Assembly: GCA_944325685.1 (NCBI GenBank)
Contig: CALVBC010000005.1
Span: forward strand, 1 to 64,000
DNA: 64,000 nucleotides
From: an uncultured Erysipelotrichaceae bacterium
Lineage (GTDB): Bacteria > Bacillota_I > Bacilli_A > Erysipelotrichales > Erysipelotrichaceae
Direction of reading: 5' to 3'
Part shown: in pieces, positions 1-64,000 of the stretch
Layout of the letters: every line of letters starts with the position of its first letter
How positions within the stretch are numbered: the first letter of the stretch is position 1
Made by a program: the position numbers and the translations under genes
The notes under the pieces: model-generated
The model's input: only the letters and a program-made list of their open reading frames with translations
Told to the model about the DNA's origin: nothing
Database searches by the model: none

Positions 1-284
1 CCGCAATCCTTACAGAAAAGCAAGCCCGACAAAGGGTGGATTTCCCCGTCCCCGTTGGGGCGTTTGACGGGCGCATTTTCCAAAATCCGCTGTACGGTTT
101 CAAAGTCGGTGCGGTCAATAATCGGCTCATGCACATTTTCGGTTATCTGCCATTGGCTGCGGTCTACATAGTGGTTCCGTTTGTCGCGGAAGTGCTTTGT
201 GGTCTTGAAGTTGACAACATCACCGCAATACTCCTGCCGCGTGAGGATATAATCACGGGTTTTCTCAATGCGGAATACCGCCAT
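1..284 (-). CDS. Serine recombinase, C-terminal fragment with an apparently swapped N-terminus; runs off the left edge
   Basis: The minus-strand frame opens with an ATG at 284 behind a good GGAGG Shine-Dalgarno and reads off the window. From about residue 14 it matches the middle of large serine recombinases of Clostridia-type integrative elements: LTRQEYCGDVVNFKT, then ENVHEPIIDRTDFETVQRIL, then PLSGLLFCKDCG, the start of the zinc ribbon. The catalytic N-terminal resolvase domain is absent. The first dozen residues (MAVFRIEKTRDY) are instead, from memory, the usual start of the HTH/DUF6017-type replication-initiator protein of the same elements. The ORF is therefore probably a chimera made by deletion or by an assembly join. 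Codon use (GGC, CGC, ACC, ATT) differs from the rest of the window. It cannot be a working recombinase as seen. Confidence 0.7.
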   Translation of the reverse strand, partial: MAVFRIEKTRDYILTRQEYCGDVVNFKTTKHFRDKRNHYVDRSQWQITENVHEPIIDRTDFETVQRILENAPVKRPNGDGEIHPLSGLLFCKDC

Positions 285-466
285 ATTGGATACCTCCTTC
301 CTTCGGTTTTGAAAAGTGTTCGTTTCGGCGGATTTTCGCCCCTGTATCACCACCCCGCCTCCCATGAGGGAAAGAATATGGGCGGTTTCACTTTCGCCGC
401 CCACAGGCGAAAAAACAGGGGATTTTCCACCCGTATTCATACAGTTTTGGGTGCCCCCGGCAGGGC

Positions 467-503
467 ATAAAAAACGCCACAGGTTTGTGTTACCTATGGC
501 GTT
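467..503 (-). terminator. Rho-independent terminator-like hairpin in the foreign segment
   Basis: On the minus strand AACGCCATAGGT and ACCTGTGGCGTT form a 12-bp stem with a short loop, followed by six T. It lies upstream of the minus-strand fragment at 1-284 and belongs to the integrative-element DNA. Confidence 0.6.
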
Positions 504-516
504 TGGGACAGGAAAA

Positions 517-543
517 GGGTGCTGACATTTCATATCAGCACCC
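517..543 (-). repeat. Perfect 9-bp inverted repeat
   Basis: GGGTGCTGA and TCAGCACCC are separated by 9 nt. On the minus strand the stem is followed by TTTTCC, so it may be the terminator of a gene that lay further upstream in the integrative element. Together with the hairpin at 467-503 it fills the gene-free stretch 285-570, where I see no other gene. Confidence 0.5.
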
Positions 544-570
544 TTTGTCCTGCCAGTATTAAATTTTTGA

Positions 571-735
571 CTTCACATCGTGTTCCTTGCCTCTGAAAAC
601 ATTGATTTTACTGGACTTGCTCATGTTTTCTTATTAGGAGGCGGGGAAGAATATGCGGCCTTTTTAGACCGCACATCCGAAAGCTATGATTCCTTGGAGT
701 CAACGATCACGGAGAATGCGTCAAGCTTTATTTGA
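571..735 (+). CDS. C-terminal tail of an unrecognised protein, truncated at the foreign junction
   Basis: A plus-strand frame is open from just after a TGA at 568-570 to a TGA at 733-735. The encoded tail includes FTGLAHVFLLGGGEEYAAFL and ends STITENASSFI. No start with a ribosome site is visible, so it looks like the end of a longer gene whose front was lost at the junction with the foreign DNA. It overlaps the next gene start by 20 bp, which would suit the upstream member of the type-VII-like operon, but its codons (ATT, GGC, GGG) are unlike that operon. I do not recognise a family. It may be foreign or native. Confidence 0.3.
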   Translation, partial: LHIVFLASENIDFTGLAHVFLLGGGEEYAAFLDRTSESYDSLESTITENASSFI

Positions 736-2716
736 TAAGCTCAAAAGGGCCTTTTTGGTATCGCTTATCATTTTGAGTGTCTTTGGTTGTGCAAAAGAAG
801 ATCCCTATACCAGGATGATGTGGTTAGAAGATCTAGCCACATCATCAGGCATCTATCAAGATGATGTGGTAGGGGACATGTATGCCTTTGGAGCGATCAA
901 AGACATCGATGACCTTGAAAGGGAACTTGATATCGACTATGTTGCCTATACTGCCAGTAATCTAAGTGAAAAAGAGTTCGAAGGAGTAAAGGTATTAGAT
1001 CTTGATCAAAGTGATCATCCGGATGAACTGATCGAAGCGGTGAGCTTAAAGATCATCGAGCTCGATGATCAAAAAGCACATCCTAAAGCCAAGGTCAGTA
1101 AAGAAGAGGCTTTGGTCTATATCGAAAAGATCTTAGATATCATCGACAATAAGACCTTTGAAGATAAAGCTTTGATCGAATATAAAGAAGATACCACCTA
1201 TCAAGAGAAACTTCCCGAGCCGATCAACGGCTATTATCCGATCACACAAGATCTTGATATCGGTGCGTATATCGTCGATCAAGAAGATGAGATGATCTAT
1301 GAGGTCATCGAAGAAAGCGAAGAAGGCTATGGTCTAAAGGAGGTCCCTTTTGAAGAGGCGATCGAAAAGATCGATATCCAAGGGACGATCGAAGATCTAG
1401 ATCTGGCTGAAGCTGAGATCATCATCGATGGTGAACTCGAAGAAACACCAAGCATCTATCATCAAGAAGGCATCACCAGGATGGCGAAGTTTTCGCCATC
1501 AGGTGAATTTAAAAAAGACGGCTATAAGATCACCTATTCCATCTCGCTCAATAAGCTCCATCTGCATGTATCGAAAAAGACGGAACGGGGGATCAATGTC
1601 TACTTTGATGGTGATATCTATGGGATAACCCCGTCATATAAATGGGACTATGAGGATGGTAAGATCAAAGATGCCTATCTAAAGGTCGACTTTAAGACTG
1701 GTGAAGAATTTGGCCTTTCCGTTGGTCGCTATAAGACCCTATATGGTGATATCGCTTCTTTGGATAAAGTTGACCTCTTCAATAGTCTAAAGAACTTCAT
1801 GAAGCCTGAAGAGGATCTACTATCGACATCCTTTACCCTTATGAAGATCAAAGTACCGATCAGCGGTGTACCGATCGCGACCTTTGATATCGAAGTCAAG
1901 CTCAACTTCTACATCAGTGGCAAGGTCGAAGTTGCCCTAGCGACAGATAATGCCTTAGGCCTTGAGATCAAGAATAACCACTTGCGCATGATCTTCGACC
2001 ATGATGAAGACCTCGACTTCAATGTGAACGCCTCGGCTAATAGTACCCTTTCCGTCATCTTCTCCTTGCATCTGATAAAAGACCTTGTCGATCTCAGGTT
2101 CAATGGGGGCATTAAAAGTCTAGTGGGGACGACGGTCCATATGTATGACAGTGACGGAAGGTTAATGACCTCTTCAAGCACTGGTGAATATGACGCCTTA
2201 AGCGAAGTGAGTGATCAAAAGGAAGTCTTTGTGTGTGGTGATATATCTCTTTCCTGGATCTTGAATATCGAGCTCAATTCCGATAAGACCCTCGCTTATC
2301 TCTTGGGCTTCCATAAGAAGATCACCATCTTAGATGAAGATGACCAGATCTTTTTAGATAAGCCCCATATCGAAAATGGCCTCTTTGTCGAAAAGTGCAG
2401 CTATAAAGATAGAAAAGTCACATCAAATAAAGATCCGATCATCGTAAATGAAGACCGGATCAGCCTTGATAGCTATGCGATGGTCATAAGGAATAAGGAA
2501 CAGATCAAGATCAAGTCTTTACCAAGTGGTTACACGAATAAAGATATCATCTTTGCGATCGAAGATGCTTCTATAGCTTCTGTTGATCAAAGTGGTAATA
2601 TCACGCCATTAAAAAGTGGGACGACAAAGGTCCGGATCTATACAAGCGATGAGAAGTATGAGGTCTATATCAATATCTTGGTGAGTATCGATGAAACGCT
2701 TAGTATCACTATATGA
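716..2716 (+). CDS. Large predicted lipoprotein with a C-terminal Ig-like (BIG2) domain, type-VII-secretion-like locus
   Basis: The predicted start is the ATG at 716 rather than 686, because it gives a classic lipoprotein signal: KLKR, a hydrophobic stretch, and a VFGC lipobox with Cys25. The 666-aa protein would be lipid-anchored on the outer face of the membrane. Residues about 30-250 are very acidic and helix-prone. The middle is beta-rich with a motif TFDIEVKLNFYISGKVEVAL. The last 75 residues look like a bacterial Ig-like domain (SVDQSGNITPLKSGTTKVRI). It overlaps the EssC-like gene by 26 bp, so the two are probably translationally coupled. I do not recognise a characterised homologue. 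Position suggests an envelope part of the secretion machine, perhaps filling an EssA/EssB-like role; that is inference only. Confidence 0.65.
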   Translation: MRQALFDKLKRAFLVSLIILSVFGCAKEDPYTRMMWLEDLATSSGIYQDDVVGDMYAFGAIKDIDDLERELDIDYVAYTASNLSEKEFEGVKVLDLDQSDHPDELIEAVSLKIIELDDQKAHPKAKVSKEEALVYIEKILDIIDNKTFEDKALIEYKEDTTYQEKLPEPINGYYPITQDLDIGAYIVDQEDEMIYEVIEESEEGYGLKEVPFEEAIEKIDIQGTIEDLDLAEAEIIIDGELEETPSIYHQEGITRMAKFSPSGEFKKDGYKITYSISLNKLHLHVSKKTERGINVYFDGDIYGITPSYKWDYEDGKIKDAYLKVDFKTGEEFGLSVGRYKTLYGDIASLDKVDLFNSLKNFMKPEEDLLSTSFTLMKIKVPISGVPIATFDIEVKLNFYISGKVEVALATDNALGLEIKNNHLRMIFDHDEDLDFNVNASANSTLSVIFSLHLIKDLVDLRFNGGIKSLVGTTVHMYDSDGRLMTSSSTGEYDALSEVSDQKEVFVCGDISLSWILNIELNSDKTLAYLLGFHKKITILDEDDQIFLDKPHIENGLFVEKCSYKDRKVTSNKDPIIVNEDRISLDSYAMVIRNKEQIKIKSLPSGYTNKDIIFAIEDASIASVDQSGNITPLKSGTTKVRIYTSDEKYEVYINILVSIDETLSITI

Positions 2717-5700
2717 AGGATATCAAAGTGACAAGATCCTGTTAGAAAAGGATATCACTTGGCATGGCATCAGCTTTTATCTAAAAGATGATAGATGGTA
2801 TTGCCTATTAGATGATGACCTTACATTAGCTGATGGAAGAAGGGCTTTTGCGTTAGATGATGGTCGATATGAGATGGTGAGAAAAGATCGTTTTTTCACC
2901 ATCTACCTCTTTGTCCAAAGACCATCATCTTTCAAAGCCTTTCAAAGATGTAACTTCTTATTGAGTGACATCATACAAGCGGATATCGTCTATGATGTCA
3001 TAAATAACTATCATATCTTTTTAAAAGGTGACCACCTTTATAGCGATATCGATCTTATCTATCTAAATGGCAAAAGATATCAAGGTCAAAGCTTAAAAGA
3101 CCACGATGTGATCGACTTTTTAGGGATCAGGATAATCGTGACAGAAAGGGTCGTACTTATAAGTGATAGCTACACATCGATCAAACTCAGCCCTTTTAAG
3201 GAGATTTATGCTCCATATAAGGAAACATATAAGCTTGTCGCTAAAAAGTATCATCCGAAATATGAACTTCCTAAACTAAGATATAAGGTCAAATTAAAGC
3301 CATTAGCGCAAAACACGGAAGCACCTTTTTTGGTCAGTTTTGGTCAAGGATTATTCATGAGTTTAGGGATGTTGGTGGTGGCGGTAATCAATGGCTATAT
3401 CAGCTATCAAAATGATCGGGCTATGATCGAGATCGTTTTGATGGTCATGATGCCATTACTCATGGCGATCGGGGCGATCCTATTCCCTTTTATCCAAAGG
3501 CGATATCGACAAAGTAGCGCGCATAAGAGGTCTATAGATCAAACTAAAGCCAATCAGAAAGCGCTCGATGATCTAAAAAGCCAGATCGAAGCTGATATCA
3601 TGACGATAAGAGAGTATCATGACCATTATCGTTTCGATAGTGACAAGTATCTAAGTCTATTAAAGGATGATGATATCTATCAAAGGGATAAAAATGATGA
3701 TGACATGTTGTATATAGCTTTAGGCATTGGGAAGATAAAGCTTGATCTAAAGATCGATACAGAACGCGATGAAGATCGAAGCTACCTTAAGGATATCTAC
3801 AAGGCTTATAAGATGATCGATGGGACTTTTATCTTAGATCTTAAAAAGATCCGCTATATCACCTTTTTAGTGGCTAAGAAAAAACGCGAGGACTTATTCT
3901 TGTATGTGTTATTACAAATTGTCCTTTTGACTTCACCCCGTGATCTTAAGATCGTGATATCAGTAGATGATGACTTTATAAAAAGACATCCAGAACTAAA
4001 AGATATCAAGCATCTTTGGACAAATGATCATCGTCTATTATTTGATCATGAAGCAAAAGACATCGATATCGATCAAAGGGTCGTCATATTGAGCTTTTAT
4101 AAAGGCGAAGAGGTGATAAAAGAAAATATCAGCTATCTATACTTCAGTGATGATCCCATCATCCCTAAAAGATCTGATCTTATCATCCGATATCAAGGCG
4201 ATGATATCTATGTCAAAGATGGCGAAAAGGAAGATCACTATCACGACTTGGTCTTTAGATATGATCCGCATATCTTCTATCGTTTACGCTTGTATCACGA
4301 ATTAGATGAAGAAGACCAAAAAAGCGTCATCACCTTAGATGATATCTATCCTTTAGATCTCGATCTCGATAAGTCCTATAGTACTAAAAGAAAGGGTATC
4401 GAAGTTACTTTAGGGCTTGATCAAAATGGTCATCGATTGAGCTACGATATATCACAAACTGGGATCGGTCCGCATTGCCTGATCGGTGGGGCAACCGGTA
4501 GCGGTAAGAGCGAGCTTGTCCTCGCTATGATCATGTCGCTAGTCTTAAACTATAGCGCATCAGATCTGAGCTTAGCGCTGATCGATTTTAAGGGGACGGG
4601 ATTAAAAGAGGCTCTATCATATCGTGGCGAATTATTGCCCCATATCGATCTTGCCTTATCTAATCTTGATGAAGTCGCTTTAGATCGCTCATTAGCTTAT
4701 TTCAAGCTTGAATGCAAAAGGCGTGAAGAAGCCTTTCAAAAGCTCGCTAGTATCACTCATACCAGTATTATGGATCTTAAAGACTACGACCGCGCTGATC
4801 CTTTGCGTTATGGTCTTAGTAAGATCCCATATCTTTTCATCGTGATCGATGAATTTGCGGAACTAAAAGCCAGCCGACAGAACTTCATGCAGGATATCAT
4901 CTCGATCGCTCGTATCGGCCGAAGTCTTGGCATCATGATGATCCTAATCACCCAAAAGCCAGCCGCTGTCGTCGATAAGGAAGTCTGGGCTAATACCGCT
5001 TATCGGATCGCCCTTAAGGTCAATGATGTCGCTGATTCTAAGGAGTTGCTTAATAATGACTTAGCTTTTAAGATCAAAAGACCAGGGGAGTTTTATCTAT
5101 TGGCGGATAAATTGAGCCATGGAAGATGTGCTTATACGCGCTCTTTGGTCGATGAAAGGAACCATGAAGAAGTCACGATCATCGATCTTAAAGGAAAGAC
5201 TTTAAAGACGAAGGAATTCATAGTTCAAAACGAAGAAAGACAACTTTCCTATTTCATCAAGAAGATCATCGACCATCATAAAGAAAGGCACATCAAGCTA
5301 TCTTCGATCTATAAGAAAGCCCTTAAAGAAGAGAGCTTTATGACGCTTTATAAGCGCTATGATGTAAAGCTCGATCTTGATAAGGTCTTGCTTGGTGAAG
5401 ATGATGACTTCAATAAGATGACCCAAAATGCCCTGATCCATGATCTAAAGATCGATCCCTTTGTGATCTTCAGTTATAAGACCAAGGAAGTAAAAGAAGC
5501 TTTCTATAAGCTCTTTTGTACATCTTTGGCTTTAAAGGCTGATCATTATCACTTTGTCATGATCAGCGACAAGAAGGTCGATCTTGGTGTCTATGATGGT
5601 CTTATCGAAAAGGTCCATTATGAAGATGGTGATGATATCGCTTATATCTTCGCCAAGATCAAAAAAGGGATCAAGAAAAAGGCGATCATCTTCATCGATG

Positions 5701-6353
5701 ACTATATGCGCTTTAGCCAAAACGAGGACCGAAAGATGATCTTAGAAAAGGAGATCTTTCAAGTTGACAGTAAGGATATCGCGATCATCATCGCCACTAA
5801 CACCAAGATCAGCCTATCTTTCCGCCTAGATCAGATCTTTAAGAAGTATGTCTTAGAATATGAGAATAAAGAAGAGCTCATCTATGCCTTCAATAAAGCG
5901 CAAGCCGTCAGTGAGCCAAATGTCTATATGCGCCATGATGATCTTATCGGCTTTAAGCTATGCAAAGTACCAAATATCGATCAAAGACTCAAAAGGTCAA
6001 GTGATCTTATCGATCATCTACCGAAAAAGATCACCTCTGAAGATGGCCTTATCGGTTATGACATCAAAAGGCGCACTAAGGTCTATGCGCCAAAAGGCAA
6101 GATCTTATTTGTCGCTTATTATAAGGAACTACTAGATCGATTTAAAAAGGTCTATAAAGGTTATGGTGATCATTCATATCACGTTTTACAAGATGTCCCT
6201 AAGGATATCTATCATGATGCCATCTGTTGGATCGGGCCTAATATCGTGAGCCAATATCTCTTCATCCCTAAGATCAAAAGAGATCTCAAAGCTGATGAAG
6301 CTTATATCGAGATCGGAAATGAGGTGCATATCATCCGTTATGTCGATGCATAG
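2691..6353 (+). CDS. essC: EssC/YukB-like FtsK/SpoIIIE ATPase of a type VII secretion system
   Basis: This 1220-aa protein has the EssC order. Two N-terminal FHA-like beta domains (about 1-180) precede two membrane segments (about 216-240 and 247-270) and a degenerate ATPase-like region (GIGKIKLDLKI onward). One canonical FtsK/SpoIIIE ATPase follows, with Walker A GGATGSGKSE (GG at 599, Lys606), Walker B LFIVIDEFAEL (Asp720) and an ITQKP sensor. The last 400 residues look like a further ATPase fold without a P-loop (IIFIDDYMRF). EssC of Staphylococcus is near 1480 aa, so this one is short. EssC drives export of WXG100/LXG substrates. The gene overlaps both neighbours and sits directly before a YukD-like gene. 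No WXG100 substrate lies in the window. Symbol given by analogy. Confidence 0.8.
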   Translation: MKRLVSLYEGYQSDKILLEKDITWHGISFYLKDDRWYCLLDDDLTLADGRRAFALDDGRYEMVRKDRFFTIYLFVQRPSSFKAFQRCNFLLSDIIQADIVYDVINNYHIFLKGDHLYSDIDLIYLNGKRYQGQSLKDHDVIDFLGIRIIVTERVVLISDSYTSIKLSPFKEIYAPYKETYKLVAKKYHPKYELPKLRYKVKLKPLAQNTEAPFLVSFGQGLFMSLGMLVVAVINGYISYQNDRAMIEIVLMVMMPLLMAIGAILFPFIQRRYRQSSAHKRSIDQTKANQKALDDLKSQIEADIMTIREYHDHYRFDSDKYLSLLKDDDIYQRDKNDDDMLYIALGIGKIKLDLKIDTERDEDRSYLKDIYKAYKMIDGTFILDLKKIRYITFLVAKKKREDLFLYVLLQIVLLTSPRDLKIVISVDDDFIKRHPELKDIKHLWTNDHRLLFDHEAKDIDIDQRVVILSFYKGEEVIKENISYLYFSDDPIIPKRSDLIIRYQGDDIYVKDGEKEDHYHDLVFRYDPHIFYRLRLYHELDEEDQKSVITLDDIYPLDLDLDKSYSTKRKGIEVTLGLDQNGHRLSYDISQTGIGPHCLIGGATGSGKSELVLAMIMSLVLNYSASDLSLALIDFKGTGLKEALSYRGELLPHIDLALSNLDEVALDRSLAYFKLECKRREEAFQKLASITHTSIMDLKDYDRADPLRYGLSKIPYLFIVIDEFAELKASRQNFMQDIISIARIGRSLGIMMILITQKPAAVVDKEVWANTAYRIALKVNDVADSKELLNNDLAFKIKRPGEFYLLADKLSHGRCAYTRSLVDERNHEEVTIIDLKGKTLKTKEFIVQNEERQLSYFIKKIIDHHKERHIKLSSIYKKALKEESFMTLYKRYDVKLDLDKVLLGEDDDFNKMTQNALIHDLKIDPFVIFSYKTKEVKEAFYKLFCTSLALKADHYHFVMISDKKVDLGVYDGLIEKVHYEDGDDIAYIFAKIKKGIKKKAIIFIDDYMRFSQNEDRKMILEKEIFQVDSKDIAIIIATNTKISLSFRLDQIFKKYVLEYENKEELIYAFNKAQAVSEPNVYMRHDDLIGFKLCKVPNIDQRLKRSSDLIDHLPKKITSEDGLIGYDIKRRTKVYAPKGKILFVAYYKELLDRFKKVYKGYGDHSYHVLQDVPKDIYHDAICWIGPNIVSQYLFIPKIKRDLKADEAYIEIGNEVHIIRYVDA

Positions 6354-6612
6354 AGTACGTGTCCACTTGCGCTTTGTGAGTGATCATCCGATCGAAGCCT
6401 ATTTCAGTGAAAAGCTGACCTTAAAAGAGAATATCGATCTTCTGTATAGTCTTTTAGGAAAAGATGTTAAAGACTACTTAGTCATGCCTTATGACACCCC
6501 GATCATCTTAGACCCCCTAAAGAAACTTTCAGCGTATCATCTTCAAGACGCGACGATCCTATACATCTATGATTTCACAAAAGAGGGAAGTTGTATTAAA
6601 ATAACCCCATGA
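6346..6612 (+). CDS. YukD/EsaB-like ubiquitin-fold protein
   Basis: An 88-aa acidic/hydrophobic protein with a beta-grasp pattern: strand VRVHLRFVS, a helix at LKENIDLLYSLL, and a final strand ATILYIYDF. It starts inside the end of the EssC-like gene (ATG at 6346, or 6340 in the same frame) and its stop overlaps the next ATG. YukD/EsaB proteins of about 80 aa have a ubiquitin fold, are encoded beside EssC in Firmicute type VII systems and are thought to regulate secretion in the cytoplasm. The call rests on size, position and predicted fold rather than on a strong motif. Confidence 0.6.
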   Translation: MHRVRVHLRFVSDHPIEAYFSEKLTLKENIDLLYSLLGKDVKDYLVMPYDTPIILDPLKKLSAYHLQDATILYIYDFTKEGSCIKITP

Positions 6613-9359
6613 AAAAAATAGGGATCCTATTACTATGTGCGATACTTGTATGTACGAGTGTCATATATGCTGAGGAGCTACCGTATAAGATCTATGAGCT
6701 GAGTGATGGTAACTATCATCTCATCGAAGAAAGCGCTGATCTAAATAGTTCACTTCGCCGCTTTGATGAGCTAAGGGATAGTTATCATGATCTCGTCTTG
6801 ATGCAAGATGAGACGGTCTTGATGATGGAATATGGGATCGTTGAATTCAAGGTCAATGATGCCTGTTCATTAGATCTTAACTATACATCAGAAGATGGTG
6901 ACACCAAGACCATCAACGGTTGTTATGCGATCGATGCTGCATATCTAGATACTTCTAGTGATCTAACCTCAGTCACCTTTATGATCAGTGGTGATGTCGG
7001 TACGATCGCCTTTGATGATGTCATCTTACATCCATATGCGAGCTTAAAAGTAGCCAATACCCGATATCGTGTAAGTGGTGGATCACTGTATCATGACATC
7101 AAAGCCCAACTTGTCGAAGACTATGTCTTTAATAGTATCGAACTTGGACCTGCACCGAATTATCTGAGCTATGAAGAGGTATATGATAGTTATGATGGTC
7201 ATTATTTCTATCGCTCATTCTACGATATGATCGATGATTATAGGGAAGATAGCCACCAAAGGGCGGTCAATAGTACTTCGCCATATTATAACTACTACAT
7301 GTATCTGCCTCATCGTAGCACCACCAACTATAGTTATCAAGATCTTAATACCTATTTCAGTGATACCCTTGTCTTCAATGGGCGTTTAGATACCTATTAT
7401 GATTTCAACTACGATAACGCCAATGACGATGTCAACAGATCACAATATGTCGACAATATCGATGCCTTCTTTGAATATCAATATCGCTATGGAGCTAATG
7501 CAATGATGATGATCAGTCTTAGTATCTATGAGTCATCATATGGCAAGTCATATAATGCCTTTGTCCAGAATAACCTCTTTGGTCATGCGGCTTTTGATAC
7601 AGCTTCAGAAAGGGCTAATAGTCGCTATGACACCGTAGCTAGAAGTATCTATTCACATGCCAAATACTATATATCTGACCGCTATGTTGATCCGACAAGC
7701 GGTGTATATAACGGTTCTTTCTTCGGTGATCTGGCTTCGGGAATGGGTGTCAGTTATTCAAAGGATCCTTATTGGGGTGAAAACCTCGCTAGTGACTACT
7801 ATACCTTTGATAGGGCCTTAGGTCTTAAAGATCTCAATAACTATAGTTTAGGGATCATCGAAGATGAAGAAGAGATCGTCGTTTATAGCGATGAAGCTAA
7901 AACGAATATCAAGGCGACGATCAAAGATATCGATCCTTATAGCTTCATCATCCTAAAGGAAAGCGATGATAGTTATAAGGTCCAATTTGATGGCACGTCA
8001 AATGAAGATCTGACATATGACTTTGCGAGTGATGTCGGCTATATCGATAAAAATATCGTCGATCTTTTATTAAACCCAGAGGCGATCAAAGAAGATAGCT
8101 ATCATACGGTCACCTTTAAGATCGATGATACGACATCGACAAGTATCAAGGTCGCCGATGGCGATATGCCGATCATCGATGCCCCGACGAAAGAGGGCTA
8201 TCTCTTTCAAGGATTTGCGCAAGATATCGTCCCGGTGACAGAAGATACGATCTATGATCTCATATATGACAAGGTCCGCTCGATCGCTTTAGTATCATCG
8301 CCGAAGACGACGATGACTTTAAATGGGGTCATGTCCTTAGAAGGTGGCATCTTAAGGGTCACCTATGAAGATCAAGAAGGCAATGAGGATAGTTTCGATG
8401 TCGAATTAAATAGTGATATGGTCACTAATTATGACTTAACTAAAGAGGGCACACAGAATATCATCGTCTCCTATTGTGGGATGGTCACAAGTTATGAGAT
8501 CTTTGTCGACAAAGAGCTATATGATAGTAAGGTCTACCTCGATGAAAAGATCCCCGAGATCATCGACCGTCTTAAAAAAGGTGAAGAAGTCGATAGTGAA
8601 GAGATCTTAGAAGTCAAAAAGGCGATCTTAGATACAGGTTATGTCTTAGACAATGATGCGATCGTCTTATTTGATCAGATCTTATTAGATCGTTATAAAG
8701 AAGATGTCAATTTCCATATCAGTGGATTAAGGCTACTTTCGATATCAGGGATGGCTTTGTCTTTAGATATCGAAGATAGTTATAATAGTGGCCTTAGTTT
8801 GATACCGGATACTTATTATCTATATTCCGGGATCAGTGGTTATGATGATGAAGTCTATCTCGAAAAGATCAGCAGTGCCTATGGCTTTGAGATCGTCACC
8901 TCTTTTTCGATCTACTTCAAGAAAAACAACGAACTGATCACCAATGATGGACCATTCATCATCGAACTTCACGATGATGAGCTCGATACGCATAAGGTCT
9001 ATACGGTATATAATGTCGACGATGATGGTGATGTGATCAAGTGTCGGACGACCCAAAGCGCTGATGGCATCCAATTCACGACGATGGGTGATGGTAATTT
9101 CATGGTCCTAGCCTTAGAATCAGCCAATGATTATACCTTAGAAGGACCGACGATCTTCAATATCACGCCAGACAATGATGGACCAGATACGGTGACGATG
9201 ATCTACATCGGTGGTTTTTATGCCTCGATCGGTCTTGTGGATGTGATATTATACGTATGTTTGATGTACAAGGAGAAAAAGACGAAGGAATTATGGAGCG
9301 ACTACAAAAAGTATTGGCGAGCGCCGGTATCGCCTCAAGAAGAAAAGCCGAAGAACTGA
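6609..9359 (+). CDS. Secreted, membrane-anchored glucosaminidase (GH73-like) in the type VII-like operon
   Basis: The 916-aa product has a Sec signal peptide (cut near YAEE). An N-terminal beta region leads to a glucosaminidase core around residues 270-410 with MMMISLSIYESSYGKS; Glu308 is the likely acid and NNLFGHAAFD follows, as in Firmicute endo-beta-N-acetylglucosaminidases. Then come an SH3-like stretch (about 415-500), an InlB-type beta-grasp repeat (EGYLFQGF, near 530), a helical and beta tail, and one membrane segment at about 870-896 with a basic cytosolic end (YKEKKTKELW). It would cut peptidoglycan while held at the membrane. The 4-bp overlap with the YukD-like gene ties it to the operon, so it may open the wall for the secretion channel (inference). 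Its 3' end overlaps rluB by 67 bp. Confidence 0.75.
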   Translation: MKKIGILLLCAILVCTSVIYAEELPYKIYELSDGNYHLIEESADLNSSLRRFDELRDSYHDLVLMQDETVLMMEYGIVEFKVNDACSLDLNYTSEDGDTKTINGCYAIDAAYLDTSSDLTSVTFMISGDVGTIAFDDVILHPYASLKVANTRYRVSGGSLYHDIKAQLVEDYVFNSIELGPAPNYLSYEEVYDSYDGHYFYRSFYDMIDDYREDSHQRAVNSTSPYYNYYMYLPHRSTTNYSYQDLNTYFSDTLVFNGRLDTYYDFNYDNANDDVNRSQYVDNIDAFFEYQYRYGANAMMMISLSIYESSYGKSYNAFVQNNLFGHAAFDTASERANSRYDTVARSIYSHAKYYISDRYVDPTSGVYNGSFFGDLASGMGVSYSKDPYWGENLASDYYTFDRALGLKDLNNYSLGIIEDEEEIVVYSDEAKTNIKATIKDIDPYSFIILKESDDSYKVQFDGTSNEDLTYDFASDVGYIDKNIVDLLLNPEAIKEDSYHTVTFKIDDTTSTSIKVADGDMPIIDAPTKEGYLFQGFAQDIVPVTEDTIYDLIYDKVRSIALVSSPKTTMTLNGVMSLEGGILRVTYEDQEGNEDSFDVELNSDMVTNYDLTKEGTQNIIVSYCGMVTSYEIFVDKELYDSKVYLDEKIPEIIDRLKKGEEVDSEEILEVKKAILDTGYVLDNDAIVLFDQILLDRYKEDVNFHISGLRLLSISGMALSLDIEDSYNSGLSLIPDTYYLYSGISGYDDEVYLEKISSAYGFEIVTSFSIYFKKNNELITNDGPFIIELHDDELDTHKVYTVYNVDDDGDVIKCRTTQSADGIQFTTMGDGNFMVLALESANDYTLEGPTIFNITPDNDGPDTVTMIYIGGFYASIGLVDVILYVCLMYKEKKTKELWSDYKKYWRAPVSPQEEKPKN

Positions 9360-10021
9360 TCTTAGAGGGTAGGGTCAAGGTTGATGGTGAAGTCATCACG
9401 ACTTTGGGCTTTAAGGTAAGCGGCAGTGAAAAGATCGAAGTCGACAATAAGCCGATCCAAAAGGAAGAAAAGGTCGTCTATCTTTTGAATAAACCGAAAA
9501 ATGTCATCTCATCGGTCAAAGATGACAAAGGGCGGACCTGTGTCAGCGATATCGTCCAAAGCGAATATCGCCTATTCCCGATCGGTCGTCTTGACTATGA
9601 AAGCAGTGGTCTATTGCTTATGACCAACGATGGTGATCTCGCTAATAAGATCTTACATCCGCGCTTTTTGATCCCTAAGACCTATGAGGTCACAGCGCAA
9701 GGTGATATCACGATCAAAGAGATCGCTAAACTGAAAAAAGGTGTCGTTTTAGATGATGGTCATAAGACCGGCAAAGCCGATATCCAATATATCGACTCCA
9801 ACCCAAATAAAAATACCCATCGCTATATCGTGACGATATACGAAGGGCATAATCGTGAGATCAGAAAGATGTTTGAGACGATCGGTGCCAAGGTCATAAG
9901 GCTCAATCGGATCAAGGAAGCCAATATCGAACTTGGCGATCTAAGACCGGGTGAATACCGTCGCCTTAAGATCCATGAAGTCAAGATGTTAAGGCAATAT
10001 CTAGATCGCGACGATATCTGA
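9293..10021 (+). CDS. rluB: 23S rRNA pseudouridine synthase RluB family
   Basis: An S4 RNA-binding domain (MERLQKVLASAGIASRRKAE) fills residues 1-60, followed by the RsuA/RluB catalytic domain with GRLDYESSGLLLMTND; Asp101 is the nucleophile. GHNREIRKMF is the family C-terminal motif. The family isomerises a uridine in helix 89 region of 23S rRNA. The start at 9293 is preferred because the S4 domain begins there; an upstream ATG at 9257 would add 12 unrelated residues. The 5' end lies inside the preceding gene, and the 3' end overlaps convergent rqcH by 21 bp. 242 aa is normal for RluB. Confidence 0.93.
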   Translation: MERLQKVLASAGIASRRKAEELILEGRVKVDGEVITTLGFKVSGSEKIEVDNKPIQKEEKVVYLLNKPKNVISSVKDDKGRTCVSDIVQSEYRLFPIGRLDYESSGLLLMTNDGDLANKILHPRFLIPKTYEVTAQGDITIKEIAKLKKGVVLDDGHKTGKADIQYIDSNPNKNTHRYIVTIYEGHNREIRKMFETIGAKVIRLNRIKEANIELGDLRPGEYRRLKIHEVKMLRQYLDRDDI

Positions 10022-11632
10022 TGTCACTCTTTCCGGATCGATAAAGATGGTCTTGAAGTTACGGATCGAAACTTTACCAGCTTTCGATCCTTTTATTTTC
10101 TTGATATCCTTATTGAGACAATAGTCGACTGGTACCGATGATGAATAGCGACCTTTAGAATAGTAAGCAGCGACATTAGCGCAGAACCTGATCGTATCTT
10201 CATCAGGAGTGCTCGTATCGACGCAGACATGGGCGCCATGATAGCTTTGGGCATGGAACCACATGTAGTCACCATGGGCGTATTTGAAGGTCAAAGTATC
10301 GTTTTGGATGTTGTTTTTGCCGAAGGTGATCAAATGGTCTTTGAATTTGATCTGATATAAGTGATACTTGTCCTTCTTCTTTTTCGGCATCTTTTTATTG
10401 CCGGCTTTTAGATAACCGTATTTGATCAGCTCTTCTTTGATCATCTGAGCATCTAAGAAGTTGGCGATCTGAAGTTGCTCTAAAAGAGAAGAGAAGTAAT
10501 CATATTCATTTTGCGCGATGTCGATCTGTTCTAATAGGTATTTAGTACTGCGCTTTTTCTTTTGGTAGTTATTGTAATACTTATTCGCATTCTCTTTGAT
10601 CGATAGCTTAGGATCAAGCTTGATAGTGATGTCATCATCTTCGTAATCTTTAGTAACTATCTTTTCAAGACCTTTTTTATCAAGATCGCCATACATGTAT
10701 AAAAGGTCACCCATATCCTTTAACTCTTGGGCGTTTTTAGCGCTCTCTAAGGTCTCGTTTAGTTTATTGATCTTCTCTTGATAGTGCTTGATCTGCCTTT
10801 GGGTGAATTTGAATAGGTCACCAGTGATCTCTTTGATCCGGGCTTTCTCTTCAAGGTCATAGTAGATGAGATCAAAGCCATCATCGGGCTCATAGGCGTT
10901 AGATGCTTGACCTAAGTGCTTTAAAGGAATGATATGAAACTGCATCGTCTCATCAAGTTCAGTGATATAAAGCTTATCGCTTTTAGCTAGCTCATCGATG
11001 ATATCTTGATACTTTTCACCGTTTTCCAAGCGATAGAAGACTTCTTTTTGTAAGAGTGGTGAAAAGCCCATGAGTTGTGATACCAAGGACTTATCAAAGT
11101 CGACTTCTTGATAAATAAAAGGATCGTGTTTATCCTGCTTTTCCGGCCAGATGAAATCAGCGCCTGGCCAGATCGTGCGCTTGTTGTTTTCAAAGGGTGG
11201 GATACGCTTTAAAGCGTCGATGATCTTGTTATTCTCATCGACTAGGATGATATTAGCGTACTTGCCCATCAGTTCGATATGTAATCGATAGTGTTTAGTA
11301 TCATAGAGGTCATCAAGATTACGGATGTAGAAGACAAGATATCGGTCGTAGTTGATCTGTTTGATCTCTTCGATGATGCCATTATTGATATGTTTCCTAA
11401 GACCCATCACAAAGGCGTTTGGTTCACCGCTTGTGTCGTATCTCATCTTGGTGAAGTGGATGCGATTGTATAAGCTATGGGTCGAGATGATGAGATCTTT
11501 CCGTATCCTATCAGCGTGGACGTTTAAAACGATATCGTCATTGGATATCTGGGTGATGCGGTTTATCCGCATCGGTAAGGACTTTACAAGTCGTTCTTTT
11601 TCTTTATTTAAGATAATACCATCAATTGCCAT
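10001..11632 (-). CDS. rqcH: RqcH/NFACT-family ribosome quality-control protein
   Basis: The 543-aa product has the NFACT-N domain (MAIDGIILNKEKERL; IELMGKYANIILVD), the helical coiled-coil middle (about 270-400) and the C-terminal NFACT-R domain (DYMWFHAQSYHGAHVCV; YYSKGRYSSSVPVDYC). RqcH binds obstructed 50S subunits with peptidyl-tRNA and directs C-terminal Ala tailing of the stalled chain; older annotations call it fibronectin-binding protein FbpA. No Shine-Dalgarno precedes the ATG. Instead an extended -10 lies 6 nt upstream, so the mRNA is probably leaderless. It overlaps rluB at the 3' end and diverges from gmk with only 45 bp between. Confidence 0.93.
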   Translation of the reverse strand: MAIDGIILNKEKERLVKSLPMRINRITQISNDDIVLNVHADRIRKDLIISTHSLYNRIHFTKMRYDTSGEPNAFVMGLRKHINNGIIEEIKQINYDRYLVFYIRNLDDLYDTKHYRLHIELMGKYANIILVDENNKIIDALKRIPPFENNKRTIWPGADFIWPEKQDKHDPFIYQEVDFDKSLVSQLMGFSPLLQKEVFYRLENGEKYQDIIDELAKSDKLYITELDETMQFHIIPLKHLGQASNAYEPDDGFDLIYYDLEEKARIKEITGDLFKFTQRQIKHYQEKINKLNETLESAKNAQELKDMGDLLYMYGDLDKKGLEKIVTKDYEDDDITIKLDPKLSIKENANKYYNNYQKKKRSTKYLLEQIDIAQNEYDYFSSLLEQLQIANFLDAQMIKEELIKYGYLKAGNKKMPKKKKDKYHLYQIKFKDHLITFGKNNIQNDTLTFKYAHGDYMWFHAQSYHGAHVCVDTSTPDEDTIRFCANVAAYYSKGRYSSSVPVDYCLNKDIKKIKGSKAGKVSIRNFKTIFIDPERVTSDIVAI

Positions 11633-11638
11633 GAAAAA

Positions 11639-11647
11639 ATTATACCA
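11639..11647 (-). promoter_or_regulatory. Extended -10 promoter of rqcH, giving a leaderless mRNA
   Basis: On the minus strand TGGTATAAT ends 6 nt before the rqcH ATG. The TG at the extended -10 position and a consensus TATAAT are seen directly. Transcription would start at or next to the A of the start codon. No AGGAGG-like site is present. Confidence 0.65.
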
Positions 11648-11677
11648 TTTTCAGAAAATATATAGTATTATATTTAC

Positions 11678-12256
11678 ATGAAGAAGGGATTATTGATCGT
11701 CTTTTCCGGTCCTAGTGGCGTTGGGAAAGGTACAGTACTAAAGAAATTGGTAGCGGATAAGGAATTAAAACTCGCTTATTCGGTATCGATGACGACAAGA
11801 GCTCCGCGCAAAGGAGAGGTCGATGGTGTCAACTATTTCTTTGTGAGCGAAGAGCGTTTTAAAGAGGCCATCTACAACGGTGAACTCTTAGAACACGCGT
11901 GTTTTGTCGACCATTACTATGGTACACCAAAGGCATATGTCGAAAAGATGCGCGATGAAGGATACAATGTCGTCCTTGAGATCGAGACCGTCGGTGCTAA
12001 GCAGATCATGAATGCCTACAAATATGATAAGGGTTGTATCTCGATCTTCCTTACACCACCTGATATGAAGGAACTTGAAGCTAGGATCCGCAAAAGATCA
12101 AGCGAAACAGAAGATGTGATCGAAAAGCGTGTCCTAAAAGCGACCCAAGAATTAAGAGAGACTTATCGCTATGATCATGTCATCTGCAATGACAACGTCG
12201 ATGAAGCTGTCAGCAAGATCAAAAAGATCATCCTCGATAAGATCGTTGAACAATAA
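11678..12256 (+). CDS. gmk: Guanylate kinase
   Basis: The 192-aa enzyme phosphorylates GMP to GDP with ATP. The P-loop GPSGVGKGT is at residues 11-19, the GMP-binding segment SVSMTTRAPRKGEVDGVNY follows, and the lid and C-terminal helix are intact. The start is fixed by the canonical MKKGLLIVFSGPSG beginning. No Shine-Dalgarno is visible; TATTAT lies 6 nt upstream of the ATG at 11666-11671, so this may be another leaderless gene, although the -35 is poor and TGN is missing. It stands alone, divergent from rqcH, and is closed by a terminator. Confidence 0.95.
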   Translation: MKKGLLIVFSGPSGVGKGTVLKKLVADKELKLAYSVSMTTRAPRKGEVDGVNYFFVSEERFKEAIYNGELLEHACFVDHYYGTPKAYVEKMRDEGYNVVLEIETVGAKQIMNAYKYDKGCISIFLTPPDMKELEARIRKRSSETEDVIEKRVLKATQELRETYRYDHVICNDNVDEAVSKIKKIILDKIVEQ

Positions 12257-12261
12257 AAACC

Positions 12262-12292
12262 AAAAGACTATGAGATGCCATAGTCTTTTTTG
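12262..12292 (+). terminator. Rho-independent terminator of gmk
   Basis: AAAAGACTATG and CATAGTCTTTT form an 11-bp stem with a 6-nt loop and a T run. The A run on the left arm could let it work for minus-strand transcription too. Confidence 0.85.
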
Positions 12293-12346
12293 TAACTTAA
12301 AAAACTTTGTGCCGATATAATACTGATAATGACTTATAAGATAATT

Positions 12347-12646
12347 TTAGATAACATCACGTTTCTTGCGTACTAGATATAAGACCAAGAGATTTAAAAT
12401 GACCATGATGATCACATAGATCAAAAGTGGCGTAAACATATACGGCACGACATCGATGATGGCACTCGCATCACCATTTATGACCCAATCGGCTACAAGC
12501 TTATATTCCATCAATAATGTCAAAGAAATAAAGACCAAAGAAGCAAAGCTTAGATGATAGGCTTTGCTATTTCTTTTAGATGCTAGGCTTAATGCGATCA
12601 CAAGTGAAATAACGCTTAGAGCACCAAACAGGATCCACACGATCAT
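12347..12646 (-). CDS. Small integral membrane protein, function unknown
   Basis: A 99-aa protein with three predicted membrane helices (VWILFGALSVISLVIALSL; YHLSFASLVFISLTLLMEY; FTPLLIYVIIMVILNLLVL) and a basic C-terminal end VRKKRDVI. Its start overlaps the stop of the upstream lipoprotein gene by 4 bp, so they form a two-gene unit. I do not recognise the family. It may be a membrane partner of the lipoprotein. Confidence 0.6.
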   Translation of the reverse strand: MIVWILFGALSVISLVIALSLASKRNSKAYHLSFASLVFISLTLLMEYKLVADWVINGDASAIIDVVPYMFTPLLIYVIIMVILNLLVLYLVRKKRDVI

Positions 12647-13134
12647 CCCTCTTTCATAAAGCTAGTGTAGCCTTTTTGATAGTCATCGTAGCCAAAAGTA
12701 CAACCGACTTCAAAATTAGGATATATCTCATCATTTGATACGATAGTAAAGGATAACTTCGCTTCTATTTCATCATCAAAAGAATTTGCTTTTTTTAAAA
12801 GGTCATTGAAAAAATAGTCCATATGGCCACCACCTTCTAAGATTATCTTGTCATCAGTGACCTCATAATTTGCAGTAACTACATACATCGCATCACAATT
12901 GTTGTAGATGAAAAGGCAAGAACGATCTTCATTCAAGATAAGCCTTGATAAACTGGCTTCATTTTTCCTTTGCATATCTTCTGGCATCGTATCTTTATAT
13001 GTTTCGATATAAGTACCTATGGTGTTAGAGGTCTTTTCTGTAGCTTCTAGCTTTTCAGTAGTGATCTCAGTATATTTATATTTACAGCCTACAAGCAGTA
13101 AGATCATCATTAAAGACAATATTGATTTGCGCAT
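12643..13134 (-). CDS. Small predicted lipoprotein, function unknown
   Basis: A 163-aa protein with a clear lipoprotein signal (MRKSILSLMMILLLVGCK, lipobox LVGC). The mature part has several Cys and acidic stretches (RSCLFIYNNCDAMY, KIILEGGGHMDYF, VGCTFGYDDYQKG) that suggest a compact beta domain. The ATG is preceded by AAAGGAGCT on the minus strand. It is co-transcribed with the small membrane protein downstream through a 4-bp overlap. No known family recognised. Confidence 0.65.
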   Translation of the reverse strand: MRKSILSLMMILLLVGCKYKYTEITTEKLEATEKTSNTIGTYIETYKDTMPEDMQRKNEASLSRLILNEDRSCLFIYNNCDAMYVVTANYEVTDDKIILEGGGHMDYFFNDLLKKANSFDDEIEAKLSFTIVSNDEIYPNFEVGCTFGYDDYQKGYTSFMKEG

Positions 13135-13213
13135 CAGTAGCTCCTTTCACAGATCTTATAGCTCAATGATAACACGTTCTAACATAAAATGATCATTATG
13201 TCTTTTTGGTATT

Positions 13214-13256
13214 AAAAAAAGAGGTGATAGATCATATGATCCATATACCTCTTTTT
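13214..13256 (-). terminator. Terminator of rpsD, bidirectional
   Basis: AAAAAGAGGT and ACCTCTTTTT pair across about 21 nt that contains a smaller ATCATATGAT palindrome. T runs lie on both sides. It closes the minus-strand rpsD transcript just after its stop. Confidence 0.8.
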
Positions 13257-13263
13257 AAGATCC

Positions 13264-13869
13264 TTAACGGTTGTAGTATTCGATGACTAGTAGTTCATTT
13301 ACTTCTGGGTTTAGTTCCTTACGTTCAGGATGACGGACATATGTGCCCTTCTTGTTTTCCTTATCGACAGAAACGAAATCCTTAGTAGCGATCTGTGCAT
13401 CTAATGCATCGTTGATGACTTGTAGGTTACGTGATCTTTCTCTTACTTCGATCACTTGACCTGGTTTTACTGTGTATGATGGGATGTCGACTTTATGACC
13501 ATCAACTAAGAAGTGACCGTGGTTGACAAGTTGTCTTGCGGCACGTCTTGTTGGGGCAAAGCCCATACGGAATACTAAGTTGTCTAATCTTGATTCAAGT
13601 AAGATAAGTAAGTTAGTACCCTTGACACCACTCATCCTTGATGCACGGTTGAAAGTGTTGAAGAATTGCTTCTCACTTAAGCCGTACATATGACGGATCT
13701 TTTGTTTTTCAGCTTTTTGTAAGCCGTAGTTAGAAAGTTTTACTTTCTTGGTCGCTGAACCGTGTTGGCCTGGGATATAGCGACGTTTCGCTAATTCTTC
13801 ACCAGTCTCTAAGATCGAGAAGTTTAGTCTTCTAGAAATGCGCCATACTGGTCCTGTGTTTCTTGACAT
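13264..13869 (-). CDS. rpsD: 30S ribosomal protein S4
   Basis: A 201-aa S4 with the canonical start SRNTGPVWRISRRLNFSI, PGQHG, and the S4 RNA-binding domain LESRLDNLVFRMGFA / ARQLVNHGHFLVDG. The N-terminal domain lacks the zinc-binding Cys set, so it is the Cys-free form. S4 nucleates 16S rRNA folding and in many bacteria represses its own mRNA. An AAAGGAGG ribosome site precedes the ATG, and a long leader lies upstream. The placement next to ezrA-iscS-thiI matches Bacillus gene order. Confidence 0.97.
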   Translation of the reverse strand: MSRNTGPVWRISRRLNFSILETGEELAKRRYIPGQHGSATKKVKLSNYGLQKAEKQKIRHMYGLSEKQFFNTFNRASRMSGVKGTNLLILLESRLDNLVFRMGFAPTRRAARQLVNHGHFLVDGHKVDIPSYTVKPGQVIEVRERSRNLQVINDALDAQIATKDFVSVDKENKKGTYVRHPERKELNPEVNELLVIEYYNR

Positions 13870-14020
13870 AAATGTTCCTCCTTTGTCTTTATCGCTAAAG
13901 TAAGGTGTGAATCATATATATTTGTGTCAGTATTGGAATTTCACCATTGCAGCTGGCTACTTATCACCTAAACGGTACTGACGCGCGAACATATACTTCA
14001 CATGCTGCATTACTAAGCGC
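13870..14020 (-). promoter_or_regulatory. Structured rpsD leader, probable S4 autoregulatory element
   Basis: About 150 nt separate the predicted transcription start from the rpsD ATG. Read on the minus strand the leader is GC-richer than other intergenic DNA and includes GCGCGCGTCAGTACCG and CCAGCTGCAATGG, with GTCAGTACCG complementary to a later segment near CAATACTGAC. S4 autoregulation through its mRNA leader is known in Bacillus. The assignment is from position and pairing, not from a covariance match. Confidence 0.55.
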
Positions 14021-14026
14021 CTGTAT

Positions 14027-14055
14027 ATATTACCCTATTTTCTGATGTTTGACAA
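14027..14055 (-). promoter_or_regulatory. rpsD promoter
   Basis: On the minus strand TTGTCA (14055-14050) and TAATAT (14032-14027) are 17 bp apart, a near-consensus sigma-A promoter that would start the S4 leader. Confidence 0.65.
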
Positions 14056-14145
14056 TCAAAAAGTGCTCATGTAGAGCTTTTCACATAGTGTTTATAATCA
14101 TGGTCATTTGTGCTAAAATGATGACATCTTGAGGGAGGTAGGAAA

Positions 14146-15840
14146 ATGCCACTTGAAGCTATTATCGCCATCCTTTTAGGGATCGGCTTGATCATACTAT
14201 TGATCATCGTCTTTAAGGTCAAAAGGGGAAGTGTCAAAAACAGCGCTAAAGAGCTCGATGTACGCTTTAACCAGATCAAGACGATACCACTTACATTCAA
14301 GCTCAATAAGGCCTCATATATCGCTAAGATCAATGATGAATTAGCTAGATCTGTCGAGGAGCAAAGAAGCAAATTAGAGAAGTGCCAAAATGATATCGAT
14401 GAGATCCAGAAGATGATGATCGAACTCGATGATCTTATCGATGCCAAAAAGTATAAACAAGCTAAAGCCCAAGTTGAAGATATCGAATATAAGATCGGAC
14501 CATGTGAGAAGGAAGTCAATGAGATGGAAGCCTTCTTAGATTCGATCACCCAGCGCGAACAAGTCCAACGCGAACATGCCAATGAACTCAAGGAACAATA
14601 CCGTGAGATCAAACAAGCAGTGGCTAATAGCGCTAATGAGATGACGATCGCATATGATGGTGTTGAAAATAAGCTCAGGGAATGTGAAGATCTATTCTCT
14701 AATTTTGAAGATCAGATCTACGCTAATGAATTCATCAAAGCCAGTGAAGATCTAGAGAAGATCAACGATAATCTCGATCAGATCAAAAAGGCGATCGGTG
14801 ATATCCCAGCTTTAGTCCAAATGGCTAAAGGGACGATCCCAACGCTCATGGAACAAGTTGAAAACTACTATCTCAAGACAAAGACCAAAGGTATCTGTAC
14901 TAACCATATCAGCGTTGAGATCAAACTCAAGGAACTTGCGGAAAATGTCAATAAATGCATCAAGGAGATCACCAGTGCTAATACCGAAGGCATGGAAGAA
15001 AAGCTCAATGACTATCGTAGCCAATTAGAGGGTATATTAGATGCTTTAACGAAAGAAAACCTCGCTTTTGATGATCTTAAAAAGGTCTCAGTCAAGATCG
15101 ACCAAGACCTTCGTGATATCGAAAAGACCTATTATTACATCCAAAAGGTCTTTGATACCGATAAGGAGAAATACGACCTTGATGATCTCGATGGCGTCTT
15201 GACGAATACGCCAAAGACATTAGAAAAATACCGTCTTGATTTTAATGATATCGGTCTTGCGCTTAAAAATGGGATCACACCAAGCAGTACGATCTTGGTC
15301 AATGCCCAAAAGATCGCTAAGGATGTCGAAGGTACACTAAACGATCTATTAGACCGTAAGCATACGATCGATAAGACCTCAAATGATGAAGCCAGAGCTC
15401 ATTCACAAGTGATCAAATTACAGATCGTCTTGAATGAAGTTGAAGTCAAGATCTTACAAAATCGCTTATTAGCTCTATCAAATACGCATAAAGCTGATAT
15501 CAAAAAAGGTCATGACTATATCAAAGAAGTCAAGGGCTTATTGAATGCCATCCCACTTGATATCAAGGCTTTAAATGACAAGCTCAAAGAAGCGATCGAC
15601 TTCATCTATAAGCTATATAACAACATCAACAATATCATCGGTACTGCCATCTTAGTCGAGCGTGGTATCGTCGTCGGCAATAAGTATCGTTCATCTTACA
15701 ATGATGTCGATGCGGAATTGTCCAAAGCGGAATTCAGCTATATGAATGGTGAATATACCCAAGCTCTCACTATCGTCATGGCTTGTATCGACCGCCTATT
15801 ACCATCAGCAAGTGAAGAGAAGATCGTCGATGGCATCTAA
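14146..15840 (+). CDS. ezrA: EzrA, septation ring formation regulator
   Basis: The 564-aa protein has one N-terminal membrane helix (about residues 5-24), a short basic stop (KVKRGS), then long spectrin-like coiled coils to the C-terminus. The length and topology are those of EzrA, and the neighbours (rpsD divergent, iscS-thiI downstream) match the ezrA locus of Bacillus. EzrA sits at the inner membrane face, binds FtsZ and limits Z-ring formation to midcell. A strong GGGAGG site precedes the ATG, and TGCTAAAAT lies 21 nt further up as a likely extended -10. The stop overlaps iscS by 11 bp. Confidence 0.9.
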   Translation: MPLEAIIAILLGIGLIILLIIVFKVKRGSVKNSAKELDVRFNQIKTIPLTFKLNKASYIAKINDELARSVEEQRSKLEKCQNDIDEIQKMMIELDDLIDAKKYKQAKAQVEDIEYKIGPCEKEVNEMEAFLDSITQREQVQREHANELKEQYREIKQAVANSANEMTIAYDGVENKLRECEDLFSNFEDQIYANEFIKASEDLEKINDNLDQIKKAIGDIPALVQMAKGTIPTLMEQVENYYLKTKTKGICTNHISVEIKLKELAENVNKCIKEITSANTEGMEEKLNDYRSQLEGILDALTKENLAFDDLKKVSVKIDQDLRDIEKTYYYIQKVFDTDKEKYDLDDLDGVLTNTPKTLEKYRLDFNDIGLALKNGITPSSTILVNAQKIAKDVEGTLNDLLDRKHTIDKTSNDEARAHSQVIKLQIVLNEVEVKILQNRLLALSNTHKADIKKGHDYIKEVKGLLNAIPLDIKALNDKLKEAIDFIYKLYNNINNIIGTAILVERGIVVGNKYRSSYNDVDAELSKAEFSYMNGEYTQALTIVMACIDRLLPSASEEKIVDGI

Positions 15841-16933
15841 TATCTACCTTGACAATGTCTCAACGACGAAAGTCGATGATGAAGTTTTAGCGACATATAC
15901 AAAACTATTGAATGACTACTATAACAGTGACGCTTTATATGATGGGGGCGTTACTGTTTTCCGTCATCAGGAGCATAGTCGTAAACTGATCGCTGATATG
16001 CTAGGTGTCAAAAGCAATGAGATCATCTTTACAAGTGGGGCCAGTGAAGCCAATAACTTTGTGATCAAAGGTCTTAGTTTAATGCATCCAAAAGGGCATA
16101 TCATCACATCTTACTATGAGCACTCTTCAGTGATCGAAGCTTTAAAACAAGTTGAAAGGACTTTAGGGATCGATGTGACCTATATAAAGCCTCAAAGCGA
16201 TGGGACGATCGATCCTATGGATGTCAAAAGGGCCTTACGTGATGATACTTTCTTAGTGACGATCATGAAGGTCAACAATGAGATCGGCACGATCAATGAC
16301 CTCAAAGCGATAAGGGATGCATTAGGTGGTCATAAAGCATTATTTCACAGTGACATGACCCAAGCCTTAGGTAAGATCAAGATCGATCTTAGTGACGTCG
16401 ATATGGCTAGTTTCAGTGCTCATAAGATCCATGGTGTCAAGGGCAGTGGTTTCATGTATAAGAAAGCCCATATCAAGATCGAACCTTTGATCTCAGCTGG
16501 TCAACAGGAATTCCATTTACGCGGTGGTACATCGAATAGCCCCGCTAATATCGTCTTAGCTAAGACCTTGCGTCTAGCCTTAGAGAAGGTCGATGATAAA
16601 AGGATCGATGAATACCATGACTATCTCATAAATGGCTTAAAAGCCATCAAAGGAGTCGTGATCAATAGTAACGACAAAGGCATCAAGTCGCTTATCAATA
16701 TCTCGACACCGATCAAGACAGAACCGATGATCAATGCCTTAAATCTAAAGGGCATCATGGTCTCAGGGAAGTCGACCTGTGGTTCAAAAGAAAATGAACC
16801 ATCACGTACTTTAGAGGCGATGCACATCGATAGTGACCATGCCTTAAGGATCTCTTTTGATCTAAATAACACAAAAGAGGACCTAGCTTATTTCTTAGAA
16901 TGTTTAAAGGAGATCATCGAAAAATATGAATGA
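15830..16933 (+). CDS. iscS: Cysteine desulfurase, IscS/NifS type (NifZ-like)
   Basis: A class V aminotransferase-fold PLP enzyme of 367 aa that releases sulfur from Cys as a persulfide. SGASEANNF binds PLP, SAHKIHG carries the Schiff-base Lys199, and STCGS carries the active-site Cys317. The start MASNIYLDNVSTTK at 15830 gives the canonical N-terminus; the upstream in-frame ATG lies inside ezrA. No IscU or regulator follows. The partner is thiI, 8 bp overlapping, so the enzyme most likely feeds 4-thiouridine synthesis, as shown for NifZ-ThiI of Bacillus. Confidence 0.92.
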   Translation: MASNIYLDNVSTTKVDDEVLATYTKLLNDYYNSDALYDGGVTVFRHQEHSRKLIADMLGVKSNEIIFTSGASEANNFVIKGLSLMHPKGHIITSYYEHSSVIEALKQVERTLGIDVTYIKPQSDGTIDPMDVKRALRDDTFLVTIMKVNNEIGTINDLKAIRDALGGHKALFHSDMTQALGKIKIDLSDVDMASFSAHKIHGVKGSGFMYKKAHIKIEPLISAGQQEFHLRGGTSNSPANIVLAKTLRLALEKVDDKRIDEYHDYLINGLKAIKGVVINSNDKGIKSLINISTPIKTEPMINALNLKGIMVSGKSTCGSKENEPSRTLEAMHIDSDHALRISFDLNNTKEDLAYFLECLKEIIEKYE

Positions 16934-18125
16934 TATCAAATACGACTACATCTTATGCCGCTTTGGTGAACTTACAACAAAGGGTAAAAACCGAAAGGAT
17001 TTCATCGATCGGCTATTTCAAAATATCAAAAAAAGACTAAAGGACTATCCTCTTCTAAGCTATGAAAAACAACACGATGCGATCATCATCCACCTCAATG
17101 GCATCGATCATGACACGGTATGTGATAAGCTTAAGACCGTTTATGGTTTAAGTAATTATAGTGGTGCGATCAGATGCGCAAGAGATCTTGATGATGTCAA
17201 AGCTAAAGCTTTAGTACTTATTAAAAAGCATCCTTATAAGACCTTTAAAGTCAATGCTAGAAGACAGGATAAGTCATATCCATTAAATAGCGATATGATC
17301 AACCGTGAGATCGCTGGTCATATCTTAAGGAATAGCGATGTCAAAGTCGATGTCCATCATCCGGATATCATGCTTTATGTGATCGTTAAAAACGATCGTA
17401 TCTATCTCATGGATGAAAAGATCCAAGCAGCTGGTGGCTACCCAGTAGGGATCAATGGTAAGACCTTGGTCATGATGTCCGGTGGTATCGATTCACCAGT
17501 AGCGGCTAGTATGATGATGAAAAGAGGGATGAAGGTCGAGTGTTTACACTTTGCCTCAATGCCATATACCTCTAAACAAGCCCTTGATAAGGTCTTAGAT
17601 CTTGTCAAGATATTGACCGATTTTCAAGATGAGATCAAAGTACATATCATCCCGTTTACCGACTTACAGGTCAAGATCTATGAACATACCGATACATCCT
17701 ATGCGATCACGATCTTAAGGCGGATGATGTATCGGATCGCCGATGAGGTCTGTAGACGTCGTCATATCAAGATGATCGCTAACGGCGAAAGCCTTGGTCA
17801 AGTAGCATCACAAACCCCAGAGAGCCTATCGGTCATCGGTGGTGTTAGTGAGAACCTTATCATCAGGCCTTTAGCTTGCCTTGATAAGATCGAGATCATC
17901 GACATGGCTAAAAAGATCGGCACCTATGAGACTTCGATCTTGCCATTTGAAGATTGTTGTACGATCTTTGCCCCTAAAGATCCAGTGACCAAGCCTCATG
18001 CCGATAAATGCGAGTATTATGAAAGCAAGTTCGATTGGGCTCCATATATAAAAGAATGCGTTGATAAGATGGAGACCATCGTGATCAAAAATGGTGATAC
18101 TAGATTAGAAGAAGATCTCTTCTAA
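16926..18125 (+). CDS. thiI: tRNA 4-thiouridine synthetase ThiI
   Basis: The 399-aa protein has an N-terminal ferredoxin-like domain, a THUMP domain (about 60-165) and a PP-loop ATPase with SGGIDSP (Ser185). NGESLGQVASQT is the conserved motif of the family. There is no C-terminal rhodanese domain, as in Bacillus, so sulfur must come directly from the partner desulfurase. It makes s4U at position 8 of tRNA. It overlaps iscS and is followed after 11 bp by the M24 peptidase gene. Confidence 0.95.
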   Translation: MNDIKYDYILCRFGELTTKGKNRKDFIDRLFQNIKKRLKDYPLLSYEKQHDAIIIHLNGIDHDTVCDKLKTVYGLSNYSGAIRCARDLDDVKAKALVLIKKHPYKTFKVNARRQDKSYPLNSDMINREIAGHILRNSDVKVDVHHPDIMLYVIVKNDRIYLMDEKIQAAGGYPVGINGKTLVMMSGGIDSPVAASMMMKRGMKVECLHFASMPYTSKQALDKVLDLVKILTDFQDEIKVHIIPFTDLQVKIYEHTDTSYAITILRRMMYRIADEVCRRRHIKMIANGESLGQVASQTPESLSVIGGVSENLIIRPLACLDKIEIIDMAKKIGTYETSILPFEDCCTIFAPKDPVTKPHADKCEYYESKFDWAPYIKECVDKMETIVIKNGDTRLEEDLF

Positions 18126-18136
18126 AGGAGGAATTT

Positions 18137-19375
18137 ATGAGTATCTATCAAAATAGACGCCAGCAATTAGCTAAAGGATTAAAGGAAGGAGAGAATATCT
18201 TTATCTTCTCAGGTAAAGCGATCATGTGCTCAGAAGATGAAGCTTATCCTTTCCATATCGACCGCAATTTCTATTATCTGACCGGCTTAGACCGCTCTGA
18301 TATGGTCTTAAACATCCGTAGGGTCAACGATAAGATCGTCTCAACGATCTTCATCGAACCATATGACGAACTGATGGCTAAATGGGTCGGTCCTAAATTG
18401 AAGGCTGATGAAGTAAAAGCGATCAGTGGCATCAATAATGTCCACTATATCGATGAAGTAAAAAGCTTTACCAATAGCCTTGTCACATATGCTAGAAGTA
18501 TTGGCAATACCACTGTATACCTTGACCTTTGGCGTCATGAACATGACCAAAACAAGTCAGAAGCGGAAAAGTTCGCTGCTTATCTAAAAGAGACTTATCC
18601 TGATATCACGATCGAAGATATCCGTCCTAATATCGCTTGTATGCGGATGATCAAAGATGAGGTGGAGATCGAACATATGCGCAAAGCCATCGCCACGACC
18701 AAATACGGCATCGAAGTGATGATGCGAGCGATGAGACCTGGTATCAGTGAGATGGTCATCGATAAGGCCTTTGACTTCGCTTTAGCTAGTCGTGATTGCG
18801 ACCTTGTCGCTTTTAAGACGATCGCTGCTGGTGGTAAAAGAGCGACGACGCTCCACTACAGTGACAACGATCAGATCTTAGAGGATGACACCTTATTCTT
18901 ATGTGATCTTGGTGCTACCGATGCTTATTATTGTGCTGATATATCACGTACCTTCCCGGTAAATGGTCATTTTACAGAAAGACAAAAAGAGATCTACGAT
19001 ATCGTCTTAAGCGTTCAAAGGCTCGTTGAAGAAAACGCTAGACCAGGTATCACACTAAGAGATCTTCAAAATATGGTCATCGATTATTACAAAGAAGAAC
19101 TACCAAAACACGGCTTAGATAAAGATGTCAGTGAATACTACTTCCATGGCATCGGTCATCACTTAGGTCTTGATACTCATGATATCAGTGATCCAAGTAA
19201 AAAAGTCCTTGAGCCAGGGATGGTCATCACTAATGAGCCAGGACTTTATATCGCTGATGAAGGTATCGGTATCAGGATCGAAGATGATCTTTTGATCACC
19301 GAGGAAGGTTGTGAGAACCTCGCCAAGGATATCTTACATACGACCGATGAGATCGAAGCTTTTATGAAGCGTTAG
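18137..19375 (+). CDS. pepP: Xaa-Pro aminopeptidase, M24B family
   Basis: A 412-aa enzyme with a creatinase-like N-terminal domain and a pita-bread catalytic domain. The metal ligands are visible: DLGATDA (Asp257), CADISRT (Asp268), GIGHHLGLDTHD, TNEPGLY (Glu367) and RIEDDLL (Glu382). It removes N-terminal residues ahead of Pro in the cytoplasm. TAAAGGAGG precedes the ATG. It follows thiI after 11 bp and its stop overlaps the convergent phosphoesterase gene by 14 bp. Confidence 0.92.
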   Translation: MSIYQNRRQQLAKGLKEGENIFIFSGKAIMCSEDEAYPFHIDRNFYYLTGLDRSDMVLNIRRVNDKIVSTIFIEPYDELMAKWVGPKLKADEVKAISGINNVHYIDEVKSFTNSLVTYARSIGNTTVYLDLWRHEHDQNKSEAEKFAAYLKETYPDITIEDIRPNIACMRMIKDEVEIEHMRKAIATTKYGIEVMMRAMRPGISEMVIDKAFDFALASRDCDLVAFKTIAAGGKRATTLHYSDNDQILEDDTLFLCDLGATDAYYCADISRTFPVNGHFTERQKEIYDIVLSVQRLVEENARPGITLRDLQNMVIDYYKEELPKHGLDKDVSEYYFHGIGHHLGLDTHDISDPSKKVLEPGMVITNEPGLYIADEGIGIRIEDDLLITEEGCENLAKDILHTTDEIEAFMKR

Positions 19376-20207
19376 CCAAACGATAGACGACGATCTCACT
19401 GTCGGCTAAAAAGCGAGCATCATATAGGGTCGTACCGACACCATTGGATACATCTAATAACATGTCATCCTTATGGTATTCACCCTTAAAGTACCTCTTA
19501 GCGCCATTTGGTCGATAGAGATTTTCAAGTAGGGGCAAATATACTTGTCCACCATGGGAGTGTCCTGCAAACATGATATCGGTATCACTGATATCATCAA
19601 AGACATCCGGTGTATGACATAAGCTTATAGTGAAGTTACTATCACTAGTACCGCTATAAGCTTTTTCTATATCTGGATCCCCTAAGATCAAAGACTCGAT
19701 ACCGACGATATCGATATAGCTACTGCCGATACGGATCTTGGTACTTCTATTATCTAAGATCTCAAAATCACTGGCATTTAAGATCGAAGTAGCTGTTTCT
19801 TTTATCGCACTAGATCCTAGATCGTGATTACCTAAGACAGCGTATTTACCGAAACGCGCTTTGATGTCTGTAAGTGACTGTGTAAAGGCTTCTTTTTCAT
19901 TTTGGGCAAATGTATAGCTATCACTATCATCGATGAGATCACCACCGAATAAGACGATATCGGGATCAAAGCTGTTGATGAGGTCGGTCAATTTGGTGAC
20001 CTCATTCTCCTTTATCGCTGTCCCGTAATGCAGATCGCTGAAAAAGACGACGGTCAGGCCATCAAGGTCATCATTTACCTTGTCACTTGTATAGGTCTTA
20101 GTAGTAACGGTTATCGTTTTGATGTTGATGTAGAAGACGTTGTATATAAGCAGGGCTAATGTCACGATAGTGATACTAGCGATAATAAACCATTTCTTGA
20201 ATTTCAT
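19362..20207 (-). CDS. Membrane-anchored metallophosphoesterase (YkuE-like)
   Basis: A 281-aa protein with an N-terminal membrane anchor (about 7-27) and a calcineurin-type phosphoesterase domain. The dimetal motifs are FFSDLHYG, FGGDLID, LGNHD, SLCHTPD and AGHSHGGQ. Family members act outside the membrane, several on lipid or UDP-linked substrates; the substrate here is not evident. The start has no Shine-Dalgarno but an extended -10 6 nt upstream. It overlaps pepP at the 3' ends. Confidence 0.87.
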   Translation of the reverse strand: MKFKKWFIIASITIVTLALLIYNVFYINIKTITVTTKTYTSDKVNDDLDGLTVVFFSDLHYGTAIKENEVTKLTDLINSFDPDIVLFGGDLIDDSDSYTFAQNEKEAFTQSLTDIKARFGKYAVLGNHDLGSSAIKETATSILNASDFEILDNRSTKIRIGSSYIDIVGIESLILGDPDIEKAYSGTSDSNFTISLCHTPDVFDDISDTDIMFAGHSHGGQVYLPLLENLYRPNGAKRYFKGEYHKDDMLLDVSNGVGTTLYDARFLADSEIVVYRLANAS

Positions 20208-20213
20208 AGGTCA

Positions 20214-20222
20214 ATTCTAACA
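20214..20222 (-). promoter_or_regulatory. Extended -10 promoter of the phosphoesterase gene, leaderless layout
   Basis: On the minus strand TGTTAGAAT ends 6 nt before the ATG at 20207. The intervening bases TGACCT hold no Shine-Dalgarno. Confidence 0.6.
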
Positions 20223-20235
20223 TAGATAAAGGATG

Positions 20236-20407
20236 TAAAAATCACATTATTTTACATAATTGAACGAAACTTCAAAGATACATCTTGATTATCATATAAG
20301 CGTAAGGTTGATATAGCCTTACTAGTACAAACCCCCTTAGTACGAATATTCTATCCCCCAAATTATATCAACGAAAATAGAGAGCTCCTTAAGTGGGGCT
20401 TTTCTTA
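20236..20407 (+). repeat. Intergenic element copy 1 (sRNA unit bracketing the ABC/peptide module)
   Basis: This about 170-bp stretch is a direct-orientation relative of 26326-26492. In both copies two TCACAT-like half sites lie 10 bp apart (20242 and 20252), the -10 TATCAT lies 48 bp after the first (20290), a GTAAGG...CCTTAC hairpin starts 12 bp after that (20302), then ATATTCTATCCCC, then a terminator. Identical spacing with diverged filler indicates conserved function. Confidence 0.7.
20297..20407 (+). ncRNA. Predicted C-rich small RNA, copy 1
   Basis: From the expected start after TATCAT, the RNA would be about 105-110 nt. It begins with the hairpin GTAAGG/CCTTAC, carries ACCCCCTT and TATCCCCC in single strands, and ends in AGCTCC...GGGGCT with T-rich sequence after it. 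There is no ATG in it. C-rich unpaired runs could pair with Shine-Dalgarno sites. Its 3' end overlaps the stop of the convergent regulator gene. Confidence 0.5.
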
Positions 20408-21644
20408 TGGGCTTTGTATAAAAGCGTGGTGATCTCTTTAGCTTTCTTTGTATCACCAAGCGTAGAATAAGCTTCATAAGCTATCTCTAGTAAGTTCACA
20501 TATTCATCATAGTTTTCATCTTTATCGATATTTAAGATCAGATCTTCGATCATCATGATGGCCATATCATCATAGCCATCCGTGATGATCCTTTTTAATA
20601 GAGCGATCATCTTTTTATCTATCAAACTGATATCAGAGCGTGTCTGTACGCGATCATACCATATACTAAAAGCTTCTTTATCTTGACGTTTAAAAAGGAC
20701 GGTCAAGATCATCACGATAGTACTAGGATATAAAGAAGCGATATCTTCATCTTTGAGATCATCGATCATATTTGATATCGCCTCTTCATCATCCATCCTC
20801 AGATGGCATAAGAAGATATTGTTTAAGGCACCATAATGCCGTTTTTCATCATCTAAAAAGTCATTAAAGATCGATATGGCTAGATCATATTGACGGATAT
20901 GCATAAAGACATTGCCTCGATTGAAGGTATTATCCTTTATCAGTTCTTCAAGGTGATATTTTTCAAAAATGCCGCTAGATAGATTGATGCATTTCATTGC
21001 GAGATCATATTGTCTTTTCTTTGTGAGAGGTAAAACGATACTCTTAAGGGCGATACCGTAAGCGATGGTCTTGTTTAAGCGTGGATAGAGATTGATCGCA
21101 TTGGCGTAGTGATAAAAACTCATATCGGCTTCTTTTTGGTCGTGATAATATAGACCTAAGTAATCATCTAAGATCTGACGATCCTTCTCACTTAAAAATA
21201 TGGCATCTTCTTTTTTTTTATCTCTTCGATATCACTATATGCATTAGATCTCTTATGGGTGACATCATCGATAAAGCTATATAGGCTTAAACGATAGTGA
21301 CACAAGGATGCCTTGATCTTATCTTTGATATCGAGTATCCTTTGCCATAATTTCATGTATTCAGGGTCTTCTTTGACCATCTTGATAAAATACGTATCAA
21401 ACATGGCATCGGTCTTTTTGATGAAAGAGTCATCGTAATTATATTCAGGATATAGCTGATCTAAGATATCGGTAAGGGTCTTGATAGCTACCTTGCTGGA
21501 GGCATTTTCGATAAGCGATACATAGGCATGCGATATATAAAGCAATTCTTCGACATCTCTTTGTGATAGGTCGTTTCTTTTGCGATATTTAGCTAATACA
21601 TCTGCGACATCATGTCTTAAGACATGTTCATAACACTTATCCAT
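20389..21644 (-). pseudogene. XRE-type regulator with TPR repeats (RRNPP-like), split by a frameshift in a poly-A run
   Basis: The N-terminal half (21644-21192) has an XRE helix-turn-helix (LSQRDVEELLYISHAYVSLIE). The frame ends shortly after nine A on the coding strand at about 21212-21220. Read with one added A it continues without a stop through IFLSEKDRQILDDYLGLYY into the helical-repeat protein coded to 20389, about 417 aa in all. HTH plus C-terminal TPR-like repeats is the layout of RRNPP regulators (Rgg, PlcR, AimR), which bind short signalling peptides. Whether the shift is real, phase-variable or a sequencing error cannot be told here. The start has an extended -10 6 nt upstream and no Shine-Dalgarno. 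Confidence 0.7.
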
Positions 21645-21650
21645 GCCTAT

Positions 21651-21659
21651 ATTTTAGCA
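21651..21659 (-). promoter_or_regulatory. Extended -10 promoter of the XRE-TPR regulator, leaderless layout
   Basis: TGCTAAAAT on the minus strand ends 6 nt before the ATG at 21644, the same arrangement as at rqcH, the phosphoesterase and glxK. Confidence 0.6.
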
Positions 21660-21781
21660 TATCCACCACTACTAAAATGGTTAATAAAGAAGGCTGAGAT
21701 AAATGCGTTGATCAACTAAATGATTTACCACTTTATGATAAATGATGATGTATATTATAGATGTAAATAAAGCGAGCCGTT

Positions 21782-21796
21782 CGTTATATTATAACG
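21782..21796. promoter_or_regulatory. Palindrome, candidate operator before the peptide gene
   Basis: CGTTATA-T-TATAACG is a perfect 7-1-7 palindrome 40 bp upstream of the small peptide ATG and in the divergent control region shared with the XRE-TPR regulator. It is a plausible binding site for that regulator. No function is shown. Confidence 0.4.
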
Positions 21797-21835
21797 AGAT
21801 ATATTCAAAAGATCCTTAGATAGAATGGAGGTTAT

Positions 21836-21925
21836 ATGTTGGGTAACTTACAACAAAGATATAAAAACGGTGACTTTGCGGTCATACCAATGAGTAAAGG
21901 CGACCTATTGGTTAATGAGATCTAA
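21836..21925 (+). CDS. 29-aa peptide, possible signalling or leader peptide
   Basis: A short ORF starting MLGNLQQRYKNG and ending KGDLLVNEI. A GGAGG site lies 5 bp before the ATG, which is better than chance. It has no hydrophobic signal segment, so it is unlike classical Sec-exported Phr/SHP pheromones. It lies directly after the palindrome at 21782 and 21 bp before the secreted-protein gene, and diverges from an RRNPP-like regulator. It may be the regulator's peptide ligand precursor, an ABC-exported peptide, or a translated leader. Confidence 0.45.
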   Translation: MLGNLQQRYKNGDFAVIPMSKGDLLVNEI

Positions 21926-21946
21926 GCTTTAAAAGGGAGATTATCG

Positions 21947-22303
21947 ATGAAAAGAGCATTTACCATACTCTGTATCTTAGCGATGACTATAGGTTGTATA
22001 GATATCAGAGCTGAAGAACATTGTGATCATAGTCATCATGTGGATGAGAACGCTCTCTTTGAAGACGAAATTGTCCTAAGAAGAGGACCGGCATGTATGT
22101 GTGGTGGTTTTATGGATTATCATAGTACTGTTACCGGTGTTGAATATTATGACGGTACACAAGACTGCATCCATATGCCAGTAGGTTTAGATGAGATCTA
22201 TAAAACAAAGATTACTAAGATCTATAAATGTTCCACTTGTCAAAGGACAAAAGAGTATGTAAGCTACAAAATAAGGACTGTTTGTAAGGGATCGTACTTA
22301 TAA
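21947..22303 (+). CDS. Small secreted Cys/His-rich protein, function unknown
   Basis: A 118-aa protein with a Sec-type signal peptide (KRAFTILCILAMTIGCIDIRAEE; cut probably after RAE). The mature part begins with HCDHSHHVDEN and carries CMCGG, DCIHMP and CSTCQR, about seven Cys in paired positions that could form disulfides or bind a metal. AAGGGAG precedes the ATG. It sits between the 29-aa peptide and two ABC transporter genes, so it could be a bacteriocin-like export substrate or an immunity/sensor protein. No family recognised. Confidence 0.6.
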   Translation: MKRAFTILCILAMTIGCIDIRAEEHCDHSHHVDENALFEDEIVLRRGPACMCGGFMDYHSTVTGVEYYDGTQDCIHMPVGLDEIYKTKITKIYKCSTCQRTKEYVSYKIRTVCKGSYL

Positions 22304-22308
22304 AGGTA

Positions 22309-22351
22309 AATAGTCTTGCCAGACCGATCATATCGATCTGGCAAGACTATT
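22309..22351 (+). repeat. Very strong 20-bp stem-loop between the secreted protein and the ABC genes
   Basis: AATAGTCTTGCCAGACCGAT pairs with ATCGATCTGGCAAGACTATT with one mismatch and a CAT loop. No T run follows on either strand, so it is not a standard terminator. It could protect the upstream mRNA or limit read-through to the ABC genes. Confidence 0.7.
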
Positions 22352-22374
22352 GAAATAATAAGGGGTAACGTAAT

Positions 22375-24660
22375 ATGTTAAAGATCAAGCACTTATGTAA
22401 GACCTATCATAATAAAAGCGGTGATGTCACCGCGCTTTTGGATATTGACCTAACGATCGATAATACCGGTCTATATGTGATCCTTGGTCCAAGTGGCAGT
22501 GGTAAGAGCACCTTGATGCAGATCATCGCTGGTGTTGATAAAGACTATAGTGGTGATATCGATTGCAAAGATAAGGTCATATATATGAAACAGGACATCC
22601 ATCTTTTTGATGATATGCCTCTTATTGATAATATAAAACTTATCACCGATGATAAAAAGATCATCGACCCTTTATTAAAACACTTTGACTTAGATAAGCA
22701 CATTAAGAAGAAAGTAAAGAAGTTATCTAACGGGCAAAAGAAAAGACTAGAACTCCTTATTTGTGTCTTATTGAAGCCAGATATCTTACTTTTAGATGAG
22801 CCTACTAGTGCTTTAGACCGTGATAATGCCAATAAGATCATGAGATTATTAGATGGCTTATCCAATGTCATGACGATCATCATGGTCACTCATGATATCG
22901 CCTTAGCTTATGACCATGCTTATAAGGTCATTGAGATCGAAGATGGCAAGATCGAAAAGATCATCGCTATGAATGATAGTGATAATAAACGTATCACCCA
23001 TCAGAGAAAAGGAAAACGAAAACTAAAAGATCACTTTGGTTTAGCCTTAAAAGAGCTCTATTCACGTCTACCATATCAGCTAGGGTATATGGTCCTTTTG
23101 ATGGTAGTTTCTTTCTTTTTGATCATACTTATCAATATCTTTTTATCGATAAATAGTGAACGTGATTATACAGAAGTGTTTAAAAATGGTGAGAATATCA
23201 TCGAGTCATTGCCTGATAATAAGGTCATGAATGATCGAGATTCCGAGCTTGGCTTTGATGATATTTACGGTTCTTATGCAGAAAGAGTAGCTAGTGGGAT
23301 ATCTTATCATTTTAAAGATTACGATAAGATCAAAGCCACTGACATCAAAAGAAGTATCCAAGATGATCCTAATATCCTAGCGGTCAACGCTTTCTATGAT
23401 CCACTATATCGTGATGATGATCAGATCATCGATGAGATCACGACTTATTATGAATCTAGTGAAGATAAAGCTTTTTATCCTTTGACACATTACGACAACG
23501 ATATCGTCAAGATACCAGAATATAAAAGCACGGAATACAATAAGATCTATCATGAATTATTCATAACCGATATCGATAAATATATCGAAGTGATCAAAAG
23601 TGGTGTATTAAAGGCAGATAGTGGTATCGACCTTGAAAGGGATGCTCGACAAAATGAAGTGCATATCTTTACTTTAGTCAATACTGATGAAGATCTACCG
23701 ATCATAATGGGGACATTACCACAAACTAGTGATGAACTATTGATCGATGATAATTTTGCCCAGATACTCATGAAGGTTTATGGTATCGATAATAGGAAAG
23801 AACTAGTTGGCAAAGAGATCGATGTTTCATCCTTTAGTGGTTTTTCTAAAGTGAAGGAATTGAGCTTTGTCTTCTCGATGCCAAATGATACTGATATCGA
23901 TATCATGACCTATATCGAAGAAAACGAAGCAGAAGGTCGTGATATGAGTGCCATGCGCAATTATCTTACAAATGCCCAAGCATCGCTTGATAGTGGTAAC
24001 TATGACTACAATGACTTTTTGCCTTTTGAGTCTTTCCAATACAAGATCGTCGGTATATCATCCATAGAAAATGACGATATGGCGATGGGTTTTTGCGGTG
24101 GTGAGTTATTTGAAGGAGAACTGTGGGACTACTATATCATGGATAAAGAAGATCTTGAATTTGAATATGCCGAATATATCCTTAAGCCAAATACAGACTA
24201 CGATGCAAGTTTGACCAAGCTCAAAAATGATCTGACCTTAACAGGAAACGATCTGTATTTTCAAAATGAGATCATCGATGACATCGTATATGCTTATGAA
24301 GATATAACTTCACTCATCCCTTATCTTTTGGCGATATTGGTCATCTCTTTATTTGTGCTTATCATCTATCGGATATCCGATATCAAAAGGATCAAAAAAG
24401 AAAATTTCATCTTTAAGCGTGCTGATTATTGCCGCTATAAAGAAGTGATCATCAGGATCTCTATTATCGGCATCATCGTCATCGCTTTGATCTTAGTGAT
24501 AAGCTATCCACTATTTGATCTGATCAATGAAGTTGCAAGTGGATATAACTATATGGACTTAATAGTATATTCACCATCCTTGATCGTTATAATGACCTTA
24601 TCAGTCATCGTCTTTGCGATGGTCTTAGAATTAGTGCTCACAAAGGTAAAGGCATCATGA
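22375..24660 (+). CDS. ABC transporter, ATPase fused to FtsX-like permease
   Basis: A 761-aa fusion. Residues 1-205 are an ABC ATPase (Walker A GPSGSGKST, signature LSNGQ instead of LSGGQ, Walker B ILLLDEPTSALD, H-loop MVTHD). A membrane helix near 238-260, a large extracytoplasmic domain (about 265-640) and three C-terminal helices follow, as in MacB/FtsX permeases. This layout occurs in transporters associated with bacteriocin export or immunity. It is the first of two such genes; the stop overlaps the next start. AAGGGGT serves as ribosome site. Codon use includes more ATA and TTA than core genes. Confidence 0.8.
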   Translation: MLKIKHLCKTYHNKSGDVTALLDIDLTIDNTGLYVILGPSGSGKSTLMQIIAGVDKDYSGDIDCKDKVIYMKQDIHLFDDMPLIDNIKLITDDKKIIDPLLKHFDLDKHIKKKVKKLSNGQKKRLELLICVLLKPDILLLDEPTSALDRDNANKIMRLLDGLSNVMTIIMVTHDIALAYDHAYKVIEIEDGKIEKIIAMNDSDNKRITHQRKGKRKLKDHFGLALKELYSRLPYQLGYMVLLMVVSFFLIILINIFLSINSERDYTEVFKNGENIIESLPDNKVMNDRDSELGFDDIYGSYAERVASGISYHFKDYDKIKATDIKRSIQDDPNILAVNAFYDPLYRDDDQIIDEITTYYESSEDKAFYPLTHYDNDIVKIPEYKSTEYNKIYHELFITDIDKYIEVIKSGVLKADSGIDLERDARQNEVHIFTLVNTDEDLPIIMGTLPQTSDELLIDDNFAQILMKVYGIDNRKELVGKEIDVSSFSGFSKVKELSFVFSMPNDTDIDIMTYIEENEAEGRDMSAMRNYLTNAQASLDSGNYDYNDFLPFESFQYKIVGISSIENDDMAMGFCGGELFEGELWDYYIMDKEDLEFEYAEYILKPNTDYDASLTKLKNDLTLTGNDLYFQNEIIDDIVYAYEDITSLIPYLLAILVISLFVLIIYRISDIKRIKKENFIFKRADYCRYKEVIIRISIIGIIVIALILVISYPLFDLINEVASGYNYMDLIVYSPSLIVIMTLSVIVFAMVLELVLTKVKAS

Positions 24661-26330
24661 TCGAAGTTAGAGGTTTGAAAAAGGCTTTTGGTGATCTAGT
24701 GGTCTTTGATGATCTAGAGCTAAAGATCGATCATCCTGGCATTTATGTGATAAGTGGACCTTCAGGTTGTGGTAAGAGCACACTACTACAGGTCTTGGCA
24801 GGCAGAGAAGCTTGTAATGCTGAATCGATCGATATAAAAGGTAAGATCGGCCTTATCTTGCAGAACTACGATATGATCGATGAAATAAAGGTCATAGATA
24901 ATATCTATCTAAAAAGATCTAAAGATCCTTATACAGAGATGCTTATCGATAAACTCGGTATCAGGTCACTATGTGATCGTTATCCTAAGGAATTATCTGG
25001 TGGTCAAAGACAAAGGGTCGGCATCATCAGGACCCTCAGCTTTGGTCCCGATATCATCATGTGTGATGAACCGACCGAATCACTTGACATCCATAATAAA
25101 GAGATCGTCATGGACTTGTTTAAAAAGCTGTCACGATCAAAGATCATCATCTTAGTATCACACGATCAAGATCTATATGAGCGCTATGCCGATACGATAT
25201 ATCTTTTTGAAGATAATAAATTAGTCATGATCAAAGATGAAAAAGGTGATCTTGACATCAAATATGAAAGACCACGCTCACTTAAAGGCAAAGAGATCAA
25301 GGCTTTGATAAAGGAAGTCTTCTTTAAGCGCAAGTTGCTCTTTTTGACATCGATCGCCATCTTGATCATCCTTATCATCGGTGCTTTTTATATCGACCAG
25401 CACTTATTTACGATGGGTGATAGTGACCTCAGGAATAAAGATATGTACTATATCGTAACTACCAACACGGATATCATCGAAGACAATAACCTTAAACTTG
25501 TGATACCATTTGAAGCTCTTAAATATCAAGGACAAGACTATGCCGCTAATATCTATCCAAGCCTTGAAGCGCTCCCTGAGCTAAGTGTCATCATCAATAA
25601 AAACCTAGCTGATAGTTTGAATATCCATATCGATGATGAGATCGAATTGGTCTATGATGTCTTTGGTAATGAAAGATCTGTAAAGGTCAAGGTATCAGAT
25701 ATCATCGAAGAAAAAGGGACTAATATCCGATCGGTATATTATGACCTCGATAAGATGATGACCTATTTCAGTAAAGAAAAGGTATCAGATACGCTATCGA
25801 TGAGTGACTATTTTGATATGTTTTCTAATACCTATCAATATCATTATGACTATGAAGGTTATGATGATCTATATTATCGTTTAAGTGATATCGATGAAGA
25901 TATCAAGATCTTAAATCCTCTACATGATGAAAGGGTGAAGATAGCGGAAGATAGTCAGGTATATAGGATGGTCTTTATCTTAGCCATCGGCTTTTTGATC
26001 ATCTTGGCTACGATCTTTATCATCGTCTTTATAAGATCAAATGATCGTCGCTTCAAATATGTCTTAGCGGTCATATCTACATTTGGTGCTGACTTTGATA
26101 AGGCTAAGTCAGGATATCGAAATTATATCTTAGCACAAGCATTATGGCTCATCTTGATCATGGCATCTATCACGGTGATGAGTTATATCGTCATGCATTA
26201 TGATCTTATATATGTACTAATAATGGTCATCATCATGATCGTATGGTTGATCATATATTTGATCATAGTCATCTATTTAGATAAAGACCTTAAGATAAGC
26301 GATCTCAATACGATCTTAAAAGATAGTTAA
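24657..26330 (+). CDS. ABC transporter, ATPase fused to FtsX-like permease (second, smaller)
   Basis: A 557-aa fusion of the same design. The ATPase has GPSGCGKST, LSGGQRQR and IIMCDEPTESLD, with Glu replacing the usual Ala in the D-loop TSALD. One helix near 226-245, a smaller extracytoplasmic domain (about 250-430) and three C-terminal helices follow. It overlaps the previous gene by 4 bp, so the two likely form one heteromeric transporter. The stop lies just inside the second repeat element, whose terminator ends this operon. Confidence 0.8.
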   Translation: MIEVRGLKKAFGDLVVFDDLELKIDHPGIYVISGPSGCGKSTLLQVLAGREACNAESIDIKGKIGLILQNYDMIDEIKVIDNIYLKRSKDPYTEMLIDKLGIRSLCDRYPKELSGGQRQRVGIIRTLSFGPDIIMCDEPTESLDIHNKEIVMDLFKKLSRSKIIILVSHDQDLYERYADTIYLFEDNKLVMIKDEKGDLDIKYERPRSLKGKEIKALIKEVFFKRKLLFLTSIAILIILIIGAFYIDQHLFTMGDSDLRNKDMYYIVTTNTDIIEDNNLKLVIPFEALKYQGQDYAANIYPSLEALPELSVIINKNLADSLNIHIDDEIELVYDVFGNERSVKVKVSDIIEEKGTNIRSVYYDLDKMMTYFSKEKVSDTLSMSDYFDMFSNTYQYHYDYEGYDDLYYRLSDIDEDIKILNPLHDERVKIAEDSQVYRMVFILAIGFLIILATIFIIVFIRSNDRRFKYVLAVISTFGADFDKAKSGYRNYILAQALWLILIMASITVMSYIVMHYDLIYVLIMVIIMIVWLIIYLIIVIYLDKDLKISDLNTILKDS

Positions 26331-26492
26331 AATCACATCACTTCACATAATTCCATCATCACTATCACAAACATCCTTTGTATCATATAAGCGTAAGGTA
26401 AATACCTTACATAGACAACGTCACATATTCTATCCCCTTAAAACTATATTACTTAAAACTCTCGGCTCCTAAGATAATGGGAGCCATTTTTT
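26326..26492 (+). repeat. Intergenic element copy 2 (sRNA unit bracketing the ABC/peptide module)
   Basis: Direct repeat of 20236-20407. TCACAT half sites lie at 26333 and 26343 (10 bp apart), TATCAT at 26381 (48 bp from the first), GTAAGG/CCTTAC at 26393-26410, ATATTCTATCCCC at 26425-26437, and a terminator at 26464-26492. Confidence 0.7.
26388..26492 (+). ncRNA. Predicted C-rich small RNA, copy 2
   Basis: Expected length about 105 nt, with hairpin GTAAGGTA/TACCTTAC, the shared TTCTATCCCC run and a terminator GGCTCC...GGGAGCC followed by ATTTTTT. No ATG is present. The stem bases are kept against copy 1 while the loop differs in length and sequence, which supports an RNA role. The terminator also ends the ABC operon upstream and touches the stop of the convergent methyltransferase gene. 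Confidence 0.5.
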
Positions 26493-27012
26493 ATTTGGTC
26501 AGGATATAGACGACCGGTTCAAAGGGGTCTTTGTATTCTTGGTAGTGCTCTAAGATCTTATATGGTGAATCCTTGATATATCTTAAAACCTTATAGTATT
26601 CGTCATAACCACCATCATGACCACGATAAAAGATGAGCGATACTAAAGCCTTATCGTTTAAATGCTTATATAGTGCATCTAATGCTTTGATCGTCGTATC
26701 GGCTTTGGTGATGATACTACTTGTACTATTAGGTAGATAGCCAAGATTGAACATCACCACATCGATCTTATCGGTGATATAGTGATCAAGCTCAGAATGG
26801 GAATCATTTATAAAGGTGATATTGTGATAGTCATGTAGTTTGCTTTGAGCTTTTAAGATCGCTTCTTTTTGGATATCAAAGCTATAGACCTTCATGATAT
26901 GGTCAGCTAAAAAGCGGGTATCATTACCACCACCACAGGTCATATCGATACCGATCATCTTTGCATTTAAGATCGGTCTTATGTATTTTTGGCTAAAGGT
27001 CACTGGCTTCAT
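26491..27012 (-). CDS. mnmM: YtqB/MnmM-type tRNA methyltransferase
   Basis: A 173-aa Rossmann methyltransferase with SAM motif IDMTCGGGNDT and catalytic-loop NLGYLPN. Family members (Bacillus YtqB) are known to methylate the aminomethyl group of wobble U34 to give mnm5U in tRNA. The gene overlaps the radical SAM gene upstream by 20 bp, the same pairing as ytqA-ytqB in Bacillus, which supports the assignment. Length is normal. Confidence 0.82.
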   Translation of the reverse strand: MKPVTFSQKYIRPILNAKMIGIDMTCGGGNDTRFLADHIMKVYSFDIQKEAILKAQSKLHDYHNITFINDSHSELDHYITDKIDVVMFNLGYLPNSTSSIITKADTTIKALDALYKHLNDKALVSLIFYRGHDGGYDEYYKVLRYIKDSPYKILEHYQEYKDPFEPVVYILTK

Positions 27013-27940
27013 AGTACTTGCCCTGGTAGGTGTCTAATGTCTTCATCCGCTTGTCGATGTCATTTAATAGTGTGCGCTTATTTAAAAGCCACATCGGCGC
27101 GATGAGGTCTTCTTTGATGGGGTCAGCGGTCAGTCTTTCGATGATCACATCAGGTCTTATATGCTCTAATTGTCTGATGACGATATCGATATACTCATCT
27201 CTAGTGATGACTTTAAAGGGCCTTTCATTATAGATGTTAGCTAATTTAGTGCCTTTTAATATCTCAAGGCAATGGATCTTTAAGGCATCGTATTTGATAT
27301 CCTTTATATCATCGATCGTCTTTAACATATCTCCCTCATCTTCATAAGGCAGACCATCGATGATGTGGATACAGGTCTTGATCTTGGTCTTTTCTGAGCG
27401 TTTGAAGGTCTCTTTAAAGGTATCAAAGTCATGGCCACGATTGATAAAAGCAGCAGTCTTATCATTTGATGTCTGAAGGCCGATCTCAAGCCAGATCGGC
27501 TTATATGAAGCCATATCATCAAGGTAGGCCAATGTATCATCACTTATACAATCAGCCCTGGTGGCAATGGCCATCTCTACTACTTCATCACGATGGATCA
27601 AACTTTCAACATAGCCCCTTAATTTTTCTAATGGTCCATAGGTATTAGAAAAGGATTGAAAGTAAGGGATGGTATAAGAGTCAGGCCATTTATTATCGAT
27701 GACCTTCTTATTAGCTAAGTATTGAGCTACGATGTCATTTTTAAAGTGGACACTGGTATCGCCACTGCCTCTAGCTGAACAAAAGATACAACCACCAACG
27801 CCTTTGGTCCCATCGCGATTTGGACAGGTGTAGTCAAGATCTAAGATGACCTTGGCTACTTTGTGGTCATAGGTCTTTTTGAGATGGTAATTAAAGGTCT
27901 GATAACGCTTGTTGTCTAATGTATATGGATATGGATTCAT
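26993..27940 (-). CDS. YtqA-type radical SAM protein, probable partner in wobble uridine modification
   Basis: A 315-aa radical SAM enzyme of the TIGR01212/YtqA family: N-terminal YPYTLDNKRYQTFNYHLK, cluster motif with CPNRDG then GGCIFC (CX14CX2C), and ADCISDDTLAYL. Its coupling to the YtqB-type methyltransferase suggests that it acts on the same tRNA side chain (the proposed MnmL role). It overlaps the alarmone synthetase gene upstream by 4 bp. Confidence 0.82.
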   Translation of the reverse strand: MNPYPYTLDNKRYQTFNYHLKKTYDHKVAKVILDLDYTCPNRDGTKGVGGCIFCSARGSGDTSVHFKNDIVAQYLANKKVIDNKWPDSYTIPYFQSFSNTYGPLEKLRGYVESLIHRDEVVEMAIATRADCISDDTLAYLDDMASYKPIWLEIGLQTSNDKTAAFINRGHDFDTFKETFKRSEKTKIKTCIHIIDGLPYEDEGDMLKTIDDIKDIKYDALKIHCLEILKGTKLANIYNERPFKVITRDEYIDIVIRQLEHIRPDVIIERLTADPIKEDLIAPMWLLNKRTLLNDIDKRMKTLDTYQGKYYEASDL

Positions 27941-28587
27941 CTATTCTTGACCCTATTATAGATCGTCTGCATCTTGATATCTAAGTCATTAGCGATCTTA
28001 GCGCATTCAGCTAATTCATTATCACAATAGGTGGATAATTCGACATCTTTCTTGTAGCGGATCTTGTGCTCTAAACTAGCCCAGAAGTCCATCGAGATGG
28101 TCCGTAGCTGTACTTCGACCTTCATCGCTTTTTTCTTGTCGTGTAAAAAGATAGGGATCTCAACGATCAGATGCAAGCTACGATAGCCATTATCTTTGGG
28201 ATTATTGATATAGTCCTTATATTCGACTAGGGTCACATCATCTTGACCTAAAAAGGCATCGGCGATCGTATAGATATCCTCGATAAATGAACATATCACT
28301 CTGACCCCAGCCATATCATGCATATTGTCTTCAATGCTTTCAACGGTCATCGGTAGTCCTAAGCGTTCTAATTTATCGATCGTACTTTCAAAGGATTTGA
28401 TCCGCGTCTTGATCGTTTCGATCGGATCACGGTCATAGCGAAGGGATAGCTCTTCATCTAAGACCATGAATTTGGTCTCAACTTCCATCATGGCACAACG
28501 GTAATAAGCGACAAGCTCACGATAGCGGTCCGTCATATCGTGTAGTCTTTCACGGATCAGTTTTCGATTTTTTATTTCATCTTCCAC
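27937..28587 (-). CDS. relQ: Small alarmone synthetase, RelQ/YjbM type
   Basis: A 216-aa RelA/SpoT synthetase domain without hydrolase or regulatory domains. Motifs include AGVRVICSF, DYINNPKDNGYRSLH and EVQLRTISMDFWASLEHKIRY. It makes (p)ppGpp from GTP/GDP and ATP. The length fits the RelQ class. The start is GTG at 28587 with GAGGAG upstream. It heads a three-gene operon with the tRNA modification pair. Confidence 0.9.
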   Translation of the reverse strand: MEDEIKNRKLIRERLHDMTDRYRELVAYYRCAMMEVETKFMVLDEELSLRYDRDPIETIKTRIKSFESTIDKLERLGLPMTVESIEDNMHDMAGVRVICSFIEDIYTIADAFLGQDDVTLVEYKDYINNPKDNGYRSLHLIVEIPIFLHDKKKAMKVEVQLRTISMDFWASLEHKIRYKKDVELSTYCDNELAECAKIANDLDIKMQTIYNRVKNR

Positions 28588-28648
28588 TTATAAAACTCCT
28601 CTTTTTTATTTTCTATCATTCAAAGCCAATTAGCAAGCGCAACTGACC

Positions 28649-28677
28649 TTGATTTTAAGACCTAAAATAGTTATCAT
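28649..28677 (+). promoter_or_regulatory. Promoter of the T-box leuS unit
   Basis: TTGATT (28649-28654) and TATCAT (28672-28677) are 17 bp apart, directly before the T-box leader. Confidence 0.6.
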
Positions 28678-28683
28678 AAACGG

Positions 28684-28880
28684 GTAATCGTCAAAAGTAG
28701 TAGTGGAAGTGAGAGCGTAGCGAATCTTTGGGTGGTGAAAAAAGATCTCTCAGCAAATGAACTCGTTTGACATGGTGATTAAACGTATATCGGCGATAAC
28801 GATAAGAGGTGCATGTCTAAAGACATGAATTAAGGTGGTACCGCGTTATTGACGTCCTTAAGTTGGGCGTTTTTTTATTA
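28684..28880 (+). promoter_or_regulatory. T-box riboswitch controlling leuS
   Basis: The leader carries the T-box sequence AAGGTGGTACCGCG at 28832-28845, a stem I region (AGTGAGAGCG), and a terminator GACGTCC...GGGCGTTTTTTTA at about 28850-28878. A plausible Leu specifier CTC lies at 28762-28764 in ATGAACTCG. Uncharged tRNA-Leu binding would stabilise the antiterminator and allow leuS transcription. It fills the about 300-bp gap before leuS. Confidence 0.92.
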
Positions 28881-28891
28881 GGAGGTTTTAA

Positions 28892-31294
28892 ATGGCTTAT
28901 ACACATACGACTACCGAAGCCAAGTGGCGCAAGATCTGGGATGAGACTGATCCCTACTATACCGATACGCATGACTTTTCTAAGCCGAAGTATTACATCT
29001 TGGATATGTTCCCATATCCATCAGGGGTCGGCTTACATGCTGGGCATCCTGAAGGCTATACCGCTACCGATGTCGTAGCCCGGATGAAAAGGATGCAAGG
29101 ATATAATGTCTTACATCCGATGGGCTTTGATTCATTTGGCTTACCAGCGGAACAATATGCGATCCAAACAGGTAATCACCCCGATGGTTTTACCAAGAAG
29201 AATATCGAGACCTTTAAAGATCAGTTAAAGATGTTAGGATTCTCATATGACTGGTCTAAGGAGATCGCGACATCAGATCCAGAATACTACAAGTGGACCC
29301 AATGGATCTTTGAAAGGCTATATGAAGATGGCTATGCCAAGTACGTTGAGATGCCAGTCAACTGGTGTGAAGAATTAGGTACGGTCTTAGCTAATGATGA
29401 GGTCATCGATGGGAAATCGGAAAGAGGTGGCTATCCAGTCATCAGGAAGATGATGCGTCAGTGGATCATGGATATCCCAGCATTTGCCGAAAAATTATTA
29501 GCTAACCTCGATGAGCTTGATTGGCCAGAGTCGACCAAGGAGATGCAACGTAACTGGATCGGTAAGAGTATCGGTGCGGAAGTGACCTTTAAAGTCAAAG
29601 ACCACGATGAGAGCTTTGTCGTCTTTACCACAAGACCTGATACTTTATTCGGCGCCACTTATTGTGTCTTATCCCCGGAGCATCCACTAGTCGATAAGAT
29701 CGCAAGTGAAGATAAAAAAGAAGAGATCGAAGCTTATCGCAAGGTCTGTGCATCAAAATCCGAACTTGAAAGGACCCAACTGAATAAAGAAAAGACCGGT
29801 GTCTTTATCGGCGCTTATGCGATCGATCCGGTCAATGATAAGGCGATCCCGATCTATATCAGTGACTATGTCTTAATGACCTATGGAACAGGGGCGATCA
29901 TGGCCGTCCCAGCTCATGATGAAAGAGACTATGCCTTTGCCAAGAAATTCGGCATCGATATCATCCAGGTCTTAGAAGGTGGCGATATCGAAAAAGAGGC
30001 TTATACTGAAGATGGTACCCACATCAACTCTGGTTTCTTAGATGGCTTAAATAAACAAGATGCGACCGATACGATCATCAATTGGCTTGAAGAAAGAGGT
30101 CTAGGTCATAAAAAGGTCAATTATCGCATCAGAGAATGGATCTTTTCAAGGCAGAGGTATTGGGGTGAACCGATCCCGGTCATCCACTATGAAGACGGGA
30201 CGACTGGTATCATCGATACCGAGGACTTACCACTTGTCTTACCAGAGCTTGATGACTATAGTCCATCAAAGACTGGTGCTTCACCTTTAGCTAAAGCCAC
30301 TGATTGGGTAAATGTCACCTATAAAGGCAAAAAGGGTCAAAGAGAGACCAATACGATGCCAGGCTCAGCTGGCTCATCTTGGTATTTCTTAAGATATGTC
30401 GACCCACATAACGATAAGACCTTCGCTGACTATGAGCTTTTAAAACACTGGTTACCAGTCGATCTATATATCGGTGGTCCAGAGCACGCTGTTGGTCATC
30501 TATTATATTCAAGGATGTGGAATAACTACCTCTATGATAAAGGTCTCGTTCCACATAAAGAGCCATTTAAAAAGCTCGTCCATCAAGGCATGATCTTAGG
30601 GGAGAATGGCATCAAGATGGGTAAGCGATATCCAGAATATGCCGTCAATCCTAATGACATCGTCAGAGACTATGGTGCTGATACCTTGAGGCTTTATGAG
30701 ATGTTTATGGGGCCACTTGGCGCTGATAAGCCATGGAGCACGCAAGGTGTCATCGGAGCGAGGAAATGGCTTGACCGTGTATGGCGGATCATGTGTGAGA
30801 TGCCAGAGAAATTAAGCGAAGAGAATGACCATAAACTCGATTATTCCTATAACTTCTTAGTCAAAAAGGTCACTGAAGACTTTGCGTCACTCGATATCAA
30901 TACCGCGATATCACAGATGATGATCTTCATCAATGACGCTTATAAAGAAGAAAAACTATACAAGGAATATGCGATCGATTTCGTACAGATGCTTTCATGT
31001 ATCGCCCCGTTCATCGGCTATGAGATGTATGAAAGACTGACCGGTAGACAAGATCTTACCTATCGTCCGTGGCCGACATATGATGAATCAAAACTCGTCA
31101 AAGATGAGATCGAATATGTCGTCCAAGTAAACGGCAAGGTCAGAGCTAAGTTCACTGATCGGGCTGGTATGAGCGAAGAAGAGATCTTAGATGCTTCCTT
31201 AGCACAAGAAAACATCCAGAAGTTCGTTACAAGTAAAGATATGATCAAGAAGTACTTTGTGATCAAAGGCAAGATGATCAATATCGTCATCTAA
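28892..31294 (+). CDS. leuS: Leucyl-tRNA synthetase with an altered KMSKS motif
   Basis: An 800-aa class Ia synthetase. The HIGH-type motif is HAGH (49-52) in [15 protein letters not shown]. The CP1 editing domain has [12 protein letters not shown] and the hydrolytic Asp in AHDERD. The anticodon-binding and C-terminal domains are present ([11 protein letters not shown]). Where KMSKS is expected, near Lys575, the sequence is [17 protein letters not shown]. The two catalytic-loop Lys/Arg positions are kept but both Ser are not. The enzyme charges tRNA-Leu and is controlled by the T-box upstream. GGAGG precedes the ATG. Confidence 0.96.
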
Positions 31295-31301
31295 TAAAAA
31301 G

Positions 31302-31329
31302 GAGGATAGTTTATACTATCCTCGTTTTT
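31302..31329 (+). terminator. Terminator of leuS (and of convergent rpiB)
   Basis: GAGGATAGT-TTAT-ACTATCCTC followed by G and five T. An A run precedes it, so it can serve rpiB on the minus strand, whose stop lies inside the stem. Confidence 0.8.
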
Positions 31330-31759
31330 CGATATCAGTGATCATTTCAACACGCCTTAGATGTCTATCACCTAAAAACGATGCGTTGATGAATTCATCG
31401 ACGATCATCTTGGCTAATTCTTCGCCAACGACCCTAGCACCAAAGCACAAGATATTGGCATCATTGTGCTCCCTTGATAGCTTGGCACTATAAGGTTCAG
31501 ATACACAGGCCGCTCTGATGCCTTTGACCTTATTAGCGCTGATCGAGACACCGATACCAGTGCCACAGATCAAGATACCGAGATCTGCTTCTTTATCTTT
31601 TACTTTTAAAGCCACGGCTTCAGCGATCTTCGGATAGTCGATCTTTTCTCCTTCCTTGACACCAAGGTCTAAGATCTCGATCCCCTTATTTTCTAAATGT
31701 TTTTTGATCACTTCTTTTAAGCTTGGCCCTGCATGGTCATTTCCGATCACGATCTTCAT
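31316..31759 (-). CDS. rpiB: Ribose-5-phosphate isomerase B
   Basis: A 147-aa RpiB/LacAB-family sugar isomerase with GNDHAGPSLK at the start, the active-site CGTGIG and SREHNDANILCFGARV. It interconverts ribose-5-P and ribulose-5-P in the pentose phosphate pathway. The start is MKIVIGNDH at 31759, behind GAGAGG; the 13 residues that an upstream ATG would add are not family-like. Confidence 0.93.
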   Translation of the reverse strand: MKIVIGNDHAGPSLKEVIKKHLENKGIEILDLGVKEGEKIDYPKIAEAVALKVKDKEADLGILICGTGIGVSISANKVKGIRAACVSEPYSAKLSREHNDANILCFGARVVGEELAKMIVDEFINASFLGDRHLRRVEMITDIEKRG

Positions 31760-31844
31760 TTTAAATACCTCTCTTGGCTCCCATTTTATATAAATCACCT
31801 TTTTGGTTCAAGGGAATGTTTGTTATAATACGAAGGGAGAAAAT

Positions 31845-32570
31845 ATGCCTTTTTTAGCGAGTACAGAACAGTTCGAAGGACCATTAGATCTAATGCTCCA
31901 TCTCATAAGAGAGAATAAGCTCGATATCTTCGATCTTGATATGAGCATTTTATGCGATGAATATCTAGCTTATCTAAAGCATATGGAAGATCTAAGATTA
32001 GAAGTAGAAAGTGAGTATCTAGTGGAACTAGCTACTTTGATCGAATATAAATCAAAACGCCTTTTACCTAAAAAAGACGATGGACTAGAGGGCAAATACG
32101 AAGAAGATCCAAGGGATGCTTTGGTAAGAAGATTACTTGAATATCAAAAGTATAAAGAGGTCAGTGATATCTTATATGAGGCTTATGAAGATCGTTCTTT
32201 GCAGATGGCTAAACCGATGAGCGAAGAAAAGGAATTAGCTAGTGATCAAGATGATGAGTATTATGATGGTAATATCCAAGATCTCTATAAAGCCATGAAC
32301 AGGGTCTTAAGACGCCTTCAACTACAAAAACCGATCGCAACGCGTTATACGCAAAAAGAGATCTCGATCGATGATCGGTTACTAGTGATCAGGGCCAAGT
32401 TAAAGGATCTTCCTGATATCTTTACCTTTGAAGATCTCGTTGATGATTGTAAGGTGAAAGAAGAAGTTATCGTGACCTTTTTAGCGGTCTTAGATCTGAT
32501 CAAAGAAAATGTCTTGGACTTTAAAGTCGATGATAGTGATGAGATATATCTCAAAAGGAGTATAGGATGA
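31845..32570 (+). CDS. scpA: Segregation and condensation protein A
   Basis: A 241-aa kleisin. The N-terminal motif FEGPLDLMLHLIRENKLDIFD and the C-terminal winged-helix segment (FEDLVDDCKVKEEVIVTFLAVLDL) are characteristic. ScpA closes the SMC ring and works with ScpB in chromosome segregation. The start at 31845 follows AAGGGAG; a TATAAT lies about 20 nt upstream. It overlaps scpB by 4 bp. Confidence 0.94.
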   Translation: MPFLASTEQFEGPLDLMLHLIRENKLDIFDLDMSILCDEYLAYLKHMEDLRLEVESEYLVELATLIEYKSKRLLPKKDDGLEGKYEEDPRDALVRRLLEYQKYKEVSDILYEAYEDRSLQMAKPMSEEKELASDQDDEYYDGNIQDLYKAMNRVLRRLQLQKPIATRYTQKEISIDDRLLVIRAKLKDLPDIFTFEDLVDDCKVKEEVIVTFLAVLDLIKENVLDFKVDDSDEIYLKRSIG

Positions 32571-33223
32571 TCATAGAAGAAGTGATGAATCGTGAGATGG
32601 ATGAAAAAGAGAAGTGGCTCTTTGATCATACACCAAGTCAAGTGACCAAAGTCAAAAAGATCAGTGACTTAAAAGGTCCTAAAGATGAGATGGCGATCAC
32701 TGAAGGGCTTTTATATATCGTTGGTGAAGATGGCATCAAAGTTGAACAGATCGCCATGGCTTTAGACATCGACTATGACAAAGCTTCAAGTATCTTAAAG
32801 GATATCCAAAAGAAATATGCCAAGGAAGAATACGGGATCGAACTTGTCGATTATGGTGGATATTATAAGTTTTTGACCAAAAAGGAGATCCATCCTTATG
32901 CGCAAAGACTACTAGATCTCACTAAGACTAATTCATTGTCACAGAGCGCTTTAGAGACCTTGGCTATCATCGCCTATAAACAACCAGTCACCAGGATCGA
33001 GATCGAAGATCTCAGAGGTGTTGGTTCCGATATGATGTTGAGAAAGTTATTAGCGAGAGACCTCATAAGAGAAGCCGGACGCTCGGAAGCACCAGGAAGA
33101 CCGATCTTATATGAGGTCACCGAGACCTTCATGGACAGTTTTAAATTAGAGAGCTTAAGTGACTTGCCAGAGTTACCAGAACATACAAGCGATGAAGAAA
33201 GTGAGAGTTTATTTAGCGAATGA
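32567..33223 (+). CDS. scpB: Segregation and condensation protein B
   Basis: A 218-aa protein with two winged helices; SALETLAIIAYKQPVTRIEIEDLRGV is the family signature. It dimerises and binds ScpA in the SMC condensin complex. The start at 32567 has AAAAGGAG upstream. Its stop overlaps purB by 4 bp, so scpA-scpB-purB form one operon. Confidence 0.94.
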   Translation: MIIEEVMNREMDEKEKWLFDHTPSQVTKVKKISDLKGPKDEMAITEGLLYIVGEDGIKVEQIAMALDIDYDKASSILKDIQKKYAKEEYGIELVDYGGYYKFLTKKEIHPYAQRLLDLTKTNSLSQSALETLAIIAYKQPVTRIEIEDLRGVGSDMMLRKLLARDLIREAGRSEAPGRPILYEVTETFMDSFKLESLSDLPELPEHTSDEESESLFSE

Positions 33224-34515
33224 TCGAACGTTATACCACGGAAAGATTTGACCGATTGTGGTCTCTAGAAAACCGCTATCGTAAATACTTAGAAGTTGAA
33301 TTAGCTAGTTTAAAGGCCCTTAATAAATATGGCACTGTACCTGACGATGATTTAAAAGCCATCTTAGAAAAAGCTGACTTTAAACTAGAGCGGATCAATG
33401 AGATCGAAAAGGTGACCAAACACGATGTCATCGCTTTTACAAGGGCTGTCGATGAAAACTTAGGTCCAGAAAAGAAGTGGCTACACTATGGTTTAACGAG
33501 CACTGATGTCGTTGATACGGCATATGCGCTTTTGTATAAGGAAGCCGATATCTATATCAAAGAAGACTTAGAGAAACTAAAGGAGACTTTAAAAAGACAG
33601 GCTTTAAGGTATAAGGATACACCATGTATCGGTAGGACCCATGGCATCCATGCCGAGATCACATCCTTCGGTCTTAAGTTTGCCCTTTGGTATGATGAAT
33701 TAGATCGTGACATCGAGCGTTTTGCGCATGCGTCAAAGAATATCGAAGTTGGTAAGATATCAGGAGCTGTTGGCACATTTGCCAATGTCGGTCCTGAGAT
33801 CCAAGATGAGGTATGTCATACATTAGGTATCGGTAGTGCTAAGATATCGACCCAGGTCTTACAAAGAGATCGTCATATCGAATACTTCAATACTTTAGCC
33901 ACTATAGCCAGTACCTTAGAAAAGATCGCTTTTGAGATCAGGAGCTTACAAAGGACAGAAGTCGGTGAAGTCAATGAATACTTCAGTGCTGGTCAAAAGG
34001 GCTCTAGTGCGATGCCTCATAAGAAAAACCCGATCGGTTCAGAGAATATCTGTGGTCTAGCTAGAGTGATCAAAGGCTATGCCACCAGTGCCTTAGATGA
34101 TAATGCCTTATGGCATGAGCGTGATATATCGCATTCCAGCGTTGAAAGGATCATCGCTCCTGATGCGACGACCTTGATCGAGTATATGTTAAAGCGGATG
34201 GATGGCATCTTAGATAAACTGATGGTCCATGAAAAGCGGATGATCAAAAATATCTATCTGACCCATGGCGTCATCTTCTCAGGTCGTTTTGTGAATCGTT
34301 TAGTGGAAAAAGGGCTAAGTCGCGAAGAAGCATATGATCTTATCCAACCACTGGCTTTAAAAGCTTACAATGAAGAGATACCATTTAAAGATCTGATCTT
34401 AAAGTCAAAAGTCATGGATCATTTAAACGCCGATGAAGTCGAAGATTGTTTTGATCTGATGTATCATCTACGCAACGTCGATATCATCTATAGAAGAGTC
34501 GGTATCTTAGAATAA
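33220..34515 (+). CDS. purB: Adenylosuccinate lyase
   Basis: A 431-aa member of the fumarase/aspartase superfamily. It has the catalytic GRTHGIHAE segment and the signature GSSAMPHKKNPIGSENI. It acts twice in purine synthesis, on SAICAR and on adenylosuccinate. Coupled to scpB by a 4-bp overlap and without its own Shine-Dalgarno. purA lies nearby on the other strand. Confidence 0.96.
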   Translation: MIERYTTERFDRLWSLENRYRKYLEVELASLKALNKYGTVPDDDLKAILEKADFKLERINEIEKVTKHDVIAFTRAVDENLGPEKKWLHYGLTSTDVVDTAYALLYKEADIYIKEDLEKLKETLKRQALRYKDTPCIGRTHGIHAEITSFGLKFALWYDELDRDIERFAHASKNIEVGKISGAVGTFANVGPEIQDEVCHTLGIGSAKISTQVLQRDRHIEYFNTLATIASTLEKIAFEIRSLQRTEVGEVNEYFSAGQKGSSAMPHKKNPIGSENICGLARVIKGYATSALDDNALWHERDISHSSVERIIAPDATTLIEYMLKRMDGILDKLMVHEKRMIKNIYLTHGVIFSGRFVNRLVEKGLSREEAYDLIQPLALKAYNEEIPFKDLILKSKVMDHLNADEVEDCFDLMYHLRNVDIIYRRVGILE

Positions 34516-34540
34516 AGGGACATTTCCAAGTGTCCTTTTT
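34514..34540 (+). terminator. Terminator of the scpA-scpB-purB operon
   Basis: AAAGGGACA and TGTCCTTTTT form a stem with one bulged G and an 8-nt loop, then a T run. Confidence 0.75.
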
Positions 34541-34636
34541 GTATATCCTGCAATACGGTCTTTTATATATCAGGGAGTATAGTATAATTAGTTTAAGTTA
34601 GCATGAGATGTTTAAATAAGCCACTTACAAACATAA

Positions 34637-35017
34637 ATGAGTTTGATCATGGCGACAGAAACACTAAGTGATATCGATATGTTTTTAGATCCATTCTTGA
34701 TCTTCTATAAGGTATTGAAAGAGAAACTATTTTATATCTTAAACAAACGATATTTAGTTCCAAAAGATGATAAGGTAAAGGTCTTTATCTTTTTGATCAT
34801 CGCCTTGATCATAGCGATCGGGATCGAATTTATGATCGATGAGATCTTCGGTTGGAATAATATGCTTGAAGATATTGTAGTTATCTTTAGTGGTGCTCCT
34901 TTTAAAACCACTTTAGATGCTGTCATTGATCTGATCTTCTTTGATATTGATTTTACCATTGCCTACTTTTTATTGATAGCAGGAAAACTAGTAAAAAATA
35001 TAAGTTTGAAGATCTAA
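34637..35017 (+). CDS. Small membrane protein, function unknown
   Basis: A 126-aa protein with two clear membrane segments (VFIFLIIALIIAIGIEFMI; FTIAYFLLIAGKLV) and an amphipathic N-terminus. The start is uncertain: ATG at 34637 or 34649, neither with a good ribosome site. A TATAAT near 34580 could be its -10. It stands alone between purB and the convergent purA. Codon use is less biased than in core genes. No family recognised. Confidence 0.5.
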   Translation: MSLIMATETLSDIDMFLDPFLIFYKVLKEKLFYILNKRYLVPKDDKVKVFIFLIIALIIAIGIEFMIDEIFGWNNMLEDIVVIFSGAPFKTTLDAVIDLIFFDIDFTIAYFLLIAGKLVKNISLKI

Positions 35018-35020
35018 ATG

Positions 35021-35040
35021 AAAAGATCCGTTTAACGGAT

Positions 35041-35043
<3 letters not shown>
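35021..35043 (-). terminator. Terminator of purA
   Basis: AGATCCGTT and AACGGATCT form a stem that includes the purA stop codon; on the minus strand TTTTC follows. Confidence 0.65.
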
Positions 35044-36348
<1,305 letters not shown>

Positions 36349-36429
36349 TTATTATATAATAAGTGTTATCTTAATTAAAATCATTAAGTTGTGTTATCAT
36401 ATTAAAGTTGATAAAGAGAGGTAATATAT

Positions 36430-37236
36430 ATGGCTGAATGTAATCACGATTGCAGTTCTTGTAATAAAGAATGTGGGGAAAGGGTCGAAAAAGGACCACT
36501 ACCTTCAACGAATATCAAAAAGATCATCGGGGTCTTAAGTGGCAAAGGTGGCGTTGGTAAGTCGATGGTCACTTCGCTATTAGCGGTCTCTTTAGCTAAA
36601 AGTGGCTTAAAGGTCGGTATCATGGACGCTGATGTGACCGGTCCTAGTATCCCGAAGATGTTTGGTATCACCGGTGATACCATAGGTGATGGCGTTGGTA
36701 TCTATCCAAGTTTAACGGAAAAATATCAGATCAAAGTCGCTAGTATCAATACGATGCTAGAAAGCGAAGAGACACCAGTCATCTGGAAAGGTCCGCTTTT
36801 AAGCAGTATGGTCAAACAGTTCTATACCGATGTTTATTGGGAAGAATTAGATGTCTTACTCATCGATATGCCTCCTGGCACATCGGATATCGCCCTAACG
36901 GTCTTGCAAGACCTTCCGATCGATGGTCTTGTCATGGTCACTGGGGCAGGTAAGCTCATCTCGATGGTCGTCGCTAAGGCGATCAATATGGCTAATATGA
37001 CCCATACTAAGGTACTAGGTCTTGTCGAGAATATGGCTTATGTCAAATGCCCAGATTGTGGTAAGAAGATCATGATCTATAAGGATGATGTCGCTGATGA
37101 TGTCGCTAAGCGTCATGACTTAGGATTATTAGGACGTCTACCATTAGATCCAGAGCTTGCTGATCTTGCCGATAACGGGAAGATCGAAGAGTATGATGGT
37201 GATGACCTAGAAAAGGTCAAGGAAGTGATCTTATAA
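36430..37236 (+). CDS. Mrp/NBP35-type P-loop ATPase, Fe-S cluster carrier
   Basis: A 268-aa protein with an N-terminal Cys cluster (CNHDCSSCNKECGE), deviant Walker A GKGGVGKS, DADVTGPSIP, DMPPGTSD and a C-terminal CPDCGKK pair that bridges a cluster in the dimer. ApbC/Mrp proteins carry 4Fe-4S clusters to apo-proteins in the cytosol. The stop overlaps the response regulator start by 1 bp, which may be coincidence rather than shared function. Confidence 0.92.
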   Translation: MAECNHDCSSCNKECGERVEKGPLPSTNIKKIIGVLSGKGGVGKSMVTSLLAVSLAKSGLKVGIMDADVTGPSIPKMFGITGDTIGDGVGIYPSLTEKYQIKVASINTMLESEETPVIWKGPLLSSMVKQFYTDVYWEELDVLLIDMPPGTSDIALTVLQDLPIDGLVMVTGAGKLISMVVAKAINMANMTHTKVLGLVENMAYVKCPDCGKKIMIYKDDVADDVAKRHDLGLLGRLPLDPELADLADNGKIEEYDGDDLEKVKEVIL

Positions 37237-37916
37237 TGGCACTAAAGATATTAGTCGCTGATGATGAAGAGAAGATCCGTAAGCTCGTCAGAAAATATGC
37301 CGAGCGTGAAGGATATGAGGTCATCGAAGCGGAAAATGGTAAAGAAGCATATGAACTAGCCATCAAAGAAGATGTCGATCTATGCATCTTAGATGTCATG
37401 ATGCCGATCATGGATGGTTTTGAAGCCTATCAGAAGATCAGAACTGAAAAGGACATCCCTTGTATCTTCTTAACGGCTTTGAATGAAGAATACAACCGCA
37501 TCTATGGCTTTGATGTCGGCGCTGATGACTATGTCGCTAAGCCTTTTTCGACCAATGAACTGATGAAACGGGTCGGGGTCATCTTCAAGCGGATGAATAA
37601 AGAGACCATCACAAATAACAGTATCACCAAGATCGAAGGCCTTGTGATCGATGAAGATGCAAGGACCGTCACGATCGATGGTACACAAGAGACCCTTTCA
37701 TTAAAGGAGTATGAGTTATTGTTGTATCTTGTTAAAAACAGAGGCACCGCTGTTACAAGAGAAACACTATTAGAAAAGATCTGGGGTTATGGTTATTTCA
37801 AAGATGACCGGACCTTAGATACGCATATCAAACTATTACGTAAGACCTTAGGGCCTTATGCCAAATATATCACCACGATCAGAGGAGTAGGTTATCGCTT
37901 TGAAAAAAACGCGTAG
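37236..37916 (+). CDS. OmpR/PhoB-family response regulator
   Basis: A 226-aa regulator. The receiver has acidic residues Asp10-Glu11, phospho-acceptor Asp53 (CILDVMMP), the Thr in FLTALNE and Lys in AKPFS. The C-terminal winged helix has DDRTLDTHIKLLRKTLG and TIRGVGYRF. It is paired with the histidine kinase downstream (17-bp overlap). The regulon is not evident. Confidence 0.93.
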   Translation: MALKILVADDEEKIRKLVRKYAEREGYEVIEAENGKEAYELAIKEDVDLCILDVMMPIMDGFEAYQKIRTEKDIPCIFLTALNEEYNRIYGFDVGADDYVAKPFSTNELMKRVGVIFKRMNKETITNNSITKIEGLVIDEDARTVTIDGTQETLSLKEYELLLYLVKNRGTAVTRETLLEKIWGYGYFKDDRTLDTHIKLLRKTLGPYAKYITTIRGVGYRFEKNA

Positions 37917-39423
37917 AAGACATCGACTTACGATGACTGTCATCTTGACGACGGTACTATTAGTCTTTGTCGTATCATTACTAGGGATCATGTATTTCTT
38001 CCAGGTCAATATGATGGAAGATTTTTACGTGTCTAGTGTCTATTCTAATCTAGAGAATATCGTCACGACCACCCAAAGGCGACTACCTGATGTCACCTTA
38101 GAGAATGTCGACTACTATGATTATCAATATATCGTCGATGAAGTCGGCAATTCGACGACTTTAGAGAATGCCTGTATCATGATCGAGCCTGATAGTCAGA
38201 TCATCGATGAATATGGCGTTGATGATCACTATGTCACCCAACAAGCCGATGATGAAGGTAATCTGACCGGCTGTTCTTTGACTTTCTTATCGAGTGAACA
38301 AAAAGACATCATCCGCGAAGAGACTAAGGCTAGTGGTGGCAGTGCATCATTTGAGATCAATCGTCTAGCAGGCATCGGTACCGTCGGTTATGGTACTGAT
38401 ACGCTCAACCTTAAAGCGGTAGCCCATACCGTCGATATGCCAGAAGGTGAATATCTAGTCGTTGCCTCTTATACCGTCGATAATCTAGCGACGGTCACCG
38501 ATACGATCCAAAGCCAATTTGCCTTTATCTTTGCGATCGTCATCGTCTTTGTCATCATCTTGGCTTTGATCTTCTCTTTGATCTTCGTTAAACCTTTAAA
38601 GAAGATCAATGAAGAAGCTAAGACCTTGCCAGATGGCATCTATGAAGGTGATGAGATCAAGACTAGAGTCTCAGAGATGGTGGATATCAACAGCACCTTG
38701 ATCGACTCATGTGAAGCCATCAAACAGGCTGATGTCGCAAGGAAGGAATTACTATCGAATATCTCCCATGACTTAAGGACACCGCTGACGATGATCGTCG
38801 GCTATGGGGAGATGATGATCGACTTCGATGATGAAAAGACCAACGACAATATCAAGCTCGTCGTCGATGAGGCAAAGCGATTATCATATCTTGTAAATGA
38901 CTTATTAGATCTATCAAAGGCTGAGCTAGGAAAACTTGACATGCACAAAGAAAAGGTCGATCTCAATAGTTTCTTGACCTCTGTATATGATCACTATCAT
39001 ATCTATCTTGAAAATCAACATATCGAATTCATTTTAGATCTTGATGATTCGATCGAATGTGAGCTCGATGATGCCAGGATGCGTCAAGTCCTATATAACT
39101 TCATCAATAACGCTATGAACTATAATGACAAAGATGAGCCAAAGATCACCTTGATGTCAAAAAAAGAAGGCGATGAAGTCACAGTCAGCGTCTTAGATAA
39201 TGGCCAAGGTATCGCCAAAGAAGATATCGAAAAGATCTGGGATCGCTACTACAAGGTCGATAAAGAACACAAGCGGCAACTTGTCGGAAGTGGCATTGGC
39301 TTATCACTTGCCAAGATGATCTTAGAAGCTCATGAGCTTGAATATGGCGTTGAATCAGAAGTAGGTGAATACAGTCGTTTCTACTTCAAGATAAAAGCGC
39401 ATGCAGAAATAGACCAAGTATGA
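37900..39423 (+). CDS. Sensor histidine kinase
   Basis: A 507-aa kinase with two membrane helices (about 12-34 and 205-230) flanking an extracytoplasmic sensor domain of about 170 residues, a HAMP linker, HisKA with NISHDLRTPL (His290), and an HATPase with NFINNAMNY, VLDNGQGI and GSGIGLSLAK. The start is TTG behind GAGGAGTAGG. It phosphorylates the upstream regulator. The 3' end overlaps the convergent A24 peptidase-like gene by 38 bp. Confidence 0.92.
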   Translation: MKKTRRRHRLTMTVILTTVLLVFVVSLLGIMYFFQVNMMEDFYVSSVYSNLENIVTTTQRRLPDVTLENVDYYDYQYIVDEVGNSTTLENACIMIEPDSQIIDEYGVDDHYVTQQADDEGNLTGCSLTFLSSEQKDIIREETKASGGSASFEINRLAGIGTVGYGTDTLNLKAVAHTVDMPEGEYLVVASYTVDNLATVTDTIQSQFAFIFAIVIVFVIILALIFSLIFVKPLKKINEEAKTLPDGIYEGDEIKTRVSEMVDINSTLIDSCEAIKQADVARKELLSNISHDLRTPLTMIVGYGEMMIDFDDEKTNDNIKLVVDEAKRLSYLVNDLLDLSKAELGKLDMHKEKVDLNSFLTSVYDHYHIYLENQHIEFILDLDDSIECELDDARMRQVLYNFINNAMNYNDKDEPKITLMSKKEGDEVTVSVLDNGQGIAKEDIEKIWDRYYKVDKEHKRQLVGSGIGLSLAKMILEAHELEYGVESEVGEYSRFYFKIKAHAEIDQV

Positions 39424-39859
39424 TAAAAGGACCAAAAGGAATAAAGGTCCTTTTTGTATATAGCTCATAGATCAAAGCACATAGTGATGCGCTATAGATG
39501 ATAAATAATAGGGCATAGAAGCTAGTAAAAAAGCTGATCACTAAAAGTAGATAGACATCACCTTCACCAAATAGTCCTAAAAAGCTAGCCTTAAAAAGGA
39601 AGATGATGATAAGTAGTGACCAACTATCGATAGTGATATCTTTAAAGACTAAATGGCATATCAAAATATAGATGATATCCCTGATATAGATGTCATTATC
39701 TTGAAGGTCGCTTTTTAAGATCATCAAAAAAGGGTAGATGATAGAAGCGCAAAAGGGCGAAAACAAAGCTATGATCAAGATGATCAAAGCCACCTGTTTA
39801 TGGTCATAAGCACGGGTATATGCTAGAATAAAACTTGCAAGGATCATCACTATCTGCAT
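39386..39859 (-). CDS. Type IV prepilin peptidase-like (A24) membrane protein, orphan
   Basis: A 157-aa protein with about five hydrophobic segments. FGEGDVYLL matches the catalytic GxGD motif of A24 aspartyl proteases and PFGPFIILGLFL matches the conserved C-terminal segment of prepilin peptidases. A first-Asp candidate lies in DLQDNDIYIRD. The N-terminal methylase domain of bifunctional PilD is missing, as in TadV-type enzymes. No pilin or competence gene is near. It overlaps the kinase gene by 38 bp. Confidence 0.65.
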   Translation of the reverse strand: MQIVMILASFILAYTRAYDHKQVALIILIIALFSPFCASIIYPFLMILKSDLQDNDIYIRDIIYILICHLVFKDITIDSWSLLIIIFLFKASFLGLFGEGDVYLLLVISFFTSFYALLFIIYSASLCALIYELYTKRTFIPFGPFIILGLFLHALLS

Positions 39860-39910
39860 ATATCTATATAAGGATGAAAATGGTGATGTTCCTAAGGAAA
39901 GTAGGAAAAT

Positions 39911-40738
39911 ATGAAGTATTTTTTCAAAGGTATCTTATGTGGGATCGGTGGTGTCATACCAGGGCTTTCCGGTAGTGTACTACTTGTCATCTTCGGTCTT
40001 TATGAAAAGACGATCAAAGCGATCGGGACCATCTTTAAAGACTTCAAAAACAACATCTTATTCTTGATCCCCTTGTTCTGTGGTTTTGGGCTTGGTATCA
40101 TCGGTTTTTCCAAGGTCATCGATGCCGCTTTAGAAAGCTATGAAGTGATCACGAGGTTCATTTTCTTTGGCCTTATATTAGGGACTTTACCGGCCTTCTA
40201 TAAAGAGGTCAGAAAGTATGGTTATCAGAATAAGTATTATCTATTCACCATCTTAGCGATCATCGTCGGTATCCTTGTGTTTTACTTAAATGGTGGTATC
40301 TTCCACTTTGAAGGAACAGGTATCATCACGTCATTTGTCATCGGGTGTGTCGTCGCTTTAGCCAGCATCGTACCAGGACTTGATAGTGCTTCAACTCTAT
40401 CAGCACTTGGCTTATATGAGGTCTATGTCAAAGCCCTAGCGGACTTTGATATCGCCGCTTTGATCCCGATGGCTTTAGGGCTTGCTTCTTTTGCCCTCAT
40501 CTTGTCTTATTTTATGCATAAGCTATTAGATAAGCACTATACCGCGACTTTTAGCTTTATCTTTGGTCTATTCTTATGCATGGCACCAAAGGTCATAAGT
40601 CCCGCATTAAGCGCTATAAGCCTAGATATCAGCCTACTTGGCTATATATTATGCATCGTCATCGGCTTTATCATCTCTTATCTATTCAGTCATATCGAAG
40701 ACTTTATCGATAAAGGCAAAAAAGTACATAATAGTTAA
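39911..40738 (+). CDS. popT: DUF368 protein, polyprenyl-phosphate transporter PopT
   Basis: A 275-aa membrane protein with two inverted halves, each with the family motif (GGVIPGLSGS near 13-22; IVPGLDSAS in the middle) in re-entrant loops. DUF368 proteins (PopT) flip undecaprenyl phosphate back to the cytosolic face for cell-wall carrier recycling. CTAAGGAAA lies upstream as a ribosome site. It stands alone between the peptidase-like gene and rubrerythrin. Confidence 0.87.
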   Translation: MKYFFKGILCGIGGVIPGLSGSVLLVIFGLYEKTIKAIGTIFKDFKNNILFLIPLFCGFGLGIIGFSKVIDAALESYEVITRFIFFGLILGTLPAFYKEVRKYGYQNKYYLFTILAIIVGILVFYLNGGIFHFEGTGIITSFVIGCVVALASIVPGLDSASTLSALGLYEVYVKALADFDIAALIPMALGLASFALILSYFMHKLLDKHYTATFSFIFGLFLCMAPKVISPALSAISLDISLLGYILCIVIGFIISYLFSHIEDFIDKGKKVHNS

Positions 40739-40779
40739 CAAATTTGATATAATCGAGTTACAGATAAAGGAGTTAAATT

Positions 40780-41319
40780 ATGGAATTAAAAGGATCAAAA
40801 ACAGAAAAGAACCTACAAGAAGCCTTTGCAGGTGAATCACAAGCAAGAAACAAGTACACTTTCTACGCTTCTAAGGCTAAAAAAGAAGGCTACGAACAGA
40901 TCGCTCAGTTCTTCTTAGACACAGCCGCTAATGAAAAAGAGCACGCTGAACTATGGTTCAAAGCTCTACATGGTGGTGCTGTTCCAACGACGACAGAAAA
41001 CCTAAAGGATGCGGCAGCTGGTGAAAACTATGAGTGGACCGATATGTATGACCGCATGGCTAAAGAAGCTAGAGAAGAAGGCTTTAATGAGATCGCAGCA
41101 CAAATGGAAGGCGTTGGTAAGATCGAAAAGACTCATGAAGAGCGCTATCTTGCCCTACTAAACAATATCGAGACTGGTAAGGTCTTTGACCGTGACGAAG
41201 AGGTCGTTTGGGTCTGCCGTAACTGTGGTCATGTGCATGTCGGTAAATCAGCACCGGCTGAATGCCCAGTATGCCATCACGCAAGAGCTTACTTTGAATT
41301 AGAAAAGAAAAACTATTAA
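40780..41319 (+). CDS. rbr: Rubrerythrin
   Basis: A 179-aa protein: a ferritin-like diiron domain ([31 protein letters not shown]) followed by a C-terminal rubredoxin-like site ([16 protein letters not shown]). It reduces hydrogen peroxide in anaerobes. AAAGGAG precedes the ATG and a TATAAT lies about 30 nt upstream. Its stop overlaps ybeY by one base. With the superoxide reductase at 63240 it forms an anaerobic oxygen-defence set. Confidence 0.95.
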
Positions 41320-41762
41320 TGTCTTTACATATCCGTAATCTATCTGACGAAAAAGCGTATAAGGCTTATTATCCAGCTTTAAGGTCCTATTTTAAAAAGA
41401 CCTTTAAAGTACTAGGGATAAGTGCTGAATATGATGTCAGTATGATCTTGGTCAATGAAGACAAGATCCATGAGCTGAACCGTGATTATCGTCATATCGA
41501 TCGACCGACTGATGTGATCACCTTCGCTGAGATCGACTCTTATAGTGAACTAGAAGAAGACGAACTATATCTTGGCGATATCTTCATAAGTGTCAAAGCA
41601 GTCAAAGATCAAGCCTTAGAGTATGGCCACAGTGAAAAAAGGGAGTTATGTTTCCTATTTGTCCATGGCTTATTACATACTCTAGGATATGATCATATGA
41701 CCAAGGATGATGAAGAAGTCATGTTTGCACATCAGAAAGCGATCTTAGAAGATCTAAAATGA
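41319..41762 (+). CDS. ybeY: Endoribonuclease YbeY
   Basis: A 147-aa single-strand RNase with the zinc motif HGLLHTLGYDH and RPTDVITF upstream. It helps mature 16S rRNA 3' ends. It heads the conserved series ybeY-dgkA-cdd-era-recO, each overlapping the next by a few bases, as in Bacillus. Confidence 0.95.
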   Translation: MSLHIRNLSDEKAYKAYYPALRSYFKKTFKVLGISAEYDVSMILVNEDKIHELNRDYRHIDRPTDVITFAEIDSYSELEEDELYLGDIFISVKAVKDQALEYGHSEKRELCFLFVHGLLHTLGYDHMTKDDEEVMFAHQKAILEDLK

Positions 41763-42091
41763 ATAAGTTTAAGACCGCCTTTATCGGTTTAGCTAAAGCT
41801 TTAAAAGACAAGTCGGTCATGATCCAAGTCATCTTAATGGTGATCGCGATCATCGCCTTTAGTATCTTGAAGATCAGTTATTTAGAGTGGTTAGTGGTGA
41901 TCATCTGTTTTGGGGTGGTCATCAGCGCTGAGATCTTTAATACCTGTATCGAAAGACTATGCGATAAGATCACCAAAGAGAAAGACGAAGGGATCGCTTA
42001 TATCAAGGATATTGCCGCAGGAGCAGTCTTGGTGACTGCTCTTGTGTCACTTTGTATTGCCTTATTTATCATAGCGAGGAGGTTATCATGA
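41759..42091 (+). CDS. dgkA: Undecaprenol/diacylglycerol kinase, DgkA family
   Basis: A 110-aa membrane kinase with three helices and the active-site segment AEIFNTCIERLCD. Firmicute members phosphorylate undecaprenol, supplying wall carrier lipid. Four-base overlap with ybeY and with cdd. Confidence 0.9.
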   Translation: MNKFKTAFIGLAKALKDKSVMIQVILMVIAIIAFSILKISYLEWLVVIICFGVVISAEIFNTCIERLCDKITKEKDEGIAYIKDIAAGAVLVTALVSLCIALFIIARRLS

Positions 42092-42498
42092 AATATCAAG
42101 GATTATTAGATGAAGCATTTGCAGCGATGAAAAATGCCTATACACCATATAGCCACTATAATGTCGGGGCTTGTGTCTTGTGTAAGGATGGCAAGACCTT
42201 CAAGGGCTGTAATATCGAAAATGCCTCTTATGGTGCGACCAACTGTGGGGAAAGGACCGCGATCTTTGCGACCTACGCTAATGGTTATCGCAAGGATGAT
42301 ATCGAAGCGATCGCGATCGTATCTGATGGCTACAGGATCGCAGCGCCATGTGGCATCTGCCGTCAGGTCTTAAATGAGCTCTTGAATAAGGATACGCCGA
42401 TCATCTTGTCAAATGGGAAGGAGACCGTTGAGACTAATATCGCTGAACTATTGCCGATGAGCTTTGACTATAGCGATGTCGAGGATAGGATAAAGTGA
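42088..42498 (+). CDS. cdd: Cytidine deaminase
   Basis: A 136-aa zinc hydrolase; NCGERTA supplies the Cys ligand and catalytic Glu, PCGICRQ the other two Cys. It converts cytidine to uridine for pyrimidine salvage. The start at 42088 follows GAGGAGG; an upstream in-frame ATG lies in dgkA. The stop overlaps the GTG of era (GTGA). Confidence 0.94.
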   Translation: MKYQGLLDEAFAAMKNAYTPYSHYNVGACVLCKDGKTFKGCNIENASYGATNCGERTAIFATYANGYRKDDIEAIAIVSDGYRIAAPCGICRQVLNELLNKDTPIILSNGKETVETNIAELLPMSFDYSDVEDRIK

Positions 42499-43376
42499 GA
42501 AGTGGCTTTGTCGCACTGATGGGCTTACCGAATGTCGGTAAGTCATCTTTAATAAATCTTCTCATCAAAGAGGATATCGCCATCACATCTGATAAAGCGC
42601 AAACGACGCGCAATGCGATCTTAGGCATATATCATGACGCAGAAGATGAGATCATCTTCATCGATACACCAGGCATCCATAAGGCTAAGACCGAACTTGG
42701 CCAAAATATGAATAAGGAAGCCTATGGTCAAGCGGAAGGGGCTGATGTCATCTACTATATGATCGATGCGAAAAAGGGTTTGACCACAAAAGATGAGCCG
42801 ATCTTAAAGCGCTTAGGGCAATTAGATATCCCGATGTTTTTGGTAGTCAATAAGATCGACCTTTTAAACAAGGATATGATCGCTAAGATCTTGATGGATG
42901 CATCTAAGTATGACTTTAAGGAATACATCCCGATCAGTGTCTATGATAATGACAATATCGAAGAGCTCATCAAGACGACCTTGACCTATTTCAAGGATGA
43001 TATCAAATACTATCCTGATGAGATGGTCACCAATGTCTCATTGTCTTTCAGGACTAAAGAGATCATCAGACAAAAGGTCTTAGAGAATACCGATCAAGAG
43101 ATCCCACATCTTGTGGCCACCTATATCGATGTCTTGGACGAGCAAGATAATAAGGTCATCATCGAAGCTTCGATCATCTGTAATAAAGACTCCCATAAAG
43201 CCATCATCATCGGCAAAAAGGGTGAACGACTAAGGAAGATCAACATGAGTGCTTCAAAAGAGTTAAAGAAGCTCTTTCATAAGAAGGTATACTTAAGCCT
43301 ATTTGTCAAAGTCAAAGAGGATTGGATGAATAAGCCAGGCGCATTAAAAGACCTTGGCTATGGACGTTATGAGTGA
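42495..43376 (+). CDS. era: GTPase Era
   Basis: A 293-aa GTPase with GLPNVGKSSL (G1), DTPGIH (G3), NKIDLL (G4) and a C-terminal KH domain (IIGKKGERLRKI). It binds 16S rRNA during 30S assembly. The start is GTG in a GTGA overlap with cdd. Confidence 0.96.
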   Translation: MRSGFVALMGLPNVGKSSLINLLIKEDIAITSDKAQTTRNAILGIYHDAEDEIIFIDTPGIHKAKTELGQNMNKEAYGQAEGADVIYYMIDAKKGLTTKDEPILKRLGQLDIPMFLVVNKIDLLNKDMIAKILMDASKYDFKEYIPISVYDNDNIEELIKTTLTYFKDDIKYYPDEMVTNVSLSFRTKEIIRQKVLENTDQEIPHLVATYIDVLDEQDNKVIIEASIICNKDSHKAIIIGKKGERLRKINMSASKELKKLFHKKVYLSLFVKVKEDWMNKPGALKDLGYGRYE

Positions 43377-44082
43377 TACGATAAGGGCCATCATCTTAGA
43401 TGTCCGTGATCATAAGGAAAATGATGCCATGATCAAGGCTTTGACCTATGACCATGGCCTTTTGACTTTTATCGCTAAGGGTACTAAAAAGATGACCAGT
43501 AAAAATGCCATCGCTTTAATGCCTTATTCAATAAGTGACATTACCTATGATCATAAAGAGACCAAGGATATATTCACCCTTTATAAGGCGGAATTATATA
43601 AGAGCTATTATCAAGAGGATATCAGTATCTTAGCGGGGATGTCACTTATTGCCAAACTGACTTTAAGCACCATCGATAAAGAGAATAAGGAGCTACTGTA
43701 TAAGGAAGTAGTAAAGGCTTTAGATAATACCAAAGATCACGATATCAAGCTCATCGTCACGATCTTCATCGCCTTTATCAGTCGCCTTTTGGGTTTTGAG
43801 GCATATGTTGAAGGATGTGTTGTGTGCGACGTCAAAAAAGTCGTGAGCTTCTCTAGCTTAAAAGGTGGTTTTTTATGTTTAGAGCACTTAGGCGATGAAA
43901 AGGTAATGACACCTGATATCTTAAGACAGCTTCGCTATATCTTTAAGGCAACACAAGGCGATATCGACATCTTAGAGAGATATGACATCGATGAAAAGGT
44001 CTATCATCTAGTAGCTGAACATCTATATACTCATACCGACCTTGATAAAAGGGCTTATGACTTCTTTAAGATGACGTTTTGA
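43369..44082 (+). CDS. recO: DNA repair protein RecO
   Basis: A 237-aa protein with an N-terminal OB fold (IILDVRDHKENDAMI) and a zinc region GCVVCD / GGFLCLEH that has three or four ligands. RecO loads RecA with RecR. The start at 43369 overlaps era by 8 bp; an ATG 15 bp upstream is also in frame. The 3' end overlaps the convergent glxK by 17 bp. Confidence 0.9.
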   Translation: MSDTIRAIILDVRDHKENDAMIKALTYDHGLLTFIAKGTKKMTSKNAIALMPYSISDITYDHKETKDIFTLYKAELYKSYYQEDISILAGMSLIAKLTLSTIDKENKELLYKEVVKALDNTKDHDIKLIVTIFIAFISRLLGFEAYVEGCVVCDVKKVVSFSSLKGGFLCLEHLGDEKVMTPDILRQLRYIFKATQGDIDILERYDIDEKVYHLVAEHLYTHTDLDKRAYDFFKMTF

Positions 44083-45178
44083 GATCTTCAAAGACCTTTA
44101 GAGCGGTCTTATAGTAAAGCTCTTGGGCATGGATCTTGATATAGTCATAGTCTAGACCATCACTTGTGGTATATATCTTGACATTTAAGGGCAATTTGAG
44201 GTCCTTTTCTTTTTTGCCACAGATGATGATCACTGGTACTTCATATTTAGCAGCTCTTTTGATGATACCGCTGATCGCTTTGCCGTTTAGTGATTGATGA
44301 TCCAGCGATCCTTCACCAGTGATCACGATATCGGCATCTTTTAGATAGTGATCAAAGTCGATGATATCTAAGATCGTCTCGATCCCTGATACAAAGCTCG
44401 CCTTTAAAAAGCTCACAAGGCCAAAGCCAAGGCCACCAGCAGCGCCAGTACCTTTTTCCTTACTGTTATCGGCATCAAAGGTCTGATATATAAGATCACG
44501 ATAGTGGACCATGCCTTTTTCTAAGCTTTCTAACTCTTTTAAGCTTGCGCCTTTTTGTCTACCAAAGATATAGGTAGCACCATTTTCACCACATAAGACA
44601 TTATCGACATCGGATAGTAGCTTGATCTTTATATCGGCAAGATCCTTTAAAGCTTTATCATCGATCCTTTTTATAGCGATCAGATCTTCGCCTTTACCTA
44701 TAAGCTCATGATCATCTTGATCATAGAATTTAGCGCCTAAGGCCCTTAGTGCGCCGATACCACCATCATTAGTCGCAGAACCACCGAGACATAGATAGAT
44801 CTTCTTATATCCTTTATCGATGGCATCTTTGATCAGGATACCAGTACCATAAGTTGAGGTCTTTGACGGTGATAATTCCTTTTGGTCTAAAAGGGTGATA
44901 CCACTAGCTTTAGCCATCTCGATGATGGCGATATCACCATAGCCAAGATAGTAAGTATCGATCACTCTAAAGAGGGGATCATAGGTCTTTAGATCAATGA
45001 TCTCAGCTTTTAATACCTCATTTATGGCATCGATCGTCCCCTCACCTCCATCGCCCAAAGGGATACCGATACAGTCGATATCAAGGAAGATCTCTTGAGC
45101 CGCTTTCTTTAAGAGCCTTATCGTATCAAAGCTTGAAAGGGTACCTTTAAAGCTATCGCTAGCAAATATACATCGCAT
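44066..45178 (-). CDS. glxK: Glycerate 2-kinase, GlxK/GarK family
   Basis: A 370-aa kinase (family type 1) with the start FASDSFKGTLSS, GDGGEGTIDAI, GGSATNDGGIGALRALGA and GTGAAGGLGFGL. It phosphorylates D-glycerate to 2-phosphoglycerate. The reductase making glycerate from tartronate semialdehyde may be the gene at 55334. It interrupts the usual recO-glyS order on the opposite strand. No Shine-Dalgarno; an extended -10 lies 6 nt before the ATG. Confidence 0.92.
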   Translation of the reverse strand: MRCIFASDSFKGTLSSFDTIRLLKKAAQEIFLDIDCIGIPLGDGGEGTIDAINEVLKAEIIDLKTYDPLFRVIDTYYLGYGDIAIIEMAKASGITLLDQKELSPSKTSTYGTGILIKDAIDKGYKKIYLCLGGSATNDGGIGALRALGAKFYDQDDHELIGKGEDLIAIKRIDDKALKDLADIKIKLLSDVDNVLCGENGATYIFGRQKGASLKELESLEKGMVHYRDLIYQTFDADNSKEKGTGAAGGLGFGLVSFLKASFVSGIETILDIIDFDHYLKDADIVITGEGSLDHQSLNGKAISGIIKRAAKYEVPVIIICGKKEKDLKLPLNVKIYTTSDGLDYDYIKIHAQELYYKTALKVFEDLKTSS

Positions 45179-45184
45179 ACTCCT

Positions 45185-45193
45185 ATTCTAGCA
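45185..45193 (-). promoter_or_regulatory. Extended -10 promoter of glxK, leaderless layout
   Basis: TGCTAGAAT on the minus strand ends 6 nt before the ATG at 45178. The six bases between are AGGAGT, but their spacing to ATG is too short for a usual ribosome site and they would not be transcribed. Confidence 0.55.
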
Positions 45194-45253
45194 TCAAAAG
45201 CCATTTAACTGCTTGCCTAAATGGTTTATAATATTAGGGCTTAAGGAGAATGT

Positions 45254-46624
45254 ATGAGTAAATATAGTTTTGAAGAGATCGTAAATCATTTAAAGAGTAC
45301 AGGTTATGTCTATCAAGGTTCAGAGATCTACGGTGGTCTAAGCAACAGCTGGGATTTCGGTATCTTAGGTAGTGAACTAAAAAAGAATATCAAGGATCTA
45401 TGGTGGAAGGAATTCATCCAAAAGGATCCCAATAACGTCGGTATCGATGCTGGGATCATCATGAACCCAAGGACTTGGGAAGCATCAGGTCACTTAAAGG
45501 GCTTCAGTGATCTCATGATCGACTGCAAGGAATGTAAGTCACGCTTTAGAGCGGACCAGATGATCGAAAACGCGACTGGCATCAGCGTTGAAGGCAAGTC
45601 ACCAGAAGAGATGATGCAGGTGATCGAAGATAACCATGTCGTCTGTCCAAAGTGTGGTAAACACAACTTCACTGAGCCAAGGCCTTTCAACTTGATGTTT
45701 AAGACATTTATCGGCACTGTCGAAGATAGTAAGTCAGTGGTCTATCTAAGACCAGAGACATGCCAAGGCATCTTTGTGAACTTTGAAAATGTCTTAAGGA
45801 CATCAAGGCGTAAGTTACCATTTGGTATCGGTCAGATCGGTAAGTCCTTTAGAAATGAGATCACCCCAGGTAACTTTATCTTTAGGACCAGGGAATTTGA
45901 ACAGATGGAACTTGAGTTCTTCTATGATCCAAAAGATACTAAAGATTGGTATGTCTATTGGAAGGAAGTCTGTTTTGAATTTGTCAAAAGGTTAGGTATC
46001 AAAGAAGAGAACCTCCGCTTTAGAGAACATGCCAAAGAGGAATTGGCTTTCTACTCCGTCGGTACCAGCGATATCGAATATGCCTTCCCATTCACTGATT
46101 GGGGTGAGGTCTGGGGTATCGCTGCTAGAACTGACTATGACTTGACCCAGCATCAGACCTTCTCAGGTAAGGACATGTCATATCTTGATCCTAATACCAA
46201 TGAGCGCTTTATCCCATATGTCATTGAGCCATCAGTCGGTGTAGAAAGACTATTCTTGATGTGTGTATGTGACGCTTATGATATCGAAAAATTAGAGAAT
46301 GACGAAAGGATCGTCATGCATCTTCATCCAGCGATCGCACCGATCAAGGCCAGTGTCCTCCCTTTAAGCAAGAAGCTCAAGGACGGTGCGATGAAGATCT
46401 ACCAAGACCTAGCGGAAGATTTCCGTGTTGAATATGATGAAGCAGGCTCGATCGGTAAACGTTACCGTCGTGCCGATATGATCGGAACACCTCTATGTAT
46501 CACCTATGACTTTGATAGTGAGACCGATGGTTGTGTCACCGTCAGAGACCGCGATACGATGGAACAGGTCAGATTACCGATCGGTGAATTAAAAGGATAT
46601 ATCCACGATAAGATCAAATTTTAA
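45254..46624 (+). CDS. glyS: Glycyl-tRNA synthetase, single-chain class II type
   Basis: A 456-aa alpha2-type Gly[10 protein letters not shown] and CPKCGKHNF form a zinc-like knuckle, motif 2 is [19 protein letters not shown], motif 3 is SVGVERLF, and the C-terminal anticodon domain is present. This form differs from the GlyQ/GlyS pair of Bacillus yet occupies the same locus before dnaG. TAAGGAG precedes the ATG and TATAAT lies upstream. Stop and dnaG start overlap by one base. Confidence 0.96.
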
Positions 46625-48366
46625 TGCGATTAGACGATAAACTCATCGAAGAGATCCGCCAAAGTGCGAGTATCAGTCAGGTGATCAGTCAATTCATCCC
46701 GATCACCAAAAAAGGGCGTAGCTATGTAGCAGTATGTCCTTTTCATGATGACCATGATCCATCACTTTCGATCAGTGAAGATAAACAGATCTACAAGTGC
46801 TTTGTCTGCGGTAAGGGTGGTAATGTCTTCAATTTCGTCAAAGACTACACCAAGTGTAGTTTCCCTGAGGCAGTGGCCAAGGTCGCTGAGATCATCGGAC
46901 GACCGATCGACCTTGGTAATTACCAACGACCAAAGCCCGTATCCAAGTATCAAAAGCACTATGACCTCATGCAGGATGCGATCGACTTTACAAGCTACGC
47001 TCTAAATACCTATGCGGGTGAAGAAGCGAAGGATTATCTATTAAAAAGAGGGCTTGATAAAGAGGTCATCGACTATTTTGAAGTCGGTTATGATCCTAAA
47101 GGGGATACGTTATATCGCTACTTAAAGAATAAAGGCTATAGTGATGACATGATCGAAGGCTTGGGTATCGCTAGGGCTGGTGATTATGGTTATCACGATA
47201 TCTTCCAAAATCGTGTCACTTTCCCGATCCACAATATAAATGGCGATCCGATCGCCTTTAGTGCTAGGGCTTTAGATGCATCACAAGTCGCTAAGTATAT
47301 CAATACATCTGAGACCATCATCTACCATAAGGGTGATGTGGTATATAACTATCATCGGGCCAAAGATGAGGCTAAAAGGGCAGATCGTGTCATCATCTCA
47401 GAAGGGGTCATGGACGTGATCGCTTTAAAAAGGGCAGGCATCAATAATGTCGTAGCCACTTTAGGGACATCATGTACTAATACGCAACTCTTGCATATCG
47501 CTAAACTAAGCAAGCACATGGTCTTCTTCTACGATGGGGATGAAGCAGGCCGAAAAGCGACGATGCGGGCTTGTGAGATGGCGATGACGATGGGTTATGA
47601 ACCCTATGTGATCGTCAATGATACCGATAAGGATCCTGATGAGATCATCAATGAGGGCAAGGCTAAAGACCTAAGGGATATGGTCTCTAAAGAGATCATG
47701 GGCATCGAATATGCCTTTGATTACTACATGGACCTCTATCCTTTCCATAGCTATCAAAATAAAAAGAGCTATATCAATCGCTTATCCAAGCTCATAAGCT
47801 ATATCAAGGATAGCTATGACCGCGATAATTTCTATCATGAATTAGCGACTAGGACGGGTCTACCAGTAGAGCGTGAAAAGATCACTAAAAAAGAGTATAA
47901 TACACAGGTACATGTAGATCCTATAGAAGTGCTTGATGGGCTTACTAAGGCTGAATATACGATCTTAAAGGGCATGATGGATTCTGGTGTAGCTGTTGAC
48001 ATGTACCGCAAGGAATTGGGTTTCTTGTACAGTGATACAGCGACCAAGATCGCTGATCTTATCATCGATGCCTATCGCAAAGATGGCGACTTTGATGTAT
48101 CAAGGGCCCTTGATATGATCGATGATAAAGAGATATCTGATACTTTAGTCAAGATCAGCATGGATAAAGAGATCGCTGATGAGTTTGATGAAGAGATCTT
48201 TATGGGCTCGATCAAAAAGATCAAACTGGAGATCAAAAAAAGCAAGCTCCAGGATCTTAAACAAAAGATAGCGAAAAAGAAGTACACAAGTGAAGAAGAA
48301 CTTGAGAAATACCTAAAAGAGTACAATGACTTACTCAAAGAGATAGGAGGTAGGAAAAATGGCTGA
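46624..48366 (+). CDS. dnaG: DNA primase
   Basis: A 580-aa primase. The zinc-binding domain has [10 protein letters not shown] and [10 protein letters not shown], the TOPRIM fold has [11 protein letters not shown] and [11 protein letters not shown], and a C-terminal helicase-binding region follows. It makes Okazaki primers. It lies between glyS and sigA in the classical macromolecular-synthesis operon. Confidence 0.96.
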
Positions 48367-49543
48367 GATCAACTTAAAGAAATTGAAGACGATCGATGAT
48401 CTTAAAGAGGAGATCAAACGGGTCTATGATGAAGATGGAACTATCAAACAGAAGGATGTCCTTGAAGCATTAGACCGTTTTGATACGGAAGATAGTGATG
48501 TCGACGATCTTTATGAATGGCTCCAAGATGAAGGCATCAGTTTTGATTCAGAGGTAAATGAAGAAGTAGCTGACTTTGAAGAGATGGAAGACAGTGACCC
48601 AGATTTTGACGATGAAGCCTTAGAAGAAGATATCGAAAATGATACCGAAGGGGATACGGAAGCCGTCTATTCGACGATGACCAGCGATGAGATGAACCAT
48701 TCCAAGGTCACTGACCCTGTCAAGATGTATCTAAAGGAGATCGGTAGGGTCAAGCTATTATCCGCCGATGAAGAGATCGAGATCGCTAAGCGTATCGAAA
48801 ACGGTGATGAAGAAGCTAAGAAAGCTTTGATCAGTGCTAACTTGCGTCTTGTCGTATCGATCGCTAAGAAATATACATCGAAGGGCATGTTATTTTTGGA
48901 TCTGATCCAAGAAGGGAATATGGGGCTTATCAAAGCGGTCGAGAAATTCGATTACCGCAAAGGCTTTAAATTCTCGACTTATGCGACATGGTGGATCAGA
49001 CAAGCGATCACCAGGGCGATCGCTGACCAAGCTCGGACCATCAGGATCCCTGTCCACATGGTCGAGACCATCAATAAGATGACCCGTATCCAAAGACAAC
49101 TAGTCCAAGAGTTAGGTCGTGATCCAACAGCGGAAGAGATCGCTGAACATATGGAAGGTGTCGACGCCGATAAGGTCAGACAGATCCAAAAGATCGCCTT
49201 AGATCCAGTATCTTTAGAGACCCCGATCGGTGAAGAAGATGATTCTCACTTAGGTGACTTCGTCGAAGACAAAGATGCGATGTCACCAGACCAATATGCC
49301 AATAACCAACTCTTGCGCGATGAGATCGATGCCGTCTTAAAGACACTGACTGATCGTGAAGAGAAGGTCTTGCGCTTGCGCTTTGGTCTTGAAGATGGCA
49401 GGACCAGGACTTTAGAAGAAGTCGGTAAGGAATTTGATGTCACAAGAGAAAGGATCCGTCAGATCGAAGCGAAAGCTTTGCGTAAGCTGAAGAATCCGAC
49501 TAAATCAAAACGCCTAAAAGAGTTTATCGGTGAAAGGGACTGA
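48359..49543 (+). CDS. sigA: Primary RNA polymerase sigma factor SigA (RpoD)
   Basis: A 394-aa sigma-70 factor. Region 1.1-like acidic N-terminus (about 1-110), region 1.2 ([14 protein letters not shown]), region 2 ([34 protein letters not shown]), region 3, and region 4 ([32 protein letters not shown]). It directs housekeeping transcription. GGAGG lies before the ATG; the gene overlaps dnaG by 8 bp and trmK by one base. Confidence 0.97.
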
Positions 49544-50184
49544 TGCGTCTATCCAAACGTTTAAAAAAGATAGCTAGTTATGTCGAGCATGATGCGATCG
49601 TCTACGATGTCGGTTGCGATCATGCCCTTTTATCATGTTTTTTGATCAAGGAAGGCATCGCAAAAAAGGTCTACGCCGGCGACAATAAAGAAGGACCACT
49701 TAAAGCCGCCAAGGCCAATATCAAAGCCCAAGGACTAGAAGACAAGGTCATCCCGATCTTAGCTGATGGCCTAAAAAAAGCCCCTTACGATGTCGATACT
49801 GTCATCATCGCTGGGATGGGCTTTAATACTTTGAAGATGGTCCTAGAAGATACTGATATCAAAAGGTTCAAACGCTTCATCGTCCAGATCAATCACCAAG
49901 TAAGCGACTTAAGGGCTTATATAAGTGATCATAATTATAAGATCCTTGAAGAAGGGGTCATATACGATGGTTTTTATTATGAGATCATCGTCTTTGATAC
50001 GACTGAAGGAAGAAGATTAAGTGACCTAGAGATAAGTTATGGTCCGATATTATTAAAGAGAAAAGATGAAGTCTTTATCGATCATTTAAATGACCGCAAA
50101 GGAAAGCTTTTAAAGATCTTAGAAAATCATGACGACCCTAAGATCAAAGAAGAGATAAGTACGATCGATAGTATCATCAAATAA
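49543..50184 (+). CDS. trmK: tRNA m1A22 methyltransferase TrmK
   Basis: A 213-aa Rossmann methyltransferase with start [17 protein letters not shown] motif VYDVGCDHALLSCF and IVQINHQ in the catalytic loop. TrmK (YqfN) methylates A22 of tRNA and follows sigA in Bacillus too. Confidence 0.93.
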   Translation: MRLSKRLKKIASYVEHDAIVYDVGCDHALLSCFLIKEGIAKKVYAGDNKEGPLKAAKANIKAQGLEDKVIPILADGLKKAPYDVDTVIIAGMGFNTLKMVLEDTDIKRFKRFIVQINHQVSDLRAYISDHNYKILEEGVIYDGFYYEIIVFDTTEGRRLSDLEISYGPILLKRKDEVFIDHLNDRKGKLLKILENHDDPKIKEEISTIDSIIK

Positions 50185-50210
50185 GATCGTGATCACACCA
50201 CCTAAATACA

Positions 50211-50234
50211 TAACACATATTATTGTATGTGTTA
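50211..50234. promoter_or_regulatory. Inverted repeat, candidate operator before the HicB-like gene
   Basis: TAACACATA and TATGTGTTA form a perfect 9-bp inverted repeat with a 6-nt spacer, about 100 bp upstream of the HicB-like ATG. RHH antitoxins usually repress their own promoter through such sites. Confidence 0.45.
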
Positions 50235-50333
50235 CAATAATCACGGAATATGATGATCGATAAGAAGTTGATCATACTACTGATCACAGTTCGATCATCT
50301 TTTAAATCGTCCATGAAATAAAAGGAGGCAAGA

Positions 50334-50615
50334 ATGAATAAGTGTGATAGGTATTATTATCCTGCTATCTTAGGCATAGAAGATGATGGTATCGAGCTTC
50401 CTAAACCAACTTCCCTTAAAGATGTTGACTTAAAAGAAGATGAAAGAGTTATCTTAGTTGATGTATATATGCCATCACTACGACTAGCATATAAAAATAA
50501 AGCGGTCAGTAGGACGGTGACTCTTCCATCTTGGTTAAATGCCCTCGCCCAAGAAAAAGGCTTTAATTTTTCGCAAGTCTTACAAGAAGCTCTAAAGAAA
50601 GAGCTTGGAATATAG
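50334..50615 (+). CDS. HicB-like antitoxin, internally shortened and without HicA
   Basis: A 93-aa protein. The first 18 residues (YYYPAILGIEDDG) resemble the start of the HicB RNase-H-like fold and the last 45 (NKAVSRTVTLPSWLNALAQE; NFSQVLQEALKKELGI) are a typical HicB ribbon-helix-helix tail. The middle (FPDLPGC...EEAL region, about 40 residues in full-length HicB) is missing. No HicA toxin lies on either side. AAAGGAGG precedes the ATG. It may be a solo DNA-binding repressor derived from HicB, or a decayed antitoxin. Confidence 0.7.
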   Translation: MNKCDRYYYPAILGIEDDGIELPKPTSLKDVDLKEDERVILVDVYMPSLRLAYKNKAVSRTVTLPSWLNALAQEKGFNFSQVLQEALKKELGI

Positions 50616-50643
50616 ATCGGTTTTAAAGTATCAGGCAAAATAA

Positions 50644-50698
50644 AAAAGAGGTGGTAAAACCTGAAATCAGACATTCAAGGTTTTTACACACCTCTTTT
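50644..50698. terminator. Bidirectional terminator between the HicB-like gene and rpsT
   Basis: AAAAGAGGTG pairs with ACACCTCTTTT around an inner stem GTAAAACCT/AGGTTTTTAC. A and T runs flank both ends; the rpsT stop lies at the right edge. Confidence 0.75.
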
Positions 50699-50960
50699 AG
50701 TTCATTGCGTTGATCGCTTTTTGTAGTCGTGATTTTTCACGAGCTACATAGTTTTTGTGTTTTAGATTATGGCTGCTAGCTCTATCGAGTAGGGCATTGC
50801 ATTCATTATATGCCTTGACAGCCTCTTCCTTATTACCTGCTTCAACTAAAGTCATTACTTTCTTGATCGAAGTCTTTAAACGGCTTCTATCTGAAGTATT
50901 TTGTAGGTTCTTCTTTGCATTAGTCAAAGCTCTTTTTTTCTGTGACTTAATATTTGCCAT
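50697..50960 (-). CDS. rpsT: 30S ribosomal protein S20
   Basis: An 87-aa basic helical protein with the start MANIKSQKKRALTNAKKN and HNLKHKNYVAREKSRL near the end. It binds 16S rRNA. AAAGGAGG precedes the ATG and TGCTATAAT lies about 30 nt further upstream. Divergent from fmt. Confidence 0.95.
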   Translation of the reverse strand: MANIKSQKKRALTNAKKNLQNTSDRSRLKTSIKKVMTLVEAGNKEEAVKAYNECNALLDRASSHNLKHKNYVAREKSRLQKAINAMN

Positions 50961-51011
50961 AGCTCCTCCTTTTCTTTGTGCCTATAGATTATAGCATAAT
51001 TACCACGATTG

Positions 51012-51043
51012 TTGACAATAGTTTTTATCGCATGTGCTATAAT
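51012..51043 (+). promoter_or_regulatory. fmt promoter with extended -10
   Basis: TGCTATAAT ends at 51043, nine bases before the fmt ATG; TTGACA at 51012 is 20 bp upstream of the -10, longer than usual. The mRNA leader would be only a few bases and holds no Shine-Dalgarno. Confidence 0.6.
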
Positions 51044-51052
51044 ACGATAGTT

Positions 51053-52000
51053 ATGAAGAATTGTCGTATCGTATTTATGGGCACACCGGCATTTGCCGCT
51101 AATATCTTAGAAGGCTTACTACAAGATGGCTATGATATCGTCGGTGTCGTCACGCAACCCGACAAAGAAGTCGGAAGAAAGAAGATATTAACACCAAGTC
51201 CTGTCAAAGAGGTCGCTTTAAGTCATGGCTTAAAAGTATATCAGCCTCTAAAGATCCGCAAGGAATACGATGAGATCTTAGCTTTAGATCCTGAGCTCAT
51301 CTTAGTCTGTGCCTATGGTCAGATCATCCCCAAAGCGATCTTAGACTATCCAAAGTGGGGTTGTGTCAATACCCATGGCTCTTTATTGCCTAAATACAGA
51401 GGTGGTGCACCGATCCAATGGTCGATCATAAATGGTGATGATAAGACCGGTATCACTTTGATGTATATGTCAGAGAAGATGGATGAAGGTGATATCTTAT
51501 TCCAAAAGGAGATCGCTATCGATATCGATGATACTAATACGACCTTATTCAAAAAGATGAGTGACTTAGCACTTGAGATGTTAAGAGAGCACTTAGATGA
51601 TATCATCACTGGTGATATAAAACCGATACCGCAAGATCACGATAAGGCTACCTATGCTTGGAACCTTAAAAAGGAAGATGAATATATCGATTTTGATGAA
51701 GACGTCAAAAAGGTCTACGACCATATCCGTGGCCTATTAGATGATCCAGGTGCTTACTCAATGATCGATGATAAGAAGTATAAATTCCATAAGGTCCGCT
51801 ATACAGATGAAGTATCAGGCGAGCCAGGTGAGGTCATCGGTTTAAAAGATGATGCCTTAGCGATCGCTTGTAAAAACGGGACGATCTTAGTCGATGTCAT
51901 CCAAAGCGAAGGCAAAAAAGCGATGAAGGCTAAGGATTTCTATAATGGTTCAGGCAAGAACTTAGTAGGGAAGCGATTTAGATGTCGACAAGAAGGATAG
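51053..52000 (+). CDS. fmt: Methionyl-tRNA formyltransferase
   Basis: A 315-aa enzyme with the start NCRIVFMGTPAFAA, the catalytic loop NTHGSLLPKYRGGAPIQW and a C-terminal OB domain. It formylates Met-tRNA for initiation. The start at 51053 matches the family; longer frames to the left cover the promoter. It overlaps the ECF gene by 19 bp. Confidence 0.95.
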   Translation: MKNCRIVFMGTPAFAANILEGLLQDGYDIVGVVTQPDKEVGRKKILTPSPVKEVALSHGLKVYQPLKIRKEYDEILALDPELILVCAYGQIIPKAILDYPKWGCVNTHGSLLPKYRGGAPIQWSIINGDDKTGITLMYMSEKMDEGDILFQKEIAIDIDDTNTTLFKKMSDLALEMLREHLDDIITGDIKPIPQDHDKATYAWNLKKEDEYIDFDEDVKKVYDHIRGLLDDPGAYSMIDDKKYKFHKVRYTDEVSGEPGEVIGLKDDALAIACKNGTILVDVIQSEGKKAMKAKDFYNGSGKNLVGKRFRCRQEG

Positions 52001-52473
52001 TCATCGACGCTTTGTTTATTGCGATCATCGCGATAGTTACCGCGCTTATCGCGATCCCGATCGGTGTCTATGGCTATATCAATCTGAGCGATGCCCTGAT
52101 CATGTGTCTAAGTGTCTATCTTGGTCCTTTTGACCTTTTTATCGTCGGGGCATTAGGTGCTAGTATCGCTGACCTTGCCTTAGGTTATAGTCAATATGCG
52201 ATCTTTACTTTTTTGATCAAAGGTATTGAAGCTTTGATCATAAGTCATATATGTAAGAAATATAGGCCTATAGCCTTTATATTAGGAGCAGGATGGATGC
52301 TAGTGGGATATGGACTTACGGATGCGCTATTAGGTAGTGATATAACGCTTTTATTCGCTTCGATATTAGCTAATCTTCCCCAAGCCATTATCTCTTTAAT
52401 CATCGCTTTTATCTTTTATATCCCTTTAAAGAGGGTCTTAGAAAGGAGTCAACGTGGATCAGAAACACATTAG
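51982..52473 (+). CDS. ECF transporter substrate-binding (S) component, substrate unknown
   Basis: A 163-aa membrane protein with about six helices. [19 protein letters not shown] at the N-terminus, then [16 protein letters not shown] and [17 protein letters not shown] fit the S-component family fold, which captures vitamins for the shared EcfAAT module. The substrate cannot be read from the sequence. It overlaps fmt by 19 bp and lepA by 20 bp, so fmt-ecfS-lepA-hemW form an operon. Confidence 0.75.
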
Positions 52474-54259
52474 GAATTTTTCGATCATCGCCCATATCGA
52501 CCATGGTAAGTCGACTTTAGCTGACCGGATCTTAGAGATGACCGACACCGTATCAAAACGCGAGATGCAAGATCAGATCTTAGACTCTTTGGACCTGGAA
52601 AGGGAAAGAGGGATCACGATCAAATTAAATGCGGTCGAATTAAAATATCACGCCGATGATGGTGATGATTATATCTTCCACCTTATCGACACGCCAGGAC
52701 ATGTCGACTTTTCCTATGAAGTGTCAAGGTCTTTAGCGGCATGTGATGGAGCGATCCTTGTCGTCGATGCCACACAGGGCATCGAAGCACAAACTCTAGC
52801 TAATGTCTATCTAGCTTTAGATAATGACCTTGAGATATTACCAGTTATCAATAAGATCGATCTCCCTAATGCCGATATCGATAGGGTCAAAAAGGAGATC
52901 GAGGATGTCATCGGTCTTGATTGTAGTGATATACCTTTGATCAGTGCCAAAACTGGTGAAGGGGTCAAGGATGTCTTAGAGGGTATCGTGAGTAAATTAC
53001 CAGCCCCAAAAGGCGATAAAGATACCCCACTTAAAGCCTTGATCTTTGATAGCTATTATGATGCCTATCGTGGGGTCGTAGCTTCTGTTTGTATCAAAGA
53101 AGGCTCTTTACGTGTTGGTGATAAGATCTTATTCATGCAAAGTGGCAAGAGCTATGAAGTCGTTGAGCTTGGTATCAAAAACCCGAAAGAGGTCAAAAGG
53201 GATGTCTTAGAGCTTGGTGAAGTCGGTTATGTCGCTTGTAGTATCAAAAGTATCAAAGATGTCGCTGTCGGTGATACGATCACTAATGCAAATAGTCCAG
53301 CAGATGAGCCACTAAGCGGTTATCGTAAGATGAACCCGATGGTCTATTGTGGTATGTATCCAACGGATAATGCTAGGTACAATGACCTAAGAGATGCCTT
53401 AGAGAAGTTACAACTAAACGATTCATCCCTGACTTATGAGCCAGAGACCTCAAAAGCCTTAGGTTTTGGTTTCCGTTTAGGCTTTTTAGGGTTACTGCAT
53501 ATGGAAGTCATCGAAGAGCGCTTAGAGCGTGAGTATAACCTAGAGCTGATCGCTACAGCACCATCGGTCGTATACCATGTCCATAAGACTGATGGCACGA
53601 TCTTAGCGATCGATAACCCAGCTTTGATGCCGGATAGTACGATGATCGACTATATCGAAGAGCCTTATGTCAAGGCCCTCATCATGGTCCCCAATGAGTA
53701 TATCGGGGCGATCATGGAGCTGTCACAGAATAAGCGTGGTATCTATAAGGACATGCAATATATCGATGATAACCGTAATCAACTCGAATATGAGATGCCA
53801 CTAAGTGAAGTCATCTTTGAATACTTTGATAAACTAAAGAGCGTATCTAAGGGTTATGCATCTTTAGATTATGAACTGATCGGCTATCGTAAGAGTGACT
53901 TAGTTAAGATGGATATCCTCATCAACTCTGAAGTCATCGACGCTTTAAGCGTTATCGTGCATAGAGATTTTGCCTATAAAAGAGGGCAAGCTATCACGGT
54001 CAAACTCAAAGAGCTTCTCCCTAAACAGCAATTTGAGATCCCGATCCAAGCTGCGATCAATAAGAAGATCATCGCTCGTACCAATATCAAGTCACTACGC
54101 AAAAACGTCTTGGCTAAGTGCTATGGTGGTGATATCACGAGAAAAAAGAAACTTTTAGAGAAACAAAAAGAGGGTAAAAAGCGGATGAAGGCTGTCGGTA
54201 GTGTCACGATCCCGCAAGAAGCCTTTATGGCTGTCTTAAGCATGGACGATGATGATTGA
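52454..54259 (+). CDS. lepA: Elongation factor 4 (LepA)
   Basis: A 601-aa translational GTPase: AHIDHGKST (G1), DTPGHVDF (G3), NKIDLP (G4), and the LepA-specific C-terminal domain ([34 protein letters not shown]). It acts on ribosomes during initiation or back-translocation. The start is GTG at 52454 with GAAAGGAG upstream. It overlaps hemW by 11 bp. Confidence 0.97.
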
Positions 54260-55337
54260 TATCCCTTTATATGTCCATGTGCCTTTTTGTCGGCATATCT
54301 GCTTCTATTGTGACTTTTGTCATAGCTTCTATAAAAGGGAGAATGCTTTAAGATGGCTAGAAGCATTTAAAAGGGAATTTAAAGAAAAAGCGATCAAAAG
54401 CGCTAAGACGATCTATATCGGTGGTGGTACACCTACCGCTTTAGATGATGATATCTTAGAAGAGCTTTTGATCATTTTAAGTAGTGTCTATACCAAAGGC
54501 AATGAATATACGATCGAGATAAATCCAGAGACATTTAGTGAAAATAAAGCCAAGCTATTAAAGAAGTACCACATCAATAGAGCTAGTATCGGTCTTATAT
54601 CATCAAATGATGAAGAGTTGAAGTCACTAGGAAGAGGTCATACATTTTCTGATGTCATAAAGACAGTTGAGCTATTAAAAAAATATGATATCGATAATTA
54701 TTCTTTAGATATCTTATATTCATATCCTGATCAAACTTTGGATACCTTTAAAAAGACGATCGCTGATGCCCTTAATTTAGAGCCTAAACATCTTTCCCTA
54801 TATTCCTTGACGATCGAAGAGAATACGGTCTTTTACAAAAAAGGCATCGAGCCTTTTAATGAGGACATCGAAGCTGATTATTATGAATATGCCCTAAAGA
54901 CCTTTGAAGATCATGGCTTTTATCAATATGAGGTCAGCAATTTCGCTCAAAAAGGCTATGAATCAAAACACAATCTCATCTATTGGCACTATGAAGACTT
55001 TTTAGGTCTATCGATGGGTGCTTCTAGTAAGATGGGTCATAAACGCTATGACAATACCCGTAGTTTGGATGAATATGAAAATGGTAACTACATCAAAACA
55101 GTATATGACCTATCTAAAAGGGATGAGATGTTTGAGATGATCATGATGAGTTTAAGACTTAAGGAAGGTCTTTCTATCAAGCGTTTTGATGATCATTTTA
55201 AGACCGATATCTTTAAGGAATATAATAAAACACTACCTAAACTATTAAGTGAAGGTAGTGTCTATATCGAAGATGATCATTTAAAGGTCAAAGATCTAGA
55301 GATCTTAAATACAATCTTGATCGAATTTCTAGATTAG
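54249..55337 (+). CDS. hemW: HemW-like radical SAM protein
   Basis: A 362-aa radical SAM protein of the HemN/HemW family. The cluster motif is [11 protein letters not shown] (CX3CX2CXC), typical of HemW rather than coproporphyrinogen dehydrogenase; [12 protein letters not shown] and the C-terminal HemN_C region follow. HemW binds heme and is thought to insert it into proteins. Many copies follow lepA in Firmicutes, as here. Start at 54249 or the second Met. The stop overlaps the convergent dehydrogenase by 4 bp. Confidence 0.9.
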
Positions 55338-56188
55338 CTTTCCATGTAGTACTTGTATAAGGCTTGGGTGCCAAGGTCACCATAGCCTTTTTCATCAAGT
55401 TCTTCATATTCACTCAATACTTGACTTAAGACCGGTAAGACAAGATGTCTTCTTTCCGCTTCGGTCTCAGCGATCTGCATATCCTTGATGAAGTGCTTGA
55501 TAAAAAAGCCTGGCTCATAGTCATTGTCTAAGACCTTCTTTGAAGCCATATCGAGTTGGAAGGAATAAGCAGCACCACCACTGATGGCTTTTAGGGTGGT
55601 ATTGATATCAAGACCTACCCTTATCGCATAGGTCATCGCTTCCATCGCCCCAGCGATAGCGCCAGCGATCGCGATCTGGTTAGCCATCTTGGTATGTTGG
55701 CCACTACCAGCCTTGCCAATATAGTTAAAGGTCTTACCCATCGCTTCAAAGATCGGTAAGGCTTTTTCATATACCTCACGATCACCACCACACATGATCG
55801 TAAGGGTAGCGTTTTTAGCTCCTGTATCACCACCTGATACCGGTGCATCAAGCATATCAAGGCCATTCTCTTTTGCCTTAGCATATAACTCACTTGCGAG
55901 CCTTGGGCTTGATGTCGTCATATCGATGAGGATGGCTCCTTTTTTAGCGTTAGGGATGATCTCGCCATAGACTTCTTCAACATCCTTAGGGTAGCCGACG
56001 ATCGTGATGATCACATCGCAATTTTCGATACATCCACTTATCGTCTCGTAGCTTTTTGCCCCATCTTCTTCTAAGGCTTTGGCTTTAGAAGCGGTACGAT
56101 TATATACACTCACGTTATGACCATTTTTTAATAGATTGCGGACCATGGATGCACCCATGACACCTGTTCCAATAAAACCGATATTCAT
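55334..56188 (-). CDS. 3-hydroxyisobutyrate/tartronate semialdehyde reductase family dehydrogenase
   Basis: A 284-aa beta-hydroxyacid dehydrogenase. NAD(P) motif GFIGTGVMGASM, substrate-binding DAPVSGGDTGAKN and the catalytic Lys in GSGQHTKMANQ. The family includes GarR/GlxR, which makes glycerate from tartronate semialdehyde; the presence of glxK at 44066 makes that substrate plausible but not proven. The start at 56188 has GGAGG upstream; the ATG four codons earlier overlaps it. Confidence 0.85.
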   Translation of the reverse strand: MNIGFIGTGVMGASMVRNLLKNGHNVSVYNRTASKAKALEEDGAKSYETISGCIENCDVIITIVGYPKDVEEVYGEIIPNAKKGAILIDMTTSSPRLASELYAKAKENGLDMLDAPVSGGDTGAKNATLTIMCGGDREVYEKALPIFEAMGKTFNYIGKAGSGQHTKMANQIAIAGAIAGAMEAMTYAIRVGLDINTTLKAISGGAAYSFQLDMASKKVLDNDYEPGFFIKHFIKDMQIAETEAERRHLVLPVLSQVLSEYEELDEKGYGDLGTQALYKYYMES

Positions 56189-56258
56189 ACATTCCTCCAA
56201 TGATTCAACTTATTATATACAAGCCTATATGAAAAGTGAGTGAAAAGTGCATATTTTC

Positions 56259-56287
56259 TTGGTGTTTAATAAAAATCGTGTTATTAT
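56259..56287 (+). promoter_or_regulatory. rpsO promoter
   Basis: TTGGTG (56259-56264) and TATTAT (56282-56287) with a 17-bp spacer, upstream of the S15 leader. Confidence 0.55.
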
Positions 56288-56293
56288 TATTGA

Positions 56294-56365
56294 GCTTTTG
56301 TGCTGGGTCTAGGAAAGACTCCGATCCTTCACTCGGAACAGAAGGTCTTTATATAGGAGGAATTA
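56294..56365 (+). promoter_or_regulatory. rpsO leader, probable S15 autoregulatory structure
   Basis: AAAGAC and GTCTTT pair around an inner CCGA/TCGG hairpin, and the ribosome site AGGAGGA lies just after the stem. S15 controls its own mRNA in many bacteria by binding such leaders. The assignment is from position and pairing. Confidence 0.5.
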
Positions 56366-56371
56366 TTAAGC

Positions 56372-56638
56372 ATGTTGTCAAAACAAGAAAAACAAGCGAT
56401 CATCAAAGAATTCCAAAGATTCGAAGGTGATACAGGTTCTGTTGAAGTACAAGTAGCGATCTTAACTGAACAGATCAACCGTTTAACAGAACACTTAAAA
56501 GTCCACAAGAAAGACTTCCATTCAAACAGAGGTCTACTCATGATGGTCGGTAAACGTAAGAATTTCTTAAACTACCTAAGAGAGACAGACGTCAACCGTT
56601 ATCGTGAATTAGTCAAGAGATTAGGCTTAAGAAAGTAG
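56372..56638 (+). CDS. rpsO: 30S ribosomal protein S15
   Basis: An 88-aa protein with the S15 signature from [18 protein letters not shown] through [19 protein letters not shown]. It binds the central domain of 16S rRNA early in assembly. AGGAGGA lies upstream of the ATG. A terminator follows at once. Confidence 0.97.
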
Positions 56639-56657
56639 TAGAAATACTACTTTTTTT
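56632..56657 (+). terminator. Terminator of rpsO
   Basis: AAAGTAGTA-GAAA-TACTACTTT followed by a T run; the stop codon lies in the left arm. Confidence 0.85.
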
Positions 56658-56735
56658 GATGGTGATGTTTTTAGTGATCACACATCATCAGATGTAAAGG
56701 ATCATCGTTGATACTAGTAAGCACTAAACTGATAC

Positions 56736-56767
56736 AAGAGACCATGATAAGGCTTGTGGTCTTTTTA
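56736..56767 (+). terminator. Second terminator before the aldo/keto reductase gene
   Basis: AGAGACCA and TGGTCTTTTT flank a 12-nt loop. It is separate from the rpsO terminator, so either read-through or a short transcript between 56658 and 56767 ends here. I see no ORF with a ribosome site in that interval. Confidence 0.6.
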
Positions 56768-56800
56768 TTTTGGTGATATAAAAAGTTTGGAGGTACTTAT

Positions 56801-57802
56801 ATGCAATATACTAAGCTTGGTAATACCGATATCGAAGTCTCTAAAGTCTGTCTTGGCTGTATGAGCTTTGGTGAAAGAGGCACGATGCATGATTGGACAC
56901 TAGACTATCATGATAGTAAAGATATCATCAGTTATGCCCTAGATAAGGGGATCAACTTCTTTGATACAGCTAATCAGTATTCTAAAGGCACAAGTGAAGA
57001 ATACTTAGGTAAAGCGATAAAAGAGTTAGGTGTTAGAGATAAAGTAGTGCTCGCTTCTAAGGTCTACTTCAACGAAGGAAGACTATCAAAAGAAGCGATC
57101 TTTAAAGAGATCGAAGGGACATTAGAAAGACTAGGTACAGACTACTTAGATCTATATATCATCCACCGCTTTGATTATGATACGCCGATCATAGAGACGA
57201 TGGAGGCTTTAGATGCTTTAGTAAAACAGGGTAAAGTAAGGGCTATTGGGGCATCAGCTATGTATGGCTATCAATTCCACAATATGCAAGACATCGCTAA
57301 AGAGAATGGTTTGACAATGTTTTCAAGCATGCAAGACCATTACAACCTCATCTATCGGGAAGATGAAAGAGAGATGATCCCAGTGTGCAAACAATTCAAT
57401 GTCTCCCTAACGCCATATAGTCCACTAGCAGCCGGACACTTAGCTAGGGCTACTTGGAATAGCGATACCTTAAGATCAAAGACTGATCGTGTCGCTATGG
57501 GTAAATACGATAAGATGGAAGAGGCTGATATGAAGATCGTCGAAAGGGTCAAGGAATTAGCTCGTATATATAACACTAAGATGGCCAGTATCGCTTTAGC
57601 TTGGTTATATCATAAAGGTTGTGCATCACCTATTATCGGATCTACTAAAAAGTCACATATCGATGATGCGATAAAGGCTTTAGATATAAGGCTTACTGAT
57701 GAAGATATGGCTTATTTAGAGGAGCTATATATACCACATCCGATCGTTGGCGCGATCAAGGAAAATCCACCACAAGGCGTTGTATTACTAGATAAGAAAT
57801 AG
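56801..57802 (+). CDS. Aldo/keto reductase
   Basis: A 333-aa TIM-barrel NADPH oxidoreductase. The tetrad appears in FFDTANQYSKG (Asp, Tyr), VLASKVYF (Lys) and LYIIHRFDYD (His). The C-terminal coenzyme motif is SPIIGSTKKSHIDDA. The family reduces aldehydes and ketones; the substrate is unknown. GGAGG precedes the ATG. Confidence 0.9.
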   Translation: MQYTKLGNTDIEVSKVCLGCMSFGERGTMHDWTLDYHDSKDIISYALDKGINFFDTANQYSKGTSEEYLGKAIKELGVRDKVVLASKVYFNEGRLSKEAIFKEIEGTLERLGTDYLDLYIIHRFDYDTPIIETMEALDALVKQGKVRAIGASAMYGYQFHNMQDIAKENGLTMFSSMQDHYNLIYREDEREMIPVCKQFNVSLTPYSPLAAGHLARATWNSDTLRSKTDRVAMGKYDKMEEADMKIVERVKELARIYNTKMASIALAWLYHKGCASPIIGSTKKSHIDDAIKALDIRLTDEDMAYLEELYIPHPIVGAIKENPPQGVVLLDKK

Positions 57803-57826
57803 TCGAGATAGCTCGGCTTTTTCTTT
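57801..57826 (+). terminator. Terminator of the aldo/keto reductase gene
   Basis: AGTCGAG-ATAG-CTCGGCT with one G-T pair, followed by TTTTTC. Confidence 0.7.
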
Positions 57827-57862
57827 TATTGATCCTTATACCTTAAACATACTTTAAAGCCC

Positions 57863-57890
57863 TTGTTTATTTAGTAAACATATGTATACT
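57863..57890 (+). promoter_or_regulatory. Promoter of the TetR-ABC operon
   Basis: TTGTTT (57863-57868) and TATACT (57885-57890), 16-bp spacer. The -10 lies inside the palindrome at 57872-57891. Confidence 0.55.
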
Positions 57891-57891
57891 A
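57872..57891. promoter_or_regulatory. Palindrome, likely TetR operator
   Basis: TAGTAAACATATGTATACTA is a 20-bp palindrome with one mismatched pair. It covers the -10 of the tetR-led operon, so repressor binding would block polymerase; autoregulation is the usual mode for this family. Confidence 0.65.
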
Positions 57892-57918
57892 TTAAATTGT
57901 AAACAGGAGTTTATTATT

Positions 57919-58524
57919 GTGGCCCAAGTATTAAAGGAAAACGTTCGAAATGATATCTTGAATTCAGCTATGGAGGAGTTCCTATATAAGGGTGTCAAAG
58001 AGGCATCGATGAGGGATATAGCTAAAGGCGCTAATGTCACTGTAGGTAATCTATATCGCTATTTCCATTCCAAAGAGGAGATAGCTTATACCATCATCCA
58101 TCGTCCCTTACTTTTGATCAGTCAAGAGATCGAAAGGATCACCGATGAGAAGGTCTCATTCAATAAGGAAGTCGTTTCGATCGACTTAAAAGAGAAGAAT
58201 ATCAAAGAGATGCTCACTGAGATCGCTGATGTCATCACTAACATATACAAGGATTATCCTAAAGAGATGCTTATATTCATGCACGATGATGAAAGTAATG
58301 AGAGGTTCAAGAATTGGCTTACGATGGTCGTCAGTGTACTGATGAAGGAAAATGCGAAGGTCAAATTCTCTAGCAGTGATATCCGTGATACCTATGCCTA
58401 TGCGATATCCACATCGATCTTCCATGGCATCAAGGAATGCTTTATCGACGATTTTGACAAGACCAGAGAGCTGATAAGTGAATACCTACTATCGATACTT
58501 GGTCTGCTTAAATTGGAGGACTAA
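57919..58524 (+). CDS. TetR-family repressor
   Basis: A 201-aa regulator. The N-terminal HTH reads MRDIAKGANVTVGNLYRYF, then an all-helical ligand domain. The start is GTG with AACAGGAG upstream. It heads an operon with an ABC ATPase and a giant permease and most likely represses it through the palindrome in its promoter. The ligand is not known. Confidence 0.9.
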   Translation: MAQVLKENVRNDILNSAMEEFLYKGVKEASMRDIAKGANVTVGNLYRYFHSKEEIAYTIIHRPLLLISQEIERITDEKVSFNKEVVSIDLKEKNIKEMLTEIADVITNIYKDYPKEMLIFMHDDESNERFKNWLTMVVSVLMKENAKVKFSSSDIRDTYAYAISTSIFHGIKECFIDDFDKTRELISEYLLSILGLLKLED

Positions 58525-59226
58525 ATGGCTTTTATCGAGTTTAAGAATGTTTCGAAGATATATAAGACTGGGGAAGTAGAAGTAAAGGCATTAGATGATG
58601 TCAGTTTTGAGTTAGAAAAAGGACAGGTCATCGTCGTACTTGGGGCATCAGGTGCTGGTAAGACCACGATGTTAAATATGTTAGGTGGTATGGATACGAT
58701 CACCAGTGGCAGTATCGTCGTCGATGGCCGAGATATATCCAAAGCCACAGATAAAGAGCTATGTGAATATCGAAGATATGATATCGGTTTTATCTTCCAG
58801 TTTTATAACTTAGTCCAAAATCTAACGGCTTATGAAAATGTCGAATTAGCTAGACAGATCTGTAAAGATCCTTTGGATGCTAAAGAGGTGTTGGAGATGG
58901 TCGGTCTTACCGATCGCGCCAATAACTTCCCGGCCCAATTATCCGGTGGCGAACAACAACGTGTCGCGATCGCCAGAGCCGTAGCTAAAAATCCTAAGCT
59001 ATTATTATGCGATGAACCGACAGGAGCCCTTGATTATGTCACGGGTAAGCAGATCTTAAAGGTCTTACAGGATATGGCTACTGTCCATCATATCACCGTC
59101 ATCATGATCACCCATAATAGCGCTTTAGCTAATATCGGTGATACGATCATCAGAGTAAAGTCAGGTAAAGTGACATCGATCGAAGAGAATGAGCATCCGA
59201 TGAATGCTGAGGACATTGAATACTGA
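58525..59226 (+). CDS. ABC transporter ATP-binding protein (MacB/LolD type)
   Basis: A 233-aa ATPase with GASGAGKTT (Walker A), LSGGEQQR (signature), [12 protein letters not shown] (Walker B) and ITHNS (H-loop). It starts directly after the tetR stop and overlaps the permease start by one base. It powers the FtsX-type permease downstream; such pairs act as exporters or mechanotransmitters, often for toxic peptides. Confidence 0.93.
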
Positions 59227-62200
59227 TGTTTAATAAGGATACATTCAGACTTATAAAGAGGACCTTCAAGCGCTTTGTGACCATCATGTTGATGGTATTT
59301 ATCGGTGCTGGTTTTATGGTCGGTCTTATGAGTTCTAGCCCGATGCTACAAGAATCAGTCGATGCCTATGATGATGAATATGACCTATTTGATCTACAGG
59401 TATATTCATCGTTTGGTTTTTGTAATGAGGATGTCAAAGCATTAGAGAGCGTTGAAGGAGTAAATGAAGTATATGCCTCTAAGTTTGTCGATGCTTTAGG
59501 GAAGACAAGTGAAGGATCATCATATGTCACAAGGGTCCAAGAGATAGATCCTAGTATCAATGGATATAAACTCATCGAAGGTGAGATGCCTGATGATCCA
59601 TGGGAAGCTTTGATATTAAGTGGTAGTGAATTATCATCAAGCGCTAAGATCGGTGATATCATCGAGGTCCACTTGGAAGATGGTGATGATATCCATGATT
59701 CTTTAAAGTATGTTAGATTCAAGATAACTGGAATCGTCGAAGCACCACAATATTTAGCTAAAACGATGGAGACATCTACTTATAAGAACCTAGCCTTACA
59801 AGCGGTCTTATATGTCGATCCGATCAACTTTGTCGCTGATTACTATACGACAGTCTTTTTAACAGTCGATGGGGCAAAAGAAGAGATGGCATATTCTAAT
59901 GCCTATGAAGATGTGGTCAATAATGTAAAGGCTAAAGTAGAGGAATTAGCTAAGACCCAACAGGAATATCTAAAGGATGACCTTATAAAGGATGCTGAAG
60001 AAGAGATAGCTGATGCGGAAAAGACCTTAGATGAAGAAGCAAAGGATGCTGAAAAAGAATTAGCTGAAGGTGAAAAGGAACTACATGATGCCTATCAAGA
60101 TCTTTTAGATGCGGAAAAACAACTAGAAGATGGCTATAAAGAATATGAAGATGGTCTAAAGCAGATCGAAGATGGTGAAAAAGAACTTGAGGAAGGCAAA
60201 GAAGAATTAGCTGAAGGCAAGAGGCAGTTAAATCAAGTTGTAAGTGAGATAAGAGATGCGACTGGCATGTCACCAAGGCAGCTTCTTAATGAGTTTGAAG
60301 CTGCGAGAGAAAATGTCTTATCGATCAAAGAGAATTTAAGTGTTTTTGATGATATTGAAAAGCTCTATATGAGTGAATATTACGCTACTAGGCGTGATAC
60401 GGTGATTGCTGAGATCAGAAATATAGCGGATAGAAATATGGTTTATGATTCATACGATGAAGCTAAAACAAGTATCGATAAAGATTCGGTTTCTCTAGAA
60501 GTTATAGAAAAAACATTTAACGAAGATCTAAGAATAATTAGTACTCTAGAGAAAAATATCAATGATAAATTAGATTCCATTATAACTGATCTAAAAGAAC
60601 TTCAAGAATTCACGACAATAGCAGAGGGTTTAGCATCTGTTGATTTTAGCGAGTTTGGTTATGATCTAGATATGTCGGGAATGGGTATCAGTTCATCCGA
60701 ACTAAGCGAGATGATAACGATGATGGAAGATCTAAAAGCCTCCATCACAACCACGGATCAGACAAATATCCAAGCTTGCAAGGATGCTATTAAGGTTGCT
60801 AAAAATCAAATAAGCGAAACGAGTGAATATATCAAAACATTTAATAAAACTGATAAAGGATCATCTGAAGCCCAAGATCCAGTAGTTCCGCCTACGCCAG
60901 AAGAAGGCACTGGCGAAGTAACTGCTTTACAAGATGATGATGAAATGACTGATGAAGACCAAGATCAAGTTTCCATAAAAATAAACATTGATGTTGAATC
61001 ACTAAGAACATCTTTAGGAACATTCTATGAAAGTAAAGCAGCTTTCAATGATGCAAAGGTGTACGTAAATGCGCACGAGAACATTGCGAATATGCCATTA
61101 AAATCTGCTATAGATTTAATTGAACAATTATTTGGAGAAAGATTTGATGAACAAACGCTAGCTATGTTAAAGATGATGGCAGAGATCGTTCCTGAGAATA
61201 CTACTGTTGGCGCATTCTTCAATGATCCAGTCACTGTTTTAAACTCCTCGATCGAACCTATGCTCGACGAAGCCCTAACTGGCATCGAAGCAGGAATCGA
61301 TGGTATGCAGATGCTAGTGGATGCTCAAAAGCAGATCGCGGAAGCTGAAGAACAGATCGCCGAAGCTGAAAAACAACTAGCAGAAGCTAAAAAGGCGGCA
61401 GAAGAGGGCTATCAAGAGCTATTGGATGGCGAAAAAGAGATCGAAGATGGTTGGGCAAAGTACTATGATGGTGTTGCTGAACTTGAAGATGGAAGAAGAG
61501 AATTAGAAGATAAAGTCGAAGAAGCTAAGATCGATATCGCTCAAGCTAAACAAGATATCGCTGATCTTCCTGATGCTGAATGGACCGTACTTGACCGTAA
61601 TGAGAATTATAGTCATGCCCTATTCAGTGGCACAGTTGATCAGATGGCAAATATCGGCTATGTCTTCCCACTTCTATTCTTCTTGGTAGCGGCTTTAGTA
61701 TGCCTTACTACGATGACAAGGCTCATCGATGAAGAAAGAGGCCAGATCGGTGTCTTTAGTGCCCTAGGCTTCTCTAATGGTAAGATCGTATCCAAGTATT
61801 TGATCTATGCATTACTTGCAAGTGTGATCGGTGCTTTACTTGGTATCCCTGTTGGTATGCTTATATATCCGACGATCATCTATAATACCTGGAACCTCAT
61901 GTATTACTTGCCAGATATGACGATGGTCATGCCGATATGGATCTTTATATTAGGTATCGCTAGCTTTAGTTTATTGATGATGCTAGTGACATATATTGTC
62001 GCAAGAGATACTTTAAAGTCAAAACCAGCAGAATTACTTCGTCCTAAAGCACCAAAAGAAGGTAAGAAGATCTTACTTGAAAAGATCCCATTCATTTGGA
62101 AGCATCTATCATTCTTATCTAAGATCAATGCCCGTAATATCTTCAGATATAAATCCCGTTTTTTTATGACGGTCATCGGAGTAGCTGGTTGTACATCATT

Positions 62201-63215
62201 ATTAGTATTAGGTTTTGGGATCAAGGATTCGATCGCTGATATCATCGATATCCAATATGGGGAAGTATTCACCTATGATGAGACGATCACCTTGACTGAT
62301 GAAGATCATATGGAAGATATCTTAAGTGATCTTGATAGTGATGGTGTCGATATCAAAGTCCCATTCAAAGAATATGCAACTAAGGTCTATATCGAAGATG
62401 AACCGACGATCACCTTAGAGGTCTTTGATAAGGATGATATAAGTGAAGTAGTCGACTTAAGAGAAAGGGAAAGCGGTGATAAGCTACATTTTGATGATGG
62501 TGTCATCATATCAGAGAAATTCGCTTCGACCAATAATATAAATGTCGGTGATACGATCACCATCGAATCAGCTAATGGCATCAGAGGTGATGTCAAGGTC
62601 GTCGGTATATGTGAGATCTATTTCCAACACTATATGTTTATGGATAGTGACCTATATGAAAGAGTATTTGATGAGAATGTCAATATGGATAAGATCGCCA
62701 TCAAAGACGATGATGTATCATCGATCAAGGAAAAGTATGAAGATCTTGAAGAAGTTGAATCAGTTGTCGACTTTAGTGGTGTCGTTGATAACTTCCAGAC
62801 GATGATCGGGGCATTAGACTTTATCATCTTGGTCATCATCTTAGCGGCTGGCTCTTTAGCACTAGTTGTTTTGATCAATCTGACAGAGGTCAATATATCT
62901 GAAAGGATAAGAGAGATCGCGACCTTTAAAGTATTGGGTTTCTACGATAAGGAAGTCAATAGCTATATCTTTAAAGAGCTATTGATATTAACGATCATCG
63001 GCGCGTTATGTGGTCTGCCTTTGGGTAAGATCGAGCATACCTTTGTCATGCGTGTGATCGATATGGATATGGTCATGTATGGTAAGGATATCGCTATCGC
63101 ATCATACTGTTATGGCTTTATCATCACCCTGGCATTTACCATCATCGTGGCCTTTGTCGTATCTCATTCCTTAAAGAAGGTCAAAATGGTTGAATCTTTA
63201 AAGAGTGTTGAATAG
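59226..63215 (+). CDS. Giant FtsX-like ABC permease with extracytoplasmic coiled coils
   Basis: A 1329-aa permease. One N-terminal helix (about 15-35), a MacB-type periplasmic-like domain, then a long coiled-coil hairpin (about 240-345 and 690-785) full of Ala/Glu/Leu heptads, then three helices (about 807-910) with the first FtsX core, a helix near 975, a second extracytoplasmic domain and three C-terminal helices. Residues about 350-690 between the coiled-coil arms have clearly different codon use (ATT and ATA common instead of ATC) and a Pro-rich insert VVPPTPEEG. The product may span the wall and export or sense a substrate. It is the last gene of the tetR operon. Confidence 0.85.
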   Translation: MFNKDTFRLIKRTFKRFVTIMLMVFIGAGFMVGLMSSSPMLQESVDAYDDEYDLFDLQVYSSFGFCNEDVKALESVEGVNEVYASKFVDALGKTSEGSSYVTRVQEIDPSINGYKLIEGEMPDDPWEALILSGSELSSSAKIGDIIEVHLEDGDDIHDSLKYVRFKITGIVEAPQYLAKTMETSTYKNLALQAVLYVDPINFVADYYTTVFLTVDGAKEEMAYSNAYEDVVNNVKAKVEELAKTQQEYLKDDLIKDAEEEIADAEKTLDEEAKDAEKELAEGEKELHDAYQDLLDAEKQLEDGYKEYEDGLKQIEDGEKELEEGKEELAEGKRQLNQVVSEIRDATGMSPRQLLNEFEAARENVLSIKENLSVFDDIEKLYMSEYYATRRDTVIAEIRNIADRNMVYDSYDEAKTSIDKDSVSLEVIEKTFNEDLRIISTLEKNINDKLDSIITDLKELQEFTTIAEGLASVDFSEFGYDLDMSGMGISSSELSEMITMMEDLKASITTTDQTNIQACKDAIKVAKNQISETSEYIKTFNKTDKGSSEAQDPVVPPTPEEGTGEVTALQDDDEMTDEDQDQVSIKINIDVESLRTSLGTFYESKAAFNDAKVYVNAHENIANMPLKSAIDLIEQLFGERFDEQTLAMLKMMAEIVPENTTVGAFFNDPVTVLNSSIEPMLDEALTGIEAGIDGMQMLVDAQKQIAEAEEQIAEAEKQLAEAKKAAEEGYQELLDGEKEIEDGWAKYYDGVAELEDGRRELEDKVEEAKIDIAQAKQDIADLPDAEWTVLDRNENYSHALFSGTVDQMANIGYVFPLLFFLVAALVCLTTMTRLIDEERGQIGVFSALGFSNGKIVSKYLIYALLASVIGALLGIPVGMLIYPTIIYNTWNLMYYLPDMTMVMPIWIFILGIASFSLLMMLVTYIVARDTLKSKPAELLRPKAPKEGKKILLEKIPFIWKHLSFLSKINARNIFRYKSRFFMTVIGVAGCTSLLVLGFGIKDSIADIIDIQYGEVFTYDETITLTDEDHMEDILSDLDSDGVDIKVPFKEYATKVYIEDEPTITLEVFDKDDISEVVDLRERESGDKLHFDDGVIISEKFASTNNINVGDTITIESANGIRGDVKVVGICEIYFQHYMFMDSDLYERVFDENVNMDKIAIKDDDVSSIKEKYEDLEEVESVVDFSGVVDNFQTMIGALDFIILVIILAAGSLALVVLINLTEVNISERIREIATFKVLGFYDKEVNSYIFKELLILTIIGALCGLPLGKIEHTFVMRVIDMDMVMYGKDIAIASYCYGFIITLAFTIIVAFVVSHSLKKVKMVESLKSVE

Positions 63216-63239
63216 AATAGAGACATGGAGGATGAAATC

Positions 63240-63608
63240 ATGAAATTTTATATTTGTAATCACTGTGGTAATATCATCACTAAATTAACTGACTCAAACG
63301 TACCTGTTGTATGTTGTGGGGAACAAATGGCTGAGCTAGTTCCTAATACAAAAGAGGCAGCTACAGAGAAACATAAGCCAGTCATCATCGAAAAGGATGG
63401 CAAACGCTATGTCACTGTTGGTTCAGTAGAACACCCAATGACACCAGAACACTATATCGAATGGATCGTCGTTGAATATGAAGACCATGAAAGGATCTAC
63501 CATCTTGAACCAAATCAAGAACCAACGGTCAAGATCTGCAAACATCATGAGCCAAAAGAGGTCTACGCTTATTGCAACCTCCATGGCTTATGGAAGATGG
63601 ACAAATAA
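63240..63608 (+). CDS. Superoxide reductase (desulfoferrodoxin, class I)
   Basis: A 122-aa protein. The N-terminal desulforedoxin site is CNHCG and CCGEQM. The catalytic iron ligands are in EKHKP, GSVEHPMTPEHYIEW and YCNLHG. It reduces superoxide to peroxide, which rubrerythrin can remove. The start at 63240 is behind GGAGGATGAAATC; an ATG 15 bp earlier overlaps the ribosome site. Confidence 0.94.
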   Translation: MKFYICNHCGNIITKLTDSNVPVVCCGEQMAELVPNTKEAATEKHKPVIIEKDGKRYVTVGSVEHPMTPEHYIEWIVVEYEDHERIYHLEPNQEPTVKICKHHEPKEVYAYCNLHGLWKMDK

Positions 63609-63630
63609 AAAGGGGCATTGCCCTTTTTTA
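63606..63630. terminator. Terminator between the superoxide reductase and tmcAL
   Basis: AAAAGGGG-CATTG-CCCTTTTTT, with A and T runs on both sides, between convergent genes. Confidence 0.75.
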
Positions 63631-64000
63631 AATGATCACTGGTCCTTGTAGTTCCCTTTGTAAGAGGTATTTAGAAAAGTCCTTGTCTTTATGCGCTAGG
63701 GCATATAAGACATTGACCTTATATTCGATATCCTTATAGGAGTCAGGGATATGCTTTAGTTGGGTGATCAGTTTGATATCATTAGTTTTATAGAAACGCA
63801 ATAATTCTTGCGTTTCTTTTTTAAAGCCTAAGATACGGGCATATGTTTGCTTGTACCTTGGCATATCATCTTCTTTGATATCAGCTAATAGCCAGATGAG
63901 GATCCTTTGGATCCTGCTCCTTGTATACCTCCTTGATATCGAGGCGTCCATAAAGTCTTTAAAGTCATCATATTTCAAAGCGTTTTTGATCAGTAATTTC
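63628..64000 (-). CDS. tmcAL: tRNA(Met) cytidine acetate ligase TmcAL, C-terminal part; runs off the right edge
   Basis: The last about 124 residues of a minus-strand gene whose start lies beyond the window. SISRRYTRSRIQRILIWLL is the conserved C-terminal signature of the TmcAL/YlbM nucleotidyltransferase family, followed by YARILGFKKETQELL. TmcAL acetylates the wobble C34 of elongator tRNA-Met with acetate and ATP. The N-terminal nucleotide-binding domain cannot be checked here. Confidence 0.85.
   Translation of the reverse strand, partial: KLLIKNALKYDDFKDFMDASISRRYTRSRIQRILIWLLADIKEDDMPRYKQTYARILGFKKETQELLRFYKTNDIKLITQLKHIPDSYKDIEYKVNVLYALAHKDKDFSKYLLQRELQGPVII

What the first reader, a model, noticed from the sequence alone, without database searches (positions are those of the whole stretch)
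716..9359. Type-VII-like secretion operon of unusual composition
Lipoprotein (BIG2), EssC-like ATPase, YukD-like protein and a wall hydrolase are chained by overlaps of 26, 8 and 4 bp. No EsaA, EssA, EssB or WXG100 is recognisable. A lipid-anchored BIG2 protein in place of membrane EssA/EssB would be a distinct machine layout.
Basis: partly seen in the sequence, partly recalled or inferred. Interest (0 to 1): 0.65.

Follow-up and report, generated by a model that had tools for sequence, protein, structure and literature searches.

The report
Five-gene lipoprotein type VII secretion system
A family of gut bacteria (Erysipelotrichaceae) carries a stripped-down protein-export machine that lacks the usual membrane partners and always carries a lipid-anchored surface protein beside its motor; the copy in this window has its first two genes cut off by mobile DNA at a contig end.

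Summary
The four genes and their 26, 8 and 4 bp overlaps are real. The missing WXG100 is not a property of the system. The window begins at a contig end in mobile-element DNA, and window 646-735 still encodes the last 29 codons of a WXG100 gene, overlapping the lipoprotein start. In 42 of 44 related loci (Erysipelotrichaceae) two WXG100 genes precede the lipoprotein. The conserved core is WXG100-1, WXG100-2, lipoprotein, EssC, YukD-like; a glucosaminidase follows in 13 of 32 testable loci; no other neighbour is conserved. EssB and EsaA are absent genome-wide from the lipoprotein-type genomes searched, while controls are detected. The lipoprotein is predicted as lipid anchor, SLH-like domain, long beta-sheet region, BIG2. 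EssC keeps a degenerate FHA, two TM helices and an EccC-like ATPase stack with Walker A only in D1. WXG100-1 carries W-x-G and WXG100-2 YxxxE in 42 of 42 loci, as in a heterodimeric substrate. None of T7SSa-j (Garrett 2024) has this composition. Best reading: an undescribed T7SS subtype whose only core transmembrane protein is EssC. The lipoprotein's role is inferred; no experiment tests secretion. In this genome the operon may have lost its WXG100 genes.

The parts
1..640 (.). Mobile-element DNA at the contig end, unrelated to the operon
   Evidence: Window = G000:C5:1-64000. Homology to the nearest relative L032 begins only at 646. The minus-strand ORF 533-3 matches Pfam Recombinase, E 1.5e-10.
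646..735 (+). 3' remnant of WXG100-2 (EEYAAFLDRTSESYDSLESTITENASSFI, stop), with the YxxxE export motif (YDSLE)
   Evidence: 90% identity over 29 aa to L032 WXG100-2. Against L032, 72/90 bases identical, changes at codon positions 1/2/3 = 3/2/13. The intact relative exceeds the NF035934 cut-off.
716..2716 (+). Lipoprotein, 666 aa: signal peptide plus Cys25, SLH-like domain, long beta-sheet region, BIG2 domain
   Evidence: Alignment of 32 (C25 at least 90% conserved); Big_2; AF2 mean pLDDT 80.9; SLH match Z 14.2
797..1150 (+). SLH-like domain, lipoprotein residues 28-145
   Evidence: VIA-align: 6bt4 Z 14.2, rmsd 2.0 over 118; 3pyw Z 13.7. Weak sequence support: Pfam SLH E 0.019 in one member, Sap E 0.08.
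2441..2695 (+). BIG2 domain, lipoprotein residues 576-660
   Evidence: Pfam Big_2 E 2.9e-5; 7r3t Z 10.5
2691..6353 (+). EssC-type ATPase, 1220 aa, the only core transmembrane protein
   Evidence: TIGR03928 E 1.7e-73, below its equivalog cut-off; best PDB profile hit is B. subtilis YukB 9qks E 1.8e-132; AF2 aligns with EccC 4nh0 Z 35.3 over 630 residues
2928..3185 (+). Degenerate FHA domain of EssC (about residues 80-165)
   Evidence: hhalign probability 96%, E 2e-9, to FHA domains of TseJ-like proteins of the same order
4488..4511 (+). Walker A of ATPase domain D1 (GATGSGKS); Walker B (DE) at 4848-4853
   Evidence: Invariant in 30 EssC sequences; no Walker A seen in the aligned D2/D3 regions
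6346..6612 (+). YukD/EsaB-like small protein, 88 aa
   Evidence: hhalign probability 93%, E 3.2e-7, to YukD-position proteins of other T7SS loci of the order; found by HMM in 37 of 39 loci that reach it, and by eye in the other two
6609..9359 (+). Wall hydrolase, 916 aa: signal peptide, glucosaminidase domain, Big_3, C-terminal TM; optional partner
   Evidence: Glucosaminidase E 6.7e-10 and Big_3 E 1.2e-4; PDB endo-beta-N-acetylglucosaminidases E 2.8e-15, aligned catalytic-type Glu308, conserved in the family

Best explanation
The locus is the 3' part of a distinct T7SS subtype of Erysipelotrichaceae with a five-gene core: WXG100-1 (W-x-G), WXG100-2 (YxxxE), lipoprotein, EssC and a YukD-like protein, often followed by a glucosaminidase. 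Shown computationally: gene order, conservation, absence of EssB and EsaA, and domain content. Inferred: WXG100-1 and WXG100-2 pair in the cytoplasm as a heterodimer. The YxxxE tail of WXG100-2 engages the EssC ATPase stack. EssC, assisted by the YukD-like protein and powered by D1 (the only domain with a Walker A), moves the pair through a membrane pore built from its own two TM helices. The lipoprotein sits on the outer membrane leaflet above that pore, binds wall glycan or a neighbour through its SLH-like domain, and carries its beta-sheet and BIG2 parts into the wall, doing the envelope-spanning work that EsaA does in T7SSb. The linked glucosaminidase opens peptidoglycan for the complex, as EssH does in S. 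aureus. Without detectable LXG toxins in the genomes searched, the WXG100 pair itself (WXG100-2 falls in NCBI's 'pore-forming ESAT-6' family) is the most likely main substrate. In this genome the WXG100 pair is absent from the assembly, so this copy may be inactive.
For: Lipoprotein and EssC adjacent in 44/44 loci; both WXG100 genes in 42/44, the exceptions being L131 (contig starts inside the lipoprotein) and L122 (truncated lipoprotein, no WXG100). YukD-like in 37/39 by HMM. W-x-G in WXG100-1 42/42, YxxxE in WXG100-2 42/42 and never in WXG100-1. No further conserved neighbour. Lipoprotein profile hits at E<=1e-40 in about 126 genomes, all of one family (counted by hand from the table). No EssB, no EsaA. 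Exactly two WXG100 hits in each of 11 lipoprotein-type genomes; none in G000 or G005. EssC of this type lies on one side of a branch, SH-aLRT 98. EssC fold, FHA, SLH-like and BIG2 domains. Analogous dedicated hydrolase EssH required for T7SSb secretion (PMC13059805, abstract).
Against: No experiment tests secretion or a lipoprotein-EssC contact, and the complex could not be modelled here. CsaB was below cut-off in all 26 genomes searched, so classical SLH binding to pyruvylated wall polymer is doubtful. The middle region of the lipoprotein has no identified fold. The hydrolase is linked in only 13 of 32 loci that reach far enough. YukD identity is profile-level only: Pfam YukD E 0.0092 in one member of 22. 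Only about half of the 32 lipoproteins meet a strict lipobox pattern, although the Cys is conserved. EssA was not searched genome-wide.
Confidence: 0.75

Rival explanations
1. An ordinary T7SSb whose EssA/EssB/EsaA genes lie elsewhere in the genome; the lipoprotein is an accessory.
For: EssC matches TIGR03928 and best of all B. subtilis YukB; T7SSb occurs in the same order (G013, G053).
Against: EssB and EsaA profiles find nothing in the lipoprotein-type genomes while finding them in B. subtilis and in G013/G053. EssC of this type separates from the T7SSb EssC in the tree. The system has a WXG100 pair with divided motifs.
Confidence: 0.06
2. The five-gene T7SS is real, but the lipoprotein is not part of the secretion channel: it is a surface adhesin or an envelope-stress sensor co-transcribed with it.
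For: Its SLH-like plus BIG2 architecture resembles surface proteins; no physical contact with EssC has been shown.
Against: It lies between the WXG100 pair and essC in 42 of 44 loci, usually overlapping them, while other neighbours vary. It is the only conserved extracytoplasmic protein of the core.
Confidence: 0.25
3. Not exclusive of the main explanation: in this genome the operon is a broken relic, mobile DNA having removed the promoter, WXG100-1 and most of WXG100-2.
For: Contig C22 ends in an IS3-like transposase end at the nitroreductase stop, and contig C5 begins in recombinase DNA; in the nearest relative only the two WXG100 genes lie between these points. No WXG100 elsewhere in the assembly.
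Against: The remnant is not decayed (changes 3/2/13 by codon position) and the four following genes are open. An assembly gap across a repeat would look the same.
Confidence: 0.45

Closest known systems
T7SSb (Ess/Yuk system of S. aureus and B. subtilis)
   Same: EssC with N-terminal FHA and two TM helices; YukD-like protein; WXG100; a dedicated wall hydrolase (EssH) is known in S. aureus
   Different: No EssB or EsaA; WXG100 pair instead of a single EsxA; SLH/BIG2 lipoprotein; Walker A only in D1; no LXG toxin above cut-off
T7SSg (Garrett et al. 2024, PMC11217815)
   Same: Small set: two WXG100, a YukD-like protein, EssC and one further protein
   Different: TsgC lacks FHA and TsgL is a DUF5050 beta-propeller beside Tad pilus genes; here FHA is present, the extra protein is an SLH/BIG2 lipoprotein, and no Tad genes are among the conserved neighbours
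T7SSd, T7SSe and T7SSj (TsxI systems)
   Same: A large extracytoplasmic Ig-domain protein (TsxI); T7SSe also has a WXG100 pair
   Different: No kinase, phosphatase or TsxJ among conserved neighbours of the lipoprotein loci. T7SSe-like loci exist separately in the same family (L046-L049) with a distinct EssC clade
EssH (S. aureus T7SSb hydrolase, PMC13059805)
   Same: A wall hydrolase encoded with and serving a T7SS
   Different: CHAP amidase versus glucosaminidase with a C-terminal TM; linked here in fewer than half of the loci

Membership tests
Type VII secretion system (general) | FtsK/EssC-type membrane ATPase | tested here: met
Type VII secretion system (general) | WXG100 protein encoded in the locus | tested here: met
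   Met in 42 of 44 related loci; in the window's genome only a 29-codon remnant
Type VII secretion system (general) | YukD/EsaB-like protein | tested here: met
   Profile-profile hit 93%, found in 37/39 loci; single-sequence Pfam support is weak
Type VII secretion system (general) | EssC-dependent export of WXG100 | not testable with these tools
   Needs an experiment
T7SSb | EssB/YukC pseudokinase | tested here: not met
   PF10140 genome-wide: none in G000 or the lipoprotein-type genomes; positive in B. subtilis, G013, G053
T7SSb | EsaA/YueB | tested here: not met
   TIGR03929: none in lipoprotein-type genomes; B. subtilis control and, below cut-off, G013/G053 positive
T7SSb | EssA | tested here: inconclusive
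   No conserved neighbour resembles it, but no genome-wide search was run
T7SSb | FHA domain at the N-terminus of EssC | tested here: met
   One degenerate FHA by hhalign; the first N-terminal module gave no FHA match
T7SSg | EssC without FHA | tested here: not met
   FHA detected
T7SSg | TsgL DUF5050 beta-propeller | tested here: not met
   Pfam finds no DUF5050 in 12 lipoproteins; predicted fold is SLH-like, beta-sheet, BIG2
T7SSe | Kinase TseD, phosphatase TseF and TseJ in the locus | tested here: not met
   No such conserved neighbour in 44 loci; kinase and DUF6382-FHA protein confirmed in the separate locus L046
SLH domain proteins | SLH fold | tested here: met
   AF2 model Z 14.2, rmsd 2.0 over 118 residues to Sap SLH
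SLH domain proteins | Pyruvylated wall polymer made by CsaB | tested here: not met
   TIGR03609 below cut-off in all 26 genomes, none in G000; a diverged enzyme is possible

The most novel reading that the evidence does not exclude
An undescribed T7SS subtype in which EssC is the only core transmembrane protein, with the usual membrane scaffold (EssB/EsaA, EccB/D/E or a kinase) replaced from outside by a lipid-anchored SLH/BIG2 protein: in effect a minimal T7SS with an external rather than an integral-membrane partner.
Probability: 0.55. Interest if true: 0.75.

Novelty: new variant of a known kind. Interest (0 to 1): 0.62.

Why it matters
Which parts of a T7SS form the membrane pore, and how cargo crosses the Gram-positive wall, are open questions. 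A five-gene system with one core transmembrane protein and one extracytoplasmic lipoprotein would be among the smallest T7SS known and could make both questions testable. It is widespread in gut and rumen Erysipelotrichaceae, including cultured Holdemania filiformis and Anaerorhabdus furcosa, and is not among the subtypes T7SSa-T7SSj catalogued in 2024.

Tried and rejected
A T7SSb with scattered genes: rejected for EssB and EsaA. LXG toxins as cargo: none above cut-off in 20 genomes, so no polymorphic toxin was identified. The long ORFs near the loci looked like possible toxins but were housekeeping where read (PolC-like, YgiQ-like radical SAM, PepF-like; by inspection). A first FHA domain at EssC residues 21-88: hhalign gave no match. 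PDB search with the EssC N-terminus alone: nothing. Known fold for the middle of the lipoprotein (about 150-560): none found, but it was not folded alone, so it is only barely tested. Plasmid match for the mobile DNA at 1-700: none. YukD profile against PDB: only weak hits, including a ubiquitin-like protein at E 0.33. Papers on T7SS in Erysipelotrichaceae or with S-layer homology: nothing relevant. Complex prediction of lipoprotein with EssC was not available.

Full report
Observation. The four genes are present as described: lipoprotein 716-2716, EssC 2691-6353, YukD-like 6346-6612, hydrolase 6609-9359, with overlaps of 26, 8 and 4 bp. Pfam and NCBIfam identify Big_2, FtsK_SpoIIIE/EssC (TIGR03928 E 1.7e-73, below its equivalog cut-off), Glucosaminidase and Big_3; the small protein has no single-sequence hit.

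The window is bases 1-64000 of a contig of a 1.36 Mb assembly, so the operon's start is cut off. Window 646-735, in a frame different from the lipoprotein's, encodes the last 29 codons of a WXG100 protein, 90% identical to that of the nearest relative, and overlaps the lipoprotein start. Against the intact gene 72 of 90 bases agree, with 3, 2 and 13 differences at codon positions 1, 2 and 3, so the remnant is not decayed. Before it lies mobile DNA with a recombinase fragment. The other side of the break is the end of contig C22: polC, a nitroreductase and then, at the nitroreductase stop, what reads as the end of an IS3-type transposase (the IS assignment is by inspection). In the nearest relative only the two WXG100 genes lie between these two points. 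No WXG100 is found elsewhere in this assembly. Whether the pair is deleted or merely unassembled cannot be told.

Relatives. The EssC search over 60 genomes and the fetched neighbourhoods show, in the 11 lipoprotein-type loci whose contig reaches upstream, two genes of about 98-100 aa directly before the lipoprotein; the members tested match WXG100 and NF035934. A lipoprotein profile finds matches at E<=1e-40 in about 126 of 316 genomes of the order, all in the window's own family and about 15 genera (counted by hand; the search lists many weaker single-domain matches too). A scan of one genome per GTDB species gave 44 loci, labelled Erysipelotrichaceae, Solobacterium, Holdemania, Anaerorhabdus, Candidatus Colivicinus, one 'Eubacterium sp.' MAG or unnamed Bacillota. 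In these, lipoprotein and EssC are present in 44, both WXG100 genes in 42, the YukD-like gene in 37 of the 39 that reach it by HMM and by eye in the other two (L110, L132), and the hydrolase in 13 of 32 that reach far enough. L131 begins inside the lipoprotein; L122 has a truncated lipoprotein and no WXG100. Clustering all neighbours within 6 kb finds no gene outside the core in more than 14 loci; apart from the hydrolase (14) these are housekeeping genes such as nusA/infB, nitroreductase and fbpA. There is thus no sign of an additional linked membrane component.

What is absent. EssB (PF10140) is found in B. subtilis, G013 and G053 but in none of the other 18 genomes searched. The EsaA N-terminal model behaves the same way in 16 genomes. 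LXG is above cut-off in none of 20 genomes. Eleven lipoprotein-type genomes have exactly two WXG100 hits, both in the locus; G000 and the fragmented G005 have none. EssA was not searched genome-wide.

The proteins. WXG100-1 has W-x-G in 42 of 42 loci and never YxxxD/E near its C-terminus; WXG100-2 has YxxxE in 42 of 42. By analogy with EsxA/EsxB this suggests a heterodimer with one export signal (inference). EssC: the best PDB profile match is B. subtilis YukB 9qks, E 1.8e-132. The AF2 model (pLDDT 85) aligns with EccC 4nh0 at Z 35.3 over 630 residues and with the membrane-DUF part of EccC3 and YukB. One degenerate FHA domain is supported by hhalign at 96%. Walker A is seen only in D1. Lipoprotein: the AF2 model (pLDDT 81) has an SLH-like domain at residues 28-145 (Z 14.2, rmsd 2.0 over 118 to Sap 6bt4) and a BIG2 domain at 576-660, with long antiparallel strands between them that match nothing confidently. 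Sequence support for SLH is weak, and CsaB is below cut-off in all 26 genomes tested, so its ligand is unknown. Cys25 is conserved in at least 90% of 32 homologues, though a strict lipobox pattern is met by about half. YukD-like: hhalign 93% to the YukD-position proteins of other T7SS loci of the order. Hydrolase: related to solved endo-beta-N-acetylglucosaminidases (E 2.8e-15), with the aligned Glu308 conserved in the family.

Phylogeny. In a quick maximum-likelihood tree the 26 lipoprotein-type EssC proteins lie on one side of a branch (SH-aLRT 98) from T7SSb and kinase-type T7SSe-like EssC of the same order. Long branches and uneven composition limit this, and with the FtsK outgroup the lipoprotein-type set need not be a clade.

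Comparison. Garrett et al. 2024 (PMC11217815) define T7SSc-T7SSj. None has a lipoprotein with SLH/BIG2, and the main text of that paper mentions neither Erysipelotrichaceae nor lipoproteins. T7SSg is nearest in size (two WXG100, YukD-like, EssC, one more protein) but lacks FHA and has a beta-propeller next to Tad genes. T7SSd/e/j have a large Ig-domain protein TsxI, but with a kinase. The dedicated hydrolase has a functional parallel in EssH, needed in S. aureus for EsaA to cross the wall (PMC13059805 abstract).

Verdict. An undescribed T7SS subtype of Erysipelotrichaceae with EssC as the only core transmembrane protein and a lipid-anchored SLH/BIG2 protein as the conserved external partner. 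That it is a T7SS variant of distinct composition is well supported. That the lipoprotein forms the external part of the channel is inference. This particular genome's copy lacks its WXG100 genes in the assembly.

Noticed in passing
G000:C22 end (L143 625-749) and window 1-640: Two contig ends bracketing the missing WXG100 genes carry different mobile DNA: an IS3-like transposase end at the nitroreductase stop, and a recombinase fragment.
   Followed up: partly
window 9293-9359: The 3' end of the hydrolase gene overlaps the start of a pseudouridine synthase (rluB-like) by 67 bp if its start is taken at 9293; the same 67 bp overlap is seen in L032, L034, L035, L036 and L037.
   Followed up: no
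L046, L047, L048, L049: T7SSe-like loci (in L046 a Ser/Thr kinase and a DUF6382-FHA protein confirmed by Pfam; EssC, YukD-like and small WXG100-like genes in all four) occur in the same bacterial family, separate from the lipoprotein type.
   Followed up: partly
L042 (G022:C16) 6813-12107: A further T7SS arrangement in the same family: DUF6382-FHA protein, EssC with an FHA signature, YukD-like, no lipoprotein.
   Followed up: no
L122 8000-10032: A locus with an N-terminally truncated lipoprotein and no WXG100 genes between it and a nitroreductase, possibly another damaged copy or an assembly error.
   Followed up: no
L129:7969-8259 and other WXG100-2 genes: WXG100-2 of this system exceeds the cut-off of NCBI's 'pore-forming ESAT-6 family' model NF035934; no paper for that name was found in the held library.
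   Followed up: partly

Follow-up and report, generated by a model that had tools for sequence, protein, structure and literature searches.

Two sibling units in an Erysipelotrichaceae genome probably encode C-rich small RNAs of an order-wide family under two-component control

Two units of common plan and the genes around them

In a 64,000-nucleotide stretch of DNA from an uncultured Erysipelotrichaceae bacterium (GCA_944325685.1, contig CALVBC010000005.1, positions 1 to 64,000; hereafter the window), two units at 20242-20406 and 26333-26492 share a common plan of a direct-repeat box, a -10 hexamer, a 5' hairpin, a C-rich stretch and a terminator (Table 1). A preliminary description of this DNA had placed two such units here, and both are present, with the spacings it gave of 10 bp from repeat to repeat, 48 bp from the start of the box to the -10 and 12 bp from the -10 to the hairpin being the same in both. 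Its claim that the spacing of 5' hairpin and C-run also matches does not hold, as the two lie 42 nt apart in unit 1 and 30 nt apart in unit 2. Unit 2 has only a weak second hairpin, and the folding z-scores of the two units are -1.3 and -4.3.

Table 1. Positions of the parts of both units and of their flanking genes in the window.
Feature	Position	Strand	Remarks
Unit 1 activator box	20242..20257	+	direct repeats TCACAT (20242-20247) and TTACAT (20252-20257), 10 bp apart
Unit 1 third CATAATT-type repeat	about -37	+	degenerate in unit 1
Unit 1 -10 hexamer TATCAT	20290..20295	+	29 bp past the 19-bp box; no -35 consensus
Unit 1 putative sRNA, about 105 nt	20302..20406	+	inferred start, 7 nt after the -10
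Unit 1 5' hairpin GTAAGG...CCTTAC	20302..20322	+	compensated variation across the family
Unit 1 second hairpin GTAC..GTAC	20325..20343	+	CCCCC in the loop
Unit 1 single-stranded C-rich stretch ATATTCTATCCCCC	20346..20359	+	putative seed
Unit 1 intrinsic terminator, AGCTCC-loop-GGGGCT and T-run	20383..20406	+	
Unit 2 activator box	26333..26348	+	TCACAT (26333-26338) and TCACAT (26343-26348)
Unit 2 -10 hexamer TATCAT	26381..26386	+	
Unit 2 putative sRNA, about 100 nt	26393..26492	+	
Unit 2 5' hairpin GTAAGGT-AAAT-ACCTTAC	26393..26410	+	
Unit 2 C-rich stretch ATATTCTATCCCCTT	26425..26439	+	putative seed
Unit 2 intrinsic terminator GGCTCC..GGGAGCC and T6	26464..26492	+	
Metallophosphoesterase gene	19362..20207	-	conserved next to the first copy in the genus; divergent from unit 1; context only
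Putative rRNA methylase gene	26491..27012	-	conserved next to the second copy in the genus; convergent with unit 2; context only

The 24-bp box pattern AAAATCACATNANTTNACATAATT has exactly two matches in the window (shuffle mean 0.00), and the 19-bp string across the -10 and the hairpin, TATCATATAAGCGTAAGGT, has two exact matches in the whole of the window's own genome (G000, 1.36 Mb) with none for the reversed control. When unit 1 was used as a query, unit 2 was recovered in the genome with E=1.7e-5. A third genome match of unit 1, on contig C25, is a 16-mer matching by chance ahead of a permease gene, and the box lookalikes of the same genome (1-3 mismatches) lie within genes or next to them and lack the -10, hairpin and terminator.

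Between the units lie XRE and TPR-like genes, a small ORF, a gene for a Cys-rich secreted protein and two ABC genes. The preliminary description had the units bracketing a peptide/ABC module; the module does sit between them, but the link is not conserved. The two copies adjoin between the metallophosphoesterase and rRNA methylase genes in four sister genomes (G007, G003, G005 and G001) and beside the metallophosphoesterase gene at a contig end in a fifth (G008), while in G006 one small gene separates them; the Cys-rich and ABC genes are missing between the sRNA copies in sister genomes. Since the copies are adjacent in five sister genomes, the bracketing in the window would stem from a later insertion or, less likely, from repeated loss. 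It is in our view extremely improbable that the sRNA genes belong functionally to the intervening module, for example as the output of RRNPP quorum sensing: the XRE and TPR-like pair with its divergent small ORF is physically close, but the five sister genomes with adjoining copies have no module between them, XRE/TPR homologues are absent from every other fetched locus, and 29 genera share the box and the RNA.

The XRE helix-turn-helix ORF (21192-21644, minus strand) and the TPR-like ORF (20389-21123, minus strand) lie in different frames with a nine-A run near their junction, and they look like one RRNPP-type regulator that is either frameshifted or misassembled. Divergent from the XRE gene, at 21781-21926 on the plus strand, a palindrome (TCGTTATATTATAACGA) is followed by a 29-codon ORF (MLGNLQQRYKNGDFAVIPMSKGDLLVNEI), a possible operator and signalling-peptide gene. 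The region 21947-26330 (plus strand) encodes the secreted Cys-rich protein of 118 aa and two ABC ATPase-permease proteins, which weakly resemble lactococcin-972-type export ABC proteins (TIGR03608, below cut-off). On the other side of unit 1, the metallophosphoesterase gene has an apparently conserved extended -10 (TATGNTAGAAT; 20207-20261, minus strand) right before its ATG, which suggests a leaderless mRNA, and this promoter abuts the sRNA box of unit 1.

Promoter signature, RNA structure and spread of the family

The preliminary description had staked its reading on there being further copies in related genomes and conserved stems among them, and both were found. All nine genomes of the genus match the unit 2 query, with 19 copies read in total, mostly as tandem pairs, and the gap from box to -10 is 29 bp in 16/16 of the genus copies first read. 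The family-wide promoter pattern is present in 30/196 genomes (control 0) and the order-wide pattern in 146/316 genomes, 29/80 genera and both families, with a reversed-pattern control of 0. The logo of 34 non-redundant promoters has TCACAT at -60, TYACAT at -50, a third CATAATT-type repeat near -37 and TANNAT at -12, with no -35.

To see the box apart from the RNA, a box-only search was run on 26 genomes with the three-repeat box as the query, without any -10 or RNA sequence. Each of its 35 non-redundant sites has TANNNT at exactly +48 (35/35, as against 10 for the next-best offset), and each is followed by a terminator-like hairpin and T-run (35/35 vs 11.5 when shuffled). Few box sites resemble protein promoters, namely the site at L243 and the promoters of the response regulator (RR) discussed below. 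At L243 (G009:C21), position 1594, the same box stands upstream of an apparent secreted-protein gene, perhaps a rare protein-coding target of that RR.

About half of the order's genomes have no match at this stringency, and nearly all of those tested do have the RR, which would mean that the box drifts or that not every genome has the sRNA. Scanning named genomes for the exact pattern, which serves naming and not range, gave 8 loci; the named carriers are Erysipelotrichaceae and Anaeroplasmataceae MAGs, some of them from sources such as goat rumen. In a literature search with most subscription papers outside it, we found no earlier report of this sRNA family. Judged by sequence, the units belong to a large family of putative sRNAs that had not been catalogued before.

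Stems were scored directly, unit by unit. Of 89 non-redundant units, 73% form a 5' stem of 6 bp or more, as compared to 7% of partial shuffles, and this stem is built from 56 different complementary arm pairs, e.g., GTAAGG/CCTTAC, ACAAGGA/TCCTTGT, ATCAAAG/CTTTGAT and CAGCAAGTA/TACTTGCTG. This range of arm pairs argues that the 5' stem is maintained by compensatory change while its own sequence varies. Second stems of 6 bp or more are likewise enriched (46% vs 10%), and their loops often contain CCCC. C-rich motifs number 1.63 per RNA on average vs 0.25; the RNAs read end in terminators, and most carry a pyrimidine-rich motif such as TATCCCCTT, CCTTTCCTT, CTCTTCTC or CTCTCCC. The version of the single-stranded C-rich stretch typical of the genus is TTCTATCCCCTT. 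In the first copies of G002 and G004 (L248, position 2858; L060, position about 4836), the 5' stem is a different one (ACAAGG or GCAAGG) and the motif is CTTATCCCCCTT, differences that point to sibling divergence within the genus.

A promoter followed by hairpins and a terminator would also suit an attenuator, and Anaeroplasmataceae-like genomes have the RNA ahead of the RR gene, as a leader would be. The units could accordingly be read as riboswitch-like 5' leaders or attenuators of adjoining genes instead of free sRNAs. In the window, however, both downstream genes are convergent with the units; family-wide, the next gene is on the same strand in 40 cases and on the opposite strand in 42, with 52 homology clusters among these 82 genes. 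Such strand-balanced, unrelated next genes are expected of free-standing sRNAs rather than of leaders. No Rfam family, whether of riboswitches or of known sRNAs, reaches its gathering score. We regard the leader reading as very unlikely and treat the units as putative free-standing sRNA genes.

The glmM-linked response regulator

Three OmpR-type RRs are common to all seven genomes compared (six genera), and the one linked to glmM is likely, judging from synteny and from apparent autoregulation outside the genus, to be the activator of the sRNAs. In G206 the box stands directly upstream of the glmM-linked RR gene, on an Anaeroplasmataceae contig (L286) the orthologous RR gene comes right after a box-driven sRNA, and a class search returned further genomes of family f21 and two of f12 in which this RR follows the box. 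In the sister family, 13/19 glmM-linked RR genes vs 1/30 other ORFs have a TYACAY-N4-THACA box no more than 150 nt away. One genome, G063 (genus g56; 2.3 Mb, 99% complete), lacks this RR, with zero candidates returned by an OmpR-type RR query, and its genus has no box matches.

In the window's own genome the RR gene lies outside the window, at C17:52968-53606, where it adjoins glmM and a HisKA kinase gene (RR and kinase genes together spanning about 51.6-53.6 kb); this RR gene overlaps glmM and has no detectable box of its own. The two other conserved OmpR-type RRs, one linked to dnaE and one to purA/mrp (window 37236-37916), showed no box-gene link in the loci read.

A competing regulator is PhoB/PhoP, in which case the RNAs would be phosphate-starvation sRNAs. 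The promoters, in which tandem ACAT-type repeats precede a -10 and there is no -35, resemble Pho-box promoters, tandem repeats of 10-11 bp and a metallophosphoesterase gene close by count as Pho features, and the genome has pst-phoU-phoB-phoR. Against this, most pst promoters of the same genomes have TTTAACA-type repeats with an 11-bp period and not TCACAT-N4-TYACAT, the fetched pst regions contain no sRNA-type box save one upstream of a different gene, and the RR gene that the box does precede is a different one, linked to glmM. Further, two genomes (G026 and G160) carry the sRNA without any PhoB-group RR. We rejected PhoB control, which we consider quite improbable, on the pst promoter repeats and the missing PhoB-group RR in these two carriers. 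Next to a pst operon, at L130 (G064:C24), position 6285, a box-like site (PWM 24.4) was seen upstream of a putative L-lactate permease gene.

Predicted targets, known C-rich sRNAs and a proposed mechanism

Target prediction against GGGAGG sites had been proposed in the preliminary description. In a set of 445 genes drawn from the window and from a 400-kb sample of the genome (about 29% of it), the unit 2 seed pairs at below -12 kcal/mol with 63/445 translation starts vs 9 internal coding windows. Shuffled seeds likewise favour starts (34 +/- 22 vs 63 for the unit 2 seed), so that the excess is modest and the specificity of Shine-Dalgarno pairing is only suggestive. The best site for both units, AAAGGGGATAGAT / TTAAAGGGGATAGAT-ATG, precedes the gene of a DUF975/CmpB-type membrane protein, the start of which (L346 180-214; G000:C29 about 40180-40214) has nearly perfect complementarity to both sRNA seeds. 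AAGGGGATAGA also stands before a 64%-identical DUF975/CmpB orthologue in another genus (G055), and the complementarity is not fully kept in G006 or G007. A solute-binding lipoprotein gene is a candidate further target; both genes are leads.

The redundant C-rich/pyrimidine motif could serve as a protein-binding site, and target complementarity is weakly conserved, which would fit RNAs that bind a protein or the ribosomal anti-Shine-Dalgarno sequence instead of pairing with mRNAs. This is unlikely in our estimation, given that translation starts pair more strongly than gene interiors and that LhrC, RNAIII, RsaE, SprD and FsrA are reported to pair through C-rich loops and single strands (PMC4132741). 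Pairing with mRNAs remains our preferred reading.

The closest working analogues are the csRNAs (PMC3091779, PMC8186281) and LhrC (PMC4132741). Like the CiaRH-controlled csRNAs of streptococci, the family here appears to have several short sibling sRNAs per genome, each with a strong promoter carrying a direct-repeat RR box, a terminator and an unpaired region complementary to Shine-Dalgarno sequences (PMC3091779). From sequence, the units have the csRNA layout of an intergenic position, an apparently activated promoter followed by a terminator, a length within 51-202 nt and a predicted unpaired Shine-Dalgarno-complementary region. The box differs, being TCACAT-N4-TYACAT-N5-CATAATT (period 10 then 11, from -60) where the CiaR box is TTTAAG-N5-TTTAAG, and the regulator, by synteny probably the glmM-linked RR, may differ too. 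Matches to NTTAAG-N5-WTTAAG in the window are at chance level, with none in either unit's promoter in the right orientation. CiaR acts on 15 promoters, five of them of sRNAs, whereas the box here seems to control almost only sRNAs. The csRNA-like reading of the preliminary description is thus well supported by comparison for its layout of short, C-rich, terminated RNAs with a putative two-component-activated promoter, and it fails for the CiaR box.

LhrC1-5 of Listeria (LisRK) are likewise multicopy, and they are two-component-dependent, with redundant CU-rich UCCC motifs in hairpin loops and single strands (PMC4132741); the family here, too, has several copies and repeats its UCCC motifs in loops and unpaired stretches. 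The LhrC regulatory element lies upstream of -53, its critical positions being -55 and -57 to -59 (PMC4132741); by these published positions it is strikingly similar to the box at -60 to -45 here, although the same paper gives no LisR box consensus. For similarity to LhrC, no Rfam family was found at gathering score, and Rfam may hold no LhrC model. The sequence comparison suggests a family of multicopy, C-rich, two-component-controlled sRNAs with its own box and regulator. RsaE/RoxS, FsrA and other C-rich Firmicute sRNAs have other regulators, and we found no homology between them and the family here. Their likeness to it lies in UCCC/CCCC motifs directed against Shine-Dalgarno sequences (PMC4132741).

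The two units are, with good though not full confidence, sibling genes for trans-acting sRNAs of about 100-105 nt that belong to an order-wide family, are activated by an RR and pair with Shine-Dalgarno regions. In the mechanism that we propose, the glmM-linked RR and its histidine kinase would respond to a cell-envelope-type signal, a suggestion that comes from the glmM context and analogy only. The phosphorylated RR would bind the direct repeats and activate the sRNA genes, the UCCCC motifs of the sRNAs would pair with the Shine-Dalgarno regions of target mRNAs and repress their translation, and the two sibling copies may give additive or differentiated output. A broader possibility, which we put forward tentatively, is a conserved two-component system with almost entirely noncoding output, in which the box, across the order and beyond, drives its own RR gene and 2-4 C-rich sRNAs per genome and the sensor acts mainly via RNA pairing.

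Two-component-controlled C-rich sRNAs are known from a few pathogens, and to our knowledge post-transcriptional control is nearly unstudied in gut and rumen bacteria of the Erysipelotrichaceae type. The family would add another circuit of this kind, with a predicted DNA box, regulator and seeds that are testable in culturable relatives, and its promoter signature appears specific enough for annotating hundreds of sRNA genes from sequence alone. It also offers a natural series of duplicated, diverging siblings in which to study how sRNAs multiply and change their seeds. If the broader possibility is true, the two-component system would be one dedicated to RNA, its sensor influencing the cell chiefly through the pairing of these small RNAs.
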